Positions 1 through 64,000 of a stretch of 64,000 bases of DNA are shown one piece after another. The position numbers and the translations under genes are program-made. The stretch is from Luteithermobacter gelatinilyticus (GTDB lineage Bacteria > Pseudomonadota > Alphaproteobacteria > Sphingomonadales > Emcibacteraceae): assembly GCF_005849285.1 (NCBI RefSeq), contig NZ_CP040517.1, positions 2,548,501 to 2,612,500 of the forward strand, in the 5' to 3' direction. The notes under the pieces are model-generated. The model saw only the letters and a program-made list of their open reading frames with translations, was not told where the DNA came from and made no database searches. Position 1 is the first letter of the stretch; each line of letters starts with the position of its first letter.

Positions 1-23
1 AAGATGAAAGTCAGCTTTCGCGC

Positions 24-1187
24 TCAGACGAACTGATCCTGGTTTTCGGCCCCCAGATACATCCCCCCGTAATTACGGGCAAATCCCACGGGATTGTTGG
101 CCACATGGGCGCGGGCGATATGAATATCGTGCCAGATGTTCTGGATCGGCGCCCCTGTAAAGACGCTGCGCCCCCCTGCCACATCAAACAACATGTCCAC
201 CACCTTGATCATTTTTTCGATCACCAAGCTTGCCTGGTAACGATATTTCACCCGGTCGATCATGGGAATTTCCCGCCCGGCGGAAACACAGTCCATCATG
301 GCGTCAAAATTACGGAACAGAACAAGCTCTGTCTCATCAATGATATTGGCGGCTTCCGCAACCCGGCGGGTGATGTCCGGGTCAGTCTGTAATTTGGTCG
401 GATCGGTACTGCTGCTGGCGGCATTATCCCGAAACAGCCGAAGCGCGCGCCGGGCCGCCCCAATGGCCGGCGTGGACACCACACGTACAAAAAACTGCGC
501 CCAGGGAATACTGTAGATGGGATCGTCCTGCTCATGCCGGGCAAGAAAACCGTCGATGCGCTTATGGGTTCGATAGTCCGGCACAAACACCGGTTCTTCA
601 ATAACAATATCGTTGGAGCCCGTCCCCTGTAGCCCCATGGCAAACCAGGTATCCTCAATACGATAGTCCGCCCCCGGCACCAGAAAAGTCCGATAACCTT
701 CGCCTTTTACGATTCCCCCCAGCAGCGCCCAACTACAATGATCGGCCCCGGAACTCCAGCCCCAGCGGCCAGACAGCATAAATCCGCCATCGCAAGGCTC
801 CACCTTTGCCCCGACGGGATTGTAGGAACTGCTGATACAAACATCCGGCCCGGCGGCATAAACCTCATCCCGCGCCTGGCGGGACATCAGCGCCAGCTGA
901 AAGGCGTGCACTGCGACAACGCCGCCAACCCAGGCCGCGCTCATATCCCGCTCGGCAATTTCCATCTGTGCCCTAAAAAACGCCTGCGGTGAAACGGCAA
1001 GTCCCCCATGATTTTTGGGCAACAACGAGCGGATAAATCCGGCGGCCTTCAAATCCGCCATGGTCTGCGCCGACAACCGCCGCACCCGACGACCTTCTTC
1101 GCCCCGCTCCTCAATACCATCAAGATAGGGGGCAATATTTATGCCCTCATAGTCGCCCCCCGTGATCGCTTCCGCATAGTCGTTCAT
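24..1187 (-). CDS. HsaA-like flavin-dependent monooxygenase (acyl-CoA dehydrogenase fold)
   Basis: This 387-residue protein has the acyl-CoA dehydrogenase fold. An SSSY motif near residues 119-122 and the segment GRWGWSSGADHC (140-151) match what I know of HsaA, the oxygenase that hydroxylates the phenolic A ring of 9,10-seco-steroids with reduced flavin from a partner reductase. It lacks the short-chain acyl-CoA dehydrogenase signatures. No HsaB-type reductase, HsaC or HsaD gene lies in the window, so a partner must come from elsewhere. It follows a FadD3-like ligase and two Lrp regulators on the same strand after a 139-bp gap. The ribosome binding site GGGAGAG lies inside a strong hairpin. 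A hydroxylase for another aromatic ring is the alternative. Confidence 0.8.
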   Translation of the reverse strand: MNDYAEAITGGDYEGINIAPYLDGIEERGEEGRRVRRLSAQTMADLKAAGFIRSLLPKNHGGLAVSPQAFFRAQMEIAERDMSAAWVGGVVAVHAFQLALMSRQARDEVYAAGPDVCISSSYNPVGAKVEPCDGGFMLSGRWGWSSGADHCSWALLGGIVKGEGYRTFLVPGADYRIEDTWFAMGLQGTGSNDIVIEEPVFVPDYRTHKRIDGFLARHEQDDPIYSIPWAQFFVRVVSTPAIGAARRALRLFRDNAASSSTDPTKLQTDPDITRRVAEAANIIDETELVLFRNFDAMMDCVSAGREIPMIDRVKYRYQASLVIEKMIKVVDMLFDVAGGRSVFTGAPIQNIWHDIHIARAHVANNPVGFARNYGGMYLGAENQDQFV

Positions 1188-1193
1188 TATGAT

Positions 1194-1235
1194 CTCTCCC
1201 GTTTAGACAAAATTGTTATGCCATAAACGGGAGAG
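1194..1235 (-). promoter_or_regulatory. Leader hairpin enclosing the ribosome binding site of the HsaA-like gene
   Basis: A perfect 12-bp inverted repeat (CTCTCCCGTTTA at 1194-1205 and its complement at 1224-1235) encloses an 18-base loop. In the minus-strand transcript the second arm contains GGGAGAG, the only good Shine-Dalgarno sequence for the ATG at 1187, which starts six bases beyond the hairpin. The structure would block ribosome access when folded. No U-tract follows it, so an intrinsic terminator is less likely. Confidence 0.6.
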
Positions 1236-1326
1236 GATTGTAAACTAAATTCGTAATTTATTAGTTTATTTTTTACGTTTTTAGTTCTTTATTGGTTTTG
1301 TTGTTGCTTTTATAGTGAAATAACTC

Positions 1327-1797
1327 CTAACTTTTTTCGACTATCCTCCCCCAGCGATAATCGTATTTTACGGAGTGCACTGCCAGAGTCGTTTCCACAT
1401 GCCGCACCCCCTCGACCCGCATCACCTGGTCATTGACCACATCCAGCAGTTCCCGGCCCGAAGAGACCACCACAAAGGCCAGAATGTCATAACGGCCCAG
1501 CATAGTGGCCGCAAAACGCACAAAATCGAAATCGGCCACCTCCCGGGCCACTTCCTTCAGCCGGTTCAGGTCCGCGCGTATGCCCATATAGGCCATCAGA
1601 TAATTCTGGGTGTCCGGGGTGCTGGTGACAGCGGTGATCTTGATAATTTTAGCTTTCTGCAACTGCTTGATCCGCCCGCGCACCGTGCCTTCTGTTACCC
1701 CGATATGCGAAGCGATTTCCCGATTACTCATCCGGGCATCCCGGGACAAATGCTCCAAGATCAGTCTGTCGACATCATCTATTTCATGTTTTTTCAT
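1327..1797 (-). CDS. Lrp/AsnC family transcriptional regulator (first of two)
   Basis: An Lrp/AsnC-type regulator of 156 residues with an N-terminal winged helix-turn-helix (DDVDRLILEHLSRDARMSNREIA, here broken as DDVDRLILEHL then SRDARMSNREIA) and a C-terminal RAM ligand-binding domain from about residue 65. I chose the ATG at 1797 because it overlaps the stop of the upstream Lrp gene as ATGA, which suggests translational coupling; an in-frame ATG at 1812 is also possible. Family members form dimers to octamers that bind amino acids or other small effectors. Sitting downstream of an acyl-CoA ligase suggests it controls this catabolic cluster, which is an inference. Confidence 0.88.
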   Translation of the reverse strand: MKKHEIDDVDRLILEHLSRDARMSNREIASHIGVTEGTVRGRIKQLQKAKIIKITAVTSTPDTQNYLMAYMGIRADLNRLKEVAREVADFDFVRFAATMLGRYDILAFVVVSSGRELLDVVNDQVMRVEGVRHVETTLAVHSVKYDYRWGRIVEKS

Positions 1798-2288
1798 AAT
1801 TCCGGAGTCCATTCAGATTGATATTTCAACACATCCATAGCCAGCCCCGGAGACAGTTTTGCTATACCGGGGATCGCGGCCACCTTGTCCTGCAAGAACG
1901 TGGACAGGTCCGAAAAATTCTTTGCCGCCACCAAAATCTCGATATCATATTCCCCTGTGGTCAGGGTGACGGAAAAAACATCCTCCAACTGCGCCAGTTC
2001 ATTGGCAATATCGCGGGCCGGACGACTATCCACCACAATGCCGATCGCCAGAAGCAGCTCGAACCCCGCGGCGGCAAAGTCGGTCACCGCCACCACACGC
2101 AGCATGCCGGCCTCTTCCATTTTTGTCATGCGGGCCCGCACTGTGGCCGGCGTTGCGCCGCTGCGTTCGGCGATTTCCTGCACAGGCATTCGCCCATCCT
2201 CCCGCAGCAACATCACAATTTTCTTATCCAATTCATCCAGACCCGGCAGGCCGTCCAGTGCAATACGCGAATAATCTGCGCTCACCAC
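1794..2288 (-). CDS. Lrp/AsnC family transcriptional regulator (second of two)
   Basis: This 164-residue protein has the same architecture as its neighbour: an AsnC-type helix-turn-helix (LDELDKKIVMLLREDGRMP begins near residue 17) and a RAM domain. The start is a GTG at 2288, preceded by GGAAGGG. It begins 16 bp after the FadD3-like gene stops and overlaps the next Lrp gene by 4 bp, so ligase, Lrp and Lrp are probably one transcript. The two regulators clearly differ in sequence, so they look like old paralogues that may form hetero-oligomers rather than a recent duplication. Their effectors cannot be read from sequence. Confidence 0.88.
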   Translation of the reverse strand: MVSADYSRIALDGLPGLDELDKKIVMLLREDGRMPVQEIAERSGATPATVRARMTKMEEAGMLRVVAVTDFAAAGFELLLAIGIVVDSRPARDIANELAQLEDVFSVTLTTGEYDIEILVAAKNFSDLSTFLQDKVAAIPGIAKLSPGLAMDVLKYQSEWTPEL

Positions 2289-2304
2289 CTTGATCCCTTC
2301 CTAT

Positions 2305-3861
2305 TCAGACCAGTTTATATTTTTCCACTTTGCCCGATGCATTTCTGGGAAAGTCGTTTACGAAAGTAACATAACGCGGCACCTTATAATTAGCCATGTT
2401 TTTTCTGGCCCATTCCATTACCTGCGCAGCATTTAAATCTGCGCCTGTCGCTGGAATAATATAAGCATGTCCCACTTCGCCCAGCCGCTGGTCCGCCACC
2501 CCCTTCACGGCCACATCAGCGATTTCCGGATGCCGGCGCAGAATAGTTTCAATTTCCGCCGGGAAACAGTTAAAGCCACCGGTGATATACATATCCTTTT
2601 TACGGTCAGTGATGGTGATGTATCCTTGCTCATTCATGACGCCGATGTCCCCGGTGTGCAACCACCCCTCTTCGTCGATCGCCTCCCGGGTTGCCGCCGC
2701 ATCATGCAGATAGCCCCGCATCACATTGTATCCACGCACCAGAATTTCCCCCGCTTCCCCCGGCGAAACCCGGCATCCCGCCGCATCACGGATACAAACC
2801 TCCACTCCCTTTATGGGACGTCCCGCCGTGGCCGACACCGTCTCCAAACTATCGCCCCGCTCACACAAGCTCACCACACCGCAGGCTTCCGTCAGGCCAT
2901 ATCCCGTCAACACATCCGCAAATCCGAGGTCCTCGCGCATGCGGCGCACCAATTCCACCGGCACCACCGCCGCGCCCGTAATGGACACCCGCAGCGACGA
3001 CAGATCATATGCCCCGCGCGCCCCATGTTCCAGGAGCGACTGAAAAACCGTCGGCGGCCCCGGGAACACTGTAATGCGCGCCCGGGAGATGATCTCAAAA
3101 ACTTCAGCTGTATCGAATTTGGCCAGCGGATACACCGTCGCCCCGGTCAACAGGCAGGCCAGCCAGCCGGCCTTGTAGCCAAAGCTGTGAAAAAACGGAT
3201 TCACCACAAGATAACGGTCTCCCTGCCGCAATCCCACCGCCGCGCTCCAGCTCCGGAAGACCCGGACATTCTGGCCGTGACAGGTCATAACCCCCTTGGG
3301 AGCGCCCGTTGTGCCCGAAGTAAATATAATATCCGAGACATCCCCCTCATCCAGTGCCGCCAGGCGCGTCCACAAATCTGCCGCCGTGACGTCAGACCCC
3401 ATTGCCTCAAATTCCGCCAGCGGCAGAGCCCGCGCCGACCGCCCCCGCAAGGTAACGACCATTTTCAGGTCCGGCATGTCCTCATCCGCCAGCAACGTCG
3501 GGTAATCACATCCCAGAAACCCTGACACCGTAAACAGGATTCGCACATTGGCGCGACGCAGGATTTCCGCAGCCTCTGCCCCCTTATAGCGCGTATTCAG
3601 AGGCACCAGCACGCCGCCAGCCATCTGCCCGGCCAGTGCCGCCACAATCCATTCCGCACAATTAGGCGCCCAGATCGCGAACCGCTCCCCCTTTTCAAGC
3701 CCCGCCGCCAGCATGGCCCGTCCAAGTCGCTCGACCCGGTCCATCAAACCGGAATAAGTCATCCGGATCTGCCCATCGCAGACAGCAGGAACCGCCGCCC
3801 AGCGCCGGACCGCCTCACACAACATCCCAGGAATGGTTACCGTATTTTCAATTTTGCGCAT
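2305..3861 (-). CDS. FadD3 family acyl-CoA ligase (AMP-forming)
   Basis: An adenylate-forming CoA ligase of 518 residues with all core motifs: the P-loop TSGTTGAPKG (181-190), GYGLTEACG, GWLHTGDIG, DRKKDMYITGGFN and the C-terminal catalytic lysine in NASGKVEKYK. The stretch with NPFFHSFGYKAG and FPGPPTVFQSLLEH closely resembles FadD3, which activates HIP, the C/D-ring propionate left after steroid ring A/B degradation. That makes it a useful pointer to steroid catabolism. It is read divergently from the SDR gene at 3966. Another bulky carboxylic acid is a possible substrate. Confidence 0.85.
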   Translation of the reverse strand: MRKIENTVTIPGMLCEAVRRWAAVPAVCDGQIRMTYSGLMDRVERLGRAMLAAGLEKGERFAIWAPNCAEWIVAALAGQMAGGVLVPLNTRYKGAEAAEILRRANVRILFTVSGFLGCDYPTLLADEDMPDLKMVVTLRGRSARALPLAEFEAMGSDVTAADLWTRLAALDEGDVSDIIFTSGTTGAPKGVMTCHGQNVRVFRSWSAAVGLRQGDRYLVVNPFFHSFGYKAGWLACLLTGATVYPLAKFDTAEVFEIISRARITVFPGPPTVFQSLLEHGARGAYDLSSLRVSITGAAVVPVELVRRMREDLGFADVLTGYGLTEACGVVSLCERGDSLETVSATAGRPIKGVEVCIRDAAGCRVSPGEAGEILVRGYNVMRGYLHDAAATREAIDEEGWLHTGDIGVMNEQGYITITDRKKDMYITGGFNCFPAEIETILRRHPEIADVAVKGVADQRLGEVGHAYIIPATGADLNAAQVMEWARKNMANYKVPRYVTFVNDFPRNASGKVEKYKLV

Positions 3862-3875
3862 TTTTTATAACCTTA

Positions 3876-3925
3876 ATTACGCTTATAGACATTTATTATC
3901 GGTTATGACACATTATATGCGTAAT
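3876..3925. promoter_or_regulatory. Divergent promoter region with inverted repeat
   Basis: The AT-rich gap between the FadD3-like gene (minus) and the SDR gene (plus) contains ATTACGC at 3876-3882 and its complement GCGTAAT at 3919-3925, separated by 36 bp. The arms extend imperfectly to TTAATTACGC and GCGTAATGTTAA. The placement suits a regulator-binding site shared by both transcripts; the regulator is unknown, with the linked Lrp proteins as candidates. Confidence 0.35.
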
Positions 3926-3965
3926 GTTAAGTTTTAAATCATCGCACCGTGAAGGGAGCACTCAC

Positions 3966-4760
3966 GTGACAGAATTTCAGAAAAAAACCGTAATTGTCAC
4001 CGGTGGAACCAAAGGCATTGGCCGTTGCATCGCCCGGCGCTTTTTACAGCAAGGCGCCCGGGTCTATGTCTGCAGCAGATCCACCCCCGACGACCTGCCC
4101 ACTTACGAAAATAACCGGGCCGCTTTCATCCCCGCCGACATCCGTGATCCGGAACAGATCCAGCAGGTCATCGACACGGCCTTGGAAGAAGCCGGCCGGC
4201 TGGACATTTTGATCAACAACGCCGGCGGAAGCCCGGAAACCTCCGCCGCCACAGCTTCGCCGCGCTTTTCGGACTCGATCATCCGGCTTAACCTGATTGC
4301 GCCCCTGATCTTTAGCCAAAAAGCCTATGCCGCCATCAGGGCCACTGCAGGCACCGGAAGCATTATCAATATCGCTAGTGTATCCGGCACCCGCCCCTCA
4401 CCCGGCACCGCTGCCTACGGCGCGGCCAAGGCCGGCCTGATCAGCCTCACCCGCTCTCTGGCCCAGGAATGGGGGCCGGATGTGCGCCTTAACGCCGTGG
4501 TGGCCGGCCTTATTCAGACCGATGCCGCCGACGACCATTACACCGGCACACACGGACCGGAAGCCATCGCCCGCGCCCTGCCGCTCAAGCGTTTGGGCCG
4601 GCCCGACGACATCGCCGAAGCCTGCCTGTTCCTGGCCTCCCGCGCCGCCTCATATATCAGTGGTGCGGCACTGGAAGTTGCGGGCGGCGGCGAACCGCCG
4701 GTCCATCTTGTTCTGACAGGACAGCCCCTAAAAACAACCGACAAAGACACAGCCGGCTGA
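3966..4760 (+). CDS. SDR family NAD(P)-dependent oxidoreductase
   Basis: A classical short-chain dehydrogenase of 264 residues: cofactor motif TGGTKGIG near the N-terminus, NNAG in the middle, and the Ser-Tyr-Lys set in ASVSG followed by YGAAK. I chose GTG at 3966 because GAAGGGAG precedes it at good spacing; the upstream ATG at 3924 has no ribosome binding site. The C-terminal tail after the Rossmann core is somewhat long and probably disordered. Within a steroid-type cluster it may be a hydroxysteroid dehydrogenase or a reductase for a ring-derived CoA ester, but the sequence alone does not give the substrate. Confidence 0.85.
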   Translation: MTEFQKKTVIVTGGTKGIGRCIARRFLQQGARVYVCSRSTPDDLPTYENNRAAFIPADIRDPEQIQQVIDTALEEAGRLDILINNAGGSPETSAATASPRFSDSIIRLNLIAPLIFSQKAYAAIRATAGTGSIINIASVSGTRPSPGTAAYGAAKAGLISLTRSLAQEWGPDVRLNAVVAGLIQTDAADDHYTGTHGPEAIARALPLKRLGRPDDIAEACLFLASRAASYISGAALEVAGGGEPPVHLVLTGQPLKTTDKDTAG

Positions 4761-4983
4761 GGAGAGCGGGCTAACAGCCCCGCAACCATCAGCCTGCCCT
4801 CACGAACCACAAAAAAGAAAACTACGAAAAAAGCGAAAATATATTAATATAATTTTCAATATTAGTAATTATTCATTGATATTTTTGCTGTTTTATTGTA
4901 GTTTTCACAAAACATCCATAAAATACCATAATCTTCAGGGCGGTACATCGTCATAGATTAAAAACAATTTTGGGAGACATATC

Positions 4984-6060
4984 TTGGCTCAAACCAAAGA
5001 TTACAATCTGGGAGAATTCACCTATCCGCGGGGCTGGTTTGTGATTGCCGAATCCTGCGAACTGGACAACGGCCCCAAAGCCGTGCGTTTTTTCGGCAAG
5101 GATTTTGCCCTGTATCGCGGCAAGAGCGGCCGGCCGGTTCTGCTGGATGCCTATTGTTCCCATATGGGCACCCATCTTGCGGCCAGCACCAGCACCTCTA
5201 TCGTCCGCACCGGGGAACAAATCGAAGGCGATTCCATCCGGTGCCCCTATCACGGCTGGCGGTTTGGCCCTGATGGCAGGTGCGAGGAGATCCCCTATTT
5301 TGAGGGACGCTGTCCCACTGCCGCCAACATCCGTTCTTATCCCGTCAGGGAAGTCATGGGCTGCATCGTCACCTGGCATGACCCCGAAGGCGGCGAACCG
5401 GATTACGACCCGCCCGTCTTAGAAGAATGGAACGACCCGGCCTGGGTACGCTGGAAACTGGACCACTTGGGAACGCTCGACGTGCATCCCCAGGAAATCA
5501 TCGACAACATGGCCGACGCCCATCACTTGGGCCCCACCCACGGCGCGCCCAGCGAATATTTTGAAAATGAATTCAGGGACCATGTTTATATTCAACGCCA
5601 AGGCGGCGTTCACAAAGGCTATCAGACTATGCTCATGACCAGCACATGGTACACTGGCCCCGGTATTTTGTTGTCCAAACAACAATTTGGGGACAAGCTG
5701 ATTTATGAGTTCATTGCCAATACGCCGGTGGAAGACGGTAAGGTCCAGGTCTGGCACGCCACCCTGTACAAGGCTGCCAACACCCCACCAACGGAACAGG
5801 ACATTGCCGCCGCCCGTGACGTGCAGGCCAACGCCCTGGCCTCTTTCGCCCAGGACTTTGAGGTCTGGAAAAACAAACGCCCAGCACTGAATATTCTTCA
5901 AATCGTCACCGACGGCCCCTTCGCCAAAGGACGCCTCTGGTACAAACAGTTTTATAATCCCCGCGCCATGGCCGCAACCTTCCAAGAAAAGGTCAACGGC
6001 AGGCGGAATCCCACCAATCTGCCGGATCCGACCGAAGAACGCCGGGCCTTCGGCATATAG
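4984..6060 (+). CDS. kshA: KshA-like Rieske 2Fe-2S oxygenase (3-ketosteroid 9-alpha-hydroxylase type)
   Basis: The oxygenase component of a Rieske non-heme iron hydroxylase, 358 residues. The Rieske ligands are C58/H60 and C87/H90 (CSH and CPYH). The mononuclear iron motif is D178-x2-H181-x4-H186 (DAHHLGPTH), with a likely third ligand Asp in QDFEVWKNK. Overall order and the YCSHMG and CPYHGWRFGPDGRC segments resemble KshA, which opens steroid ring B together with a delta-1-dehydrogenase. The loop between the two Rieske pairs is 26 residues, against about 16 in KshA as I recall it. The start is a TTG at 4984 with GGGAGA upstream. No KshB-type reductase is nearby. Confidence 0.75.
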   Translation: MAQTKDYNLGEFTYPRGWFVIAESCELDNGPKAVRFFGKDFALYRGKSGRPVLLDAYCSHMGTHLAASTSTSIVRTGEQIEGDSIRCPYHGWRFGPDGRCEEIPYFEGRCPTAANIRSYPVREVMGCIVTWHDPEGGEPDYDPPVLEEWNDPAWVRWKLDHLGTLDVHPQEIIDNMADAHHLGPTHGAPSEYFENEFRDHVYIQRQGGVHKGYQTMLMTSTWYTGPGILLSKQQFGDKLIYEFIANTPVEDGKVQVWHATLYKAANTPPTEQDIAAARDVQANALASFAQDFEVWKNKRPALNILQIVTDGPFAKGRLWYKQFYNPRAMAATFQEKVNGRRNPTNLPDPTEERRAFGI

Positions 6061-6074
6061 TCGCCTGTGGCATT

Positions 6075-6118
6075 CAGAGTGAATTGTGCATAGATTGACC
6101 CATTCATAATTCACTCTA
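6075..6118 (+). mobile_element. Palindromic TA-flanked miniature element, 44-bp variant
   Basis: A variant of the dispersed element: GAGTGAATTGTGCATAGATTG at the left end, written here as GAGTGAATTGTGCATAG, and AATTCACTCTA at the right. The left flank is CA instead of TA. Its middle contains CCCATTC, as in the left part of the long copy at 54164. It lies 15 bp after the KshA-like stop codon. Confidence 0.7.
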
Positions 6119-6196
6119 TTCTTCAGGATTCTGGGGACCCTTGACACGTTTGTCACCGCTTTGGGCACGTCTTCCCACAGCCTCAAACGCAACTTG

Positions 6197-6219
6197 CCCC
6201 GGCACAGTTAGTGCCGGGG
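6197..6219. terminator. GC-rich hairpin between convergent genes, possible terminator
   Basis: CCCCGGCAC (6197-6205) pairs perfectly with GTGCCGGGG (6211-6219) around a 5-base loop. It stands between the convergent KshA-like and flavoprotein genes. No continuous T-run follows on either strand, so termination is only a possibility. Confidence 0.35.
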
Positions 6220-6238
6220 GCCTTTCAGCCTCCTTTGT

Positions 6239-7939
6239 TTAAGGAATATTCCCGTGACCGGCACCCACTGCATGCCGGGCCGCCCGGCGACCTGAAAAAA
6301 CACAATCCGCCAGAGACAGGCCGGACACATAAGAACGGGAACAAATCCCCACTGCCGCCCGCCCGACGGCATAAAGCCCCCGCACGGGCCGGCCATCCTC
6401 GCACAGCACTAGCCCGCTTTCCTCTGCCACCACCAGGCCACCAAGCGTCAGCGTCGCCATCGGATAGACCGAACTTGTGATGGACATGTCCAGGGCATAA
6501 TAGGGAGGTGCTTGCAACCGGGCCATATGCGCCGGGTCTTTGCGGTAAAGGTCATCTTCCCCCTTGAGAACCGCCTGATTATACTCATCCACCGTTGCCT
6601 GAAGCGCCGCTGCCGGTATCCCAAGCTTCCCCGCCAATCCGGCCAGGTCAGCGGCTTTCTGACAATTAAACATCATATTGACAACCCCAAGCAGCCATTG
6701 CAGACCCGTCATCCTCCGCCCCAGAAGATTTCGTATATGCCACAGCTCGCGCCAGGTCGCCCGAACCAAATCCGCATCCAGGATCAAATAACCGCGCCCC
6801 TGCCCCTTTTCACAAATTGCCTCCCCAAGCGTGCCGCCATATTGCGATTCATCGTCCAGGCGCCGACCGTCGCCATCGACCAACACGCCCCGAATCCAGT
6901 TTTGCGGCGGATTGATAAACCGCCAGGCCGAAACACGCTGCATATGGGCTGTCGCCCCGCCAACCGATTGTCCCAGCGCAATGCCGCTACCGTTACATCC
7001 TGCGGTTCCAAGAGGAAACCCCCGGGCATAAGACGGCGCATAATGTGCCATCATGTCGCGATTAAACACAAACCCGCCCGTTGCCAGAATCACAGCTTTG
7101 CGGGCCTTTAGAAAAACCCTTTCCCGTGGCGCACCGGCTTCGATCTCAAGCGCCTTTTGTCGTGCCGCCCGGGCCTTGTCCGGCCGGGACAAATGACACA
7201 CCCGCGCCCGGCGCATATATCGACAAAAACGACGGGCTGCATTGCTCTTCGGCGGCAGGCGCAGCATTTCCACCCCGATCACCCGCCCCGATACGTCCTG
7301 TAGCAAACGGACCACTTCACACAGCAGATACGGCACAGCCCCTTTGTCCAGGGCCGCCCGTTTCAAGGGCGCAAACAGATCCGGGCGACCGGAAGACGGC
7401 GACCGTCTTTTCCGGGGATGACGGGCCCGATGCCCGCGGGGAGCGGGCTTCGCCTGATCACGAAAACGCAGGCCCAATTCATTACCGGAATGATACAGAG
7501 AATAAAGCCCCGGAGGCAAGGCGGTCTTCCCAGGGAAATACGCCCCTCCAAAGGTCACACCCTGCCGCTCCAGCCAGTCAATCATGCCCGCACTCCCCTC
7601 ACAAAAAGCCCGCAGCGTATGGTCCGTGACCACCTCCCCCACTTCTTGCTTCAGATAAGCAAACATATTTTCAGGACTGTCGAAGATATTGTTCTGCCGT
7701 TGATACCTGGTGCCCCCACCAGCATAGACCACATTGCCGCTTATGGCCGTTGCACCGCCCGGCTCAAACCGCTCCACGAGCGCCACCTGTGCCCCTTTAT
7801 CCAGCGCCTCAAGAGCTGCCACCACTCCGGCGCCGCCAAATCCCACGACCACCACATCATACGAGGCCGCCCACGGAATAGCGTCTTCCGATGCCACGAT
7901 CTGTGGAGGACTGATACGGTCATGAACAAAGGGGAGCAT
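6239..7939 (-). CDS. KstD-like FAD-dependent oxidoreductase (3-ketosteroid dehydrogenase/fumarate reductase family)
   Basis: A flavoprotein of 566 residues with an N-terminal FAD-binding motif (VVVVGFGGAGVVAA, about residues 29-42), a second flavin contact AVILATGGF and a C-terminal YVSGLSLADCVFSGRRAA segment. These place it with KstD and 3-oxo-steroid 4-dehydrogenases. An arginine-rich stretch around residues 165-185 is unusual in composition. The start is ATG at 7939 behind GGGAGAGG; a GTG lies one codon upstream. It is the third gene of a P450-reductase-flavoprotein run. Delta-1- and delta-4-dehydrogenase cannot be told apart by eye. Confidence 0.75.
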   Translation of the reverse strand: MLPFVHDRISPPQIVASEDAIPWAASYDVVVVGFGGAGVVAALEALDKGAQVALVERFEPGGATAISGNVVYAGGGTRYQRQNNIFDSPENMFAYLKQEVGEVVTDHTLRAFCEGSAGMIDWLERQGVTFGGAYFPGKTALPPGLYSLYHSGNELGLRFRDQAKPAPRGHRARHPRKRRSPSSGRPDLFAPLKRAALDKGAVPYLLCEVVRLLQDVSGRVIGVEMLRLPPKSNAARRFCRYMRRARVCHLSRPDKARAARQKALEIEAGAPRERVFLKARKAVILATGGFVFNRDMMAHYAPSYARGFPLGTAGCNGSGIALGQSVGGATAHMQRVSAWRFINPPQNWIRGVLVDGDGRRLDDESQYGGTLGEAICEKGQGRGYLILDADLVRATWRELWHIRNLLGRRMTGLQWLLGVVNMMFNCQKAADLAGLAGKLGIPAAALQATVDEYNQAVLKGEDDLYRKDPAHMARLQAPPYYALDMSITSSVYPMATLTLGGLVVAEESGLVLCEDGRPVRGLYAVGRAAVGICSRSYVSGLSLADCVFSGRRAARHAVGAGHGNIP

Positions 7940-7998
7940 CACCCTCTCCCTGATTAAGGTGAAAATGGACGTGCCCCGACAACAGAACCATCAGCCTG

Positions 7999-9231
7999 TC
8001 ATCCGGAGCCTTCCTGTCTCGCAACGGCCTGTGTCACCGGATGATCTGCATCCGCGCGCCACAGCTCATCAAACAGGTTCAAGGTATCCACCGCGTAATG
8101 AAAGCCGGCCTGTCGGGCCTTGGCCATTGAATAACAGACATCCCAGTTGCAAATCATCGCCATGTCTATGAAGCGCAGATGGTATACCAGCATCTCTTCC
8201 ATCGGCAGCCCCCGCCCGCGCACTTGCTCCAGAATAAACCGCTCGGCGCTCACGGCCTGCTCCGGCACCTGCCAGGCCAAATCATAATGTTGCGCCAGAC
8301 GTGGCCATAATTCCTGCCAGGTAAAAGGGTCGCCATTGGCGGCTGTAAAGCTCTGGTTCACAACTGGAGATGCTGCCCCATCTTCGTCATTTTCCTGACA
8401 TCCCGCATGAGAAGCCACCCACCAGGCCATTTTGGCCAGCAGATCCGTGCTGGTCACCTCCCACAACCGGGAAAAAATCTCCCGCCCGCCGGGGAACAGC
8501 AGCGGCACCCCCATCCGCCGACAGGCCTGGGCATAACAGGACAACGCAAGGACCAGATTTTGGAACGAATATTCATTCTGCCCCACCAGATAGGTCGGGC
8601 GCAAAATATTCCAGGCCACCCCGGAAGCCTTCAACTCATCCTCAACGTCAAAATACCAGTTGGAGACTTCAAACCGTCGATCTGTTTCCCTAATGGGAAG
8701 CTTCCAGTGAGGATTGAATACCGGTCCTGCCTGAATGCCGTAATAACGGGTCCCCGTCACCAGCGTCACATGTTTCAGATCGTGCGGCTCTTCTCTTAAC
8801 ACCATAAGAACATTGCGGAAAGCCGCCAGATTGCGCTTTTCGGGATCGTGGGTGAATGTCAGCGCGGCCAGTTTATGCAGAATGGCTTCGGAAATTTCCC
8901 GCCGCCCCGCATAGCGGCGCAACAGCCGCCGAAACGCTTCAGGATTTATGGGAAATTTCCCTCCCATGGCCGCCGTGACCGGAATATGCGCCGCATAAAA
9001 CAAATGGGTCACACGGTAGCCTTCCAGGGCCTGACGCAACCCGCCGCTGTCCTGAATATCGGCATTTATAATCCTGACCGATGCAGAAGGCGGCGTAAAT
9101 GGGCGCCGCGCGAGTGCCAGCGGCTGAACCGTTGCCTTGCCCGCAAGTTCCCGTAAAATGGCGCTGCCCGCCATCCCGGATCCGCCCACCACAAGGGCCG
9201 TCATAGAAGGCTGGTTTGCTGGCACCGTCAT
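7999..9231 (-). CDS. PRISE-type reductase (progesterone 5-beta-reductase/iridoid synthase-like SDR)
   Basis: An atypical SDR of 410 residues. The Rossmann motif is GGSGMAGSAI (16-25). Several blocks line up with plant progesterone 5-beta-reductases: LKHVTLVTGTRYYG (152-165) with LKHxSLQTGxKHYxG, NWYFDVEDEL (191-200) with NFYYxLEDxx, WNILRP with WSVHRP, and ANGDPFTWQELW with SNGDVFKWKHFW. In that alignment, made from memory, the catalytic Tyr is kept (Y193) but the catalytic Lys is Arg (R162). The likely role is reduction of a conjugated 3-keto steroid or a similar enone. The start is ATG at 9231 after GGGGTGAG; a longer TTG form from 9297 is possible. Confidence 0.75.
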   Translation of the reverse strand: MTVPANQPSMTALVVGGSGMAGSAILRELAGKATVQPLALARRPFTPPSASVRIINADIQDSGGLRQALEGYRVTHLFYAAHIPVTAAMGGKFPINPEAFRRLLRRYAGRREISEAILHKLAALTFTHDPEKRNLAAFRNVLMVLREEPHDLKHVTLVTGTRYYGIQAGPVFNPHWKLPIRETDRRFEVSNWYFDVEDELKASGVAWNILRPTYLVGQNEYSFQNLVLALSCYAQACRRMGVPLLFPGGREIFSRLWEVTSTDLLAKMAWWVASHAGCQENDEDGAASPVVNQSFTAANGDPFTWQELWPRLAQHYDLAWQVPEQAVSAERFILEQVRGRGLPMEEMLVYHLRFIDMAMICNWDVCYSMAKARQAGFHYAVDTLNLFDELWRADADHPVTQAVARQEGSG

Positions 9232-9268
9232 GCGGAACTCACCCCAGCGCCTTTGTTCGGAAAAAATT

Positions 9269-10534
9269 TCATGAGTCCCCTCCCTGTTTGTGTACAAGAA
9301 AACGCTTCAGGGCTCGTAACACTTTGTTGTGTTCGTCATAAACCGGTTCGGAAACCAGGGTCAGATCTGGAAAATGTTCAAACAACATGGACACGGCAAT
9401 CCGGCTTTCCATAATGGCAAGGAACTGCCCCACACAAATATGTTTGCTGCGTCCGAAGGCAATCACCTTGGACGTATCGCGGGTCACATCGAAGACATCG
9501 GGACGGGGAAACACCTCCGGGCAGAACTGCGCGGCCGCAGAAATGGGATAAACCATTTCTCCCTTGCCGATCCGACAGCCCTTCCATTCCACATCTTCCA
9601 GCGCGTAGCGGGGAACTCCCATTTTCATAAAGAAGTCATATCTCAGCACTTCCATAATGGCGTTATCCCAAAGCTCCGGCCGCTCTTCGAGAATCTGGCG
9701 TTGCTGCGGGAAACGCATCAGATTGAGCACAGCATTGCAGATCAGATAGATTGTGCTTTCCGAGCCCCCGGCCATCACCATCCCCACCAGCGCCACCAGC
9801 TCATCATCGCTGAGACGATCCTCCTGGTCACAGGCCAGGATCAGATGCTCCAGGATGGTCTCTGCCGGGCGCCCCTGCTGAATCTGGCGCCGCTGCCTCT
9901 CGATAACCTCACGAACCAGCCTCACCCCGTTGGTGATCAGCCGCCTTTTCTCTGCCACCTCTTCAGGCGGGAAATCCAGAGACGGATCAAACAGCTCCAC
10001 ATAGGCCACAGCGAACTGCTGAAATTCCCGATGCAGGTGGAAGGGAATGCCCAACAGGCCCTGCATGACCTGAACGGGAATATCATAAGCAAAATCATGC
10101 ACCACATCGAAAACCTCCCTATCCCTGAGAGTGTCTATTTTTTGAGCCACGATGTTTTCGATAATGGTTTTGTATTTCTGAAGGGGCCCCCTCTGGAAAC
10201 TGGGCATGATCAAACGCCGGACCCGGTTATGGTCAAGACCGCTCAGCGCCAGAAGATCGTTGCTTTTCAGGTCATCCCATTCCTTGTTTTCCCCGACCTC
10301 CCCCGGATCGTAATATTTCCAGTCGGCCAGATTGATGGAAAAACGGCTGTCCGACTGAATGCGAACCACATCCTCATAATCCGACATCAGCCAGGCCCGG
10401 CCTTCTCGCCAATAGGCCACCGGCGCCTTTTCCCGCAACTCCTTATATGCCGGATACGGATTCTTCAGGAATTCTTCCGAATGCGGATCAAAGGAAACTC
10501 TATTTTCGACAGCCTTTTCTTCCACAACACTCAT
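9269..10534 (-). CDS. Cytochrome P450
   Basis: A bacterial soluble P450 of 421 residues. The heme-binding loop is FGRSKHICVG (360-369) with proximal Cys367. The I-helix is AGGSEST (255-261), where a Ser-Glu pair replaces the usual acid-Thr arrangement but a Thr follows. The K-helix ExxR is EVLR (295-298). It heads a minus-strand run with the PRISE-type reductase and the flavoprotein. No ferredoxin or ferredoxin reductase gene is adjacent. A role in steroid or terpenoid hydroxylation is inferred from neighbours only. Confidence 0.9.
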   Translation of the reverse strand: MSVVEEKAVENRVSFDPHSEEFLKNPYPAYKELREKAPVAYWREGRAWLMSDYEDVVRIQSDSRFSINLADWKYYDPGEVGENKEWDDLKSNDLLALSGLDHNRVRRLIMPSFQRGPLQKYKTIIENIVAQKIDTLRDREVFDVVHDFAYDIPVQVMQGLLGIPFHLHREFQQFAVAYVELFDPSLDFPPEEVAEKRRLITNGVRLVREVIERQRRQIQQGRPAETILEHLILACDQEDRLSDDELVALVGMVMAGGSESTIYLICNAVLNLMRFPQQRQILEERPELWDNAIMEVLRYDFFMKMGVPRYALEDVEWKGCRIGKGEMVYPISAAAQFCPEVFPRPDVFDVTRDTSKVIAFGRSKHICVGQFLAIMESRIAVSMLFEHFPDLTLVSEPVYDEHNKVLRALKRFLVHKQGGDS

Positions 10535-10644
10535 CTTCCGCCCCCTTTCGTCACATTACGTTAACTGTCCAGATCAACTCGCTGACCCCCTACACTTCGA
10601 CACCCCTTATTTACTGCTACATAATTTACGCATATTTTTATATT

Positions 10645-10662
10645 AGTCAAACTTAATTGACT
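10645..10662. promoter_or_regulatory. Palindromic operator candidate upstream of the P450 gene
   Basis: AGTCAA (10645-10650) and TTGACT (10657-10662) form a perfect inverted repeat around ACTTAA. It is centred about 120 bp upstream of the P450 start in an AT-rich region, as expected for a dimeric repressor or activator site. The cognate regulator is not identified. Confidence 0.4.
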
Positions 10663-10800
10663 TTTACTGCAAAAAAATTGTTATTTATTTACGAAATATT
10701 CAATATATGCATCCCCTAAGAACACAAAAAGCCCCCTCGCCCTGACCGGGCGACACACCCAACAGCCGTTTTATGAGAGACTTATTCTGTGCAAGAATTA

Positions 10801-10824
10801 TAGAGTGAATTGTAAATAGGTTGA
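10801..10824 (+). repeat. Left-end fragment of the dispersed miniature element
   Basis: TAGAGTGAATTGTAAATAGG followed by TTGA matches the left end of the TA-flanked palindromic element. The right arm is absent; the sequence diverges into the region that carries the 12-bp tandem array. Confidence 0.6.
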
Positions 10825-10850
10825 CCGGCGCCGAACCCCGAGCCCATAAA

Positions 10851-10910
10851 TATCCGCATGAATATCCGCGCGAATATTCCTGTGGATATCATTGTGTATA
10901 TCCTTGTGGA
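10851..10910. repeat. 12-bp tandem array, five diverged units
   Basis: Five units starting TATC or TATT (TATCCGCATGAA, TATCCGCGCGAA, TATTCCTGTGGA, TATCATTGTGTA, TATCCTTGTGGA) follow one another, with a partial sixth TATCGTTC. There are no unique spacers, so this is not a CRISPR array. It starts 48 bp beyond the zapA stop on its downstream side. Confidence 0.75.
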
Positions 10911-10958
10911 TATCGTTCCGCCCCAGAAGCTCTTTCAGGCCGGGGAAAAACGAAAACC

Positions 10959-11300
10959 TCATTCGTTCTCCAAGGAACGGGCGAGGGTTTCAACCCTTTT
11001 GACGGCTGTCTCCAGAAGGCGTTCATATTCCGGCGCATCCCTCGTGGAAAGAGGAATTCCGGACGGTGTTCCCCCCTCTGTCGCAACGCCCGCCCCATTA
11101 CGAAGTTCAAACAGTTCATCAGCGATCAGAATAGAGGTCATCAGTAACAAACGGGTATCGGTAATCAGCGGAAGCCGGTCTTTCAGTTGCTGTGCCTTTT
11201 CATCCACATAGGCGGCGAGCTGGGCCAGACGCTCCTCTTCGCCGTCGCGACAGGCAAGGTGATAGGACTGATTGTTAAAGGTGACGGTAATTTCGGCCAT
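10959..11300 (-). CDS. zapA: Cell division protein ZapA
   Basis: A 113-residue ZapA: the N-terminal globular part (AEITVTFNNQSYHLACRDGEE) is followed by the helix with LAAYVDEKAQQLK and a second helix with LLLMTSILIADELFEL, then a variable C-terminal tail. ZapA binds and bundles FtsZ filaments at the division ring. The tail has a Gly/Pro-rich insert before the last helix. It lies downstream of a coiled-coil DUF4164 gene, the usual arrangement in alphaproteobacteria, and the two are probably co-transcribed. Confidence 0.92.
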   Translation of the reverse strand: MAEITVTFNNQSYHLACRDGEEERLAQLAAYVDEKAQQLKDRLPLITDTRLLLMTSILIADELFELRNGAGVATEGGTPSGIPLSTRDAPEYERLLETAVKRVETLARSLENE

Positions 11301-11388
11301 GATGTTTTCTGTTTCCTGAAAGCTGATGTTGTGGAGCAGATGCCATTAACACCCGCGTTCTCCCCGGGGTCTCTTCAGAGTCGGAGTC

Positions 11389-11760
11389 TCAGTGCAGTCG
11401 TTCGTCCGCCATGATCCGGTCCAGCCGGTCAATCACGGCCTCCAGGTCCCGATCTGCCGATTCGGTCCGGTTTTCCAGTTCCCTGACATAGTCCCGGAGT
11501 TTTTCATGCTCCCCCTCAAGCGTTTCATATTCTTCCCGGAGCTTGTCCAGTGTCCTGAGCAAGGTGCGGTTTTCCGCTTCAAGCCGGGCCAGATATTCGG
11601 CCTGTTCATCGCCAGCAGCCGCCTGATCCGGGCCTACCTTACGGGCCCGCCCCTTAAGGTCAAGCGCCGCCCGTTCCAACCGGACCAGCGCTGCTTCCAA
11701 CGCTTCCTCAAGGGCGGCAATTCCGTTTTCTTCTGTAGTCTCTTTTTTGTTTTGCGTCAT
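11389..11760 (-). CDS. DUF4164-like coiled-coil protein next to zapA
   Basis: A 123-residue, highly charged protein. From about residue 15 to the end it is almost entirely predicted coiled coil, with two helical segments separated by a short Ala/Gly-rich region (KVGPDQAAAGDEQAE). It has no signal peptide or membrane segment. I chose ATG at 11760 because GGGGGAAG precedes it. In alphaproteobacteria a small coiled-coil protein of this kind is regularly encoded just before zapA and is suspected to act in cell division, but its role is not established. Confidence 0.8.
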   Translation of the reverse strand: MTQNKKETTEENGIAALEEALEAALVRLERAALDLKGRARKVGPDQAAAGDEQAEYLARLEAENRTLLRTLDKLREEYETLEGEHEKLRDYVRELENRTESADRDLEAVIDRLDRIMADERLH

Positions 11761-11816
11761 GTTCTTCCCCCTGATCCGTCCGCGCACGGGGCCGGATATG
11801 CCTATGGCATATAGCC

Positions 11817-11854
11817 TAGAGTGAATTGTGCATAGGTTGGCTCAATTCACTCTA
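11817..11854 (+). mobile_element. Palindromic TA-flanked miniature element, full 38-bp copy
   Basis: TA, then GAGTGAATTG, a 14-base loop TGCATAGGTTGGCT, CAATTCACTC and TA. The arms are perfect complements. It sits between the divergent DUF4164 and tkt genes. Removing the element and one TA would leave GCCTAACG as the original site. Confidence 0.8.
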
Positions 11855-11971
11855 ACGCCATTTCCCCCGGAAAATCCACCGAAAACGAATCCCGTCCGAC
11901 AATCCGCCCCATTTCTGCCCGCCCCACCATAAGGATTAAAGCACTGAATCTGTTTTAATTGTCAGAAAATG

Positions 11972-12000
11972 TTGACGCAACGACGGGTTTTGTCCATTGT
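11972..12000 (+). promoter_or_regulatory. Possible sigma-70-type promoter for the tkt-gap-pgk genes
   Basis: TTGACG at 11972-11977 is followed after 17 bp by CATTGT at 11995-12000. The -35 match is good and the -10 match is poor. The position, about 85 bp before the tkt start, is plausible. Confidence 0.3.
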
Positions 12001-12024
12001 GCGCGCGATTAACGTGTAGTTTTG

Positions 12025-12052
12025 CATGTCGTGTGCTGGCTCACCCGACATG
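12025..12052 (+). promoter_or_regulatory. Leader hairpin upstream of tkt
   Basis: CATGTCG (12025-12031) and CGACATG (12046-12052) are perfect complements around a 14-base loop. The hairpin lies in the presumed 5' leader, 31 bp before the start codon and clear of the ribosome binding site. Its function is unknown. Confidence 0.3.
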
Positions 12053-12083
12053 TCCATTGAACATACAGATCGGCAAGAGGAAT

Positions 12084-14054
12084 ATGACAGTATCACATGG
12101 CGATATGGCCAATGCCATCCGTGCGCTCAGCATGGATGCGGTGCAGGCGGCAAATTCAGGTCATCCGGGCATGCCCATGGGAATGGCGGATGTGGCGACA
12201 GTTCTTTTTACCCAATATCTGAAATTTGACCCAGCCTGGCCGGAATGGCCCGATCGCGACCGGTTTGTGCTGTCCGCCGGTCACGGCTCCATGCTGATCT
12301 ATTCCCTCCTTTACCTCACCGGCTATGACAGCCCGACCCTGGAGGACATCAAAAACTTCCGCCAGTTGCATAGCCCCTGTGCCGGCCATCCGGAATATGT
12401 GGAAATTCCGGGCGTGGAAATGACCACCGGACCGCTGGGCCAGGGACTGGCGACTTCCGTTGGCATGGCGCTGGCCGAACGCCTGAGCGCCGCCCGCATG
12501 GGAAATATTATTGATCATTATACCTATGTGCTGGCCGGGGACGGCTGCCTGATGGAAGGTGTCAGCCACGAAGCCCTTTCCCTTGCCGGCCATCTCAAGC
12601 TCGGCAAGCTGATTGTGCTGTGGGACGACAACAGAATCTGTATTGACGGCAGCACCGACATGACCGTCAGCGATGACCAGATGGCGCGCTTCGCCGCCCA
12701 TAACTGGCATACCATTGCCGTGGACGGCCATAATCCGGATGAGATTGCCGCCGCCATTGAAGCCGCACAACAGGATGAGCGGCCATCGCTGATTGCCTGC
12801 CGCACCACCATTGGCTATGGCGCGCCCAACAAGCAGGGAACGGCCGCCACCCACGGCGCGGCTTTGGGCGAGGCGGAAGTGGCAGCCGCCCGGGAATTCC
12901 TCGGCTGGCCCCATGCGCCTTTTGAGATTCCGGAAGATATTCTTCAGGCCTGGCGCGCTGCCGGCGCCCGCCACAAGGCCACGGTGGCCGCCTGGAAAGA
13001 ACAGTATGAGGCCCTCGACGCCGGCCTTAAGGCCGATTTTGAACGGCGCCTGAACCGGGACCTGCCCGAAGGTCTCGAAGCCGCCATTGTCGATTACAAG
13101 AAACAGCTTGTGGCCGAACCGAAAAAAGTCGCCACCCGCAAGGCGTCCGAAATGGCGCTCAATGTCATCAATCCGCTGATGCAGGAAACCATTGGCGGGT
13201 CTGCCGACCTTACCGGCTCCAACAACACCAAAACCGCTGATATGACTGTCGTCACCCGCGATGACTTCTCCGGCCGCTACATCCATTACGGGGTGCGCGA
13301 GTTTGGCATGGCAGCCTGCATGAACGGCCTGGCGCTGCATGGGGAATATGTCCCTTACGGCGGCACTTTCCTGGTCTTTACCGATTATTGCCGCCCGGCC
13401 ATTCGTCTGTCCGCCCTGATGGAACAGCGGGTGATTTATGTGATGACCCATGACAGTATCGGTCTGGGCGAGGACGGTCCGACCCATCAGCCGATTGAAC
13501 ATCTGGCAAGCTTGCGCGCCATGCCCAATCTGGCCGTCTACCGGCCTGCGGACGCGGTGGAGACCGCCGAATGCTGGCTTGCGGCCCTGGAAGACAAGGA
13601 CCGGCCGAGTATTCTGGTGCTGACCCGTCAGGGGCTGGAACAGGTCCGCCTCAGCCATACGGATGAAAACCTGTCCGCCAAAGGCGGTTATGTGCTGCAT
13701 GAGGCAGACGGTGAGGCCCAGGCCACCTTGATCGCCACCGGCTCCGAAGTCGAGCTGGCCGTCAAAGCGCGAAGCGAGCTGCAACAGGCCGGCATCCCGA
13801 CCCGCGTGGTGTCCATGCCGTGTCTCGAACGTTTCGAGGAACAGGACGATGCCTATAAATCCCATGTCCTCGGCAACACCCCCACCAATGTTGTTGTGGA
13901 AGCGGGCGCCACTTTTGGATGGGAACGGTATGTGGGCCGCAAGGGCATCATTATTGGTATTGATCGTTTCGGCGCCTCCGCCCCGGCGAAAGACCTGTTT
14001 GCGCATTACGGCATGACGGTTGACGCCATTGTCAATGCCGTTAAAAACGCGTAA
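12084..14054 (+). CDS. tkt: Transketolase
   Basis: A 656-residue transketolase that transfers two-carbon units between sugar phosphates in the pentose phosphate pathway, using thiamine diphosphate. It has the N-terminal NSGHPGMPMG signature, the cofactor-binding GDGCLMEG motif, the pyrimidine-domain segment REFGMAACMNGLALHG and the transketolase motif with DSIGLGEDGPTHQPIEH. ATG at 12084 is chosen because AAGAGGA precedes it and the upstream in-frame codons lack family similarity. It is the first gene of a carbon-metabolism run followed 42 bp later by gap. Confidence 0.97.
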   Translation: MTVSHGDMANAIRALSMDAVQAANSGHPGMPMGMADVATVLFTQYLKFDPAWPEWPDRDRFVLSAGHGSMLIYSLLYLTGYDSPTLEDIKNFRQLHSPCAGHPEYVEIPGVEMTTGPLGQGLATSVGMALAERLSAARMGNIIDHYTYVLAGDGCLMEGVSHEALSLAGHLKLGKLIVLWDDNRICIDGSTDMTVSDDQMARFAAHNWHTIAVDGHNPDEIAAAIEAAQQDERPSLIACRTTIGYGAPNKQGTAATHGAALGEAEVAAAREFLGWPHAPFEIPEDILQAWRAAGARHKATVAAWKEQYEALDAGLKADFERRLNRDLPEGLEAAIVDYKKQLVAEPKKVATRKASEMALNVINPLMQETIGGSADLTGSNNTKTADMTVVTRDDFSGRYIHYGVREFGMAACMNGLALHGEYVPYGGTFLVFTDYCRPAIRLSALMEQRVIYVMTHDSIGLGEDGPTHQPIEHLASLRAMPNLAVYRPADAVETAECWLAALEDKDRPSILVLTRQGLEQVRLSHTDENLSAKGGYVLHEADGEAQATLIATGSEVELAVKARSELQQAGIPTRVVSMPCLERFEEQDDAYKSHVLGNTPTNVVVEAGATFGWERYVGRKGIIIGIDRFGASAPAKDLFAHYGMTVDAIVNAVKNA

Positions 14055-14096
14055 GAACAAGAAAACAGCAAAATCTATCAACTGGAGATACACCTC

Positions 14097-15101
14097 ATGG
14101 CAACACGTGTAGCAATCAACGGTTTTGGACGTATCGGCCGCCTGGCCCTGCGCGCGATTTACGAATCAGGTCGGGAAGACATCGAAGTGGTCGGCATCAA
14201 CGACTTGGGCGATGTTGACATGAATGCCTACCTTCTGAAACGGGATTCCGTGCACGGCCCCTTCCCCTTTGACATCAAGGTGGAAGGTGACAGCATCAAT
14301 CTTGGCCGGGGGCCGATCAAGGTCACCGCGGAACGCGATCCGGCCAATCTGCCTTGGGGTGAACTGGGTGTGGACATCGTTTATGAGTGCACCGGCATCT
14401 TCACCCATCGCGACAAAGCCAAGGCCCATCTGGACGCCGGCGCCAAAAAAGTGCTGATTTCCGCGCCTGGCACCGAAGTAGATCTGACCGTTGTTTACGG
14501 CGTCAACCATGACAAGCTGGAAGCCGGCCACACCATTGTCTCCAATGCCTCCTGCACCACCAACTGCCTGGCGCCTGTGGCCCAGGTGCTCAATGAAACC
14601 GTGGGCATTGAAAAAGGCTATATGACCACGGTGCATGCCTATACCGGGGATCAGCCGGTGCTTGATACGCTGCACAAAGATCCGCGGCGCGCCCGTGCCG
14701 CCGGCCTCAGCATGATTCCGACCTCCACCGGTGCGGCCAAAGCCGTGGGTCTGGTGCTGCCGGAACTGGCCGGCAAGCTGGACGGTTCCGCCGTGCGGGT
14801 CCCGACTCCGAACGTGTCCATGATCGATCTGAAATTCGTGGCCAAAAAATCCACCACGGCCGAGGAGGTCAATGCCGCCATCCGCGAGGCGGCCAATGGC
14901 CGCCTGAAAGGCGTTCTGGCTTATGTGGACGAACCGTCCGTTTCCATCGACTATAACCATGACGCCCACAGCTCCAGCTTCGATGCCTCCCAGACCAAGG
15001 TCATGGACGGCACACTGGTGCGGGTCTTAAGCTGGTATGACAATGAATGGGGCTTCTCCAACCGGATGTCCGATACCGCCAGCGTGATGGCGTCTCTGTA
15101 A
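14097..15101 (+). CDS. gap: Type I glyceraldehyde-3-phosphate dehydrogenase
   Basis: A 334-residue phosphorylating GAPDH. It begins with the NAD-binding INGFGRIGR motif and carries the catalytic cysteine in SNASCTTNC, then HAYTGDQ and the C-terminal [12 protein letters not shown]. The dehydrogenase converts glyceraldehyde 3-phosphate to 1,3-bisphosphoglycerate. It lies between tkt and pgk with short gaps, the order common in alphaproteobacteria, and is preceded by a GGAGA ribosome binding site. Confidence 0.97.
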
Positions 15102-15126
15102 GACCAAAAAAGGGGGACGCGCCATT

Positions 15127-16338
15127 ATGGCAACGTTCAAGAATATTCAATCCCTGGGCGCGCTTGAAGGCAAGCGCGTCCTTGTTCGTGCTGACCTCAA
15201 TGTGCCCATGAAGGCCGATCATGAGGGCGACATGACCGTCACCGATGACACCCGCATCCGTTCCGTGGCGCCTACACTCAAGGCCCTGTCCGAACAGGGC
15301 GCCAAGGTCATCGTCATGTCCCATTTCGGCCGCCCGAAAGGCCAGACTGTTCCGGAAATGTCTCTGGAACCGCTGGGACAGCCGCTGGCCAACATCACCG
15401 GCCTGCCGGTATTGTTCATTAATGACTGTATTGGCGCCGAAGTGGCGGAAACCATCGACGGCATGGAAAACGGCGCTGTGTTGCTGTTGGAAAATGTGCG
15501 CTTTTATCCGGGCGAAGAAGACAACGACCCTGAATTCGCCAGGGCGCTGGCCCAGAATGGCGATGTTTTCGTCAATGACGCCTTTTCTTGCTGCCACCGG
15601 GCACACGCCTCCACCGAAGGCATTGCCCATTTGCTGCCGAGCGCGGCGGGCCTTGCGCTGGAAGCGGAACTTAAGGCGCTGGAAAACGCCTTGGGCAATC
15701 CGCAACATCCCGTCGCCGCCGTGGTTGGCGGGGCCAAGGTGTCCACCAAGCTTGATGTGCTCACTCATCTGGTGGAAAAGGTCGATCATCTAATTATCGG
15801 CGGCGGCATGGCCAACACCTTCCTTGCCGCCCAAGGGGTGGATGTGGGCAAGTCGCTGTGTGAACATGACCTGGCTGACACCGCCCGCGATATTCTCGCC
15901 CGTGCCGAGGCCGCCGGCTGCACAGTTCATCTGCCCACTGACGTGGTAGTGGCAAAAGAATTCAAGGCCCATGCAGACAACCGCACCGTGGCCCTTGATG
16001 ACGTGGCCCAGAATGAGATGATTCTGGATGTGGGGCCGGCTTCCGTCGCCAAGCTGGCGGAACAGCTGAAAAGCTGCAAGACCCTGATCTGGAACGGCCC
16101 GATGGGGGCCTTCGAAATTGAACCGTTCGATGCCGCCACCGTCACCCTGGCCAAGGCGGCCGGGGCGCTGACCGAGGCCGGTAGTCTGCTGAGCGTTGCT
16201 GGCGGCGGCGACACGGTGGCGGCCCTCAATCATGCGGGCGTGGCGGAACAGTTTTCCCACATTTCCACCGCTGGCGGGGCCTTCCTCGAATGGATGGAAG
16301 GCAAGGAACTGCCCGGTGTGAAGGTTCTAAAACAGTAG
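15127..16338 (+). CDS. pgk: Phosphoglycerate kinase
   Basis: A 403-residue phosphoglycerate kinase. Recognisable parts are the N-terminal substrate-binding [16 protein letters not shown] and the basic HRAHAST segment, and the C-terminal nucleotide-binding NGPMGAFE and GGGDTVAAL. It makes ATP from 1,3-bisphosphoglycerate. It follows gap by 25 bp with a GGGGGA ribosome binding site, and an intrinsic terminator begins 11 bp after the stop, so tkt-gap-pgk probably ends here. Confidence 0.97.
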
Positions 16339-16349
16339 CCTTATCTTAA

Positions 16350-16383
16350 GGACCCCGCCGTATAAGGACGGGGTCCCGTTTTT
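16350..16383 (+). terminator. Intrinsic terminator after pgk
   Basis: GGACCCCG (16350-16357) pairs with CGGGGTCC (16369-16376), followed by CG and five T residues. This is a canonical Rho-independent terminator. Confidence 0.88.
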
Positions 16384-16422
16384 CCAAAATAACAACCGAT
16401 ATCTGTGACTAAGGATAATCCC

Positions 16423-17343
16423 ATGAAAATAACACGCAAAGTTAAACAGATCCTGTCCTATTACGAAAGCGACAATCCGGGCACCAAGGCCAACCTCGCC
16501 CGCATTCTGATGACCGGCAAGCTGGCCGGAACCGGCAAGATGATCATTCTGCCGGTGGACCAGGGCTTTGAACACGGCCCGGCCCGCAGCTTCGCCCCCA
16601 ACCCCCCGGCCTATGATCCCCATTATCATTACAAGCTGGCCATTGATGCCGGCCTGAATGCCTATGCCTCGACGCTCGGCATGCTGGAAGCGGGCGCGGA
16701 TACCTTTGCCGGCCAGATCCCGACCATCCTGAAAATCAACAGCTCCAACAGCTGGGCCACCACCAAGGACCAGTCCGTCAACGCCTCCGTTAATGACGCG
16801 CTCCGGCTTGGCTGTTCCGCTGTCGGCTTCACCATGTATCCAGGCTCCGAACATGCCCTGGAACTGATGGAAGAATTCCGGGAAATCGCCGAAGAAGCCA
16901 AAGCCGCCGGCCTCGCCGTGGTGCTCTGGTCTTATCCGCGCGGCGGGAAGTTGAGCAAGGACGGGGAGACCGCCATGGATGTGGGCGCCTATGCCGCGCA
17001 CCTGGCTGCCGAGCTTGGCGCCCATATCATCAAGGTGAAACTGCCGTCTGACCATCTGGAGCAGCCGGAAGCCAAAAAAGTTTTCGAAGAACAGGGCATC
17101 GACATTTCCACCCAGGCCGCCCGAGTGCGCGAAGTGATGCGCTCCGCCTTTAACGGCCGGCGGCTGGTGGTCTTCTCCGGCGGGGCCAAGAAAGGCGCCA
17201 ACAGCGTCTATGACGACGCCCGCGCCATCCGCGACGGCGGCGGCAACGGCTCCATCATCGGCCGCAACACCTTCCAGCGTCCGCGCGAGGAAGCCCTTGA
17301 AATGCTCAATAAAATCATCGCCATCTATAAGGGCCAGGACTAA
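16423..17343 (+). CDS. fbaB: Class I fructose-bisphosphate aldolase (DhnA/FbaB type)
   Basis: A 306-residue archaeal-type class I aldolase. ILPVDQGFEHGP near the N-terminus and the Schiff-base lysine in HIIKVKLPSDH identify the family, and VVFSGGAKKG corresponds to the phosphate-binding end of the barrel. It splits fructose 1,6-bisphosphate without metal. The ATG at 16423 has AAGGA seven bases upstream; a GTG at 16405 is less likely. It has its own terminator, so it may be transcribed separately from pgk. Confidence 0.93.
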   Translation: MKITRKVKQILSYYESDNPGTKANLARILMTGKLAGTGKMIILPVDQGFEHGPARSFAPNPPAYDPHYHYKLAIDAGLNAYASTLGMLEAGADTFAGQIPTILKINSSNSWATTKDQSVNASVNDALRLGCSAVGFTMYPGSEHALELMEEFREIAEEAKAAGLAVVLWSYPRGGKLSKDGETAMDVGAYAAHLAAELGAHIIKVKLPSDHLEQPEAKKVFEEQGIDISTQAARVREVMRSAFNGRRLVVFSGGAKKGANSVYDDARAIRDGGGNGSIIGRNTFQRPREEALEMLNKIIAIYKGQD

Positions 17344-17373
17344 GGCCCCCACCAAGCAATTCGTTTCGGAAAA

Positions 17374-17400
17374 GCCGGGTCCCGACGGGCCCGGTTTTTT
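17374..17400 (+). terminator. Intrinsic terminator after fbaB
   Basis: GCCGGGTCC and the complementary GGGCCCGG close a short loop and are followed by TTTTTT, 31 bp after the fbaB stop. Confidence 0.85.
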
Positions 17401-17457
17401 ATTGACCCTTCCGCGCTTTGCGCTATCAATGAAACAGTATTCACAGAGGGACACGTG

Positions 17458-18102
17458 ATGGCACAAACGCGACTTTATCTGATTACGCCCCCGAAAATTG
17501 ACCTGAACAGGTTCCCGGAACAATTAAGCGCGGCACTGGACGGTGGGGACGTGGCCTGTGTGCAATTGCGCCTCAAGGATGTGCCGGAACAAGACATACT
17601 TCATGCTGCCGAGCGGCTGATGCCGGTCTGTCACGACAGGGACGTGGCATTTCTTATCAATGATCATGTGGAGCTTGCGGCCCGAGTCGGGGCCGACGGC
17701 GTCCATGTGGGTCAGGACGACATGCCGTACAAGGAGGCCCGCGCGATGCTTGGCAAAGACGCCATTGTCGGCGTGACCTGCCATGCGAGCCGCCATCTCG
17801 CCATGGTCGCAGGCGAGGCCGGCGCGGATTATGTAGCCTTTGGCGCCTTTTATCCCACCACCACCAAAGAGCCCAAAGCAACCGCCGATCCGGAAATTCT
17901 GCGCTGGTGGGCGGAGCTGTTCGAGGTGCCCTGTGTCGCCATCGGCGGCATTACCGTGGACAACTGCCGTCCCCTGATCGAGGCAGGGGCGGATTTCATC
18001 GCCGTCAGCAGCGGCGTCTGGGGCCATCCCGACGGTCCCGCCGAAGCGGTCAGGCAGTTTAACGAAGTGATTGCCAACGTACCAGCCGGCGAGGATGTTT
18101 AG
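17458..18102 (+). CDS. thiE: Thiamine-phosphate synthase
   Basis: A 214-residue TIM-barrel thiamine-phosphate synthase that joins the thiazole and pyrimidine precursors. YLITPP at the N-terminus, [32 protein letters not shown], broken here as INDHVELAA and [11 protein letters not shown], and [10 protein letters not shown] are family motifs. A GTG directly before the chosen ATG is an alternative start. The stop codon TAG (18100-18102) is formed by the left end of a palindromic element, so the element inserted at or very near the original stop. No TPP riboswitch is visible upstream. Confidence 0.93.
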
Positions 18103-18137
18103 AGTGAATTGTGGATAGGTTGGCTCAATTCACTCTA
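18100..18137 (+). mobile_element. Palindromic TA-flanked miniature element shared by two convergent gene ends
   Basis: A full 38-bp copy (TA, GAGTGAATTG, loop TGGATAGGTTGGCT, CAATTCACTC, TA). Its first three bases are the thiE stop codon. Bases 18125-18127 give the TGA stop of the convergent minus-strand gene, whose last residues (SRVN) are encoded by the element. Confidence 0.85.
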
Positions 18138-19066
18138 GACAATCTTTTCTTTGAGGATTGCTTGGTCTTGAACAGCCACCGCATGCCCCAGCCCAGCATG
18201 CCCGACAGCCCAAGCACCAGTCCATACGGCAAAGTTTGATACAGCAGGATGTTTTGCCCTTCCGCCTCCCCCGCGACGCCCGGCAGCGCATACCCCTCAT
18301 ATTCCAAACTTGCCTCCATCAATAGATAATCCCCCCGCCCGTCCAGCGTGAACGGCAGGATCCCGTCTTCGGTCAGATCCCGCATGGCCGCGAGGCTGAG
18401 CATTTTGCGGCGAATAGCGAAACGGTCGGCGTAACCGTCCCATTCCTCCCGCAGCCGACGCTGGGTAATCTGGTAAAGCGCCCGCCTTTCCCCGCTTACC
18501 GGATCATCCCGCAGTCCCATGAAACTGCGGGCTTCGCCCCGGTCCAAAGTCCTCTCATGCCGTCGACGACTGGACGCCGCGAAAAACATGTCGGCACCGA
18601 TGCGCAACCGCGCCAGTTCTTCGGGATTGGAATAAGTGACCACCACTTCCTGCATATAGGTTTCTTCCACCGCCGGACGCGGCGCACGGTTCCCCCCTTC
18701 CGTCATAAACCGTCTTGACGCATTGACCTTCTGCGGCAGCCCCCGCCGCTCCCTGCGGTGCCATATATCATTGTCCTGAAAAAGAAACGTTACCGAAAGC
18801 CGAGTGAGAATAACCCGGGGCGCGTCCCCCCATTTGCCGGTCAGGTCAAAATGACCGGTATAAGGGTTCTCCGCCGTGATCAGAAGAGCGTCGGGCCGCA
18901 AGGTCAACCGACCAGATATTTCCCGCCCAACTTCCCGTTCAGTTTCCCGCCCCTTGGCCCCGCCCGGCGGCGCGACCAGCGACAGGGCCATCAGAAACTG
19001 CCAGAGACGTGTATTCAAACGGAATTTCCGGAGCGAATGCAGCAAAACTGGCACCTTTATCAACAA
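18125..19066 (-). CDS. Uncharacterised exported protein with C-terminal membrane anchor
   Basis: I do not recognise this family. The open frame encodes up to 313 residues: a basic N-terminus and hydrophobic segment LWQFLMALSLVAPPGGAKG that looks like a signal peptide, a charged soluble region of about 240 residues, and a C-terminal transmembrane helix (YGLVLGLSGMLGWGMRWLF) with a basic tail. It could be a periplasmic protein with a C-terminal anchor. The start is uncertain: the longest frame begins at a TTG within a 14-bp tandem duplication and has no clear ribosome binding site. The final four codons come from an inserted element. Confidence 0.6.
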   Translation of the reverse strand: MLIKVPVLLHSLRKFRLNTRLWQFLMALSLVAPPGGAKGRETEREVGREISGRLTLRPDALLITAENPYTGHFDLTGKWGDAPRVILTRLSVTFLFQDNDIWHRRERRGLPQKVNASRRFMTEGGNRAPRPAVEETYMQEVVVTYSNPEELARLRIGADMFFAASSRRRHERTLDRGEARSFMGLRDDPVSGERRALYQITQRRLREEWDGYADRFAIRRKMLSLAAMRDLTEDGILPFTLDGRGDYLLMEASLEYEGYALPGVAGEAEGQNILLYQTLPYGLVLGLSGMLGWGMRWLFKTKQSSKKRLSRVN

Positions 19067-19082
19067 AGCTTTATCAACAAAA
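19055..19082. repeat. 14-bp tandem duplication
   Basis: CTTTATCAACAAAG is followed directly by CTTTATCAACAAAA. The pair overlaps the proposed start region of the uncharacterised minus-strand gene. Confidence 0.8.
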
Positions 19083-19306
19083 AGGGAAAAGCGCCTTTCT
19101 GGCTGCTACCCTGCTGGCGGGGGACATTCTACACCCGCATCATCATACAAAACGCTATCTGAAAAACCTCATCAAGCTCTTAACAAAAGGTAAAACCTTA
19201 ACAATCTGCCGTTTTTTTCCTCGCCTGGTCCTTTAACCCTAAAAAATTTGTTTGAGCTGTCATTTTCCTGTTTTCTCAGCCGCCCCCGATATGGCATGAT
19301 GCAGCC

Positions 19307-19759
19307 ATGCCAAGAAACATCCCCGCAAATATCACCGTACGGTGCCTCGGCCCTGAAGATTCCCGCGATCCGTGTTTTATGATTCGCCGCAAGGTTTTTA
19401 TCGAGGAACAAGGCGTACCCGAGGAAGAAGAGATGGATGGCCTGGACGACCAGGCGGATCAGTATCTGCTATATGTAAACGGGGCGCCTGCCGCCACGGC
19501 ACGGATTCGGTATCCCGATCCTGAACGCGGCAAAATAGAACGAGTCGCCGTCCTGCCCCGGTATCGCAACCTGGGAGTTGGCGAAAAGCTGGTGATCCGC
19601 CTGATGGCGGATATTAGTACCCGCAATACGGTCAAGGAAATCATTCTGGCGGCCCAGACTTCTGTGGTCGGGTTTTATGAAAAGCTGGGTTTTACGGCCT
19701 TTGGCGAGGAATTCCTCGACGCCGGCATTCCCCATTTATGGATGAGCCGTAAACTGTAA
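19307..19759 (+). CDS. GNAT family N-acetyltransferase
   Basis: A 150-residue GNAT acetyltransferase. The RRKVFIEEQGVPEEEEMDGLD segment, here split as RRKVFIEEQGV and EEEEMDGLD, is typical of the YjcF/ElaA branch. The acetyl-CoA-binding motif A is RYRNLGVGEKLV, and the C-terminal FYEKLGF is typical of the fold. The acceptor substrate is unknown. It stands alone between a minus-strand unknown gene and a minus-strand DUF4870 gene. Confidence 0.88.
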   Translation: MPRNIPANITVRCLGPEDSRDPCFMIRRKVFIEEQGVPEEEEMDGLDDQADQYLLYVNGAPAATARIRYPDPERGKIERVAVLPRYRNLGVGEKLVIRLMADISTRNTVKEIILAAQTSVVGFYEKLGFTAFGEEFLDAGIPHLWMSRKL

Positions 19760-19827
19760 CGTCGATATCACGAAAGAGCACCGGCATTGCGCCCGCTCGT
19801 TGAGGCGTCTCAAGCCTGTTCGCTGAT

Positions 19828-19852
19828 ATCACAATTTAACATCACAATTTAA
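19828..19852. repeat. 12-bp direct repeat with 1-bp spacer at the DUF4870 stop codon
   Basis: ATCACAATTTAA occurs at 19828-19839 and again at 19841-19852. The second copy contains the TGA stop (minus strand) of the DUF4870 gene, so the 3' end of that gene was duplicated. Confidence 0.8.
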
Positions 19853-20180
19853 TATCTCCGGCCCATTTTTCGGCCAGATTGCCCACAAGAGGCAATTTGA
19901 ACTTTTCCCCTTGATAAGCCTTGATCATCAGAATGATCCAGCAGGCCACGCCCAGAATATACAACAGCGGCACCAAAAAAGCCCCCACAAGGGAGATGGC
20001 GAGCAGGAATCCCAGAACCTGCAATCCTCCAAAGGTCACGATGGATTGCATGGCGTGAAAACGCACCGTTTGGTTTTTCTTTTCAATAAGCAGGAATATC
20101 AGTCCCGTGATCCAGCCCAGAAGATAGCATAACAGACCAGCGATATTTTCCTCAATTCCCGTGCTTGTTTCCTCGGTCAT
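19842..20180 (-). CDS. DUF4870 domain-containing small membrane protein
   Basis: A 112-residue integral membrane protein with three hydrophobic segments, roughly residues 9-28, 50-68 and 72-90. The pattern IAGLLCYLLGWITGLIFLLIE followed by FHAMQS is characteristic of DUF4870/Tic20-like proteins; here it is cited as IAGLLCYLLGW and FHAMQS. The function of this family is unknown. The gene is monocistronic, with a palindromic element 35 bp upstream of its start codon. Confidence 0.85.
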   Translation of the reverse strand: MTEETSTGIEENIAGLLCYLLGWITGLIFLLIEKKNQTVRFHAMQSIVTFGGLQVLGFLLAISLVGAFLVPLLYILGVACWIILMIKAYQGEKFKLPLVGNLAEKWAGDIKL

Positions 20181-20214
20181 GGTTTCTCCCCTATTGTACC
20201 CGTGACTTATGCTC

Positions 20215-20252
20215 TAGAGTGAACTGTGAATAGGCTGACGCAATTCACTCTA
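20215..20252 (+). mobile_element. Palindromic TA-flanked miniature element, full 38-bp copy
   Basis: TA, GAGTGAACTG, loop TGAATAGGCTGACG, CAATTCACTC, TA. One arm has a single C for T change. The reconstructed empty site is CTCTAGTTT, that is a CTAG target. It lies between divergent DUF4870 and GST genes. Confidence 0.82.
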
Positions 20253-20354
20253 GTTTACCGTGTTTTAGCCTGTTGTACCAGCACCGTTCATCAAGGCGCA
20301 TAAAATTCATCATCAGGACTTGTACTTTGAGAGCGTCTTGGGTAAGCCATCTAC

Positions 20355-21095
20355 ATGACCTTGCCAATACTCTATAGTTTCCGCCGTTGCCCCTACGCCA
20401 TGCGGGCCCGCCTGGCGCTGGCCTATGCTGGACAGCAATGTGAATTGCGCGAAGTGGTGCTGCGCGACAAGCCGCCAGAACTTCTGCAAGCCTCGCCCAA
20501 AGGCACCGTACCGGTCATAGTTCTGCCTGACGGGCGAGTGCTGGAGGAAAGTTATGACATCGTGAAATGGGCACTGGGGCAAAACGATCCGAGGAGCTGG
20601 TCCCGCGTTCTCCCCGAAACGGATGAGCTGGTGGCACAAAATGACGGGCCGTTCAAAGCGGCGCTGGACAAATACAAATATGCCAGCCGCCACCCGGAAC
20701 AACCGCCGGGAAGCTATCGCCGGGAAGGCGAAAAATTCCTGGCGCAGCTTGAAAAAAAGCTCTCAGAAAACCAAACCCGGGCCGGGCAGGCTTACCTTCT
20801 CGGGTCAGAGCAGACCGTGGCGGATATTGTGATCTTTCCTTTTATCCGCCAGTTTGCCTTTGTGGATGAGGTATGGTTTTTTTCCAGCCCTTACAAAGCC
20901 CTGCAAAACTGGCTTCAATGGCATCTGGACAGTCCGCTTTTTGCGGCCGTCATGCATAAATACCCGCAATGGCAACCGGGAGCCAACCCGGTTATATTTC
21001 CGTCCCCGTCAATTCCCGGCCAAAATTCGGGCCAAAATTCGGGCCAAAATTCGGGCCAGAATTCCGGTCAGAACTCAGGTCAATCCTCCTCATGA
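20355..21095 (+). CDS. Glutathione S-transferase family protein with repeat tail
   Basis: A 246-residue GST. The N-terminal thioredoxin-like domain has the CPYA motif at residues 12-15 and SYDIVKWAL, and an all-helical C-terminal domain follows from about residue 90. The last 25 or so residues are a degenerate Gly-Gln-Asn-Ser repeat encoded by six 12-bp units that run almost to the stop codon, giving a tail that is not part of the fold. The true end of the ancestral protein is probably near PVIFPSPS. The substrate is unknown. Confidence 0.85.
   Translation: MTLPILYSFRRCPYAMRARLALAYAGQQCELREVVLRDKPPELLQASPKGTVPVIVLPDGRVLEESYDIVKWALGQNDPRSWSRVLPETDELVAQNDGPFKAALDKYKYASRHPEQPPGSYRREGEKFLAQLEKKLSENQTRAGQAYLLGSEQTVADIVIFPFIRQFAFVDEVWFFSSPYKALQNWLQWHLDSPLFAAVMHKYPQWQPGANPVIFPSPSIPGQNSGQNSGQNSGQNSGQNSGQSSS
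21018..21089 (+). repeat. 12-bp coding tandem repeat (six units)
   Basis: Three identical GGCCAAAATTCG units are followed by GGCCAGAATTCC, GGTCAGAACTCA and GGTCAATCCTCC. Each encodes Gly-Gln-Asn-Ser or a close variant. The identical units at the 5' side suggest recent expansion. Confidence 0.95.
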
Positions 21096-21202
21096 CCTGG
21101 GTCAATGACCATCAAGAATGCTTGGCGCAATTTAGGGGGGATGTTATGATCCTTAAAGGTGGAACACACAACCGGGTCCCCGTATAAAGAGGTATATAGT
21201 CC

Positions 21203-21631
21203 ATGCCAGCCATAAATACAGATACTGTCAATTTCATCATCGCCTTGGCCCGTGAGGTTCAGGAAGCCGCCGAAGCCATGATCGAGGAAGAGCTGGGGGA
21301 AGATAACGGCACAGATTCCTTCAGCGAAGATGACGTCATTAGCATGGACGAACTGACCAAACTTGACGAACGGGCCCATGACATCGCCTATCAGGAATTT
21401 GTTGCGGCCGTGGACCGACTCAATCAGGACGACAGGAATGCCCTTGTGGCGCTGATGTGGGTGGGACGCGGCACCTACGGCCCAGACGAGTGGGACGCCG
21501 CGTTTGCCGATGCCGCAGATGCCGATAACGACCATACCGCGGATTATCTGCTGCGCACACAGCTTCTGGCCGATTATCTTGAGGAAGGGCTCAGCCAGAT
21601 GAGTGAGATTTGGGACAGTGAAGAGGACTGA
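21203..21631 (+). CDS. DUF3775 domain-containing protein
   Basis: A 142-residue acidic protein (many Asp and Glu, C-terminus DSEED) of the DUF3775 family, seen mainly in alphaproteobacteria. The segment NALVALMWVGRGTY and the helix AHDIAYQEFVAAVDRL are typical. It has no signal peptide or membrane segment. Function is unknown. An AGAGG ribosome binding site precedes the ATG. Confidence 0.85.
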   Translation: MPAINTDTVNFIIALAREVQEAAEAMIEEELGEDNGTDSFSEDDVISMDELTKLDERAHDIAYQEFVAAVDRLNQDDRNALVALMWVGRGTYGPDEWDAAFADAADADNDHTADYLLRTQLLADYLEEGLSQMSEIWDSEED

Positions 21632-21740
21632 ACCTTTTCACATTGACGTTTCCCCCGAACGCCGCCATGGCGAAACGATGACGTTTCGCTCTTTGTTGCC
21701 ATTGTCGTTTCTGCTTCTCCGCCGTCATTGCTTTTTCCTT

Positions 21741-21768
21741 CGTCATTGCCGCGAAGGCGGCAATCCAG
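21741..21768. repeat. Short intergenic hairpin of the GTCATTGC...GCAATCCAG type
   Basis: ATTGCCGC (21745-21752) and GCGGCAAT (21757-21764) are perfect complements around GAAG, flanked by CGTC and CCAG. The same outline recurs at 42105-42141. Hairpins of this form are common between genes in proteobacteria. Confidence 0.55.
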
Positions 21769-21808
21769 CTCATAAATAAAACGTCCCACCGGTTTTGAGG
21801 AGAGTTTC

Positions 21809-21846
21809 TAGAGTGAATTGAGCCAACCTATGCACAATTCACTTTA
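21809..21846 (-). mobile_element. Palindromic TA-flanked miniature element, reverse orientation, at the adh stop codon
   Basis: A full copy in reverse orientation. On the minus strand it begins TAAAGTGAATTG, one base different from the usual TAGAG, and its first three bases are the TAA stop codon of the alcohol dehydrogenase gene. Confidence 0.85.
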
Positions 21847-22839
21847 AGGAACCAATACCGCCGCCCCGTCAAAGCGCCCCTGCCGGAGGTCTTCCAGGGC
21901 CTTGTTGGCATCTTCCAGCGCATAGAGCGTCACACTGGTCTCAATCGGCAGGCGCGCGGCCGCCTCCAGAAATCCTTCGCCGTCGGCCCGGGTCAGATTG
22001 GCCACCGACGAGACATGTTTTTCCCGCCACAGATCCGCGTAAGGAAAGGCTGGAATGTCGCTCATATGAATTCCGGCGCAAACCACCTGCCCACCAGGAC
22101 GAATTGTCCTCAGCGCCTGGGGTACCAGCGCCCCTACCGGCGCAAATAGAATCGCTGCATCCAGAAGGCAGGGCGGCGCATCTCCTGACTCTCCGGCCCA
22201 TACCGCGCCTAGGGAGCGGGCAAAATTTTGACTTTTGTGGTCTCCTGGCCGGGTAAAGGCGTAAATTTCCTTGCCTTCGCCTCGCGCTACCTGAGCGATG
22301 ATATGGGCCGCCGCCCCGAAGCCGTACAGTCCGATCCGTTGCGCCGTGCGCACCCGGGCATAGGAACGAAACCCGATCAGCCCGGCGCACATCAACGGCG
22401 CCGCATGAACATCGTCATAGGGTTCAGGGATCCTGAAACAATATTGTGCCGTGGCCACACAAAATTCTGCAAATCCACCATCCAGCGTATAGCCCGTGAA
22501 TTTGGCCTCCCCACACAGATTTTCCTGACCCGAACGGCAATAGTCACAGCTCCCGCAGGTCCAGCCAAGCCAGGGCACCCCGACCCGTTCTCCGGGCGCG
22601 AAGGCCGACACGCCCGCCCCGGTCTCCTCCACGATTCCAATGATTTCGTGACCCGGGATCAACGGCAATTTCGGGGAAGTAAGATCCCCATCCACAATAT
22701 GAAGATCGGTGCGGCACACAGCGCAGGCCAGAACCCGGATCAACACCTGTCCGGGACCGGGCTCGGGCCGTTTCACATGTTTAAGGGCCAGGGGCACCCC
22801 CGGGCCTTCATAAATCATCGCGCGCATGGTTTTCATCAT
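21844..22839 (-). CDS. Zinc-dependent alcohol dehydrogenase family protein
   Basis: A medium-chain zinc dehydrogenase of about 331 residues. The catalytic zinc site uses Cys in ACAVCRTDLH and the GHEIIGIVEE segment. The structural zinc is bound by four cysteines in CGSCDYCRSGQENLC. The nucleotide-binding region contains RIGLYGFGAAAH, a slight variant of GxGxxG. Overall it fits the AdhA-like zinc-binding alcohol dehydrogenases. The start is ATG at 22839 or 22836; the longer open frame is unlikely to be translated. Its stop codon lies in an inserted element. Confidence 0.9.
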   Translation of the reverse strand: MMKTMRAMIYEGPGVPLALKHVKRPEPGPGQVLIRVLACAVCRTDLHIVDGDLTSPKLPLIPGHEIIGIVEETGAGVSAFAPGERVGVPWLGWTCGSCDYCRSGQENLCGEAKFTGYTLDGGFAEFCVATAQYCFRIPEPYDDVHAAPLMCAGLIGFRSYARVRTAQRIGLYGFGAAAHIIAQVARGEGKEIYAFTRPGDHKSQNFARSLGAVWAGESGDAPPCLLDAAILFAPVGALVPQALRTIRPGGQVVCAGIHMSDIPAFPYADLWREKHVSSVANLTRADGEGFLEAAARLPIETSVTLYALEDANKALEDLRQGRFDGAAVLVP

Positions 22840-22896
22840 GACCTGAGCATAGCACAGCCCCGCCCTATCCCAATGATGTGCATCAAAGGATATTGC

Positions 22897-22930
22897 TAGA
22901 ATGAATTGCAATTAGGGTGACGCTGAATCA
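22897..22930. repeat. Degenerate copy of the dispersed miniature element (uncertain)
   Basis: TAGAATGAATTGCAATTAGG resembles the left arm and GAATCACC the right arm, with several mismatches. It overlaps the TGA stop of the minus-strand DoxX-like gene. Confidence 0.35.
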
Positions 22931-23344
22931 CCTGCCCCGCTCATCCAGGGCCAGTTTCACATCCCAGTCCCGTAAACGGTATAACAGCCAGAACCCGGCA
23001 AGAACCGGCACCCCGGTCATAAACAAATGATGACCCGGCGCATAGGGGGTAATCAGCTGCTGCCAGGTGGACACCGTTGAAATGCCGTGAATGATCAGAC
23101 CGATTAAATAGGAATATTTCTTTTTAAACCCGGTGATGATCGCCAGAGCCAGAAGACTCTGCAATACCCCCAGGATGGGGCTGATACTGATTGGCAGATC
23201 CACCATATAGAAATGGCTATATATTTTTTGGGTGGTTTCCGGCTGGATGATCTTTTCCCCACCCCATTGCAACAAAAAAACCCCCAACGTCACCCGGAGG
23301 ATCAAAAGCGGCGTCTGGATTTTCTCAGAGAGCTGTTCCGACAT
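22928..23344 (-). CDS. DoxX-like small membrane protein
   Basis: A 138-residue protein with four hydrophobic segments and the arrangement of the DoxX family: an N-terminal helix ending in FLLQWGGEKIIQPE, then SPILGVLQSLLALAIITGF and two further helices. The basic and acidic C-terminal tail is cytosolic by the positive-inside rule. Function is unknown; related proteins have been linked to redox or quinone metabolism. It lies 88 bp before the adh start on the same strand. Confidence 0.75.
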   Translation of the reverse strand: MSEQLSEKIQTPLLILRVTLGVFLLQWGGEKIIQPETTQKIYSHFYMVDLPISISPILGVLQSLLALAIITGFKKKYSYLIGLIIHGISTVSTWQQLITPYAPGHHLFMTGVPVLAGFWLLYRLRDWDVKLALDERGR

Positions 23345-23423
23345 ATAGCCTACCCCTTTATTCTGTTTTAGGCAGACAGAATAAGTCAGGAAGGATCAAA
23401 GGCGAAGTCACGTCTTCGTGAGG

Positions 23424-23903
23424 TTAATCCAGCAGTCTGTCCATCTTTTCATCTTCCAGATGATAAATGAAATGGCTGTCTTCCCGGCGTGCACCTAACG
23501 ATTCGTAAAAGGCAATGCCGCTATGGTTAAAATCAGCCACCCACCAGCGCAGGAAATACCCGCCGGCCTCTTTCACTTCCCGTACCAGAAAACGGAACAA
23601 CGCCTTGCCCACCCCCCGGCCGCGGGCTTCGGGTTTGACAAAAATATCTTCCAAATAAATGCCCGGCTTGCCGCGGTAAGTGGCGAAAAAATAAAAATAT
23701 ACAGCGAAACCCAGCGCTTCTCCATCCATTTCGGCAAAAACCACCCGGGCCATGAGGGGTTCCCCAAACAGGTGCTCCCTCAACGTCTCCGGCGTTGCGG
23801 TCACATTATCCAGCTCATTTTCATAGTCGGCAAGAGCCCGGATAAATTCAAGGATCAGCGGCACGTCCTCTTCCGTGGCCCGACGCAGGGTGATTTCCGG
23901 CAT
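23424..23903 (-). CDS. GNAT family N-acetyltransferase (SAT1-like)
   Basis: A 159-residue GNAT. IRRATEEDVPLILEFIRALADYE-type N-termini (here ITLRRATEEDVPLI) and IYLEDIFVKPEARGRGVGKAL are typical of the diamine acetyltransferase-like branch, and FYESLGA closes the fold. Its substrate may be a polyamine or a thialysine-like amine, by family resemblance only. It is probably monocistronic. Confidence 0.9.
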   Translation of the reverse strand: MPEITLRRATEEDVPLILEFIRALADYENELDNVTATPETLREHLFGEPLMARVVFAEMDGEALGFAVYFYFFATYRGKPGIYLEDIFVKPEARGRGVGKALFRFLVREVKEAGGYFLRWWVADFNHSGIAFYESLGARREDSHFIYHLEDEKMDRLLD

Positions 23904-23919
23904 AGATTGTTCCTTAATT

Positions 23920-23942
23920 ATATGTCTTGATGATATGTCTTG
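23920..23942. repeat. 10-bp direct repeat, 13-bp period
   Basis: ATATGTCTTG occurs at 23920-23929 and 23933-23942 with ATG between, in the leader region of the GNAT gene. Confidence 0.75.
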
Positions 23943-24070
23943 GATTGGTGACTTAGAGGGTTTTGGGGAGCGAGGCTAGATGTCGTGCCCCGATCCCCCA
24001 TATTTTATCCTGTCCAACAGGCGTGTGGCGCGGCGCTTCCTTATCGTCGCCTCATGAAATACCGCGCCCC

Positions 24071-24094
24071 GGTGACATAGAGGGTGACATAGAG
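24071..24094. repeat. 12-bp perfect tandem duplication at the peroxiredoxin stop codon
   Basis: GGTGACATAGAG is repeated exactly. The duplication ends one base before the stop codon of the minus-strand peroxiredoxin gene. Confidence 0.9.
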
Positions 24095-24577
24095 TCAGAG
24101 TTGGGACAGCACATGTTCGGCGCTGGATACCCGAAACTCGCCCGGCGCCTCCACATTGAGTTGCTTGATCACGCCGTCTTCGACAATCATGGCAAAACGC
24201 TGGCCACGAAGGCCCATGCCATAACCGCTGGCATCCATCTCAAGACCCAGCGCCCGGGTAAATTCCGCATTGCCGTCCGCCAGCAACGTCACCTTGCCCT
24301 CGGCATTCTGATCCTTGCCCCAGGCCCCCATCACAAAGGCATCATTGACCGCAATGCAGACAATCTCATCCACACCCTTTTCCTTAAACGCCGCGGCATG
24401 GGAAACAAACCCCGGCAGATGTTTCGCCGAACAGGTGGGTGTAAAGGCGCCCGGTACGGAAAACAGAACCACCTTGCGCCCGCCAAAAATTTCGGAGGTT
24501 GTACGTTTTACCGGCCCATCCGCCGTCATTTCAATAAGGGTGGCTTCGGGAATTTTATCGCCAATGGAGACAGTCAT
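24095..24577 (-). CDS. Peroxiredoxin, Prx5 type
   Basis: A 160-residue Prx5-family peroxiredoxin. The peroxidatic cysteine is in PGAFTPTCSAKHLPGF, and WGKDQNA and GYGMGLRGQRFAMIVEDG are characteristic. It reduces hydroperoxides with glutathione/glutaredoxin or thioredoxin. Its ATG overlaps the stop of the upstream sodium/solute symporter as ATGA, so the two are translationally coupled, and a DsbD-like exported protein lies further upstream in the same run. Confidence 0.93.
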   Translation of the reverse strand: MTVSIGDKIPEATLIEMTADGPVKRTTSEIFGGRKVVLFSVPGAFTPTCSAKHLPGFVSHAAAFKEKGVDEIVCIAVNDAFVMGAWGKDQNAEGKVTLLADGNAEFTRALGLEMDASGYGMGLRGQRFAMIVEDGVIKQLNVEAPGEFRVSSAEHVLSQL

Positions 24578-25998
24578 GTTGTTTTCCTTTCCGTATGTTT
24601 TACCCTGAATACAAAAAGCATCAAACTGGCCAGCAGGAAAGGTAGCATTCTTTCAAGAATGTCTCCAACAGAATCCGGACGCAGATAAAAATAAACGGTG
24701 AGCCCAAACCCCGTTACCATGGCCGGGACAATGCTCTGTGCCCTGAGTCTGAGCCCTGCCAGCCGCAACACCACCACCGGCCCGAATGCCGAACCCAGCG
24801 CATTCCAGGCAAACAACACCCGACTAAAGATACTTTCCGGCAAGGTCAGCGCCACCACAATCGCCAAGGCACATAAAACGGTTATCACAAACCGGGATAT
24901 TTTCAGCCGGCTTTCTCCCTCATTGGGCTCTCCCATAATGTCATGCGCGACCGCCGCGGCGGAGACCAGAAGCTGACTATCCGCCGTAGACATGATCGCC
25001 GACAACACCGCGGCCAGGAAAATTGCCCCGATCACCGTCGGGAACAACTGCTCCGTCAGAATAAAAAACAGATTTTCCGGATTGCCGGCCTGATGCACCA
25101 GAATTTTACCACACAGGCCCAGCAAAATCATATTGCCCAAGACAATGATAAACCACAACACCGCCATGCGTTGGGCAATACGCACGCTTCTTTGATCCCG
25201 AAGCGCCATATAGCGGGCCAATAAATGGGGCTGTCCGACGGTCCCCAACCCCACAGACATCGTGCCCAGAACAAATCCCAGCGCCATCAGCCCGGTATTG
25301 GGCCCCGTAGGCGATAGTTCCGATGGTGAAGCCACCCCTTCCAGCCCCTGCCAGAAACCGGACCAGCCGCCCACCTCCAAGAACGCCGTGACCGGCAGCA
25401 CAAGCGCGGCAAGCAGCATCAACATGCCTTGCAACATGTCGGTCATGCTGACCGCCCAGAAGCCGCCGAGCAGGGTATATATAAGGATAATGACCCCCCC
25501 ACCCACCACACTTTCAGTGACGGAAATGTCGAATGTGGCGGCAAAGCTGTTGCCCGCCGCCTGAAACTGGGCGGCCACATAAAAAAGGAAACAGAAGGTG
25601 ATCATCCCTGAAGCCGCCCAAGTGATCCACCGCCGGCATCGCGCGTCCCCTTCAAGCGCCAGAAAATCGGTCAGGGTCACAAGACCCTCCCGATGGGCGA
25701 TCCGGTGCAATCGGGGAGCCACCCAGAACCAGGAAAGGGCATGCCCCATAATTAGCCCTGCAAAGAGCCACAAAACAGACAGCCCCATCACATATGCCGC
25801 ACCGCTCAACCCCAGCAGCGACCATGCAGACGCGGAACTGGCGGCATAACTGAAAGAAGCCACCACCGGCCCCAAATGCCGCCCGGCGATAAAAAAATCG
25901 GCATTGTTATGCGTCCGTCCTCGCGCCCAAAGCCCAATCAGAACAAGTGTAACCTTATAGACCACCAACGTGGCCAGTATTGTCATCTCCCGTGACAT
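24574..25998 (-). CDS. Sodium:solute symporter family protein (PutP-like)
   Basis: A polytopic protein of about 474 residues with 12-13 hydrophobic helices. It has the solute:sodium symporter signature: GRHLGPVVASFSYAASSASAWSLLGLSGA, cited as FIAGRHLGPV and ASSASAWSLLGLSGA, and AAVLSAIMSTADSQLLV, which carries sodium-site residues. It is closest in pattern to proline permease PutP. ATG at 25998 is chosen because GGAAGGGG precedes it; the frame also has ATG at 26013. It is translationally coupled to the peroxiredoxin. The substrate is inferred. Confidence 0.85.
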   Translation of the reverse strand: MSREMTILATLVVYKVTLVLIGLWARGRTHNNADFFIAGRHLGPVVASFSYAASSASAWSLLGLSGAAYVMGLSVLWLFAGLIMGHALSWFWVAPRLHRIAHREGLVTLTDFLALEGDARCRRWITWAASGMITFCFLFYVAAQFQAAGNSFAATFDISVTESVVGGGVIILIYTLLGGFWAVSMTDMLQGMLMLLAALVLPVTAFLEVGGWSGFWQGLEGVASPSELSPTGPNTGLMALGFVLGTMSVGLGTVGQPHLLARYMALRDQRSVRIAQRMAVLWFIIVLGNMILLGLCGKILVHQAGNPENLFFILTEQLFPTVIGAIFLAAVLSAIMSTADSQLLVSAAAVAHDIMGEPNEGESRLKISRFVITVLCALAIVVALTLPESIFSRVLFAWNALGSAFGPVVVLRLAGLRLRAQSIVPAMVTGFGLTVYFYLRPDSVGDILERMLPFLLASLMLFVFRVKHTERKTT

Positions 25999-26052
25999 GG
26001 CTTCCCCTTCCATCCTTACCGGATGCTGTTATTCGTTATTCTGTAATATATA

Positions 26053-26928
26053 TTATGGGGAGCTGACTGTAGCACGAATTTCGTGGCCATGCCCGGTTTC
26101 TGTGACAAAGGTGAGAATAATGTCCTGGCCGGATAACGTCGGGGCATGCTTCTGTTTTTCATAGCCGATGCGCAGATCCAGCGAACCGTCCGGGCCGGAC
26201 AGGACCGCTTCATCCGTCCTTTCCGGGCGGGAGAAAGAATATCCCTCTGGTGCTTCCACATACAGGTCCCGAATTGGCCCGGAGACCAGTTTCGCAAGGT
26301 TCCCCCGGATATGCAGGCGGCCATTTCCCTGATCCACCACACGAACCCGCCCGGCCGGCAGCTGTTCCGGCAACCGCGCCCTGTATTTCTGCAACAACGC
26401 CCGCTGATACGGTGAAAAGGACATATCGGCAGCTGGCGGCAGATCCAGATGATATTCCCCGTTGAGCGGCACACAGATATCCTTGCAGACCATATAATCC
26501 AGCGCCAGGGATAGCTGTGTGGCCGCTGTGGGATCTTTCAGGTCCACCTCCACCGGCAGAATCACCTCGTCATGATAGACAAAAGTATCATATCCATAAA
26601 AATTGAGCCGTTCCGGTACCGGCCATTTGACAGAAATCTGCCGCAGGTTTTTTGTCTCATGCCAGTTCCAGCGCGGTGGCATGCCCGCCTCCCCCGGTGA
26701 ACGCCAATAGGTCTTCCATCCCTTTGCAAGAAGGACATGCCATCCGAGATGCAGCTTCTGTGTCGCCGGATCATAACCGCCGACCATAAGACGCGACTGT
26801 GTATAAGGAGTCTTGACCCAATCGGAAGACAACCCCGCCGCCGCGGCCTGACCGGCAAGCCACGGCGCCACAAAACAGATACTGAGAATGGTGAAAACAA
26901 GGCTGGAAAGATGCTGGTAATATTTCAT
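26053..26928 (-). CDS. Exported DsbD N-terminal-like (thiol reductase) domain protein
   Basis: A 291-residue protein with an N-terminal signal peptide (MKYYQHLSSLVFTILSICF to AGQAAAA) and a DsbD-alpha-like immunoglobulin fold: HVLLAKGWKTYWRSPGEAG and the paired cysteines in YMVCKDICVPLNGEYHLDL, cited as VCKDICVPL. In alphaproteobacteria such proteins are encoded next to a peroxiredoxin and yqgE and are thought to act in periplasmic thiol handling. No membrane DsbD-beta part is attached. ATG at 26928 is chosen to begin at the signal peptide. Confidence 0.85.
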   Translation of the reverse strand: MKYYQHLSSLVFTILSICFVAPWLAGQAAAAGLSSDWVKTPYTQSRLMVGGYDPATQKLHLGWHVLLAKGWKTYWRSPGEAGMPPRWNWHETKNLRQISVKWPVPERLNFYGYDTFVYHDEVILPVEVDLKDPTAATQLSLALDYMVCKDICVPLNGEYHLDLPPAADMSFSPYQRALLQKYRARLPEQLPAGRVRVVDQGNGRLHIRGNLAKLVSGPIRDLYVEAPEGYSFSRPERTDEAVLSGPDGSLDLRIGYEKQKHAPTLSGQDIILTFVTETGHGHEIRATVSSP

Positions 26929-27093
26929 GTCGGTTATTTTAGCTGTATCCCGTGTGACGAAAAAATCACTTCTTTGTGAAACCGTTTCCCGAAATAAGTG
27001 GCAAACATTTCTGGCGTGACCCGCAAGGGTGTTGTACAATTATCCCCTGCACAGACCGTGTTTATTAACCCATATAAGCGATCTGGAGTTTCT

Positions 27094-27699
27094 TTGAAAG
27101 TGACAAGAGAAGGTTATCTGGAAGGACAGCTGCTGATTGCCATGCCGGGCATGACAGACCCCCGCTTTGCCCATAGCGTCATCTATATTTGTTCCCATAA
27201 CGAAGATGGGGCCATGGGGCTGGCCATCAATAGGCCGACACAGCATATTGATTTCCCTTCCCTTCTGGATCAGCTCGACATCGACCCTTATCAGGGCGGG
27301 AACTTTACCGAGACGACCGAGATCCCCCCCGAGATCCCCCTGCCGCAACTGCATGCCGGAGGGCCTGTAGAAGTAGGGCGAGGGTTTGTGCTGCACTCCG
27401 CCGATTATGTACAGGACAGCACTCTGGTCATTTCCGAAACCATAGCGTTGACGGCCACAGTGGATATTCTGAAAGCCATTGCCCGCGGACGGGGCCCCCG
27501 ACACTATTTGGTGATTCTGGGGTATAGTGGCTGGGGCGCAGGCCAACTTGAATATGAACTGCAACGTAACAGCTGGCTGACCACAGAAGCGGATGAGGAA
27601 CTGGTATTCTGCACCGAACCGGATATGAAATGGCCACGCGCCATGGCGAAGCTCGGGGTGGATGTCACCATGCTTTCCTCCGAAGCCGGTCACGCCTGA
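27094..27699 (+). CDS. YqgE/AlgH family protein
   Basis: A 201-residue YqgE/AlgH protein. [20 protein letters not shown], cited as [47 protein letters not shown] and [10 protein letters not shown] are conserved blocks. The biochemical role is not firmly known. The frame has no ATG upstream of the conserved start; I take TTG at 27094 because CTGGAG precedes it. It is divergent from the DsbD-like gene and ends at an intrinsic terminator. Confidence 0.9.
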
Positions 27700-27728
27700 G
27701 ACCAGGAACATCGAGTACCAAGTTTCAC

Positions 27729-27776
27729 GGCCTCAAGACCATGCTTTGGACCATGCTTTGAGGCCATGCATTTTTT
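27729..27776 (+). terminator. Intrinsic terminator after yqgE with a 12-bp duplication in its loop
   Basis: GGCCTCAA (27729-27736) pairs with TTGAGGCC (27758-27765), followed by ATGCATTTTTT. The loop consists almost entirely of the perfect duplication GACCATGCTTTG at 27737-27748 and 27749-27760. Confidence 0.7.
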
Positions 27777-27837
27777 GCATGGCTGCATTGAAATATTAAG
27801 ACTTCTCATCCTTGCGGAACATCCCTATATATCCCCC

Positions 27838-27998
27838 CAGATGTTGTATGCGTCTACTGACTGAAATCCTCCCTTTTTTCAGTCCGTTATGGCCTCCTTC
27901 CTCCCCTTAGAAGGTCATAACATTGTTTCATTGTCTCCTAGACATGAAGCCTCCCTATATTTTTGGACTTGCCGGGCCTCGGGCCCGGCATTTTTTTT
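27838..27998 (+). ncRNA. Candidate small RNA with three C/U-rich anti-Shine-Dalgarno loops
   Basis: About 160 bases on the plus strand fold by eye into three consecutive hairpins and a terminator. Hairpin 1: GACTGAAA and TTTCAGTC enclose TCCTCCC (27867-27873). Hairpin 2: ATGGCCT and AGGTCAT, with one G-U pair, enclose CTCCTTCCTCCCC (27895-27907 region). Hairpin 3: TTCAT-T-GTCT and AGACATGAA enclose CCT, and GCCTCCC follows at 27949-27955. The terminator is GCCGGGCC/GGCCCGGC plus eight T residues. Loops with CCUCC are the hallmark of several alphaproteobacterial sRNA families thought to pair with Shine-Dalgarno sequences or titrate RNA-binding proteins. A weak TTCTCA-17-TATATA promoter (27803-27831) fits a start near 27838. 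Both ends are predictions. Confidence 0.6.
27971..27998 (+). terminator. Strong intrinsic terminator ending the sRNA candidate
   Basis: GCCGGGCC (27971-27978), loop TCG, GGCCCGGC (27982-27989), then A and eight T residues. There is no protein gene immediately upstream, which itself argues for a non-coding transcript. Confidence 0.9.
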
Positions 27999-28025
27999 AT
28001 TTTGGGCATTTTTTTATTTTGGGCG
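27992..28025. repeat. 17-bp tandem duplication after the sRNA terminator
   Basis: TTTTTTTATTTTGGGCA is followed by TTTTTTTATTTTGGGCG, one mismatch at the last base. Confidence 0.85.
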
Positions 28026-28183
28026 GCAAATTCAAAAAAAAATATCTAAAATTTGATCCATTAAATTTCCATTAACCCCTCTCCGATACAACTTTTCTCA
28101 GACAGGCCGGAGAATCCATGGGCACTAGGCCCTATGAGAAAGCCTGAAGCGTATAAAATCAGGTCATATACAAAGTAGTTAGG

Positions 28184-28570
28184 ATGAATCGAGTAATGAA
28201 AATGTCCCGTTTTTTTAAATCTGCCGTCGTGGCGCTCACTCTTTCCGTTTCCTTCATCATGGCCAACACGTCATTTGCCTCGGACTTCAAATCGTGGCAG
28301 ACCGAAGTCGTAAAACTCGTGGCAAAAAAGCAGGTTTACCCGCGCGCCGCCATGCGACAGGAGCTGGAAGGCAGGGCCAAAGTCAAGATCAACATTGACC
28401 GCTCCGGCGCCATCACCAGCTATGAACTTGTCGAGCCGAGCGGGGTAGAGATCTTCGACAAGGAAATCGACAGTCTGGTAGAACGTCTCAACCCGTTGCC
28501 TGCCCCGCCGGCCAGTGCCAGCGAGTCCCAGCTCAGCTTTATTCTGCCGCTCACTTGGCAAATTCAGTAA
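28184..28570 (+). CDS. Exported TonB C-terminal-like domain protein
   Basis: A 128-residue protein with a signal peptide (basic start, hydrophobic AVVALTLSVSFIMA, cleavage near TSFA-S) and a single TonB C-terminal-like domain: YPRAAMRQELEGRAKVKINIDRSGAI, cited as YPRAAMRQELEGRAKVKI. It lacks the proline-rich linker and permanent N-terminal anchor of true TonB, so it is more likely a free periplasmic domain protein. Start choice between 28184 and 28196 is open. The stop codon is in the first unit of a 15-bp duplication. Confidence 0.82.
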   Translation: MNRVMKMSRFFKSAVVALTLSVSFIMANTSFASDFKSWQTEVVKLVAKKQVYPRAAMRQELEGRAKVKINIDRSGAITSYELVEPSGVEIFDKEIDSLVERLNPLPAPPASASESQLSFILPLTWQIQ

Positions 28571-28587
28571 TTGCAAATCCAGTAATT
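28558..28587. repeat. 15-bp tandem duplication across the TonB-like stop codon
   Basis: GCAAATTCAGTAATT is followed by GCAAATCCAGTAATT. The TAA stop (28568-28570) is in the first copy. Confidence 0.88.
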
Positions 28588-28644
28588 TTCTGTCAGTCGT
28601 TTCCAAAGTTTTCCGCTGTCTCATCAAGACAGCCTGTACCGCGT

Positions 28645-28675
28645 AAAGGGCTGCTCTGCGGAGCAGCCCTTTTTC
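28645..28675. terminator. Intrinsic terminator between TonB-like gene and ggt
   Basis: AAAGGGCTGCTC (28645-28656) pairs with GAGCAGCCCTTT (28661-28672) around TGCG, followed by TT. The A and T tracts on both sides suit termination of both convergent transcripts. Confidence 0.88.
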
Positions 28676-28719
28676 TTGAATGGATTGCCACACCCTTTCA
28701 TGCCGAAAAGGCTTCCCGT

Positions 28720-30501
28720 TTAATAACCCGCGACCAGTCCGTCCTTGCGCATTTCGCTGGCGCCCTTATAGACGCCCTGTTCCGCATCCCACAGGATGGC
28801 CTGATAACCACCAAAGCCGCCCTTGCCTACCCGGACCTTATGGCCTTTGGCTCGCAAGGCTTCAACGACAGGCATCGGCACACCGCTTTCCACATTCAGG
28901 ACACCGCCATCGCTCATATGTTCTCCCGTAGGCTGGGATGAGCCGTCATGACGGTAACGCGCCGCATCGCCGGCCTCCTGAACATTCATGCCGAAATCAA
29001 TGATGTTGGAAATAATCTGGGCATGCCCCTGAGGCTGCATTCCGCCCCCCATCAGGCCAAAACTCATGATCGGCCTACCGTCCTTCATGATAAAGGCTGG
29101 AATGATGGTATGGAACGGCCGTTTGCCCGGCGCATAGTCATTGGGATGCCCCGTCTCAAGAGCAAACAGCTCCCCCCGGTCCTGGAGCATGAACCCCAGA
29201 CCATCCGGCACCAGACCGGACCCCATGCCCCGGAAATTGCTCTGGATCAGGGACACCATCATGCCATCCTTATCGGCCACGGTCAGATAAATGGTATCGC
29301 CGTCTTCCAGAATTTCAGGATCGGCATAATCCACATCCGTCATGGCGCGATCCATGCTGATCAGCTTGCGCCGTTCGGCAGCGTATTCCTTGGACAACAG
29401 TTTTTCCAGCGGCACCTTGTAAAATTCGGGATCTGCATAAAACCGCGCCCGGTCCTCGAAAGCCAGCTTCTTAGCCTCCACATGCACATGCAGATAGTCG
29501 GGGGAATTATGCCCCATGGATCTGAGGTCAAAACCTTCCAGAATATTCAACTGCTGCAGGGCGGCGATCCCCTGGCCGTTGGGCGGCAGTTCGAAAACAT
29601 CGTACCCGCGATAGGTTACACTGACCGGCTCCACCCATTCGCTTCGATGCGCGGCCAGATCCTCTTTGCGCAGATATCCGCCGAGGCGGCGCATATAGGC
29701 GTCGATCACCTCGGCAATTTCGCCTTCATAAAAAACGTCGCGTCCCCCTTCGGCTATTTTTTCCAGGCTTCTGGCCAAATCCGGATTGCGGAAAATCTGC
29801 CCTTCCGCCGGTGGCTCGCCCCCCGGCAGATAGGTTTGGACAAAATTGTCCGTTTCTTCGACCCCCGCCTCAGGATCAAGATAGCGATCCCGGGCCATGC
29901 TAATATAATGAGCGACGAGCTGGCTGACCGGGAACCCCTCCCGGGCATAGGTGATGGCCGGCGCCAAAATGTCCCGCATCTTCAGACGCCCGAAGCGGTT
30001 ATGCATATCATACCAGCCATCAACCGTCCCGGGCACGCTGACCGGCAGAACCCCAAAGGGCGGGATTTTGTCCACGCCCCGTTGGCGTAATTCATCTTCC
30101 AGCATCGCTTTGGTCAGCCCCATCGGCGAGCGGCCGGAGGCATTCAAACCATACAGCTTCCTGCTTTTCGGGTCCCAGATGATAGCGAACAGGTCCCCAC
30201 CGATGCCATTGCCGGTGGGTTCCATAACCCCAAGCGCGGCATTGGCGGCAATGGCCGCATCAACGGCGTTACCACCCTGTTTGAGGATATCCAGCGCAAT
30301 CTGGCTGGCAAGCGGCACGCTGGTGGCGGCCATGCCGTGCTGGGCAATCACTTGGGAGCGGCTGGCAAACGCCGCGCCTACATTGCGATCTCCCTGCCCT
30401 GTGAAAGGCCAGGGAAAAACAGTATTGGCTTGCGCCTCGACCCTGGAAACAGAACTCAGGCCCGCCACCACGACACAACAGAGCAAAAGCAGGTGTTTCA
30501 T
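28720..30501 (-). CDS. ggt: Gamma-glutamyltranspeptidase
   Basis: A 593-residue periplasmic gamma-glutamyltransferase that cleaves glutathione and transfers glutamyl groups. It has a signal peptide (MKHLLLLCCVVVAGLSS) and the large-subunit motif GGNAVDAAIAANAALGVMEP, cited as GGNAVDAAIAAN. The small subunit should begin at the Thr in GDTIYLTVADKDG, where the usual TTH is TIY. GLMGGGMQPQGH near the C-terminus is also typical. Its ATG overlaps the stop of the upstream S10 carboxypeptidase gene, implying joint extracytoplasmic peptide breakdown. Confidence 0.93.
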   Translation of the reverse strand: MKHLLLLCCVVVAGLSSVSRVEAQANTVFPWPFTGQGDRNVGAAFASRSQVIAQHGMAATSVPLASQIALDILKQGGNAVDAAIAANAALGVMEPTGNGIGGDLFAIIWDPKSRKLYGLNASGRSPMGLTKAMLEDELRQRGVDKIPPFGVLPVSVPGTVDGWYDMHNRFGRLKMRDILAPAITYAREGFPVSQLVAHYISMARDRYLDPEAGVEETDNFVQTYLPGGEPPAEGQIFRNPDLARSLEKIAEGGRDVFYEGEIAEVIDAYMRRLGGYLRKEDLAAHRSEWVEPVSVTYRGYDVFELPPNGQGIAALQQLNILEGFDLRSMGHNSPDYLHVHVEAKKLAFEDRARFYADPEFYKVPLEKLLSKEYAAERRKLISMDRAMTDVDYADPEILEDGDTIYLTVADKDGMMVSLIQSNFRGMGSGLVPDGLGFMLQDRGELFALETGHPNDYAPGKRPFHTIIPAFIMKDGRPIMSFGLMGGGMQPQGHAQIISNIIDFGMNVQEAGDAARYRHDGSSQPTGEHMSDGGVLNVESGVPMPVVEALRAKGHKVRVGKGGFGGYQAILWDAEQGVYKGASEMRKDGLVAGY

Positions 30502-32036
30502 TTTTCCTGCCCCTCAAGAATGAAGCGACGCACAGTCGAGGCCAGTTTTTCCAGAGACGGTTCATGAGTATACATCATGTGACCCGCCTCGTAATAGGTC
30601 ATGGTCACCCGGGAAATATCCATGCCATACTGGCTAAAGGTTTCCTCGGTGGCAAAAAACGGCGTGGCCAGATCATAATAGCCGTTTGCCACATAAACCC
30701 GGAAATCCTTGTTCTGGCGCAGGCCGCGGGCAATGACGGGGCCCAGCGTGGGATAACCGCCGGTCCAGGACTCATCGGTTTTCCAGTTCCACTCCTTGCC
30801 GGGTTTATGGCTGAGCACCTCATAGGTGTCGTCCCGATCCACCTTCAGGCCGCGGCTCAGATAATCATTGATGGCCGCGGTATAGGCGGCGCTGATGCCA
30901 TAGCCGGACGGGTCAGCGGTAAAAGTCTCTCCGGCATCGTCCTGCTCTTCGCCCGTATAGCGACTGTCAAGACGGCCGACCACCTTGCCTTCCTCCCGCA
31001 AAAGCTCGCGCATAAAACGAAACTCATTGACCCGGAGCCGGGTTTTCTCAAGATAGTCCCGGTCCAAACCGGTATAAAGGGACAATTTATCCAGAATCTC
31101 GGCCCGCTCTGCGTCTGTGAGGCGATTGCCCTTGAACAGCGCGACGGCATAGTCATTGAGGGCGAAGTCCCGGGCTTCCTGAATAAAGCTTTCCAGCGTA
31201 CGCCCCTCCTTGTCCACCTTGCCATGATACCAGGCCGTTGCGGCATAGGTGGGCAGGAAGAAAATATACGGCTCCACATTACCCGGGCCACCGTCCACCG
31301 TCTGAAAATCCAGAATGCTGGAAACCAGGATTACCCCGTTCAGCGCCATACTGTTATATCCTTCCTGCAACTCCTCCACCAGGGCCGCGGTGCGGGTGGT
31401 GCCATAACTTTCCCCACCCACATATTTCGGGGAATTCCAACGGTTGTTCTGGCTGATATACAGACGAATGAAATCACCGACAGACTTGGCATCTTCCTTG
31501 ATGCCCCAGAAATCCTTGCCATCGCCCTTGCCAATGGCCCGGGAATAACCGGTACCCACCGGATCAATAAACACCAGATCAGTCACATCCAGCAGGCTAA
31601 GCTCATTATCCACCAGCGGATATGGTGCGGCACCGGCATTTTCGGCGTCAGAAGGAACCACAACCCGTTTCGGGCCAAACGCCCCCATATGCAGCCACAG
31701 CGACGCCGATCCCGGCCCACCGTTAAAGAAAAACGTGATCGGACGTGTGGAAGGATCCTTCACCCCGTTTTTGGTATAGGCGATCGAAAAGATGCTGGCG
31801 ACGACCTCCCCCTTGTCATTCTTCAGATGAGTATCGCCTGCCACCGCGGTATATTCGAAAGTCTTGCCATTAAAGCGGCCCTTGTGTGTGGTTTTGAAGA
31901 CACGCGGTTCGGGAATGTTTTCCGCGGCCCCGGCGCCGTTTTCTTTCCCCGGCGCTTCTTTGGCAACACCGGGAAAGACAGGAGCCACCATCATCCCGAT
32001 CAAAACAACGAATTTCAAAAAATGATTTTTCAGCAT
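30498..32036 (-). CDS. S10 family serine carboxypeptidase
   Basis: A 512-residue exported peptidase of family S10. A signal peptide (MLKNHFLKFVVLIGMMVAPVF) leads into an alpha/beta hydrolase with the oxyanion region FFFNGGPGSASLWLHMG, nucleophile Ser in GESYGTTR, catalytic Asp in ANGYYDLATP and catalytic His in YEAGHMMY. It removes C-terminal residues from peptides. ATG at 32036 is chosen for the signal peptide and the GGGGA ribosome binding site. It is coupled to ggt by a 4-bp overlap. Confidence 0.92.
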   Translation of the reverse strand: MLKNHFLKFVVLIGMMVAPVFPGVAKEAPGKENGAGAAENIPEPRVFKTTHKGRFNGKTFEYTAVAGDTHLKNDKGEVVASIFSIAYTKNGVKDPSTRPITFFFNGGPGSASLWLHMGAFGPKRVVVPSDAENAGAAPYPLVDNELSLLDVTDLVFIDPVGTGYSRAIGKGDGKDFWGIKEDAKSVGDFIRLYISQNNRWNSPKYVGGESYGTTRTAALVEELQEGYNSMALNGVILVSSILDFQTVDGGPGNVEPYIFFLPTYAATAWYHGKVDKEGRTLESFIQEARDFALNDYAVALFKGNRLTDAERAEILDKLSLYTGLDRDYLEKTRLRVNEFRFMRELLREEGKVVGRLDSRYTGEEQDDAGETFTADPSGYGISAAYTAAINDYLSRGLKVDRDDTYEVLSHKPGKEWNWKTDESWTGGYPTLGPVIARGLRQNKDFRVYVANGYYDLATPFFATEETFSQYGMDISRVTMTYYEAGHMMYTHEPSLEKLASTVRRFILEGQEK

Positions 32037-32240
32037 GCTATCCCCGTAGTAGATATGATGTGTTTGATTCTTCTTTGTGCCGGAAGTCTGACAAAAAAAA
32101 CCGGCCGAAGCAATCATTTCAGGGATACCGGTACGGCTTGTGCTGGCATAGCCGACCGCATCGGTGCCTGGAAATTCACACAACACCGGGGTAACTGGAC
32201 AAGAAAAACAGGGTAGAGAAAAACAACTCGGAGAAAATTA

Positions 32241-32876
32241 ATGCCACTGAAAAAACTGATCGCCGGACATAAAAACTTTCGTGAAGGGAAATATCAGGAA
32301 CAGAAAGATCTTTACCGGGAATTGGTGGAAAAAGGCCAATCTCCCGAAGTCATGATCATCTCCTGCTGCGACAGCCGCGCCGATCCAGTAATTATTACCG
32401 AGGCCGAACCGGGCATGGTCTTTTCTGTACGCAATGTGGCCAATCTGGTGCCGCCCTGCACTCCCGACGGTAAATATCACGGCACCAGCGCGGCGCTGGA
32501 ATTCGCCGTTCGGCATTTGAAGGTCAAGGACATCGTGGTCATGGGGCACGCCCATTGCGGCGGTATCAAGGCGCTCTATAAGGGAGATTTTGATCATCAG
32601 GAAAATGTGGACTTCATCGAACCCTGGATGAGCATTGCCGAACCGGCCCGCCGCGCGGCCCTGAGCCAGAGCGAAGGGGAAGCAGAAGACGTCATTCTGC
32701 GCAAAATGGAAGAGGAATCCATCAAACTCAGCCTGAAAAACCTGCGAAGTTTTGACTGGATTGCCGAGGCGGAAAAGAAAGGGACGCTGCGCCTTCATGG
32801 CTGGTATTTTGAAATTTCCAGCGGCAGACTGTTTGGCGTGGATGAGGACACCGGGGTTTTTTCCCCTCTTCTCTAG
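32241..32876 (+). CDS. Beta-class carbonic anhydrase
   Basis: A 211-residue beta-carbonic anhydrase that interconverts carbon dioxide and bicarbonate. Zinc ligands are the cysteine in CCDSRADP, and the His and Cys in GHAHCGGI; the Asp-Arg pair of the first motif is present. FSVRNVANLVPP and AALEFAVRHLKVKDIVVMG, cited as ALEFAVRHLKVKDI, are conserved. It stands alone after a divergent S10 peptidase. Confidence 0.95.
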   Translation: MPLKKLIAGHKNFREGKYQEQKDLYRELVEKGQSPEVMIISCCDSRADPVIITEAEPGMVFSVRNVANLVPPCTPDGKYHGTSAALEFAVRHLKVKDIVVMGHAHCGGIKALYKGDFDHQENVDFIEPWMSIAEPARRAALSQSEGEAEDVILRKMEEESIKLSLKNLRSFDWIAEAEKKGTLRLHGWYFEISSGRLFGVDEDTGVFSPLL

Positions 32877-32926
32877 GGAAAACTTTTCAGGCATAGTTCC
32901 TGTGTCATAAATAACAGGACCGGGCC

Positions 32927-33349
32927 ATGATTTCCGTTAGCCTTGATATAAAAGCCACCCCCGCCACCGTCTGGAGTTGCCTGACCCGGCAACAACACCT
33001 CCTGTGCTGGTGGGGAGAGAATGTCAGCCTGGATGCGTCTCCTGGCGGAAAGTTCAAAGAAGTCTGGATCGACCGGGATGGGACGGAAAAAGTCACGACC
33101 GGTGACGTCAAAGCCATCGAGGCTGGCAAAAAACTTCATATCAGTTGGACAGATGAAGACTGGGAACTGCCTACAGATGTCGTGATTCGCCTCGACGCCA
33201 GTCCCCAGGGGACCCGCCTCACGCTTGAACATACGGGCTGGGAAAACTTCATGGGCGATTTGATGGACAGTCTGCGCGAAGATCATGAAGCGGGCTGGCG
33301 CAGTCATCTGTACAGCCTGAAATCCTATGCCGAACGGCTGAAGGAATAA
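32927..33349 (+). CDS. SRPBCC/AHSA1 family protein
   Basis: A 140-residue START-like helix-grip protein of the AHSA1 type: it begins ISVSLDIKATPATVWSCLT, has WWGENVSLDASPGGKF and ends with GWRSHLYSLKSYAERL. Such proteins bind hydrophobic ligands or partner proteins. No specific function can be assigned. It lies 50 bp after carbonic anhydrase and could share its transcript. Confidence 0.88.
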   Translation: MISVSLDIKATPATVWSCLTRQQHLLCWWGENVSLDASPGGKFKEVWIDRDGTEKVTTGDVKAIEAGKKLHISWTDEDWELPTDVVIRLDASPQGTRLTLEHTGWENFMGDLMDSLREDHEAGWRSHLYSLKSYAERLKE

Positions 33350-33381
33350 CCGCCACCCGGCCATGATTGCCCCCGTGGACA

Positions 33382-33401
33382 GCGTCGTTAGGCGTCGTTA
33401 C
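33382..33401. repeat. 10-bp tandem duplication
   Basis: GCGTCGTTAG is followed by GCGTCGTTAC in the gap between the convergent SRPBCC and ankyrin genes. Confidence 0.7.
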
Positions 33402-33493
33402 TAACGCGCCTCACAATGACATTGAGGCTGTGCCGCGGGCCCAGATGTGCCCCCGGATATGCCCATATGCCCCTTGCACAAACCGGGAATGAA

Positions 33494-34144
33494 CTATTCC
33501 AGAAGTTCTCGCAATGCCGTCTGGCCGGCCGCACGAGCAAAGTCCGACGCCTTACGCCCGTCCGCGGCAATGATTTCCTTGTTCGCGCCGTGATCCAGTA
33601 GCACCCGCACAATATCTTCATGGCCCTGATGCGCCGACGACATCAGCGCCGTATACCCGCCATCCTGCTGCGCGTCCGGATCGGCTCCGGCCACCAGCAA
33701 CGCCTTGACGATATCCGTCTGCCCGCTTGCCACCGCGCTGTGCAATGGACAAAGCGCCGACCCGTTGGGGGCCATCGCATTGGGGTCCGCCCCGCGCGCC
33801 AGAAGCAGATCCACCGTCTCCGCCTGTCCGAAAAACGCTGCCAGATGAAGGGCGGTAAAGCCATCGCCGGCAAACATGTTTACATCCACCCGCTGGTCTT
33901 TCAGCAGCACATCCAGAAGATCGTTCATCCCCAAAGCCGCCAAATCGAACAGATCCAGTTTCGGCTCATAGGACATAAGAATATCGGTGAGCTCCTGTTT
34001 TTGCAGATACAGGGTGAACAGGACGGCAGACAGGCCATCGGCGCTGCGCGCGGAGGCAAGCCCGGGATCCTGATCAAGGATTTCCTTAAGCTTCCCACCA
34101 TCCGCCACATCAATCGCCTTGAACACGTCATCCCTGTTTGCCAT
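33494..34144 (-). CDS. Ankyrin repeat domain-containing protein
   Basis: A 216-residue soluble protein made almost wholly of ankyrin repeats, about six. The clearest are DGFTALHLAAFFGQAETVDLLLARGADPN, cited as GFTALHLAAFFGQAETVDLL, and GGYTALMSSAHQGHEDIVRVL. It has no signal peptide. Such repeats bind other proteins; the partner is unknown. It is 47 bp downstream of rnhA and may be the last gene of the ispH operon. Confidence 0.9.
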   Translation of the reverse strand: MANRDDVFKAIDVADGGKLKEILDQDPGLASARSADGLSAVLFTLYLQKQELTDILMSYEPKLDLFDLAALGMNDLLDVLLKDQRVDVNMFAGDGFTALHLAAFFGQAETVDLLLARGADPNAMAPNGSALCPLHSAVASGQTDIVKALLVAGADPDAQQDGGYTALMSSAHQGHEDIVRVLLDHGANKEIIAADGRKASDFARAAGQTALRELLE

Positions 34145-34191
34145 GCTGCACCCCTGTTTCGAAATATAATCGTCTCTTTGCGTGAGATCCC

Positions 34192-34626
34192 TTACTGGTA
34201 ATCCGCCATACCGCGCCGGGCCAATTCATCGGCCCGTTCGTTCCCCGGATCCCCCGCATGACCCTTGACCCATTTCCAGGTCACGTCGTGGCTGCTGAGC
34301 GCGGCGTCAAGCTCCTGCCACAGCTCGGCATTTTTCACCGGTTTTTTGGCCGCGGTGCGCCAACCGTTTTTTTTCCAGCCATGAATCCATTTGGTAATGC
34401 CGTCTTTCAGGTAAGTGCTGTCCGTATGCAAAATGATCCGGCAGGGATATTTGACGGCATTAATAGCCTTGATGGCGGCGGTAAGCTCCATCCGGTTGTT
34501 GGTGGTTTCCGCCGCACCGCCAAAAATTTCCTTTTCATGCGGCCCCGATTTCAAAACCGCGCCCCAGCCGCCCGGGCCAGGATTGCCGGAACAGGCCCCG
34601 TCCGTATAAATCACCACCTCTTTCAT
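34192..34626 (-). CDS. rnhA: Ribonuclease HI
   Basis: A 144-residue RNase HI that degrades RNA in RNA-DNA hybrids. The four acidic active-site residues appear in [32 protein letters not shown] and GNERADELA. The start is ATG at 34626 or the GTG just before it; both overlap the thrB stop codon. The order ispH-thrB-rnhA is widespread in alphaproteobacteria. Confidence 0.97.
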
Positions 34627-35591
34627 CACATGCCATACCCATAGGCCGTGGCGCTTTGTACGCCTTGATGAAACTTCAATTTCTTGAGATATTCCACCGG
34701 ATCCTTGATCTGCACCAGTGCCCCCTCCGGCCGGTTGAGCCAGTCATAAAGCCGGGTGAGCAGGAACCGGAGTGCCGCCCCCCGACAAAGTAGCGCAAAC
34801 GCCTCAATCTCTTTTTGTTCCAGAGGGCGGATTTCATTATATCCTTTCAGAAGCTGCGTCGCCTTGGTGATATTAAACGACACATCCGCCTCAAAACACC
34901 AACTGTTGAGACAGACGGCAATGTCATAGGCCAGAAAATCATTACAGGCGAAATAATAATCAATCAGACCACTGAGCTGTCCGCCCAGAAAAAACACATT
35001 ATCCGGGAAAAGGTCCGCATGAATCACACCGGTCGGCAGATCCGCCGGCCAATGGTTTTTCAGATAGGCCAGTTCGGCGGCGAGCGTGCGGCGCATTTCC
35101 GGAGCGCATTCATCAGCCCGGCCTTCACAGGCAGCCATCAGCTTTTCCCATCCCGCAACAGATAGATCATTGTCCCGCCGCATGCCAAAGTCCGCCGCCG
35201 CCAGATGCATGCGCGCCAGTTCCCGGCCTAATTGCCGGCAATGATCAGGCTGGGGTTTTGTGATGGCCATGCCCTGCAGAAAGGTAATCAGCGCCGCCGG
35301 ACGCCCGCACAGGGTTTTAAGATAGTTCCCTTTACGATCCCGCACCGGCGTGGCGCAGACGATGCCCTTGTGATTGAGATGATCCATCAGCCCCATGAAA
35401 AACGGCAGATCTTCCTCACGCACCCGCGCCTCGAACAGGGTCAGGATAAACTGATCCCTGGTGGTTTGCAGGATATAGTTGGAATTTTCCGACCCTTCGG
35501 CAATGCCCTTGAAGGTGACCATCTCCCCCACATCATATTCGGCAATAAATCGGGAAATTTCCTCAGCGGTAACATGGGTATAGACGGCCAT
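34626..35591 (-). CDS. thrB: Homoserine kinase (APH-fold type)
   Basis: A 321-residue homoserine kinase of the aminoglycoside phosphotransferase fold, as in most alphaproteobacteria, rather than the GHMP type of E. coli. [19 protein letters not shown] opens the protein; the catalytic loop is [14 protein letters not shown], followed by [19 protein letters not shown], cited as [10 protein letters not shown]. It phosphorylates homoserine for threonine synthesis. It starts 2 bp after the ispH stop and overlaps rnhA. Confidence 0.95.
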
Positions 35592-35593
35592 TT

Positions 35594-36544
35594 CTACTCC
35601 TGGTCCTTCAGCAGAATTGCAGGTACCTTGAACTGGACATTTTCCTCAACGGTCATGACCGGCTCCAGCCTCACGTCATAACGTTCCTTAAACGCCGCAA
35701 TTACTTCCTCTACCAGAACTTCCGGCGCGCTGGCACCGGCGGAAATACCGATTCTGGTGATGCCCTCCAGCCACGTCCAGTCAATGTCAGAGGCCCGCTG
35801 AATAAGCCGGGAACGGCAACCGGCCCGGCTGGCGACCTCCACAAGGCGTTGAGAATTGGAGCTATTGGGCGCGCCGATGATCAATACGGCCTCGGCCTTT
35901 TCCGAAACAGCCTTCACCGCCCCCTGCCGGTTGGTGGTGGCGTAACAGATATCTTCCTTTTTCGGATCCTGGATTTTCGGAAACCGCTTTTTCAGCGCGG
36001 CAATGATATCGGCGGTGTCATCCAGGGAAAGGGTGGTTTGGGTGATATAGGCCAGATTGTCCGGATCGCCGATTTCCAGCGTCTCGACATCTTCGACCGT
36101 TTCCACCAGCTTGATGCGCCCTTCGGGCAACTGGCCCATGGTGCCGATCACTTCCGGATGCCCCGCATGGCCGATCATCACAATCTCATACCCATTGCGT
36201 TCATGACGTTCGGCTTCGCGGTGGACCTTACTGACCAGGGGACAGGTGGCGTCCACATACAGCATCTTGCGCCGTTCCGCCTCCGCCGGCACCGACTTCG
36301 GCACGCCATGGGCGGAAAACACCACCGGCGCATCATCCGGCACCTCATGCAGCTCGTCTACAAAAATAGCGCCGCGCCCTTTCAGGCCCTCAACCACATA
36401 TTTGTTATGGACGATTTCATGACGCACATAAACCGGCGCGCCGAATTTTTCCAGCGCCATTTCAACGATCTGAATGGCCCGATCCACACCGGCACAGAAG
36501 CCGCGCGGATTGGCGATATAAAGTGTCACGGGGGTCTTGCTCAT
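35594..36544 (-). CDS. ispH: 4-hydroxy-3-methylbut-2-enyl diphosphate reductase
   Basis: A 316-residue IspH, the last enzyme of the MEP isoprenoid pathway. The three cysteine ligands of the iron-sulfur cluster are in [24 protein letters not shown] and [21 protein letters not shown] and [10 protein letters not shown] are conserved. ATG at 36544 is chosen; a longer frame begins at 36562. It heads the ispH-thrB-rnhA run. Confidence 0.96.
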
Positions 36545-36643
36545 AGGCTCGCTTATACACAAACTTGCCCGACTTGAATATAGTTTATTTCGGGGTCATA
36601 CTGACAAAGTCAAAGAGAAATCAAGAGAAATAAGGAAGCACTC

Positions 36644-36883
36644 ATGAGCGAACCGCATATCCCCCAGAAGGCCCCCTATGTGGTTGAGGTGGTCGCGGGC
36701 AAAAAATATTTCTGGTGCCGTTGCGGGCAAAGCCGTCAACAGCCTTTCTGTGATGGCAGCCACAAGGGCAGCCCCTTCACCCCCCTTGAATGGCAAGCTC
36801 CGAAAAACCAGCAAGCCTTTTTCTGCGGTTGCAAACACAGCAACACCGCCCCGCTGTGCGACGGCACCCACAAAAGCCTGTAA
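36644..36883 (+). CDS. CDGSH iron-sulfur domain protein
   Basis: A 79-residue protein with two CDGSH zinc-finger-like motifs that each bind a 2Fe-2S cluster with three Cys and one His: FWCRCGQSRQQPFCDGSH and FFCGCKHSNTAPLCDGTH. Tandem CDGSH proteins of this size occur in many alphaproteobacteria; the exact redox or iron role is unknown. AAGGAAG precedes the ATG, and the leader carries a 10-11-bp duplication (36610-36630). Confidence 0.93.
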   Translation: MSEPHIPQKAPYVVEVVAGKKYFWCRCGQSRQQPFCDGSHKGSPFTPLEWQAPKNQQAFFCGCKHSNTAPLCDGTHKSL

Positions 36884-36995
36884 AACCGGCTGGTCAGCCC
36901 CCTGGCCGGTCAGCCCCATTGTCCTCACCTTCCTTGTTTCGTGATTCGCGGAACAGTCGCTGCAGATCAACGCTCTCATGCCACCCCGACATCAG

Positions 36996-37006
36996 AATTC
37001 ACTCTA
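36996..37006 (-). repeat. Terminal fragment of the dispersed miniature element
   Basis: AATTCACTCTA is identical to the right end of the element. Nothing resembling the other arm precedes it, so it is a remnant or a chance match. Confidence 0.4.
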
Positions 37007-37043
37007 AAAAGCACGTATTTTTTCATAAGGCCTGTTTCCGGGT

Positions 37044-37071
37044 TTGACTCTTTGGTCAAGCTTTCTATTAT
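37044..37071 (+). promoter_or_regulatory. Sigma-70-type promoter of the glycine cleavage operon
   Basis: TTGACT (37044-37049), a 16-bp spacer and TATTAT (37066-37071) form a good promoter. A start near 37078 would begin just before the glycine riboswitch. Confidence 0.65.
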
Positions 37072-37084
37072 GGAGAGGCTGATT

Positions 37085-37347
37085 AGACCTGCGGGAGAGA
37101 CTGAACATGTTTCAGCGCCGAAGGAGCAACCGCCCCGGAAACTCTCAGGCAAAAGGACCGCATGGATAAAGCACTCTGGAAAGCAGAGAGTTCGATCGGA
37201 CCCAGACGACAAAAATGTTCAGGGTATCTGAAGCTCTCTCACCGACGGGGTAAATCAGAGTTCCGTTGAGGCCGCCCTTAAATTGACTTGGACAGCGCGC
37301 CCAGGAAGACTGATCAAATCTCTCAGGTTCCATGACAGAGGGGGCAA
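37085..37347 (+). promoter_or_regulatory. Tandem glycine riboswitch
   Basis: The first aptamer shows the conserved blocks GCGGGAGAG (37091-37099), CGCCGAAGGAGCAA and GGAAACTCTCAGGCAAAAGGACCG, cited as GAAACTCTCAGGCAAAAGG. A second aptamer follows, with ACTCTGGAAAGCAGAG near 37173, CACCGACGGGGTAAA near 37240 and AATCTCTCAGGTTCCATGACAGAGG near 37317, cited as TCTCTCAGGTTCCATGACAG. Its P3 arm appears enlarged by several tens of bases. Riboswitches of this class bind glycine and usually switch on gcv operons; the glycine cleavage genes follow directly. Confidence 0.93.
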
Positions 37348-37370
37348 AACGGGATTTATCAAACAGGATT

Positions 37371-37395
37371 TTGCCAAGTCCATGTTGCCAAGTCC
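37371..37395. repeat. 11-bp direct repeat, 14-bp period
   Basis: TTGCCAAGTCC occurs at 37371-37381 and 37385-37395, in the leader between the riboswitch and gcvT. Confidence 0.8.
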
Positions 37396-37422
37396 CCGGA
37401 ACACCCCTTATTGGAGAATTTT

Positions 37423-38556
37423 ATGAGTGCTGATCAGACAGATCTGAAAAAAACCCCGCTATTTTCCCTGCATGAAGAACTGGGGGCAAAAATGGTGCCT
37501 TTCGCCGGTTATGCCATGCCGGTGCAATATCCGTTGGGTGTGATGAAGGAACATTTGCACACCCGCGCCGCCGCCGGGCTGTTCGATGTCTCTCATATGG
37601 GACAGGTGGTGATCCGTGGCGAGAATGCCGACGCCTGGATGGAAACGCTGGTGCCTGGCAATATCACGGCCCTGAAACCCGGCCGGCTGCGTTATACCCA
37701 GTTCACCAATGATGAGGGCGGCATTCTGGACGACCTGATGGTCACCAAACGGGAAGATGACCTGTTCCTGGTGGTCAATGCCGCCTGCAAGGAACAGGAT
37801 ATTGCTCATCTCAAGGCCCATTTGCCAAAGGGGTTCACCCTGACCGAACTTGACGACCGGGCGCTGGTGGCGCTGCAGGGCCCCAAAGCAGCCGAGGTCA
37901 TGGCGCGCTTTGTCCCCGATGCCGCCGACATGCCGTTTATGTCCTATATGGAAAAAGACATTGAATCCGTGCCCTGTTATATCAGCCGCTGCGGCTATAC
38001 CGGCGAAGACGGGTTTGAGATTTCCATACCGGCGGATCAGGCGGAAATGCTGTGCCGCCGCTTACTAGCAGAACCAGAAGTGGAAGCCATCGGCCTTGGC
38101 GCGCGCGACAGCCTGCGCCTTGAATCCGGCTTGTGCCTGTATGGTCATGACATCACCACCGACACCACCCCGGTAGAGGCCGATCTGGTGTTTTCCATTG
38201 CCAAACGCCACAAGGATCAAACCGGCGATGAAGGCGGTTTCCCCGGCGATCACATTATTCTGGAACAATTGCGCACCGGCCGCATCGCGCGCAAGAGGGT
38301 TGGTATTCTGCCCGAAGGCCGGGCCCCCGCCCGCGAAGGCACCGAAATTCTCAACGACCACGATGAAGTGATCGGCCATATCACCAGCGGCGGCTTCGGC
38401 CCGACGCTGGGCGGCCCTGTGGCCATGGGCTATGTGAAGGCGGACTACGCCACCAGCGGCCAGCCGGTTTTCCTTCTGGTACGCGGTAAGAAACTGCCGG
38501 CCCACGTGGCCGACATGCCATTCGTGGAACAACGTTATTACAGAAAGCCCAAATAA
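37423..38556 (+). CDS. gcvT: Glycine cleavage system aminomethyltransferase (T protein)
   Basis: A 377-residue T protein that releases ammonia from the aminomethyl-lipoyl H protein and forms methylene-tetrahydrofolate. FDVSHMGQVVIRG near the N-terminus, RCGYTGEDGFEIS and GLGARDSLRLESGLCLYGHD, cited as LGARDSLRLESGLCLYG, are characteristic. ATG at 37423 has GGAG six bases upstream; a TTG at 37411 is not needed. It is the first gene of gcvT-gcvH-gcvPA-gcvPB. Confidence 0.96.
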   Translation: MSADQTDLKKTPLFSLHEELGAKMVPFAGYAMPVQYPLGVMKEHLHTRAAAGLFDVSHMGQVVIRGENADAWMETLVPGNITALKPGRLRYTQFTNDEGGILDDLMVTKREDDLFLVVNAACKEQDIAHLKAHLPKGFTLTELDDRALVALQGPKAAEVMARFVPDAADMPFMSYMEKDIESVPCYISRCGYTGEDGFEISIPADQAEMLCRRLLAEPEVEAIGLGARDSLRLESGLCLYGHDITTDTTPVEADLVFSIAKRHKDQTGDEGGFPGDHIILEQLRTGRIARKRVGILPEGRAPAREGTEILNDHDEVIGHITSGGFGPTLGGPVAMGYVKADYATSGQPVFLLVRGKKLPAHVADMPFVEQRYYRKPK

Positions 38557-38595
38557 TTTTTGACCATTTTTCAGTGTATCTTGAGGAAACAAACC

Positions 38596-38970
38596 ATGAC
38601 AACCTATTACACAGACGAACATGAATGGATCCGCGTCGACGGCGAGATCGGCACTGTCGGCATTACCGATTATGCCCAAGAGGCCCTAGGCGACATCGTT
38701 TTTGTGGAACTGCCGGAAGTGGGCGCTACCCATAAAAAAGGCGACGAGGCCGCAGTAGTGGAATCCGTAAAAGCCGCCAGTGAAATCTATGCCCCTGTGG
38801 ACGGCGAAGTGACCGAAGTCAATGACGCGCTCGAAGGCGAACCGGCCCTCGTCAACAGCTCAGCCGAGGCCGACGGCTGGTTTTATAAAGTGAAGATCAC
38901 TAATACCGCTGATCTGGAAGGCCTGATGGACGCCGACGCCTACAAAAAATTTGTCGAAGGCCTGAACTGA
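38596..38970 (+). CDS. gcvH: Glycine cleavage system H protein
   Basis: A 124-residue lipoyl carrier. The lipoylated lysine is in [17 protein letters not shown], and [15 protein letters not shown] at the N-terminus is typical. ATG at 38596 follows GAGGA. It shuttles the aminomethyl group from the decarboxylase to GcvT. Confidence 0.97.
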
Positions 38971-39011
38971 TCGCCTGTCAAATATTTATAGGGAAACTTT
39001 AAGGGACCACC

Positions 39012-40358
39012 ATGCGTTATTTACCCCTGACCCCTGAGGACCGTGCCCAGATGCTCGCCAAAATCGGCGTTAGCCATATTGACGAGCTGTTCCGGGACGT
39101 ACCCAAAGAGGCGCTTCTGGACAAACCGGTCAACCTGCCACCGCATGCCACCGAAATGCAGGTGGAAGCCGATTTTCGCGCCTTTGCCGCACGCAACCTG
39201 GCTGCCGGCGACGCGCCGTTCTTTATTGGCGGCGGCGCCTATCGGCACCACGTGCCAGCTACCGTGGATTACATGATTCAGCGCGGCGAGTTCCTCACCG
39301 CCTATACGCCGTACCAGCCGGAAATTTCCCAAGGAACCCTGCAGGCCCTATTTGAATTCCAGACCCAGGTAGCGCAGATTTTCGGCATGGATGTGGCCAA
39401 TGCCTCCATGTATGACGGCTCCACCGCCGCTGCCGAAGCGGTGCTCATGGCCCGGCGCATCACCCGCAGGAAAAAGGCGATCATCTCTGGCAGCCTGCAT
39501 CCGCAATATATTGATGTCATCAACTGCACCACCGCCTTTACCGAGGATGTGACCGTAATTAATCCGGTCGCGGTGGACGGCGTGGAAGACCTGATCGGCC
39601 AGATCGACGATGAAACCAGTTGCGTGGTGGTCCAAAATCCGGACTTTTTCGGCAACCTTCAGGATTTCAGTCAATTGGCCGAAGCCGTGCATGAGAAAAA
39701 AGCCCTGCTGATTGTGGTGGTCACCGAAGTGGTCTCCCTGGGCGCGATCAAATCACCGGGGGAGATGGGGGCCGATATCGTGGTCGGCGAAGGCCAGTCG
39801 CTGGGCGTCGGGCTTAACTTCGGCGGTCCCTATGTGGGCCTGTTTGCCACCAAACAGCAATATGTACGTCAAATGCCGGGCCGGCTGTGCGGCGTCACCA
39901 AAGATGCGGACGGCAAACGCGGTTTTGTGCTCACCCTGTCCACCCGGGAACAGCATATCCGTCGGGAAAAAGCCACCAGCAATATCTGCACCAATGCGGG
40001 ACTGTGCACCCTCGCCTTTAGCATCCACATGACACTTTTGGGCGAAGCGGGGTTTCGCAAACTGGCCAAGATCAACCACGCCAAGGCCGCCATCCTGGCC
40101 AACCGGCTCGCGGCACTGGATGGGGTTGAGGTGTTGAATAAGACATTTTTCAACGAATTTACTGTAAAACTCCCCCGCCAGGCCGCCCCTGTGGTGGAAG
40201 AACTGGTGGAGCGGGGCGTTCTGGGCGGTCTGCCGGTAAGTCGTCTTTATCCCGATGACAAGGCGCTTGAAAACCTGCTTCTGGTGGCCGTCACCGAAAC
40301 CTGTAGTGACGAGGACCTGGACACGCTGGTCCATGAACTGAAAGAGGTGCTGAAATGA
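39012..40358 (+). CDS. gcvPA: Glycine dehydrogenase (decarboxylating) subunit 1
   Basis: A 448-residue N-terminal half of P protein. [49 protein letters not shown], cited as [13 protein letters not shown] and [11 protein letters not shown], and [18 protein letters not shown], cited as [16 protein letters not shown], identify subunit 1. It has no catalytic PLP-lysine; that lies in subunit 2. Many alphaproteobacteria have one fused gcvP, so the split form helps narrow the lineage. It overlaps gcvPB by 4 bp. Confidence 0.96.
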
Positions 40359-41932
40359 TGAATAATCAGGGACGCCCCACCAATATCGACAATGTTGCGG
40401 CGCTCAGCGGCGATCGCATCGACACCTTCACCGGCAACCAGGCGCTGGAACAGGAAGAAAAGCTGATTTATGAAATCGGCGATACCGCACGCAGCGGTGT
40501 CGACCTGCCTGACGTACCGGAAGCCCAAAGCCGTCTTGGCGGTTTGGAACGGGACGGAGAGATTGGCCTGCCGGGGCTTTCCGAACCCGAGGCCATGCGC
40601 CACTACACCCGTCTCAGCCGGCAGAATTATGCCATTGACATGGGGCTTTATCCGCTGGGCTCCTGTACCATGAAACACAATCCGCGGCTTAATGAAAAGG
40701 TCACCCGGCTGCCGGGACTTTGCGACATTCACCCGTTGCAGCCGCAATCCACGGTGCAGGGCGCATTTGATCTGATTGACACGCTGGCCCACTGGCTCAA
40801 GGAACTGACCGGCATGCCCGCCGTCGCCATGTCGCCCAAGGCGGGCGCGCATGGGGAACTGTGCGGCATGATGGCGATCCGCGCCGCCCACGACAAGGCC
40901 GGGGAAAAGCAGCGCACCATCGTCCTGGCGCCGGAATCGGCCCATGGGACCAATCCCGCCACGGCGGCGCTGTGCGGCTACAAGGTCAAGGCGATTCCCG
41001 CCACCGAAGACGGCCGGGTGGATCTTGAGGCGCTGAAAGCGGCCCTGGGCCCGGATGTGGCGGCAATCATGCTGACCAATCCCAACACCTGCGGCCTGTT
41101 TGAGCGGGACATCCGCAAAATTGCCGATGCCGTACATGAGGCCGGCGCTTATTTCTACTGCGATGGCGCCAACTTCAACGCCATTGTCGGCAAGGTCCGC
41201 CCGGGCGATTTGGGCGTGGACTGCATGCACATTAACCTGCACAAAACCTTCTCCACCCCCCATGGCGGAGGCGGTCCGGGGGCCGGTCCGGTGGTCTTTT
41301 CCGAGGCGCTGGCCCCGTTTATTCCCGTCCCCTATGTGGTCATGAACGAAGACGGGTTCGAAATGGTGGAACATGTGGGCGAAAGCAGCAGTTTTGGCCG
41401 CATGACCGCCTTCCATGGCCAGATGGGCATGTTTGTGCGGGCCCTGGCCTATATGATGTCTCACGGCGCTGACGGTCTCAGGCAGGTAGCCGAGGACAGT
41501 GTGCTGAATGCCAACTATATCCTCGCCAGCCTGCAAGACGTCATGACGCCCAGTTTCGACGGCCCCTGCATGCACGAAGCGCTGTTTGACGACCGCTTCC
41601 TGAAAGGCACCGGTGTGGAAACCCTGGACTTTGCCAAGGCCATGATCGACGAGGGGTATCATCCCATGACCATGTATTTCCCGCTGGTGGTGCATGGCGC
41701 CATGTTGATCGAACCCACGGAAACCGAAAGCAAACAGTCCCTGGATCAGTTCATCGGCATGATGCGGCATCTGGTGGAACGGGCCACCTCCGGCGACAAG
41801 GACCGCTTCAGCGGCGCCCCCTATCTCGCGCCGCGCCGGCGTTTGGACGAAACAACGGCGGCCCGAAAACCGGTGTTGCGCTGGACGCCCGAAATTTCCG
41901 CCCCGAATGACACCGCTGCTGCTGCGGAATAA
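40355..41932 (+). CDS. gcvPB: Glycine dehydrogenase (decarboxylating) subunit 2
   Basis: A 525-residue C-terminal half of P protein that carries the PLP lysine in [21 protein letters not shown], cited as [31 protein letters not shown] and [14 protein letters not shown] are also conserved. It decarboxylates glycine together with GcvPA. The ATG at 40355 overlaps the gcvPA stop as ATGATGA-like sequence; ATG at 40358 is equally possible. An intrinsic terminator follows 8 bp after the stop. Confidence 0.96.
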
Positions 41933-41940
41933 CACAAATA

Positions 41941-41970
41941 TAAAAGGGAGCCTCCGGGTTCCCTTTTATA
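41941..41970 (+). terminator. Intrinsic terminator of the gcv operon
   Basis: TAAAAGGGA and TCCCTTTTA are complements around a GC-rich loop, with a T-rich 3' arm. It ends the glycine cleavage transcript. Confidence 0.75.
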
Positions 41971-41990
41971 TATCGGATCTATATCGGATG
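41969..41990. repeat. 11-bp tandem duplication after the gcv terminator
   Basis: TATATCGGATC is followed directly by TATATCGGATG. Confidence 0.78.
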
Positions 41991-42104
41991 GGAATGCGCC
42001 GAGAGGGGCTTGTGAGTGCATCTGGACGTCGCGGGCTCGGTACTCCATTATCACTCTATGGATTGCGTCGCTTTCTCCCACAACGACAATAAAGGGAAAA
42101 CATC

Positions 42105-42141
42105 GTCATCGCGAACTCCCGCAAGGGAGTGTGGCGATCCA
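42105..42141. repeat. Intergenic hairpin of the GTCAT...GATCCAG type
   Basis: ATCGC and GCGAT form the outer arms, with ACTCCC and GGGAGT as the inner arms around GCAA. CGTC and CCAG flanks match those of the hairpin at 21741. It lies between the gcv operon and the toxin gene. Confidence 0.5.
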
Positions 42142-42189
42142 GAAAAGGCGGCGACAGGGAGTTCTTCGGACCTGCCATTCAAACAAATA

Positions 42190-42486
42190 TCAAGGACCTT
42201 GGATATTTCGCTTTGCGGCGATTTTATAGACCTGATTGCGTTCGCGTTTACCCACCGCAATCACCGTCACAAGGATTTCGCGGTCACTGACTTCATAGAC
42301 CAGCCGGTACCCCGCAGCCCTTAACTTTATTTTATACCGCTTCTGGCTGCCGAACAGGCGCGAAGACGGGACATGCGGATTTTCGAGCCGCTCAGCGAGT
42401 TTTTTCTTGAACTGACTGCGCACCGGTGCATCCAGCACCCGCCACTCCTTTAACGCCGGGGCCAAGAATGCCAAGTCATACGCCAT
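42190..42486 (-). CDS. RelE/ParE family toxin
   Basis: A 98-residue basic protein of the RelE superfamily: YDLAFLAPALKEWRVLD, LFGSQKRYKIKLRAAGYRLVYEV, cited as KRYKIKLRAAGYRLVYEV, and VTVIAVGKRERNQVYKIA are typical of ribosome-dependent mRNA-cleaving RelE toxins. It follows a Phd/YefM antitoxin by 6 bp, the common antitoxin-first order. Confidence 0.92.
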   Translation of the reverse strand: MAYDLAFLAPALKEWRVLDAPVRSQFKKKLAERLENPHVPSSRLFGSQKRYKIKLRAAGYRLVYEVSDREILVTVIAVGKRERNQVYKIAAKRNIQGP

Positions 42487-42492
42487 CTCCGC

Positions 42493-42741
42493 TTATAACT
42501 CATCCAGGGTGACTTTCACCCGCGCTGCATCTTGGCGGGCGTCGGCCAGAGCATTAAGCTCCATATCCTCAAGTTTGTCCATCAACGCCTCATAGGCCTC
42601 GGCTGGCACACAGTAAAAGGCCGGCCGGTTCCGATTGAGAACCGCCACGGGAAAACCTTCGCCCTTCTCAATCACCCGCATGGGGTTTTTTTTCAGATCA
42701 GAAATGCTCACCGTCATATCGGCCAGAATAACATGGGTCAT
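42493..42741 (-). CDS. Phd/YefM family antitoxin
   Basis: An 82-residue antitoxin. The N-terminal DNA-binding domain has the family pattern TVSISDLKKNPMRVIEKGEGFPVAVLNRNRP, cited as SISDLKKNPMRVI and GFPVAVLNRNRP, and a charged C-terminal helix binds the toxin. ATG at 42741 with AGGTGA upstream is preferred over ATG at 42765. The promoter region contains repeated TAGGTCT boxes, consistent with autoregulation. Confidence 0.9.
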   Translation of the reverse strand: MTHVILADMTVSISDLKKNPMRVIEKGEGFPVAVLNRNRPAFYCVPAEAYEALMDKLEDMELNALADARQDAARVKVTLDEL

Positions 42742-42765
42742 AAGATCACCTAAAAGACTGTTCAT

Positions 42766-42784
42766 TAGGTCTAATAATAGGTCT
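42766..42784 (-). promoter_or_regulatory. Repeated boxes upstream of the antitoxin gene, operator candidate
   Basis: TAGGTCT occurs at 42766-42772 and 42778-42784, a 12-bp period close to one helical turn. The spacing suits cooperative binding of the antitoxin or toxin-antitoxin complex. Confidence 0.45.
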
Positions 42785-42863
42785 TGTAAATGGTTTTGTC
42801 AAGGGGTCCGCAGCCGCCGAGAAGTGACTTTTTGATACCACATTCCTCAATTTACAAAACACT

Positions 42864-43706
42864 TTAAAACCGATACACCACACCGGCGAGAGACATGAAT
42901 TGGTTTTTGCTGTCGATCAGCGGACTTTTACCCGCATCACCAACCAAATGGCTGTAATTGGCCAGCGCAAAAAAGCCCACACGACGGGAAAAGAACGTCA
43001 GCAGATTGGCCCGTAGTCCCAGTTTTTCGATCCCCGCACCGGCCGAGAAGGTCTCAAAGACACTGCGAGCCGCCTGGTCATCGGTAATCCCGTAAAAAGT
43101 TTGCATATAATTGCCATCACCAAAAGACGCAAAGGGACCGAAACGCACCATATAATGGCCAAACAGACGCTGGATATATTCCAGATACAACGTGGAGGAA
43201 ATGCCTTCGTGTCCCCCGCTATTCAGCGCCTTGGCCCCCTCCCAGCCCACATTCCAGTCCCCGAAACGGTAATTGGCGAACATCATAACTTCGATGGAAT
43301 TATCCACCTCGCCAAGCCCGGCAAAACGCGGGTCATCGTCTTCATCGCGATTGGCGAAGCCGTATCTCAGGGATGCGGACAGGGAAAAGCTGTGTTTCTC
43401 ATCAAACTTTTTTTCAAAAAGACGGCCACCGATGCCGTAATAGGCATTGAGAAAAAACCGGTCCTGATAGCGGATTTCCCCGAATGGGATCGGCGTGACG
43501 TTATAAGAGGAACTGCCGGGAAATTCGGGATGAACCACGGTCCCGACACCAGCGAAAATTTCCCAGCTCTGCGCCTTTGTGTTTTCTGGTGATGGCGCCG
43601 CGCCTGTTTCCGCCAAAGCAGGTGAGGCTACTCCCACAGCCAATAACAGGACAACACAACATCCCATAAAAACCAGACCCAGAACTTTACTCAGGTTTTT
43701 CCACAT
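42864..43706 (-). CDS. MipA/OmpV family outer membrane protein
   Basis: A protein of about 280 residues with a signal peptide (MWKNLSKVLGLVFMGC to SPALA) followed by an antiparallel beta-barrel. WEIFAGVGTVVHPEFPGSSSY, cited as GVGTVVHPEFPGSSSY, and the terminal phenylalanine in GVVYRF are typical of MipA/OmpV outer membrane proteins. Members serve as scaffolds for murein enzymes or as porins. ATG at 43706 is chosen over 43727 on ribosome binding site spacing. Confidence 0.88.
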   Translation of the reverse strand: MWKNLSKVLGLVFMGCCVVLLLAVGVASPALAETGAAPSPENTKAQSWEIFAGVGTVVHPEFPGSSSYNVTPIPFGEIRYQDRFFLNAYYGIGGRLFEKKFDEKHSFSLSASLRYGFANRDEDDDPRFAGLGEVDNSIEVMMFANYRFGDWNVGWEGAKALNSGGHEGISSTLYLEYIQRLFGHYMVRFGPFASFGDGNYMQTFYGITDDQAARSVFETFSAGAGIEKLGLRANLLTFFSRRVGFFALANYSHLVGDAGKSPLIDSKNQFMSLAGVVYRF

Positions 43707-43894
43707 ATCCGCATCTCTCTTACCCATCCCCCTTTTGTAGAGGTCTTTTAAAGACCGAATGGCTCTTTCCCCCAGCGACCCGTAATATGTTCTGCATCAA
43801 CAATTTGTTGTGATTAGGGCTTTTTTACTGCATCCTTCATAAAAATACTTACTCTTTTTTCAAAAACGTTTCCATGTTGACAAAGGTCAAGAAT

Positions 43895-44359
43895 ATGAGA
43901 AAAAAACTTTTCATCCGGAGACGAGGCCTAATGCCGCTGGTCATCGCCGCTCTAATGACCAGCCCGGCCCTGGCCGAACGTCCGCTTTATCTGAAATCAG
44001 AAATGACCGCCGGATTGCCGTTTTCCGATGCTGTCAGGCATAATGGAGTGCTTTACCTTTCCGGACAGATTCCGGCAACCCCTGATGGCACGCTCGCCAA
44101 AGGCGGTATGGCAGCACAGGCCAGACAGGTTATGGACAATATCCGCGCCACCGTGGAAAAATACGGCTCCGGCATGGACCGGATCATCAAATGCACCGTG
44201 TTTCTAAGCGATATGGACCAGTGGGCCGAGTTCAACAAGGTTTATGTGACCTATTTCGACAAGGGCCGTCTACCGGCACGCTCCGCCGTGGAAGTCAGCG
44301 GTCTGGCCATGGGGGCACTGATGGAAGTGGAATGTCTTGCGGCTATGGACGACGACTAG
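43895..44359 (+). CDS. RidA family protein with an export signal
   Basis: A 154-residue protein. The C-terminal 120 residues are a YjgF/RidA domain: LPFSDAVRHNGVLYLSGQIP, cited as FSDAVRHNGVLYLSGQIP, NIRATVEKYGSGMDRIIKCTVFLSD, cited as MDRIIKCTVFLSD, and LPARSAVEVSGLAMGALMEVE, cited as PARSAVEVSGLA, with the ligand-binding Arg. The first 35 residues (MRKKLFIRRRGLMPLVIAA to SPALA) form a signal peptide, whereas classical RidA is cytosolic. The stop TAG comes from an inserted element. Confidence 0.88.
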   Translation: MRKKLFIRRRGLMPLVIAALMTSPALAERPLYLKSEMTAGLPFSDAVRHNGVLYLSGQIPATPDGTLAKGGMAAQARQVMDNIRATVEKYGSGMDRIIKCTVFLSDMDQWAEFNKVYVTYFDKGRLPARSAVEVSGLAMGALMEVECLAAMDDD

Positions 44360-44429
44360 AGTGAATTGTGAAGAGATTGACCCATTCTGCCGCTCAGGTC
44401 TGGTTCAGGAGCCAGGGATTTAGCGCAGG
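44357..44429 (+). mobile_element. Left part of the long miniature element, truncated copy
   Basis: It begins TAGAGTGAATTGTGAAGAG and continues with CCCATTCTGCCGCTCAGG and TCTGGTTCAGGAGCCAGG, matching 54164-54236 with few changes. The right half is missing. Its first three bases are the stop codon of the ridA-like gene. Confidence 0.82.
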
Positions 44430-44440
44430 GCAGGGCAGGG

Positions 44441-45679
44441 TTATTCCCCTTCCTTTTCGATTTTGGTGATCACTTCCGGCCGGCTTTCAAGGGTGCGATG
44501 CACCGGACATTTGTCGGCAATGCGCAACAGGCCGTCCAACTGCTCCTGCGTCAGATCCCCCCGCACCACAACCCGGCGGCGCATCACTTCGATCTTTGCA
44601 TCGGGATCTTCCTGTTCGGAGCAATCGGCGCAGTCGCGGGCATGAAGACGGTCATGTTCCAGCGTGACCCGGACATGCTCCAACGGCAGGTTTTTGTGCC
44701 GAGCATACATGCGCAGGGTCATGGACGTACACGCCCCAAGTGCCGCGAGCAGATAAGCATAAGGCGTCGGCCCCTCATTGTCACCGCCGACACGTTGTGG
44801 TTCATCCACCAGAAAAGCATGATCGCCATAGATCACTTCCTGCAGAAAATTGCCGAGCCCCGTCTCTTCCACCAGAACCTTGTCGCCGTCGGGAGCGTCC
44901 CGTTTTTCAAGGGGGCTGATATACCGGCCGCACCAGGCAGACAACATTTCCGCGGCAAATTCCGCGTCCCGCTTGCCCCGAAGCAGGTGATCGGCCCCAT
45001 CCAGGGAAATAAAGCTTTTGGGATGGCGGGCATGTTCATACAGTATGCGGGCATGATCCACACTCACCACCTGATCCGTGGGCGAATGCATCACCAGAAG
45101 GGCTTTGCCCAGATCTTTCAGACGGTCGACAATTCTGTGATTCTGCACATCCTCAATAAACTGCCGGGTGATGGTAAAAGGCCGACCCGACAAATCCACC
45201 ACCGCCTCGCCGTGGCGGGTGATTTCGTCCATCTTTTCTTCAAACATATGATTGATGTGCCCTGGATCGGACGGCGCACCAATGGTCGCCACCGCCTTCA
45301 CGTCAGGCAAATCCTGAGCCGCGGCCAGCACGGCAGCTCCCCCCAGGCTATGGCCAATCAGAAGTTCGGGCGCGACATACTGCTGTGCAAGAAAAGCGCA
45401 GGCCGCCATAAGGTCCCCGATATTGGAGGTAAAATTGCTGTTGGCGAAATCGCCCTCGCTTTGACCCAGGCCGGTAAAATCAAACCGCAACACCGCAATC
45501 CCCCGCCGCGCCAGCGCCCGGGCAATGCGCGACGTGGCAAAAATATCCTTGTTGCAGGTAAAACAATGGGCAAACACCGCATAAGCGCGCACAGGACCAA
45601 AGGGCGGTAGTTCAAGACGCGCATCCAGGGTATCGCCCTGCGCCCCCTCAAAAGTGACTTTCCGGCTGTGATGAATCAT
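44441..45679 (-). CDS. Alpha/beta hydrolase fused to an OsmC domain
   Basis: A 412-residue fusion. Residues 1-250 are an alpha/beta hydrolase with nucleophile Ser in LIGHSLGGAAVL and HCFTCNKD, a family-specific block. Residues 270-412 are an OsmC-like domain with the two redox cysteines in ALGACTSMTLRMYA and ADKCPVHRTLE, suited to organic hydroperoxide reduction. Such bifunctional proteins are known in many proteobacteria. ATG at 45679 has GGAG upstream and overlaps the glycosyltransferase gene by 32 bp. Confidence 0.92.
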   Translation of the reverse strand: MIHHSRKVTFEGAQGDTLDARLELPPFGPVRAYAVFAHCFTCNKDIFATSRIARALARRGIAVLRFDFTGLGQSEGDFANSNFTSNIGDLMAACAFLAQQYVAPELLIGHSLGGAAVLAAAQDLPDVKAVATIGAPSDPGHINHMFEEKMDEITRHGEAVVDLSGRPFTITRQFIEDVQNHRIVDRLKDLGKALLVMHSPTDQVVSVDHARILYEHARHPKSFISLDGADHLLRGKRDAEFAAEMLSAWCGRYISPLEKRDAPDGDKVLVEETGLGNFLQEVIYGDHAFLVDEPQRVGGDNEGPTPYAYLLAALGACTSMTLRMYARHKNLPLEHVRVTLEHDRLHARDCADCSEQEDPDAKIEVMRRRVVVRGDLTQEQLDGLLRIADKCPVHRTLESRPEVITKIEKEGE

Positions 45680-47015
45680 GGCGGTCTCCTTTTCCCGCAA
45701 CACGGAACAGGAATTTTTCCAGTTTGGCGAATTGCGCATTCCGATCATACCCCGCCCGCCTGTCGGGGTCCAGAGCACTGCGCTCACCAGCCATCTTGGC
45801 CGCCAGCCGTTCCTTCAGATATCCGGCAATAGCGTCAGGATCACGAGAGACAAACCCGAAGCCATTGTCACGGATGATGTCCGCTGCCTCGCCCGTCTCC
45901 AGCCCCACCGACAGAATGGGTTTGTCAGCCCCGATATATTCGAACAGCTTGCCGGCGATCACCCCTTCCTCACGCGGATTATCCCAGCGTAGCAGCAGCA
46001 GGACATCCATCCGCGCCTGAACCGCAAGAAGCTCTTTCTGGGGGATATACGGATGAAATTTCAGCTTGTCGTCCAGACCATATTTCCGGATCACCGCCTC
46101 CTGTTCCTCATCCAGGTCGGCCCGGCCGTTCGGAGTATAAAACAGCACCCGGATCTTGTCCGCTTCCGGCCCCAAACGGCCCAGCGCCTCAAACAAAGGC
46201 ATCGGGTCGCGCTTGCGGCCATACAGAATACCCGCATAAAGCAGGGTCAGCCTGTTCATCTCCTGTGGGGTCCGGTCCAGACCGGCAAAGTCATCAGGAT
46301 CATACCCGTTCATCACACATATGACCGGTTGGGACCTTTTTTGTCGCAAAAGATCGGTCCAGGTCCGGGTCACGGTGACGATCCCCCGACAATTGGCCAA
46401 GGCGCAGTTTTCCAGAAAGCGGTCAATCTTTGCCCGAAACCAAGGGGCGTCATAATAACCGTGATCCGCCCACAAATCCCGGTAGTCCACCACCCAGGGC
46501 ACATCCACCAGGCGCGCCAAGCGGCTTGCCACCAGAAGCGTGGTATGGGGCGGGGTGGTGGCAAAAATAATATCCGGGCTCCAGTGGCGGAACAGCGCAC
46601 GGCCGGCACGCACCGCGTGGGGATACCAGCCAATCAGGCTGTCGGGAATATTGGTCAGCATGCGATAGGCGCGGCTGAGGCGGGATTCGGGCCGGTGGGA
46701 AAGTTGTGCCCCGGAGTTGGCACCTTGTTCCTTTTTTTCATCACGCACCGCCGCCGTGTCTTCGGAGCGGGAGAAGGTGTTTTTCAAGACGGTTTTCACC
46801 CGCCCCGGCAGATCATTGATGCGGCTGTAGCCGGAATAAATAATCTTGTCCGGAGAAATTTCCGGCTGTAACGTCGGCGGGAAATCAGGATTTTTCGGGC
46901 CCAGCACCCGCACGTCATGGCCACGCGCATCCAGATATTTGACAAATTTGTTGACCCGGCTTGCCGAGGCCGGGGCATAGGGGGGAAAATACCCGGCCAC
47001 CACCAAAATACGCAA
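45648..47015 (-). CDS. Glycosyltransferase family 4 protein
   Basis: A 455-residue GT-B glycosyltransferase. It opens RILVVAGYFPPYAPASASRV and has the acceptor-side segment DYRDLWADHGYY and the nucleotide-sugar side GVIAGKLFEYIGADKPIL. It resembles cell-surface polysaccharide transferases. The start is a TTG with GGGAGGG seven bases upstream. No other polysaccharide gene is adjacent, so the acceptor is unknown. Confidence 0.87.
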   Translation of the reverse strand: MRILVVAGYFPPYAPASASRVNKFVKYLDARGHDVRVLGPKNPDFPPTLQPEISPDKIIYSGYSRINDLPGRVKTVLKNTFSRSEDTAAVRDEKKEQGANSGAQLSHRPESRLSRAYRMLTNIPDSLIGWYPHAVRAGRALFRHWSPDIIFATTPPHTTLLVASRLARLVDVPWVVDYRDLWADHGYYDAPWFRAKIDRFLENCALANCRGIVTVTRTWTDLLRQKRSQPVICVMNGYDPDDFAGLDRTPQEMNRLTLLYAGILYGRKRDPMPLFEALGRLGPEADKIRVLFYTPNGRADLDEEQEAVIRKYGLDDKLKFHPYIPQKELLAVQARMDVLLLLRWDNPREEGVIAGKLFEYIGADKPILSVGLETGEAADIIRDNGFGFVSRDPDAIAGYLKERLAAKMAGERSALDPDRRAGYDRNAQFAKLEKFLFRVAGKGDRHDSSQPESHF

Positions 47016-47118
47016 ATCAGGACCCTCCCGAATAAATGCTTTTGTTCATCATATTGATATTGATGAGAAAATAAACACGAGGGTGTAAATTTTTGATGAA
47101 ATCCTGCCGCCAGCGGCA

Positions 47119-47150
47119 TAAAAAACCCGCCGGAAAGCCTCCCGGCGGGT
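47119..47150 (-). terminator. Intrinsic terminator after hppA
   Basis: On the minus strand ACCCGCCGG and CCGGCGGGT enclose an eight-base loop and are followed by TTTTTTA. It lies 26 bp after the hppA stop. Confidence 0.88.
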
Positions 47151-47175
47151 AGAACAAGGTTTTCTGAAATCCCCC

Positions 47176-49161
47176 TTACAACAGCGGAGCGATCACCAGC
47201 GAGACAATGGCCATCACATTGATCAGGATGTTCATGCTGGGCCCGGAGGTGTCCTTGAACGGATCACCTACCGTATCGCCAACCACGGCCGCCGCATGCA
47301 CCGGGCTGCCCTTGCCGCCGTGATGACCCTTTTCAATGTATTTCTTAGCATTATCCCAGGCCCCGCCCGCGTTGGCCATCATCAGCGCCAGCAGCACACA
47401 GCCCAGCAGCGCCCCACCCAGCATGCCGCCGAGGCTTTCGGCACCAAGACCAAAGCCCACCACCACCGGCACAATAATGGCAATGGCCCCCGGCAGGATC
47501 ATCTTTTTCAACGCCGCCGTGGTGGCGATATCCACACAACGGGCATTGTCCGGTTCAGCGTTCCCCTCCAGAAGACCGGGGATTTCCTTGAACTGGCGAC
47601 GGATTTCCACAATCATTTCCATGGCTGCATCGCCCACTGCCGTCATGGTGATGGACGCGATAAGAAACGGCAGCGTGCCACCGATCAGTAAGCCCACCAG
47701 CACCTTCGGATTATCCAGCGCCAGGGCAAAGCCCGGATTATGCATGCCCACCGTCTCCACAAAGGCGGCGATGATGGACAGCGCCGCCAGAGCCGCCGCA
47801 CCGATGGCAAAACCTTTGCCGATGGCCGCGGTGGTATTGCCCAGTTCGTCGAGACTGTCCGTGATGTCGCGCGTTTCCTTACCGAGCCCCGCCATTTCCG
47901 CAATGCCGCCCGCATTGTCGGCCACCGGACCATAGGCGTCAATGGCCATGGTGATGCCCACGGTCGCCAGCATAGCCACGGCAGCAATGCCCACCCCATA
48001 CAGACCCGCCAACATGGTGGACACAAAGATGATGGTGGCAATAGTCAGGACCGGGATCACCACCGACTGCATGCCTACCGCCAGACCGGTAATCATCACC
48101 GTCGCCGTGCCCGTCTCGCCGCTGCTGGCGATTCGGCGCACCGGCCCCGCGGCGGTATAATATTCCGTGACCAGGCCAATCACAATGCCGCCCAGTGCCC
48201 CACACAGAATGGCGAACCAGATATGAATATTCAATCCGAAATGATCAAGCAACAGATACGCCACCAGAATAAACAACAGCGAGGCCCCGATGGTGCCGGT
48301 CCTCAGTGCCTTTTCCGGAGAATTTCCAGACATGAGCTTGACCAGCCCGATTCCGAGCACCGAACAGATCAGTCCCATACTGGCCAGTGCCAACGGCAGG
48401 AACATCAGAATATTCTGGTTCGGCACCTGCATGGTCGCCGCCAAGGCGATGGTGGCGATCATGGACCCGCAATAGGATTCGAAAATATCGGACCCCATGC
48501 CGGCCACATCGCCCACATTGTCACCCACATTGTCGGCGATCACGCCCGGATTGCGGGGATCATCTTCGGGAATGCCAGCTTCCACCTTACCCACAAGATC
48601 CGCCCCCACATCGGCCGATTTGGTGTAAATCCCGCCGCCGACGCGGGAAAACAACGCCACGGTGGAAGCGCCCATGCCAAAACCGTGAATGGCGTGTGCC
48701 GTTTCCGGATCGCCGCCGAAAAACCAATACAACGAGCCCAGACCAATAAGTCCGAGAGAGGCCACGCACATGCCCATAATGGACCCACCGTAAAACGATA
48801 CCTCCAGCGCCGCCGGGGCCCCCTTGTCATGAGCCGCCATGGTGGTGCGCATATTGGCGCGGGTGGCGGCATACATGCCCAGATACCCAGCCAGGGCCGA
48901 GGCAATGGTGCCCACCGCGAAGGCGATGGCCGTGTTGGTGCCCAGGAAATACCACAACGGCAGGATCACAAGAATATTAAACCCGAGAAGCATCTTATAT
49001 TCCCGGTTCATAAACACCATTGCCCCCAGATGAATGGCGTCTCCGATCTTTTTGACTTTTTCATTCTCCACCGGCTGTCGGACAACAATCCGGTACAGGA
49101 TAAACGCGACAATCAGGCCCACAACCCCCAAAACAGGAGGATAATTTACTAACTCTTTCAT
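47176..49161 (-). CDS. hppA: Membrane-bound ion-pumping pyrophosphatase, probably potassium-dependent
   Basis: A 661-residue protein with about 16 membrane helices that couples pyrophosphate hydrolysis to proton or sodium export. Substrate-binding motifs are [20 protein letters not shown], cited as [34 protein letters not shown] and the C-terminal [13 protein letters not shown]. The potassium-selectivity motif reads [14 protein letters not shown]; as I know the family, Ala here marks potassium-dependent enzymes and Lys (GNTTKA) independent ones. The gene is divergent from a soluble pyrophosphatase. Whether it pumps protons or sodium I cannot decide by eye. Confidence 0.95.
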
Positions 49162-49360
49162 GTCCTCTCCCTTGACTTTGCATAAATCCCCTTGTAGCTG
49201 TATGCGTTTGCTTTCGATATAAGGGTCGGGAAACGTTAAATCATCAATTCCCCGATAGCAAGATTCATGCTGACAAAGTCGAGATTTTCAGTATATTGCG
49301 GCGCAACAGGCAGCAATGCCCTGCACGTTGTTCAACCCCAGACAAACAGGTGGAATTCCC

Positions 49361-49906
49361 ATGCCCCTCGTCAGCAAAATCAGCCCGGGTAAAAACCCGC
49401 CCGAAGAAATCAACGTCATTATCGAAGTGCCCGCCGGCGGCGCAGCCGTGAAATATGAAATGCATAAACGCTCCGGCGCCATTCTGGTAGACCGGATCTT
49501 GCATACTCCCATGCGTTACCCCACCAACTATGGATATATGCCTCATACCCTGTCCGAAGACGGCGATCCATGCGACGTCATGGTAGTGGTGGATGAGCCG
49601 CTGGTGCCCGGATGCGTGATTCGCGCCCGGCCGATCGGGGTTCTGCTTATGGAAGATGAAGCCGGCGGGGATGAAAAGATCCTTGCGGTGCCGGATCTCA
49701 AGACCGACCCCACCTACAAACATGTCAACAGCTATGAAGATCTTCCGGAATTGCTGCTGCAACGGATCCAGCACTTCTTTGAGCATTACAAGGATCTGGA
49801 AAGCGGCAAATGGGTCAAGGTCAAGGGCTGGGAAGGCCCGGACAAGGCCAAAGCCATGATCCTCGACGGCCTGAAACGCGCAAAAGACGCACCGGAAGAA
49901 GAATAA
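49361..49906 (+). CDS. ppa: Soluble inorganic pyrophosphatase (family I)
   Basis: A 181-residue family I pyrophosphatase. Metal ligands are in EDGDPCDVMVV, and NVIIEVPAGGAAVKYE, RYPTNYGYMPHTL and the C-terminal HYKDLE are conserved. It hydrolyses pyrophosphate from biosynthesis. ATG at 49361 follows AGGTGG. It is divergent from hppA with a 199-bp shared upstream region and ends at an intrinsic terminator. Confidence 0.97.
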   Translation: MPLVSKISPGKNPPEEINVIIEVPAGGAAVKYEMHKRSGAILVDRILHTPMRYPTNYGYMPHTLSEDGDPCDVMVVVDEPLVPGCVIRARPIGVLLMEDEAGGDEKILAVPDLKTDPTYKHVNSYEDLPELLLQRIQHFFEHYKDLESGKWVKVKGWEGPDKAKAMILDGLKRAKDAPEEE

Positions 49907-49925
49907 ATATCCTGACAACACAATG

Positions 49926-49963
49926 CCCATAGGCCTCCTGACGGGGGCCTATGGGTTATTTTA
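49926..49963 (+). terminator. Intrinsic terminator after ppa
   Basis: CCCATAGGCC (49926-49935) pairs with GGCCTATGGG (49946-49955), followed by TTATTTTA. Confidence 0.85.
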
Positions 49964-49977
49964 TGCGCCGTGTGGCC

Positions 49978-49993
49978 TAGAGTGAATTATGAA
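49978..49993 (+). repeat. Left-end fragment of the dispersed miniature element
   Basis: TAGAGTGAATTATGAA matches the left end with one change, then the similarity stops. Confidence 0.5.
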
Positions 49994-50126
49994 CCGCGCT
50001 TTCTTCAGGAATAGGCTGGGCATCAGCCTGTACAGGAGTGTTTTTCTTGTTGTTGTCCTGGAAAATTGACACATTATTAACTGAGTCAAAACTAATATGC
50101 CCTTCCCGACATCAAGGGCATATTCC

Positions 50127-52553
50127 ATGTTTCCAAGGTTATATTTCCATCTGTTGACCTATTACAATTTTGGGTTTGTTCTGCTCGCTGCGGCAATTTG
50201 CCTGCTCACCTGTTTTGTGGCTTATCTTCTGATCAAGCGGGTGAAGACGTCCAAAGGCAAAGCGCCGTACATCTGGACCATTATCTACGCCATAGCAGTC
50301 GGCAGTGGATTTTGGACAACCCATTTTATCGCCATGCAGGCCTGTCCTCTTCCCTATACCGCACATTATGATCTCAGCTTCACGGTTTTGTCGGTGCTGC
50401 TGACCATCCTGGCCTGCGGGCTCGGTCTGGCCCTCACCCTGTTAAAAAGGTGGCGCTATAACAGGCTGACCGGCAGCCTGGTGATGGGGGGTGGTCTTGC
50501 CCTGATGCATGTGACTGGCCTTGAGTCTATGACATGGCCTGAGGAATCGGCTTATGCCCCGCTTCTTCTGGGTGTGGCGTTGACCTTTGGCGCGGGAAGC
50601 GTAGGCGCTGCGCAGCTCGCGCTGGTCACCCATCGACAGGGGCAAAGTGTACTGCCGGGCATCATTGGACTGGCAAGTGGTGTCTTCCTGTTGCATTTCA
50701 TAACCATACTCCCCATGGACGGGGGACAGAACAGCCCGCTGCCAACGGGGGAAACTGGCGATGCCTACAAGGCATTTTTGACACTGGCCGTCACAGTGAC
50801 CAGCCTGGTTATCCTGAGTTTCACGCTTTTGGGCATTTATCTTGACAACAAGATCATGACAATTGCCGCCCGTGAAACTCAGCGTCTCAGAACCCTGGCC
50901 AATGCCAGCATGGAAGGACTGCTTCTGATCCGCAACGGCTGTATCATCGACGCTAATCAGCAGGCCTGCACCCTGATCGGACAGGCCCGCAAGCGGTTAA
51001 AAAGGCTGCCTTTTAAAGCCTTGTTCAACTTTCCGGATCACATGGCCGAACGTAAAGACCTGTTGACAGTGGGAGCGCAGTATGAAGCGGGACTGACCAC
51101 CGTCGCAGGCGACGTCATTCCCGTCGAAATTCGCATCCGAACCATGCAAACCTCTCGACATTCCCACCTGATCGCGGTGATTCGGGATTTGAGGAACGAT
51201 CAGGCCCAGAAACATAAAATCCGGCAACTTTCCACCATGGACAGCCTGACCGGTCTGATCAACAGAAGTTATTTCAACATCCGGCTGGATCAGGCCATTC
51301 AGCAGGCCAAGCGATCCACCACGAAACTCGCGCTTCTAATCCTTGATATTGATGAATTCCGGGATACCAACCTTCTTCTGGGATTGGAAGATGGCGACCG
51401 CCTGCTCCAGGAAATCAGCAAAAGACTGCTGAGCGTTACCCTGGCTTCTGACACACTCGCGCGCCTCTCAGGCGACGAATTTGCCATATTACAGGAAGAT
51501 ATTGACGGCTTTACCGATCCGGAACATCTGGTCAAGCGCCTGAAAGAAGCCTTTATGCTGCCATTTACCCTTCAAGGCAAGGAAATCGCCCTCACCCACT
51601 GCATTGGCATCGCCCTTTATCCGGAAAATGGGACGACGGCCCCCGAGTTGATGGCCAACGCCATCAACGCACTGGAGCGGGCCAAACAGGAAGGGACCAA
51701 CACGGCCCGGTTTTTTGAGGCCATCATCGATTCGAAAATCCGCCTGCGCCGACGGTTGGGCCTGGACCTGAAGAAAGCCCTCAAGCGCAATGAACTTCTG
51801 CTGCATTATCAACCGCTGATCAATCTTGACCAGAACCGCCCCACCGGGTTCGAGGTTCTGTTACGCTGGAAACATCCGGAACTGGGATATGTCCGGCCAG
51901 ATATTTTTATCCAAGTCGCCGAAGAAAACGGCCACATTATCGAGATTGGAGACTGGGTGCTGCATCAGGCCTGCCGCGAAGCCGCCTCCTGGAAGGTCCC
52001 CTTGCAGGTGGCGATCAATTTGTCCCCCGTTCAGCTCAGGGACAACCAACTGCCTGACAGGATTCACTCGGTGCTGGAAGAAACCGGGCTGCATCCTTCG
52101 CGGCTGGAGCTGGAAATCACGGAAGGCGTTTTTATTAAAAACCAGTGGGAGGCTCTGCAGATTCTCAATCGACTTAAAAAACTCGGCATCCGGATTTCCA
52201 TGGATGATTTCGGCACGGGGTATTCCTCACTGGCCTACTTGAAGAATTACCGCTTTGACAAAATCAAAATCGACCGGTCCTTTATTCACGGACTGGGCGA
52301 AGACGAACAGTCGGCCACCATCATCCGCGGTATTATCGGCTTGGCCAAGGGGCTGGACCTGCCCGTTCTCGCCGAAGGCGTGGAAACAGAAGCCCAGAAA
52401 GACTTTCTGAAAAACGCCGGATGTACGGAAATTCAGGGATATTTGATTTCACCGCCGGCCCCTATCGATACCTTCAGGCACATCACCACAGAAACAGCCA
52501 ATACCGATGCCGCCGCCGGACAACTGCGACAGGGACTCCGGTCGGCAGAATAA
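50127..52553 (+). CDS. MHYT-PAS-GGDEF-EAL cyclic-di-GMP signalling protein
   Basis: An 808-residue protein. Residues 1-250 contain seven hydrophobic helices of an MHYT sensor, with WTTHFIAM in place of the usual WSMHFIGM. A PAS-like segment with GLLLIRNGCIIDANQQACTLIG, cited as LLLIRNGCIIDANQQA, follows. The GGDEF domain has RLSGDEFAIL as its signature. The EAL domain has GFEVLLRWKHPELG (EVL for EAL) but keeps DDFGTGYSSL and KIDRSFI, so phosphodiesterase activity is likely. ATG at 50127 follows AAGGG. Confidence 0.9.
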   Translation: MFPRLYFHLLTYYNFGFVLLAAAICLLTCFVAYLLIKRVKTSKGKAPYIWTIIYAIAVGSGFWTTHFIAMQACPLPYTAHYDLSFTVLSVLLTILACGLGLALTLLKRWRYNRLTGSLVMGGGLALMHVTGLESMTWPEESAYAPLLLGVALTFGAGSVGAAQLALVTHRQGQSVLPGIIGLASGVFLLHFITILPMDGGQNSPLPTGETGDAYKAFLTLAVTVTSLVILSFTLLGIYLDNKIMTIAARETQRLRTLANASMEGLLLIRNGCIIDANQQACTLIGQARKRLKRLPFKALFNFPDHMAERKDLLTVGAQYEAGLTTVAGDVIPVEIRIRTMQTSRHSHLIAVIRDLRNDQAQKHKIRQLSTMDSLTGLINRSYFNIRLDQAIQQAKRSTTKLALLILDIDEFRDTNLLLGLEDGDRLLQEISKRLLSVTLASDTLARLSGDEFAILQEDIDGFTDPEHLVKRLKEAFMLPFTLQGKEIALTHCIGIALYPENGTTAPELMANAINALERAKQEGTNTARFFEAIIDSKIRLRRRLGLDLKKALKRNELLLHYQPLINLDQNRPTGFEVLLRWKHPELGYVRPDIFIQVAEENGHIIEIGDWVLHQACREAASWKVPLQVAINLSPVQLRDNQLPDRIHSVLEETGLHPSRLELEITEGVFIKNQWEALQILNRLKKLGIRISMDDFGTGYSSLAYLKNYRFDKIKIDRSFIHGLGEDEQSATIIRGIIGLAKGLDLPVLAEGVETEAQKDFLKNAGCTEIQGYLISPPAPIDTFRHITTETANTDAAAGQLRQGLRSAE

Positions 52554-52626
52554 AAGCTGTGCGGATTTCCTTGCCGCATCGGGACAGATCACTATAATCC
52601 CGCAAAACATGTTCTGAGGTGAGCTT

Positions 52627-54135
52627 ATGGCGTATCAGTCCCTGCGGGATTTCATGGATCAACTGGAAAAAGCCGGCCGTCTGGTGCGGGTCCGTGAACC
52701 CGTCTCGACCCATCTGGAAATGACCGAGATCCAGACCCGGGTAATTGCCGAGGGCGGCCCGGCGATCCTGTTTGAAAACCCGGTGGGCCCTCATGGCGAA
52801 ACCTATGACATGCCGGTTTTGGTCAATCTGTTCGGCACAGTGGAGCGCGTCGCCTGGGGTATGAACCGCAAACCGCATGAACTGCGCGAAATTGGCGAGG
52901 CTCTCGCGGTGCTGCGTCAGCCGCAGCCGCCCCGCAGCCTGCGCGACGCCGTGGACATGCTGCCGATCCTCAAGCAGGCCATGACCATGGCCCCCAAGAC
53001 CGTCAAAAAAGCGCCGGTGCAGGACGTGGTGCTGAGCGGCGACGATATTGATCTTGGGCGCCTGCCGGTCCAGGGCTGCTGGCCAGGCGAGCCGGCGCCG
53101 CTGATCACGTGGCCGCTGGTGGTCACCAAGGGCCCCGGCAACAGCGCGGAAGATGATTTTAATCTGGGCATTTACCGCATGCAGGTTTTGGACAAGAAGC
53201 GTACCCTGATGCGCTGGCTCAAACACCGCGGCGGGGCGCAGCATTATCGCCGCTGGAAAAATGAAAAACCGGAGCCCCTGCCCGCCGCCGTGGTGCTGGG
53301 CGCCGATCCGGCCACCATTCTGGGCGCGGTGACGCCGGTGCCGGATACTTTGTCGGAATATAAATTCGCCGGCCTTCTGCGCGGGCGCAAGACCGAACTG
53401 GTGGATTGTGTGAGCGTACCGCTGAAAGTGCCGGCCACGGCTGAGATCGTGCTGGAAGGCCATGTTTCTCTGGACGAATACGCGCCCGAAGGTCCTTATG
53501 GCGACCATACAGGATATTACAATTCCGTGGAACCCTTCCCGGTCTTTACCATCAGCGCCATCACCATGCGCAAAAATCCCATTTATTTAAGCACTTATAC
53601 CGGACGGCCGCCGGACGAACCATCCGTGCTGGGCGAGGCACTCAATGAGGTGTTCATCCCGCTCTTGCAACAGCAGTTCCCGGAAATTGTCGATTTCTGG
53701 CTGCCGCCGGAAGGCTGCTCCTACCGCATTGCCGTGGTCAGCATGAAAAAGGCCTATGCCGGCCATGCCAAACGGGTGATGATGGGCGTGTGGTCCTATC
53801 TCAGGCAGTTCATGTACACCAAATTCGTGATTGTGGTGGATGACGACATCAATTGCCGCGACTGGAAAGATGTCATGTGGGCCATTTCTACCCGCATGGA
53901 TCCGGTCCGTGATACCACGCTGATGGAACATACGCCGATTGATTATCTTGATTTCGCCTCCCCCGTCTCGGGACTGGGCGGCAAAATGGGACTCGACGCC
54001 ACCAATAAGTGGCCAGGGGAAACCGACCGGGAATGGGGCGAAAAAATCCGCATGGACGAACAGGTGATCCGGCGGATTGATGACATTTGGGACACGCTGG
54101 GCCTGCCCGGTTCCGGAAAAAGCCATCTAGAGTAA
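52627..54135 (+). CDS. ubiD: UbiD family decarboxylase
   Basis: A 502-residue UbiD, the prenylated-FMN decarboxylase of ubiquinone synthesis and related reactions. It has QPWPGEPAP-type substrate loop [20 protein letters not shown], cited as [15 protein letters not shown], then [11 protein letters not shown] and the manganese/flavin-binding [20 protein letters not shown], cited as [15 protein letters not shown]. The final codons, Leu-Glu-stop (CTA GAG TAA), lie in an inserted palindromic element, so the native C-terminus was changed slightly. No UbiX gene is adjacent. Confidence 0.94.
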
Positions 54136-54165
54136 ATTGCGAATAGGTTGGTTCAATTCACTCTA
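54128..54165 (+). mobile_element. Palindromic TA-flanked miniature element at the ubiD stop codon
   Basis: A full copy with one arm change: TA, GAGTAAATTG, loop CGAATAGGTTGGTT, CAATTCACTC, TA. The G-to-A change supplies the TAA stop codon used by ubiD. Its right TA is shared with the long element that follows. Confidence 0.85.
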
Positions 54166-54433
54166 GAGTGAATTGTGAATAGGTTGCCCCATTCTGCCGG
54201 TCAGGTCTGGTTCAGGAGCCAGGGGTTTGGCGCAGGCCATACTGGCGGTACGGCCCAGCCAAACCCCGCCGGAACTGGACCAGATCGGCCCGGCCCTTCG
54301 GGTTGGCGGCTTGGGGCCGCTCACCTTGCCAGACGCCTGGCCCGATGCCCCGCATCGCCCGGCGCCGTCTTCCGCGTGAGGCGGGCCGCAATCCGCCAAC
54401 AGAATTGAGCCAAGCTATTCACAATTCACTCTA
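54164..54433 (+). mobile_element. Long form of the miniature element, 270 bp with terminal inverted repeats
   Basis: The left end TA-GAGTGAATTGTGAATAGG and the right end, read on the other strand, TA-GAGTGAATTGTGAATAGC are matching inverted repeats of about 21 bp with one mismatch. The GC-rich interior has no convincing gene. TA at both ends is consistent with an IS630/mariner-type target duplication. The left 73 bp recur at 44357. Confidence 0.8.
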
Positions 54434-54518
54434 GCCTTCCAGGAAACAGCCTTCCTGATCTATCTCCGACTCAAGTTCCTGCCCTGCAATCTCGGGGCCT
54501 GAATCTTCCCAGGTCGTC

Positions 54519-55001
54519 TCAGGACAGTTGCGGATCGTGAATCTTCAACACCGCATCAGATATATTGTTGATTGCCGTCAGGTTATTCTCAAACTCTTCC
54601 TCTGAGAATGCCGAGAAAATCTTGTTTTGCGCCTTGTTCCAATGTTCCAGACACTCCTCGACCCTCTCCTGCCCCTTGGCGGTTAGCGACACAATTCTTT
54701 GTCGCCTGTCGGTCCCCGGAATAATCTGGATCAGCCCCTGTTTATGCAACGGACGAAGGTTGCGCGCCACCGTCGAGGCATCCATGACAAGCTCTTCGGC
54801 CAGTTTGCTTACCGTAACTTTTTCCAGATGTTCCAGAACCATCAAAATGATCAGTTGGGTGGACCTGATCCCCGTTTTCTGCAAGGCTTCGTCATATAAC
54901 CGTGTGACTGCCCTGGATGCTTTTCTTACATTCAGGCATACACAGTTATCTATATAATCTTTTATATGCCTTTTAGATACCCCCGGACGTGATATGTCCA
55001 C
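54519..55001 (-). CDS. MarR family transcriptional regulator
   Basis: A 160-residue MarR-type regulator. The winged helix-turn-helix spans about residues 65-110 with KVTVSKLAEELVMDASTVARNLRPLHKQGLI, cited as SKLAEELVMDASTVARNL, and the wing basic residues DRRQRIVSLTAKG. It would act as a ligand-responsive dimer. The start is GTG at 55001. The neighbouring AT-rich region may hold its operators. Target genes are unknown. Confidence 0.9.
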   Translation of the reverse strand: MDISRPGVSKRHIKDYIDNCVCLNVRKASRAVTRLYDEALQKTGIRSTQLIILMVLEHLEKVTVSKLAEELVMDASTVARNLRPLHKQGLIQIIPGTDRRQRIVSLTAKGQERVEECLEHWNKAQNKIFSAFSEEEFENNLTAINNISDAVLKIHDPQLS

Positions 55002-55331
55002 TTGTCTTCCCCACTCTATTTATACAAATATTCCTACTAAGACCTTGTTTCCTATAATATTTATCGAAGAACATTTTTCCCTGGAACACTATAGAAAACA
55101 TGTATTTTTACCTGTACTTTTCTACTATCTTAAAAAATGATGACTATAATGTCATACAATATTAACCATATTCCCCCGGTACTACAATCGAATATGACAC
55201 CCGGACAGCAAAAAATTTAACAAGATAAGTAACAAACCTTTCAAAATTTTGCTGTCCTGACCCCGTCCCGCTCTTTTTCCTTCGGGATTTTATCGCTATG
55301 TATAGGATGGTCAGTCACACTTCATGATTCA
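55002..55331. other. 330-bp AT-rich intergenic region with an inverted repeat
   Basis: No gene is supported. It separates the divergent marR-like and pmbA-like genes. GGACAGCAAAA (55203-55213) and TTTTGCTGTCC (55247-55257) are perfect complements 33 bp apart, and TCCCG...CGGGATTTTAT near 55270-55295 is a weak terminator-like hairpin. Confidence 0.5.
55203..55257. repeat. 11-bp perfect inverted repeat in the marR-pmbA gap
   Basis: GGACAGCAAAA and its complement flank 33 AT-rich bases. It could be a cruciform, a regulator site or the remnant of an element. Confidence 0.5.
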
Positions 55332-55355
55332 ATGATAATGAGAACAGGAACCTAT

Positions 55356-56717
55356 ATGTCCCAGATTGCAATCCCCTCTACTGCAGACCACCTGGACAGG
55401 TTAGAGGATTTAATCAAGAAAGCCCTTCGGGCCGGCGCGGATCAGGCCGACGCCATCTTTTTCACCTCCCGGTCAGAATCGGTTTCCTGGCGGCTTGGCA
55501 AACTCGAAGATATTGAAAGATCGGAAAATGTGGATCTGGGCCTCAGGGTTTTTATCGGCCAGAAACAGGCCATTGTCTCCTCCAGTGATCTCAGCGCCCA
55601 AAACATGGATCCCCTTGTCGAACGCGCCGTCAGCATGGCACGACATGCCCCGCAAGACCGTTTTGCCGGCCTTGCGGACCCGGCGCTTCTGGCTCAGCCG
55701 CCGTTTGAGGACCTGGATCTGTATGATACAACCACCCCTTCTGCGGAAACGTTGCAAGACATGGCCCGGGAAACCGAGGCCCTGGCGCTTGCCACCGAAG
55801 GCATCACCAATTCACAAGGTGCCGGCGCCGGGTATGACAAAGTGGAAATCGTGCTCTGCAATTCTGACGGCTTTGCGCAAAGCTACCGCCGCAGCAGTTT
55901 CAGCCTCAGCCTTTCTGTCATCGCCGGCGCCGGCACCGCCATGGAGCGGGATTACGCCTACAGCTCAAAACACCACCTGGCTGACCTGGACAGTCCGGCG
56001 GAAATCGCCCGGGAAGCCGCGGAACGGGCGCTCAGACGCCTCAACCCCCGCAAGGCGGCCACGGCACAAGTCCCAGTGGTTTATGATCCCCGGGTTTCCA
56101 AAACCCTGCTTGGCCATTTTGCCGGAGCCATAAACGGCCAGTCCATCGCCCGGGGCACCAGCTTTCTCAAAGACCGCATGGGGGACCGCATTTTTCCCGA
56201 GCACATCACCATCATTGACGATCCACACATTGTGCGCGGGCCGTCTTCCCGGCCGTTTGACGGGGAAGGTGTAGCCAATGACAAACTGGTGCTAGTGGAA
56301 AACGGCATTCTGAAAAGCTGGTTTCTAGACAGCAGCAGCGCCCGTCAGTTAGGGCTGAAAAGCAACGGTCGAGCCAGCCGGGGAACCTCGTCACCACCCG
56401 CGCCATCTTCCACCAATATCTATATCGCGCCCGGCAAACTTTCGCCGGAAGAGCTGGTGGCCGATATCGCCAGCGGATTTTATGTCACAGAGCTCATCGG
56501 CATGGGGGTGAACGGAATCACCGGGGATTACAGCCGGGGCGCCAGCGGTTTCTGGATCGAAAATGGCCAGATCACCTATCCGGTCAATGAGGTGACCGTG
56601 GCTGGCAACCTCAAGGACATGTACCGTCACATGCAGGCGGCCAGCGACCTGGAGTTTAAATATGGCACCGACGCCCCCACGCTGCGGATCGACAGCATGA
56701 TGGTCGCCGGGAATTGA
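55356..56717 (+). CDS. pmbA: TldD/PmbA family protein
   Basis: A 453-residue PmbA-type protein (TldE subunit). TldD/TldE form a zinc peptidase that matures small peptides and degrades antitoxin CcdA in E. coli. The segment FVTELIGMGVNGITGDYSRGASGFWIENG, cited as GMGVNGITGDYSRGASGFW, and VVYDPRVSKTLLGHFAGAI, cited as DPRVSKTLLGHFAGA, are typical. No TldD partner is in the window. ATG at 55356 has AGGA upstream. Confidence 0.88.
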   Translation: MSQIAIPSTADHLDRLEDLIKKALRAGADQADAIFFTSRSESVSWRLGKLEDIERSENVDLGLRVFIGQKQAIVSSSDLSAQNMDPLVERAVSMARHAPQDRFAGLADPALLAQPPFEDLDLYDTTTPSAETLQDMARETEALALATEGITNSQGAGAGYDKVEIVLCNSDGFAQSYRRSSFSLSLSVIAGAGTAMERDYAYSSKHHLADLDSPAEIAREAAERALRRLNPRKAATAQVPVVYDPRVSKTLLGHFAGAINGQSIARGTSFLKDRMGDRIFPEHITIIDDPHIVRGPSSRPFDGEGVANDKLVLVENGILKSWFLDSSSARQLGLKSNGRASRGTSSPPAPSSTNIYIAPGKLSPEELVADIASGFYVTELIGMGVNGITGDYSRGASGFWIENGQITYPVNEVTVAGNLKDMYRHMQAASDLEFKYGTDAPTLRIDSMMVAGN

Positions 56718-56732
56718 TCCGCCAAAAACAAA

Positions 56733-56757
56733 GGGCCTGCCCCGAAAAGGCAGGCCC
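56733..56757. terminator. Hairpin between pmbA and the TorF porin gene, terminator for the minus strand
   Basis: GGGCCTGCC (56733-56741) pairs with GGCAGGCCC (56749-56757). On the minus strand it is followed by TTTGTTTTT, which suits termination of the porin gene; on the plus strand no T-run follows. Confidence 0.75.
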
Positions 56758-56785
56758 CCACACCCTTCAATCCATATGAAAGTCC

Positions 56786-57496
56786 TTAGAAATAGGCCCC
56801 GACGCTAAATACCACCGTGGCGTCGGACAAATCCCCGGCATTATTCGTATCCACATATTTCAGACCGAAATCCAGGCCGCCATAATTCACACTGGCCCCC
56901 AGACTCCAGTCCAGCTTGGTGGTATCGCCAATCCCGGCATAGTCAAAGCCGTCTTCGTATCCGATATGGGCGCTGATGGTCAGGGGCGTATCGGGAATGG
57001 CGCTTTCCACATCCGCATAAACATAGATGTTATCCGTATTGCCGGTATTTTCGCTGGAAAAGGCGTAAGCGGCGCCGAGACTTGCCGATGCCACGCCAAG
57101 ATCAACGCCGGCAGAACCGTAAAGTTCCAGATAGTCCACATTCTCCCCGCCGGGATAATGATAGAGCAGCAGGCCAATATTATAGGAAATACTGTCGATC
57201 TGACCGCCATATCCGGCATAGATATCCTGCTCGATTTCCGCGCCGCCAAACTCGGAAATATTGGACGCCCATGTGCCCACATAAAACCCGCTGTCATGCG
57301 CATAATCAAAGCCGCCCTGCAACGCAAAATTTTCATCATTCAGGGACACCCCGCGAAAACGATAATCATTCAGCATGGCCACATTGGCGCTGATCTCTCC
57401 TCCCAAAAAGCCCTCCTCCGCAAAAGTCGGAGCTGAGGAAAAAGCTGTTACAGCCACGGCAACGGTGGCCAACATAGCGGTTCTCAATTTCGTCAC
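56786..57496 (-). CDS. TorF family putative porin
   Basis: A 236-residue beta-barrel outer membrane protein of the TorF/Gcw_chp type. It has a signal peptide (TKLRTAMLATVAVAVTAFS to PTFA), then GGEISANVAMLNDYRFRGVSLND, cited as NVAMLNDYRFRGVS, the family hallmark, and ends in VVFSVGAYF with terminal Phe. GTG at 57496 is the start, with AAGGAGAG upstream; no ATG fits the signal peptide. Substrate is unknown. Confidence 0.9.
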   Translation of the reverse strand: MTKLRTAMLATVAVAVTAFSSAPTFAEEGFLGGEISANVAMLNDYRFRGVSLNDENFALQGGFDYAHDSGFYVGTWASNISEFGGAEIEQDIYAGYGGQIDSISYNIGLLLYHYPGGENVDYLELYGSAGVDLGVASASLGAAYAFSSENTGNTDNIYVYADVESAIPDTPLTISAHIGYEDGFDYAGIGDTTKLDWSLGASVNYGGLDFGLKYVDTNNAGDLSDATVVFSVGAYF

Positions 57497-57703
57497 GTTT
57501 CTCTCCTTAAACTTGGAATTATTTTCTGCACCATAATCTGGATTGCGCATAAAACTCTACAAGATACGTGCCAGATTTTTGAAGCTATATGGGTTCTTAT
57601 ATAATTTCAAATAGTTAACAGCAGTTTATAGTCCAGCATATCATTGCAGACGACGCCGCTTTTGTTATCTTCACGGGAAATAGGGCAAAATTTTGGTCAC
57701 AAA

Positions 57704-57739
57704 ATGACTATTTATTACTCATGATTAAAAAATAGTCAT
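57704..57739. repeat. 10-bp inverted repeat just beyond the DJ-1/PfpI remnant
   Basis: ATGACTATTT (57704-57713) and AAATAGTCAT (57730-57739) are perfect complements. The repeat lies at the break point of the truncated gene and may act as its terminator or mark a deletion junction. Confidence 0.5.
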
Positions 57740-57745
57740 ATCGAG

Positions 57746-57919
57746 TCATCCCGTTTTCAATCCCTTGGCCGCGTGCACATCTCGCCCGTCAGGGGACAAG
57801 ATTACACAGTTCAGTTCGTCAGGTTTCAAATCTTGCGCCACGCGGAAAATTTCCCATGGGCCGATGGCGTCAAGCTCCTCATACCCGTCAAATACCAGGA
57901 TGGCGATCCTAAAAGTCAT
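57746..57919 (-). pseudogene. Truncated DJ-1/PfpI family gene (5' fragment)
   Basis: A minus-strand frame of 57 codons with an almost ideal ribosome binding site (AAGGAGGT) before its ATG. The product begins MTFRIAILVFDGYEELDAI and continues with GPWEIFRVAQD, the start of DJ-1/PfpI proteins, which are usually about 190-200 residues long. It stops at a TGA and then runs into AT-rich non-coding DNA, so about two thirds are missing, including the nucleophilic elbow. It is divergent from a GlxA-type regulator, a frequent partner of such genes. Confidence 0.75.
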
Positions 57920-57998
57920 ATCCTTACCTCCTTGCTTTTTATTTCTCGTCTATATGGTGAAACTCTTGTCAGGGTCTCACTCTAGCTTGACGGCATAT

Positions 57999-58012
57999 TG
58001 TCATAAATGACA
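57999..58012. promoter_or_regulatory. Palindrome in the glxA upstream region, operator candidate
   Basis: TGTCAT (57999-58004) and ATGACA (58007-58012) form a palindrome around AA, and a further ATGACAT half occurs at 58027-58033. Its place between the divergent remnant and glxA suits autoregulation. Confidence 0.4.
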
Positions 58013-58071
58013 TAATACCCATGAATTATGACATACCGATCCACGTCAGGATCGCCCCCAGGATCTGACCC

Positions 58072-59073
58072 ATGCCCCGACCGAAAGAATTTCCCCGCAA
58101 AACCATTGCCTTTATCTGCTATGACAAGTGTGAAATTCTCGACCTGGCCGGGCCGGCAGAAATCTTTTTCAGCGCCAGTGAGTTGTGTGAAAGGGACTAT
58201 GGATTTCCGGCCTATCAGGTCCAGTATCTCTCTCTCGGGGGTGGCCCGGTGCGCGCCTCCAACGGCATGGTCTTCAACACCCAACCCCTGAACAGCGTGC
58301 CCGAGGAAGACACGCTGATTGTTGTTGGCGGCCGAGGGGCGGAACATGCCGCTAACAGCCCGGCCCTGACCGGCTTCCTGCGCAACCGTTATTCCATAGT
58401 TCGCCGAATGGTGTCCATCTGCACCGGGGCCCTCATTCTGGCCAAAGCTGGTCTTCTGGAGGGCCGGACCGCCACAACCCACTGGGATTACACAGACAAG
58501 CTCAGACAAATGGCTCCCCAGGTGCATCTGAATCCGGATGCGCTTTATGTGCGGGACGACAAACTCTATACTTCGGCCGGGGTGACCGCCGGCATGGATC
58601 TGGCGCTGGCATTGGTGGAAGAGGATCTGGGTCGGGACCTGCCGCTCACCGTGGCCCGGCATCTGGTGATGTTTTATAAACGCCCAGGCGGGCAATCCCA
58701 GTTTTCTTCATTTCTCAAAGCCCAGACCGCCGAGACCGCCCCGTTTCGCGAGCTTTGCCTGTATATTGCCGAAAACCCGACCGACGATCTGTCCGTGCCT
58801 GCGCTTGCGCAGCGGCTGGCCTTGGGAGAAAGAACCTTCATTCGCCATTTCACCCGCCATGTGGGCTGTTCCCCGGGGCGATTTGTGGAACAGGCGCGAT
58901 TGGAACATTCCCGCCGGCTGCTGGAAGACACGTTCGACAGCCTTGAACAGGTGGCCCTCAAGTCCGGCTTTTCCAGTGCGGAAATTCTGCGTCGTCTGTA
59001 TCAGCGCCACCTTGGCATTTCGCCCCGCGAATACCGCGAACGGTTCGGACGTCGCCGGACGGCCGTGTTCTGA
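58072..59073 (+). CDS. GlxA family transcriptional regulator (DJ-1/PfpI-AraC fusion)
   Basis: A 333-residue protein. Residues 10-190 form a DJ-1/PfpI-like domain with VSICTGALILAKAGLLEGRTATTHW, cited as SICTGALILAKAGLLEGR, where Cys occupies the usual nucleophilic position. Residues 230-325 are an AraC DNA-binding domain with two helix-turn-helices, including GERTFIRHFTRHVGCSPGRFV, cited as RTFIRHFTRHVGCSPG, and SGFSSAEILRRLYQRHLGISPREYR, cited as RRLYQRHLGISPREYR. Members control amine or amino-acid catabolism. Its probable target is degraded. Confidence 0.92.
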   Translation: MPRPKEFPRKTIAFICYDKCEILDLAGPAEIFFSASELCERDYGFPAYQVQYLSLGGGPVRASNGMVFNTQPLNSVPEEDTLIVVGGRGAEHAANSPALTGFLRNRYSIVRRMVSICTGALILAKAGLLEGRTATTHWDYTDKLRQMAPQVHLNPDALYVRDDKLYTSAGVTAGMDLALALVEEDLGRDLPLTVARHLVMFYKRPGGQSQFSSFLKAQTAETAPFRELCLYIAENPTDDLSVPALAQRLALGERTFIRHFTRHVGCSPGRFVEQARLEHSRRLLEDTFDSLEQVALKSGFSSAEILRRLYQRHLGISPREYRERFGRRRTAVF

Positions 59074-59085
59074 TCACAATATCGC

Positions 59086-59916
59086 TCAAGACGCCGGCAA
59101 GGACAGTTCCGGATTAAGCCGCTCTCCTTCCCAGTTCATCCCCCAATGCAGATGCGGCCCCGTCGCCCGGCCGGTCATGCCCACAGTGCCAAGAGGATCT
59201 CCTTGGCCGATTTTCTGTCTTTCCCGAACCGCCACACTGTCCAGGTGACAATACACCGTGCTCACGCCATAACCGTGATCAATGATCACCGTATTCCCCG
59301 TGTAATAAAGATCGGCGACCATGATGACTATGCCCCCCAACGGAGCCACCACCGGCGTGCCCTTGGGAGCGGCAATATCCATCCCGGTATGCGGGCTTTT
59401 CGGGGTGCCATTCAGAATCCGGTGATTGCCAAAATGTCCAGAGACTCGCCCCTTGACGGGCCAGATCATCTTGCGGCCAAAATCGGTCAGGTCACTGAGG
59501 ACTGAACGGGCCTCGCGCACCCGCGCCGCATCATTGGCAATGCGCTGCCGCACCTCCGGCGGCGGCGTGACCATTTTCGGGGGCAGCCCGTCAATCACAG
59601 ACACATCATATTTGTGTTCCTGCACCGGAAACCGGTATTCCCGGCGCTCGCCATCGGGGGGTATTACCGTAAAGGTGACCGTGCTCCCCTCTTTCCAGTT
59701 CAGTCCGAATGGGAAATAGCCCGCCGGCGTGAGCCGCAGCTTTTTGCCCTTGAAGATCACTTCACTACCCGCGGGGGCCTTGCCCACATAAAACCCGCCC
59801 TGAACCAGCGGGGAAGGCACCCGGAACTCAGGCCGGATCGCTTCTGTTGCGGCATTTACCGCCCCGGCAAAAAACAGCCATACCAAACACAATCCAAAAC
59901 AAAGGACACCCCTCAT
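59086..59916 (-). CDS. M23 family metallopeptidase
   Basis: A 276-residue exported peptidase of the LytM/lysostaphin type. It has a signal peptide ([19 protein letters not shown]), an N-terminal beta domain and a C-terminal M23 domain with [30 protein letters not shown], cited as [16 protein letters not shown], and the zinc motif HLH in [13 protein letters not shown]. Zinc ligands appear complete (H, D, H), so it is probably active on peptidoglycan. Its ATG overlaps the xseA stop as ATGA. Confidence 0.92.
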
Positions 59917-61520
59917 AACAGTCTCCCCTGGCGCTCATCCCCGGAAGGGGGTTTTGTCTTGTTTTTGGTTTTTTTTGCCGGTTTCACCGGCTCGGAGGGC
60001 ATGGGGGCGCTCACTGCCTGTGCCGAAACATGCCCATCCCGGAATTCGATATCCATCACATCACCGGCAGAAACCCGCGCCGCATTGGTAAGGGTCTTGC
60101 CTCGGGAATCGCGGATCACCGCATAGCCCCGTTCCAGCACCCGCTTGTAATTCAGGCTATCAAACAGACGCACCGGACTGTCCAGACGGCTTTTCTGCTG
60201 CTGCATCAGACGGGTCATGGCCGGCTGCAAACGTTCCGCCAGCATAGTAACCTTCTGCCGTTCCCGCCCGACATCCTGCACCAGAATATCCCCTCTCAGC
60301 CGCTCGCCAAGGGTTTCAAGCCGCATATGCTGCCGCTCACACATATGCCGCAGCGCTCGCGGCAAACGCACCGTTTTTTCGGCAAGGGTCTGCTGGTGGC
60401 GGCGTAGATCTCGCACCAACATATCGGCCCTGAGCCGCGCGCCCAGCGTATCAAGCCGCATGTGTTGTTTATCGCTGAGATGTTGCAGCGCCCGCGGCAG
60501 GCGGTCGGCAAGTTCATCAAACCTCTGCTGACTGAGCGACAGCAGGTCCTGCGGCCTGGGCAGGCCCCGTCCCAATCCCTCAATCCGTTGCCGCCGGTCC
60601 AGAAGCAGGCGCTGTTGGGCCCGCCCCAGCCGCACGGACAGATCCTGCACCGTATAGACCAGATCGGCCTTCACCGGCACGGCTATTTCCGCCGCCGCCG
60701 TGGGCGTCGGCGCCCGCCGGTCCGCGGCATAATCAATCAGGGTGGTGTCCGTCTCGTGCCCCACGGCGCTGATCAGGGGAATTTCGCTCGCCGCCGCGGC
60801 CCGCACCACCACTTCCTCATTGAAGGCCCACAGATCTTCGAGGCTGCCCCCGCCACGTGCCACAATCAGCACATCCGGGCGCGGAATATCGCCGCCCTCC
60901 TCCAGTCGGTTAAACCCCTCGATGGCTTCGGCCACCTGGGCCGCCGCCCCTTCGCCCTGCACCAGAACAGGCCAGACAATCACGTGGCGCGGGAAACGGT
61001 CCTCCAGCCGGTGCAGGATATCGCGGATCACCGCCCCCGTCGGGGACGTGACGACACCAATCACCTGCGGCAGGTAGGGGATCGGCTTCTTGCGTTCCGA
61101 AGCAAACAGTCCTTCAGCCGCGAGTTTTTTCTTGCGTTCCTCCAAAAGCGCCATTAACGCCCCGGCGCCCGCCGGTTCCATACGGTCAATGACAATCTGA
61201 TATTTGCTGCGCCCCGGATAGGTGGTGAGCTTGCCGGTGCAGATCACCTCCAGCCCGTCTTCTGGCCGAAACGTGAGCCGGCCTGCCATGCCTTTCCACA
61301 TCACCCCGTCAAGGACCGCTTTGTCATCCTTGAGGGCCAGATACATATGGCCGGACGCAGCGCGCTTAAGGCCGCTGAGTTCGCCGCGCACCCGCACATA
61401 ACCGAAATTTTCCTCCACCGTACGCTTGAGCGACAGGCTCAACTCACTGACCGAATATTCCGGGGCATTGCTGCGGGCCGCCTGCGGGGGCCGGCCCGGG
61501 AAATGGGAATGATCTGACAT
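59913..61520 (-). CDS. xseA: Exodeoxyribonuclease VII large subunit
   Basis: A 535-residue XseA, which with XseB degrades single-stranded DNA. The N-terminal OB fold ([29 protein letters not shown], cited as [13 protein letters not shown]) is followed by a catalytic domain with [30 protein letters not shown] and [28 protein letters not shown], cited as [20 protein letters not shown]. The long coiled coil contains a 45-residue tandem duplication. A Lys/Pro-rich C-terminal tail follows. ATG at 61520 is chosen; ATG at 61559 is also open. Confidence 0.95.
60234..60503 (-). repeat. 45-codon tandem duplication within the xseA coiled coil
   Basis: Two adjacent 135-bp units (60369-60503 and 60234-60368) encode [20 protein letters not shown] and [20 protein letters not shown] at their starts, followed by [12 protein letters not shown] and [12 protein letters not shown]. 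The units have diverged, so the duplication is not recent. Confidence 0.85.
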
Positions 61521-61602
61521 GGACCGCTTACTTCTACTGCTTGCTTGAATCTCAGGCATCTTATGTTACAAGAGAGGAAATTTTTTAAAAGGACAAATCA
61601 TC

Positions 61603-62883
61603 ATGAATATTCTGGTCATCGGTTCCGGCGGCAGAGAACATGCGCTGACCTGGAAAATCGCCCAGTCTCCATTGGTGGACAAAATTTTCTGCGCCCCCGG
61701 CAATGGCGGCATGCAGGATCTGGCGGAATGCGTCAGCCTCGATCTTGCCGATCACGGCGCGGTCATCACCTTTTGCGACGAAAACGACATTGATCTGGTG
61801 GTTATCGGCCCCGAAGCCCCGCTGGTGGAGGGGCTGGTGGATAGTCTGGATCTGGCGGAAATTCCCGCTTTTGGCCCCACGGCCGCTGCAGCCCAGCTGG
61901 AAGGCTCCAAGGGGTTCACCAAGGATCTGTGCGCCAAATACAATATTCCCACCGCCGCCTACGGCCGGTTTCGTAACGCCGAGGCCGCCAAGGCCTTTAT
62001 CAATGAAAAAGGCGCCCCCATTGTGGTCAAGGCCGACGGCCTGGCCGCGGGCAAGGGCGTGATTATCGCCCAGACCGTCGAGGAAGCCCACCAGGCCGTA
62101 GACGACATCTTCGGCGGACAGTTCGGTGCGGCCGGGGCGGAACTGGTGATCGAGGAATTTCTGGAAGGCGAAGAGGCCAGCTTCTTTGTGCTCACTGACG
62201 GAGAGACCATCCTGCCGCTGGCCACTGCCCAGGATCACAAACGGGTGGGAGACGGGGATATCGGCCCCAATACCGGCGGCATGGGTGCCTACAGCCCGGC
62301 CCCGGTGATGACTGAAGCGCTGATCGAACGCACGCTCAACGAGATCATCCTGCCCACAGTGCGCGGTATGAAAGAGGAAGGCATGCCGTTCGCCGGGGTG
62401 CTGTATGCCGGACTAATGATTACAGACAAGGGCCCGCAGCTCATTGAATACAATGTGCGCTTTGGCGATCCGGAATGCCAGGTGCTGATGATGCGACTGA
62501 AATCCGATATCGTGCCGGCACTTTTGGCCTGCGCCGCCGGCACATTACAGGAAGAAAGCCTGGACTGGCATGACGATGCGGCACTGACCGTAGTGATGGC
62601 CGCCAAAGGGTATCCGGGGTCTTATGAGAAAGGCACGGAAATCCGGGGACTTGATCAGGCCGGAACCACAGAAGATGTGGTTGTTTTCCATGCGGGAACA
62701 ACCAGACAGAACAACCGGGTTCTGGCCACGGGCGGACGGGTGTTGAATATCACTGCCCGCGCCGGCAGCATCACAGCGGCCCGGGACCGCGCCTATGCCG
62801 CACTGGATAAGATCGACTGGCCCGAAGGTTTCTGCCGTCGTGACATCGGCTGGCGCGCCATCGCCCGCGAAAATGAAAAATGA
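61603..62883 (+). CDS. purD: Phosphoribosylamine-glycine ligase
   Basis: A 426-residue GAR synthetase of purine synthesis, an ATP-grasp enzyme. [14 protein letters not shown] at the N-terminus, [55 protein letters not shown] and [11 protein letters not shown] are diagnostic. It is divergent from xseA. A 7-bp motif AAAATGA is repeated across its stop codon (62870-62890). Confidence 0.97.
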
Positions 62884-62903
62884 AAAATAGAGTCGTTTTG
62901 ATT

Positions 62904-63529
62904 TTAATGAAATGGGGGTTGACGAACTGGTTTGGCAAGAGTGCCATGTGAAAGCAGCCCCAATTCCCTCAGCCTGAAAGCCGACTTCGTTAACCCCCGT
63001 TTCTCCAAGCTCACCAAATATTGCTCGACAGAAAGAGGCGGGGCTTTCAGACTTTGTAATTGTTTGCTGATCGCCTGAAAAACAAGTCTGTAATTTAAAT
63101 CAATCTGGCAAAGTACAAAATCATCCGGATGCTGAATTTCAATCTGCATTTCCCATAGATAGTCTTCGGGGAAATCAGCAAGATTATACGTCACAATCAT
63201 ATCGGCACGAGCCTTGAGAGCCGCCGCCAATACATGGCGGTCATTCACATCCGGTAACTTCAAATCCCCCATCAGTGTCTCATAATTTGTGATCAAGCTG
63301 TATTTGTGATCAAGCTGTCCGGGACTGCCTCGTTCATCAGTTTTCTGGTTCTGGACAACTTCGTTTCAGATATGTCAGGACGGTTTTGCCGCAAAGCACT
63401 GATCCATTCGTCATGGATTCTTTCAGTCCATTTTGCCCGGTATAATCCCGTTTGCGAAATCCTGATCAACAGGTCCCGCAAAACAGATGGATATAAAACA
63501 CATGCATCCAGTACAACAACAAACGCCAA
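62904..63529 (-). pseudogene. PIN-domain toxin gene disrupted by a 17-bp tandem duplication
   Basis: Two adjacent frames encode the halves of one PIN-domain ribonuclease. The first part (63293-63529) starts MAFVVVLDACVLYPSVLRDL with the first acidic residue of the PIN site and ends after DSLITNTA. The second part (62904-63296) continues ITNYETLMGDLKLPDVNDRH and has RADMIVTYNLADFP. Removing one copy of the 17-bp duplication at 63285-63318 restores one open frame of 202 codons. The gene follows an excisionase-type antitoxin by one base. The toxin is probably inactive in this copy, but reversion is possible. Confidence 0.85.
63285..63318. repeat. 17-bp perfect tandem duplication inside the PIN gene
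   Basis: ATTTGTGATCAAGCTGT occurs twice in direct succession (63285-63301 and 63302-63318). Because 17 is not a multiple of three, it shifts the frame and creates the premature stop. Confidence 0.97.
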
Positions 63530-63530
63530 T

Positions 63531-63977
63531 CTATGAATCCACCCCTAATTCTTGGGACAGCACCGCCAATTCATCCGCCGCCTTGTCCATTTCTTCATCA
63601 CGACGTTTCTTATATTTCACAAGCTCTCCAAACAAAATTCGCCGATGTGTCCCCACTTTGTGATAGGGCAATTCTCCCCGCTCGAGCAGTTTGATCAGGA
63701 AAGGACGCGAGACATTTAAGAAATCCGCGGCCTCCTGAGTTGTCATCTCCTTATGCACTGGGACTATATTCACCGCATCCCCTTGAGCCATATATGTCAT
63801 AATGTCGACCAGCAGACGTACGGCCTGACGGGGAAGAATAATCGTTTCGCGATGATCTTCTGCAATTTCGACACGAATTCCTTCTTCCCGGTCCAGAAAG
63901 CGGGCAAGACGACGACTGTTTTCCGTCGCGATTTTTCTTTCTTTGTCATCCGGCAATACAGGCATGATACCAACCAT
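63531..63977 (-). CDS. Excisionase-family DNA-binding protein, likely antitoxin of the PIN gene
   Basis: A 148-residue protein. Residues 70-120 form an excisionase-like helix-turn-helix (MTTQEAADFLNVSRPFLIKL then LPYHKVGTHRRILFGELVKY), and the N-terminal 60 residues are family-specific. Such proteins are commonly encoded just before PIN toxins as antitoxins that bind their own promoter. The ATG at 63977 has GGGAG eight bases upstream. Its stop codon lies one base before the PIN start. It seems intact although the toxin is disrupted. Confidence 0.85.
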   Translation of the reverse strand: MVGIMPVLPDDKERKIATENSRRLARFLDREEGIRVEIAEDHRETIILPRQAVRLLVDIMTYMAQGDAVNIVPVHKEMTTQEAADFLNVSRPFLIKLLERGELPYHKVGTHRRILFGELVKYKKRRDEEMDKAADELAVLSQELGVDS

Positions 63978-64000
63978 TATTAACACTCCCTTGTCGGACG

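Follow-up and report, generated by a model that had tools for sequence, protein, structure and literature searches.

The window analysed here is a stretch of 64,000 nucleotides from Luteithermobacter gelatinilyticus. Between yqgE and a gene for a small TonB-like protein, it contains an element of about 160 bases which had been predicted, in just this place, to encode a trans-acting small RNA with anti-Shine-Dalgarno (aSD) words in its loops. This raises three questions: is there an RNA gene at the site, how would it be controlled and act, and does it belong to a known family? The site is very probably the gene of a small regulatory RNA, with exposed CCUCC words able to block ribosome-binding sites.

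The probable RNA gene and its fold

The predicted RNA has a length of about 160 bases and folds into five hairpins, counting the terminator (Table 1). Its minimum free energy is −57 kcal/mol, versus −32.4 ± 3.4 kcal/mol in 200 shuffled sequences (z −7.16), none of which is as good. The minus strand of the site gives a z of −3.33, and 1 of 200 shuffles is as good. Each of the three forward frames of the RNA contains at least one stop codon. Chance hairpins were considered and are ruled out by the shuffle test together with the covariation described below.

The original prediction described three hairpins with TCCTCCC, UUCCUCCCC and CTCCT in their loops, which are present as H2, H3 and H4. It also placed a fourth aSD word in the linker, where CCTCC indeed occurs at 27950, and a strong terminator at the end: the stem of nine pairs (27970-27990, G-C in eight of the nine) is followed by eight T. 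Its inventory of hairpins was incomplete, H1 and the promoter-like elements having been missed, and its statement that no protein gene lies upstream is wrong, since yqgE precedes the site on the same strand. It could not have shown the LsrB/VtlR-type box for what it is, nor the regulator gene that accompanies the second copy, nor relatives of the RNA in other families.

Table 1. Features of the small RNA locus and of its surroundings (coordinates of the window)
Feature	Position	Strand	Basis or remark
yqgE (DUF179/AlgH-like), upstream neighbour	26998-27699	+	ends 139 bases before H1
TGCA-N6-GCAT, predicted LsrB-type operator	27767-27780	+	sequence; about −71 to −58 from the inferred start
GCAT-N3-TG-N3-T, predicted VtlR/LsrB box	27777-27789	+	sequence; about −61 to −49 from the inferred start
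CTTCTC, possible −35 element	27802-27807	+	17 bases from the −10 element; 4 of 6 bases as in the CTTGAC of CTTGAC-N17-CTATAT
CTATAT, −10 element	27825-27830	+	sequence
Small RNA gene	27839-27997	+	fold (z −7.16), match to model R2, covariation over 43 copies
Hairpin H1	27839-27855	+	fold; covariation helix 1, 95.5% of cells paired
Hairpin H2, UCCUCCC in the loop	27859-27884	+	fold; helix 2, both-side changes in 7 of 7 pairs, 96.9% paired
Hairpin H3, UUCCUCCCC in the loop region	27886-27921	+	fold; helix 3, both-side changes in 10 of 10 pairs, 95.6% paired
Hairpin H4, CUCCU loop region	27925-27950	+	fold; helix 4, both-side changes in 1 of 11 pairs, 97.2% paired
Linker GCCUCCCUAUAUUUUU with a further aSD word	27948-27963	+	CTCCC/CCTCC in 42 of 43 copies; core common to other families
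Intrinsic terminator, 9-pair stem and eight T	27970-27998	+	helix 5, both-side changes in 7 of 9 pairs
Small TonB C-terminal-like protein, downstream neighbour	28184-28570	+	open reading frame and protein scan

Conservation and covariation

Of 60 genomes searched at the DNA level, 32 contain the element, the window's own among them. It is present in 27 of the 31 other genomes of the same family, the four misses being genomes that are 53-67% complete, and in 4 of 28 genomes from other families of the order. The copies of three relatives (G001, G003 and G004) are arranged in tandem.

A covariance model, R2, was built from 11 relatives, the window being excluded, with a structure mapped by hand. 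It took over from an earlier model, R1, which had lost hairpin H2 and was dropped. R2 matches the window RNA with 105.3 bits (E 1.3e-31). From the family and the order of the window, 43 copies from 40 loci were aligned to R2 (alignment A5), and the 11 copies used for the model are among them. A5 omits L010, L033, L034 and L045-L069, which nearly duplicate other loci or lie at the same positions, and L044, which consists of the terminator only.

In the 43 copies, 96.8% of the 1873 pair cells hold standard pairs, versus 36-46% when the partners are slid by 1-3 columns. Changes on both sides occur in 29 of 45 pairs (18.1 in shuffles) and in 253 cells (68 in shuffles). None of the five covariation measures is reached by any of 500 shuffles, with the caveat that relatedness alone can raise some of these measures. 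Every pair of H2 and H3 covaries; H4 is nearly invariant.

Because A5 was fitted to R2, its pair counts lean toward the structure of the model. An unfitted alignment, A1, recovers H3, H4 and the terminator, with both-side changes in 14 of 28 pairs, and does not recover H1 and H2. Left out of A1 are L030, L042 and L010, the last being a near copy of L009 that contains N, and L041 is included incompletely; A2 and A3 are selections of 22 and 11 rows. Single-sequence folds of 41 copies have a similar layout, as judged by eye.

Anti-Shine-Dalgarno words

CCTCC is found at 27868, 27893, 27900 and 27950 and CTCCT at 27935, so that the aSD words fall in H2, H3, H4 and the linker. When both strands of the window are cut into slices of 161 bases with a step of 10, four or more CCTCC occur in only 7 of the 12,768 slices, every one of which overlaps the site.

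Among the 43 copies, CCTCC or CTCCC is present in the H2 loop in 24, in the H3 loop in 39, in the H4 region in 32 and in the linker in 42; it is thus absent from the H2 loop in 19. Three or four of the four places carry such a word in 38 copies, and two places in the five others. The stems therefore vary with compensation while most of the aSD words are retained. This is the opposite of unconserved stems and drifting loops, the outcome that had been named in advance as contrary to the prediction, and it agrees with the reading of the site as an aSD small RNA.

What such words could pair with was looked for among the larger, non-overlapping open reading frames of the window. GGAG, GAGG or AGGA stands upstream of one of the first three starts in 25 of 48. 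The longer GGAGG is found upstream of only 3 of 48, which counts against the explanation preferred below.

The predicted promoter region

The −10 element CTATAT would place the start of the RNA near 27838. CTTGAC-N17-CTATAT is quoted as an alphaproteobacterial promoter (PMC8844928), and a generic sigma-70 scan did not pick up the candidate promoter of the site. Further upstream, TGCATTTTTTGCATGGCTGCATT (27767-27789), 5' of H1, holds both published forms of the LsrB box. The LsrB box of NfeR1 is reported as TGCA-N6-GCAT at −72 to −60 (PMC10746234), and the consensus of the VtlR/LsrB box as GCAT-N3-TG-N3-T (PMC7486931), which in the case of abcR1 was placed at −61 to −49 (PMC8844928).

These motifs recur upstream of the other copies. 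The exact TGCA-N6-GCAT is present in 21 of 43 (shuffle maximum 1) and YATGC-N3..8-GCAT in 37, between −75 and −72 relative to H1 (at most 1 in shuffles). GCAT-N3-TG-N3-T is found in 28 copies and GCAT-NN-C[TA]G in 39, the latter at a position which is constant within a few bases; the shuffle maximum is 2 for each. C[CT]?TATA precedes 35 copies, nearly always between −16 and −13 relative to H1 (in shuffles, 9.6 copies on average and 19 at most). Inspection by eye shows a degenerate box in L019 and L030; only the second tandem copy of G001 has none.

A scan of the own genome for TGCA-N6-GCAT-NN-CTG returns four sites, two of which are the promoters of the two sRNA copies of this genome; the remaining two lie inside open frames of at least 154 codons.

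The tandem copy of G001 that has no LsrB-type box (L032:2706-2860) also has no CCTCCC word in H2. It recalls the split of AbcR1 and AbcR2 between LsrB and RpoH1 that has been reported (PMC8844928).

The second copy and the LsrB-type regulator

The genome of the window (3.15 Mb in one contig, 99.3% complete) contains a second copy of the element, at C1:2121804-2121932, which is 78% identical and folds alike; yqgE is absent there. Upstream of it lies a LysR-type gene (C1:2119721-2120602), and the RNA core begins 1259 bases past the gene match. In this region (C1:2119721-2121932), an insertion sequence appears, by eye, to separate the gene from the second copy.

Compared with the PDB, the LysR-type protein has 9HH1 as its best match (2.1e-80 over residues 1-290; the next structure has 4e-34). 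9HH1 is the LsrB of A. tumefaciens (PMC11975290). Judged from this similarity, the genome encodes an LsrB-type regulator. Hfq is encoded too (109 bits).

Among the loci listed, the usual order in relatives, read by eye, is trxB, the LysR gene, the sRNA and a convergent HAD-type gene. In the own genome, a peroxiredoxin gene takes the position of trxB. Over the 30 best-scoring loci of the class, trxB adjoins the LsrB-type gene in 26 (one of them partial); it does not do so in the own genome. In A. tumefaciens, trxB-vtlR is reported to be followed by abcR1 and abcR2 (PMC7486931). The sRNA at the LsrB-type locus therefore takes the place of AbcR.

The LsrB of A. tumefaciens has four cysteines, one of which, C273, is reported as needed (PMC11975290). 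The LsrB-type protein of the own genome has none, so that thiol sensing as in the Agrobacterium protein is not to be assumed. Of 74 different LsrB-type proteins that a start motif picked out of the loci, 53 are free of cysteine: 26 of 31 in the order of the window (own protein included) and 27 of 43 from other loci. This raises the question of which signal is sensed by an LsrB protein without cysteines.

LsrB-linked RNAs in the Alphaproteobacteria

The LsrB/VtlR studies consulted concern Rhizobiales, and LsrB has been called unique to this order (PMC11975290). This is not borne out by gene counts, since sequence matches at E 1e-40 or better indicate an LsrB-type gene in 83 of 142 genomes of the class. 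In many of them, ACGTCTCCCAGACGTGAAGCCTCCCTGTT or a close variant of it is found 3' of this gene, with a terminator after it. In 28 loci parsed by script, a YATGC-N4..8-GCAT-R box lies between the gene and the RNA in 20 (shuffle maximum 1), and a piece of the GATGTTGC...GCAGCATC hairpin is present in 12.

The 3' core of the RNA was described by a profile of 74 positions, R3, which has no base pairs and was used as a sequence profile only. R3 matches 65 of the 142 class genomes, and in 48 of these a match is located 3' of the LsrB-type gene, both having the same orientation. The distance from gene to core is 153-532 bases in 47 genomes and 1259 in the own genome. The core is unlinked in the 17 other genomes, 6 of which have no match to the gene, and 24 class genomes have an LsrB-type gene without a core. 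R3 was trained on 25 of these genomes and on ten copies from the order of the window. As it was thus trained partly on loci beside LsrB-type genes, the linkage was also counted without the training genomes: 39 core genomes remain, 33 of them with an LsrB-type gene, and the two are linked in 25. In a sample of 200 genomes of the phylum, whose share from other classes is not given, R3 matches 15, all from the same class (own genome included).

Model R2, which is built from the family of the window only, matches 23 of 24 class loci with 12.2-71.6 bits, six of them above 45. Four of the 23 matches (19.5 bits or less) say little, because chance-like matches reach 18.2 bits.

At L118 (G179), several C-rich words in apparent hairpins are seen by eye 3' of the LsrB-type gene and the conserved 3' core is absent. 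This is possibly an LsrB-linked sRNA that was replaced or has diverged.

Proposed mechanism and alternatives

The best explanation, which can be considered probable, is that the site encodes a stand-alone, trans-acting sRNA which is activated by LsrB/VtlR and blocks Shine-Dalgarno sequences with its CCUCC words. Computation shows the structure with its compensatory changes, the aSD words, a box at constant distance, an encoded Hfq and, close to the paralogue, the regulator gene. The LysR regulator of the LsrB/VtlR type, whose gene precedes the second copy, would bind the box near −60 and, once bound, activate a sigma-70-type promoter. An RNA of about 160 bases would be made, with its 3' end at the terminator. 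The loops of H2, H3 and H4, and the linker as well, would offer CCUCC/CUCCC-type words that pair with the Shine-Dalgarno sequences of several mRNAs, and the pairing would block translation, Hfq probably taking part. The repeated words may give redundancy and several sets of targets, as reported for NfeR1 and AbcR. We infer transcription, binding of the regulator, pairing, the targets and the sensed signal; transcription, direct control by LsrB and common descent with AbcR, NfeR1 and SorX are the least certain steps.

This scheme follows what is reported in Sinorhizobium meliloti, where LsrB activates NfeR1 and AbcR1, and where NfeR1 and AbcR1/2 repress translation through aSD words that pair with translation start regions (PMC10746234, PMC8844928). 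By analogy, aSD repression would be the simplest action of the window RNA as well. The published accounts of AbcR in S. meliloti differ: the loss of lsrB had no effect in PMC7486931, and an effect on AbcR1 is described in PMC8844928.

Alternatively, the element could be the 3' UTR of yqgE with its terminator, from which RNase E would process an sRNA, as SorX is processed from ompR-1. The end of yqgE is 139 bases 5' of H1 on the same strand, yqgE also stands upstream of the copies in L003, L006, L014 and L041 (by eye), and, of the Rfam models, that of SorX, described as a 3' UTR sRNA (PMC8625941), comes nearest to the 3' half of the window RNA. This origin is nevertheless improbable, for the box and the −10 element keep a fixed distance to H1 in both settings, including the copies after an lsrB-type gene, and the paralogue folds alike without yqgE.

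It is just as improbable that the RNA acts mainly as a sponge or mimic, whose CCUCC loops would titrate another sRNA, a G-rich RNA or Hfq instead of blocking mRNAs. The Caulobacter sRNA CrfA is reported to use a G/A-rich loop to pair with ar8 RNAs at their CCUCC core (PMC12559287); aSD sRNAs therefore take part in sRNA-sRNA pairing, and the genome of the window does encode an ar8-type RNA (61.3 bits). On the other hand, CCUCC is complementary to Shine-Dalgarno sequences and not to ar8, which bears the same word, and the published aSD sRNAs NfeR1 and AbcR are described as acting on mRNAs (PMC10746234, PMC8844928).

That the element is a cis-acting leader or attenuator of the TonB-like gene is highly improbable: this gene does follow on the same strand (at 28184), and a similar one follows the copies in L003 and L006 (by eye), but the terminator ends 185 bases before it, many copies at lsrB-type loci precede the convergent HAD-type gene, and L014 has another gene downstream.

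In many alphaproteobacterial families, an LsrB-type gene, mostly beside trxB, has an RNA core of the aSD type 3' of it, and a matching box precedes this core. The synteny itself is not new, because the conservation across Alphaproteobacteria of the trxB-vtlR order (PMC7486931) and of the abcR1 region (PMC8844928) is already stated in print. A tentative and rather doubtful extension of the trans-acting reading is that LsrB and an adjacent sRNA with several aSD words have long formed a regulatory pair in the Alphaproteobacteria. The window RNA would then make up one family, absent from Rfam 15, with the LsrB-linked RNAs of many other families of organisms, and the rhizobial AbcR and NfeR1 and the rhodobacterial SorX would be its derived, relocated or streamlined branches. 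If the LsrB-linked pattern in these many families is read correctly, the circuit from LsrB to an aSD sRNA would be general to the class, a joint explanation of AbcR, NfeR1 and SorX may become possible, and the missing family can be added to Rfam.

Comparison with known RNA families

At the gathering scores of Rfam, nothing matches at the site or in twenty loci with an LsrB-type gene. The sole match in the window is a glycine riboswitch at 37082-37170 (+, 70.8 bits), an ordinary one upstream of an open frame (37411-38556) that looks by eye like gcvT. With a relaxed threshold, the best scores on ten LsrB-linked loci are 44.1 bits for SorX, 35.3 for mmgR and 35 for SorY; a few other models match here and there, and none exceeds its cut-off. 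Membership of the window RNA in SorX, ar14, ar15 or ar8, as Rfam models them, was thus rejected, the cut-offs being reached in no case, and the suggestion that it may be a divergent member or a new family is in line with these scores.

The nearest Rfam model is SorX (RF02784) of Rhodobacter, with 34.1 bits (E 1.8e-6) for a cut-off of 46.6. Both RNAs have a hairpin, CCUCCCU and a G+C-rich terminator, but the 73 positions of the SorX model cover only 27926-27996 of the window RNA, without H1 to H3. SorX is reported to derive from the 3' UTR of ompR-1 (PMC8625941), whereas the gene upstream of the window RNA is yqgE (DUF179). At E 1e-3 the SorX model matches 44 of the 142 class genomes, one of them over the cut-off.

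G080 has two neighbouring SorX RNAs over the cut-off (C3:381885-382107) and a further SorX-like RNA just 3' of its LsrB-type gene (C1:1723557-1723644). This points to SorX as a paralogue of the LsrB-linked RNA.

The model of mmgR/suhB/SisA (ar8, RF00519) scores 29.8 bits at the site, below its cut-off of 41; a weak hairpin, a single-stranded CCUCCCU and a terminator are shared with the window RNA. A separate RNA of the mmgR (ar8) type, elsewhere in the own genome, is the one that passes this cut-off.

The Cuckoo/CcsR RNAs (CIN1 locus) have CCUCC-type loops, as does the window RNA. CcsR RNAs are reported to share a transcript with a DUF1127 gene, made from an RpoH-type promoter, and to be cut by RNase E (PMC10253847). 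The site in the window differs, as one RNA with its own predicted box, and DUF1127 is absent among the six neighbouring proteins that were scanned.

For ar14/NfeR1 (RF02344) the score at the site is 17.9 bits (cut-off 58.8). The model has no match in the own genome at E 1e-3 and exceeds its cut-off in none of the 142 class genomes. Of its weak matches elsewhere, the two best (L070 and L076, both in G080) were set aside as CcsR-like, because clusters of CCUCC hairpins lie beside an apparent DUF1127 gene (by eye). L070 (G080:C1:245431-245802) is an array of CCUCC hairpins with such a gene beside it, and its ar14 match is below the cut-off.

ar15/AbcR (RF02345, cut-off 40 bits) is not listed among the matches at the site up to E 10, has no match on the ten LsrB-linked loci up to E 0.5 and none in the own genome. 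It is over its cut-off in 0 of 142 and 0 of 385 class genomes, a weak absence, as the model matched nowhere in the 142.

NfeR1 of S. meliloti is described as having three hairpins, which bear CCUCCUCCC aSD motifs and whose stems have different sequences (PMC10746234), and the window RNA also has several hairpins with aSD words in their loops. Both have the TGCA-N6-GCAT box, predicted at about −71 to −58 in the window and reported at −72 to −60 for NfeR1. They differ in length, NfeR1 having 115 bases (PMC8844928) and the window RNA about 160, and in the aSD word, which is CCUCCUCCC in NfeR1 and UCCUCCC in the window RNA.

AbcR of rhizobia carries its aSD motif in the loop of the 5' hairpin, and AbcR1 and AbcR2 form a tandem pair (PMC7486931, PMC8844928). 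Three traits recall it: the own paralogue 3' of the lsrB-type gene, the GCAT-N3-TG-N3-T box at about the position reported for abcR1 and the tandem copies of three relatives. The window RNA differs by its five hairpins, with the terminator, and its aSD words in up to four places. As for the trxB-lsrB neighbourhood typical of AbcR, the window copy lies at yqgE and the own paralogue is 3' of the lsrB-type gene, after the peroxiredoxin gene; in relatives, trxB, the lsrB-type gene and the RNA are adjacent (by eye, among the loci listed).

The strings of the RNA core occur in no main text of the open-licence papers searched, and no report of an LsrB-linked sRNA outside Rhizobiales was found in the consulted parts of this literature. 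The window RNA appears to be part of a broad group of LsrB-linked sRNAs which Rfam does not hold. By analogy, it would work like AbcR and NfeR1, yet it is not a member of either family as Rfam models them. The type of molecule is known, and the case for this variant of it being new is well supported.
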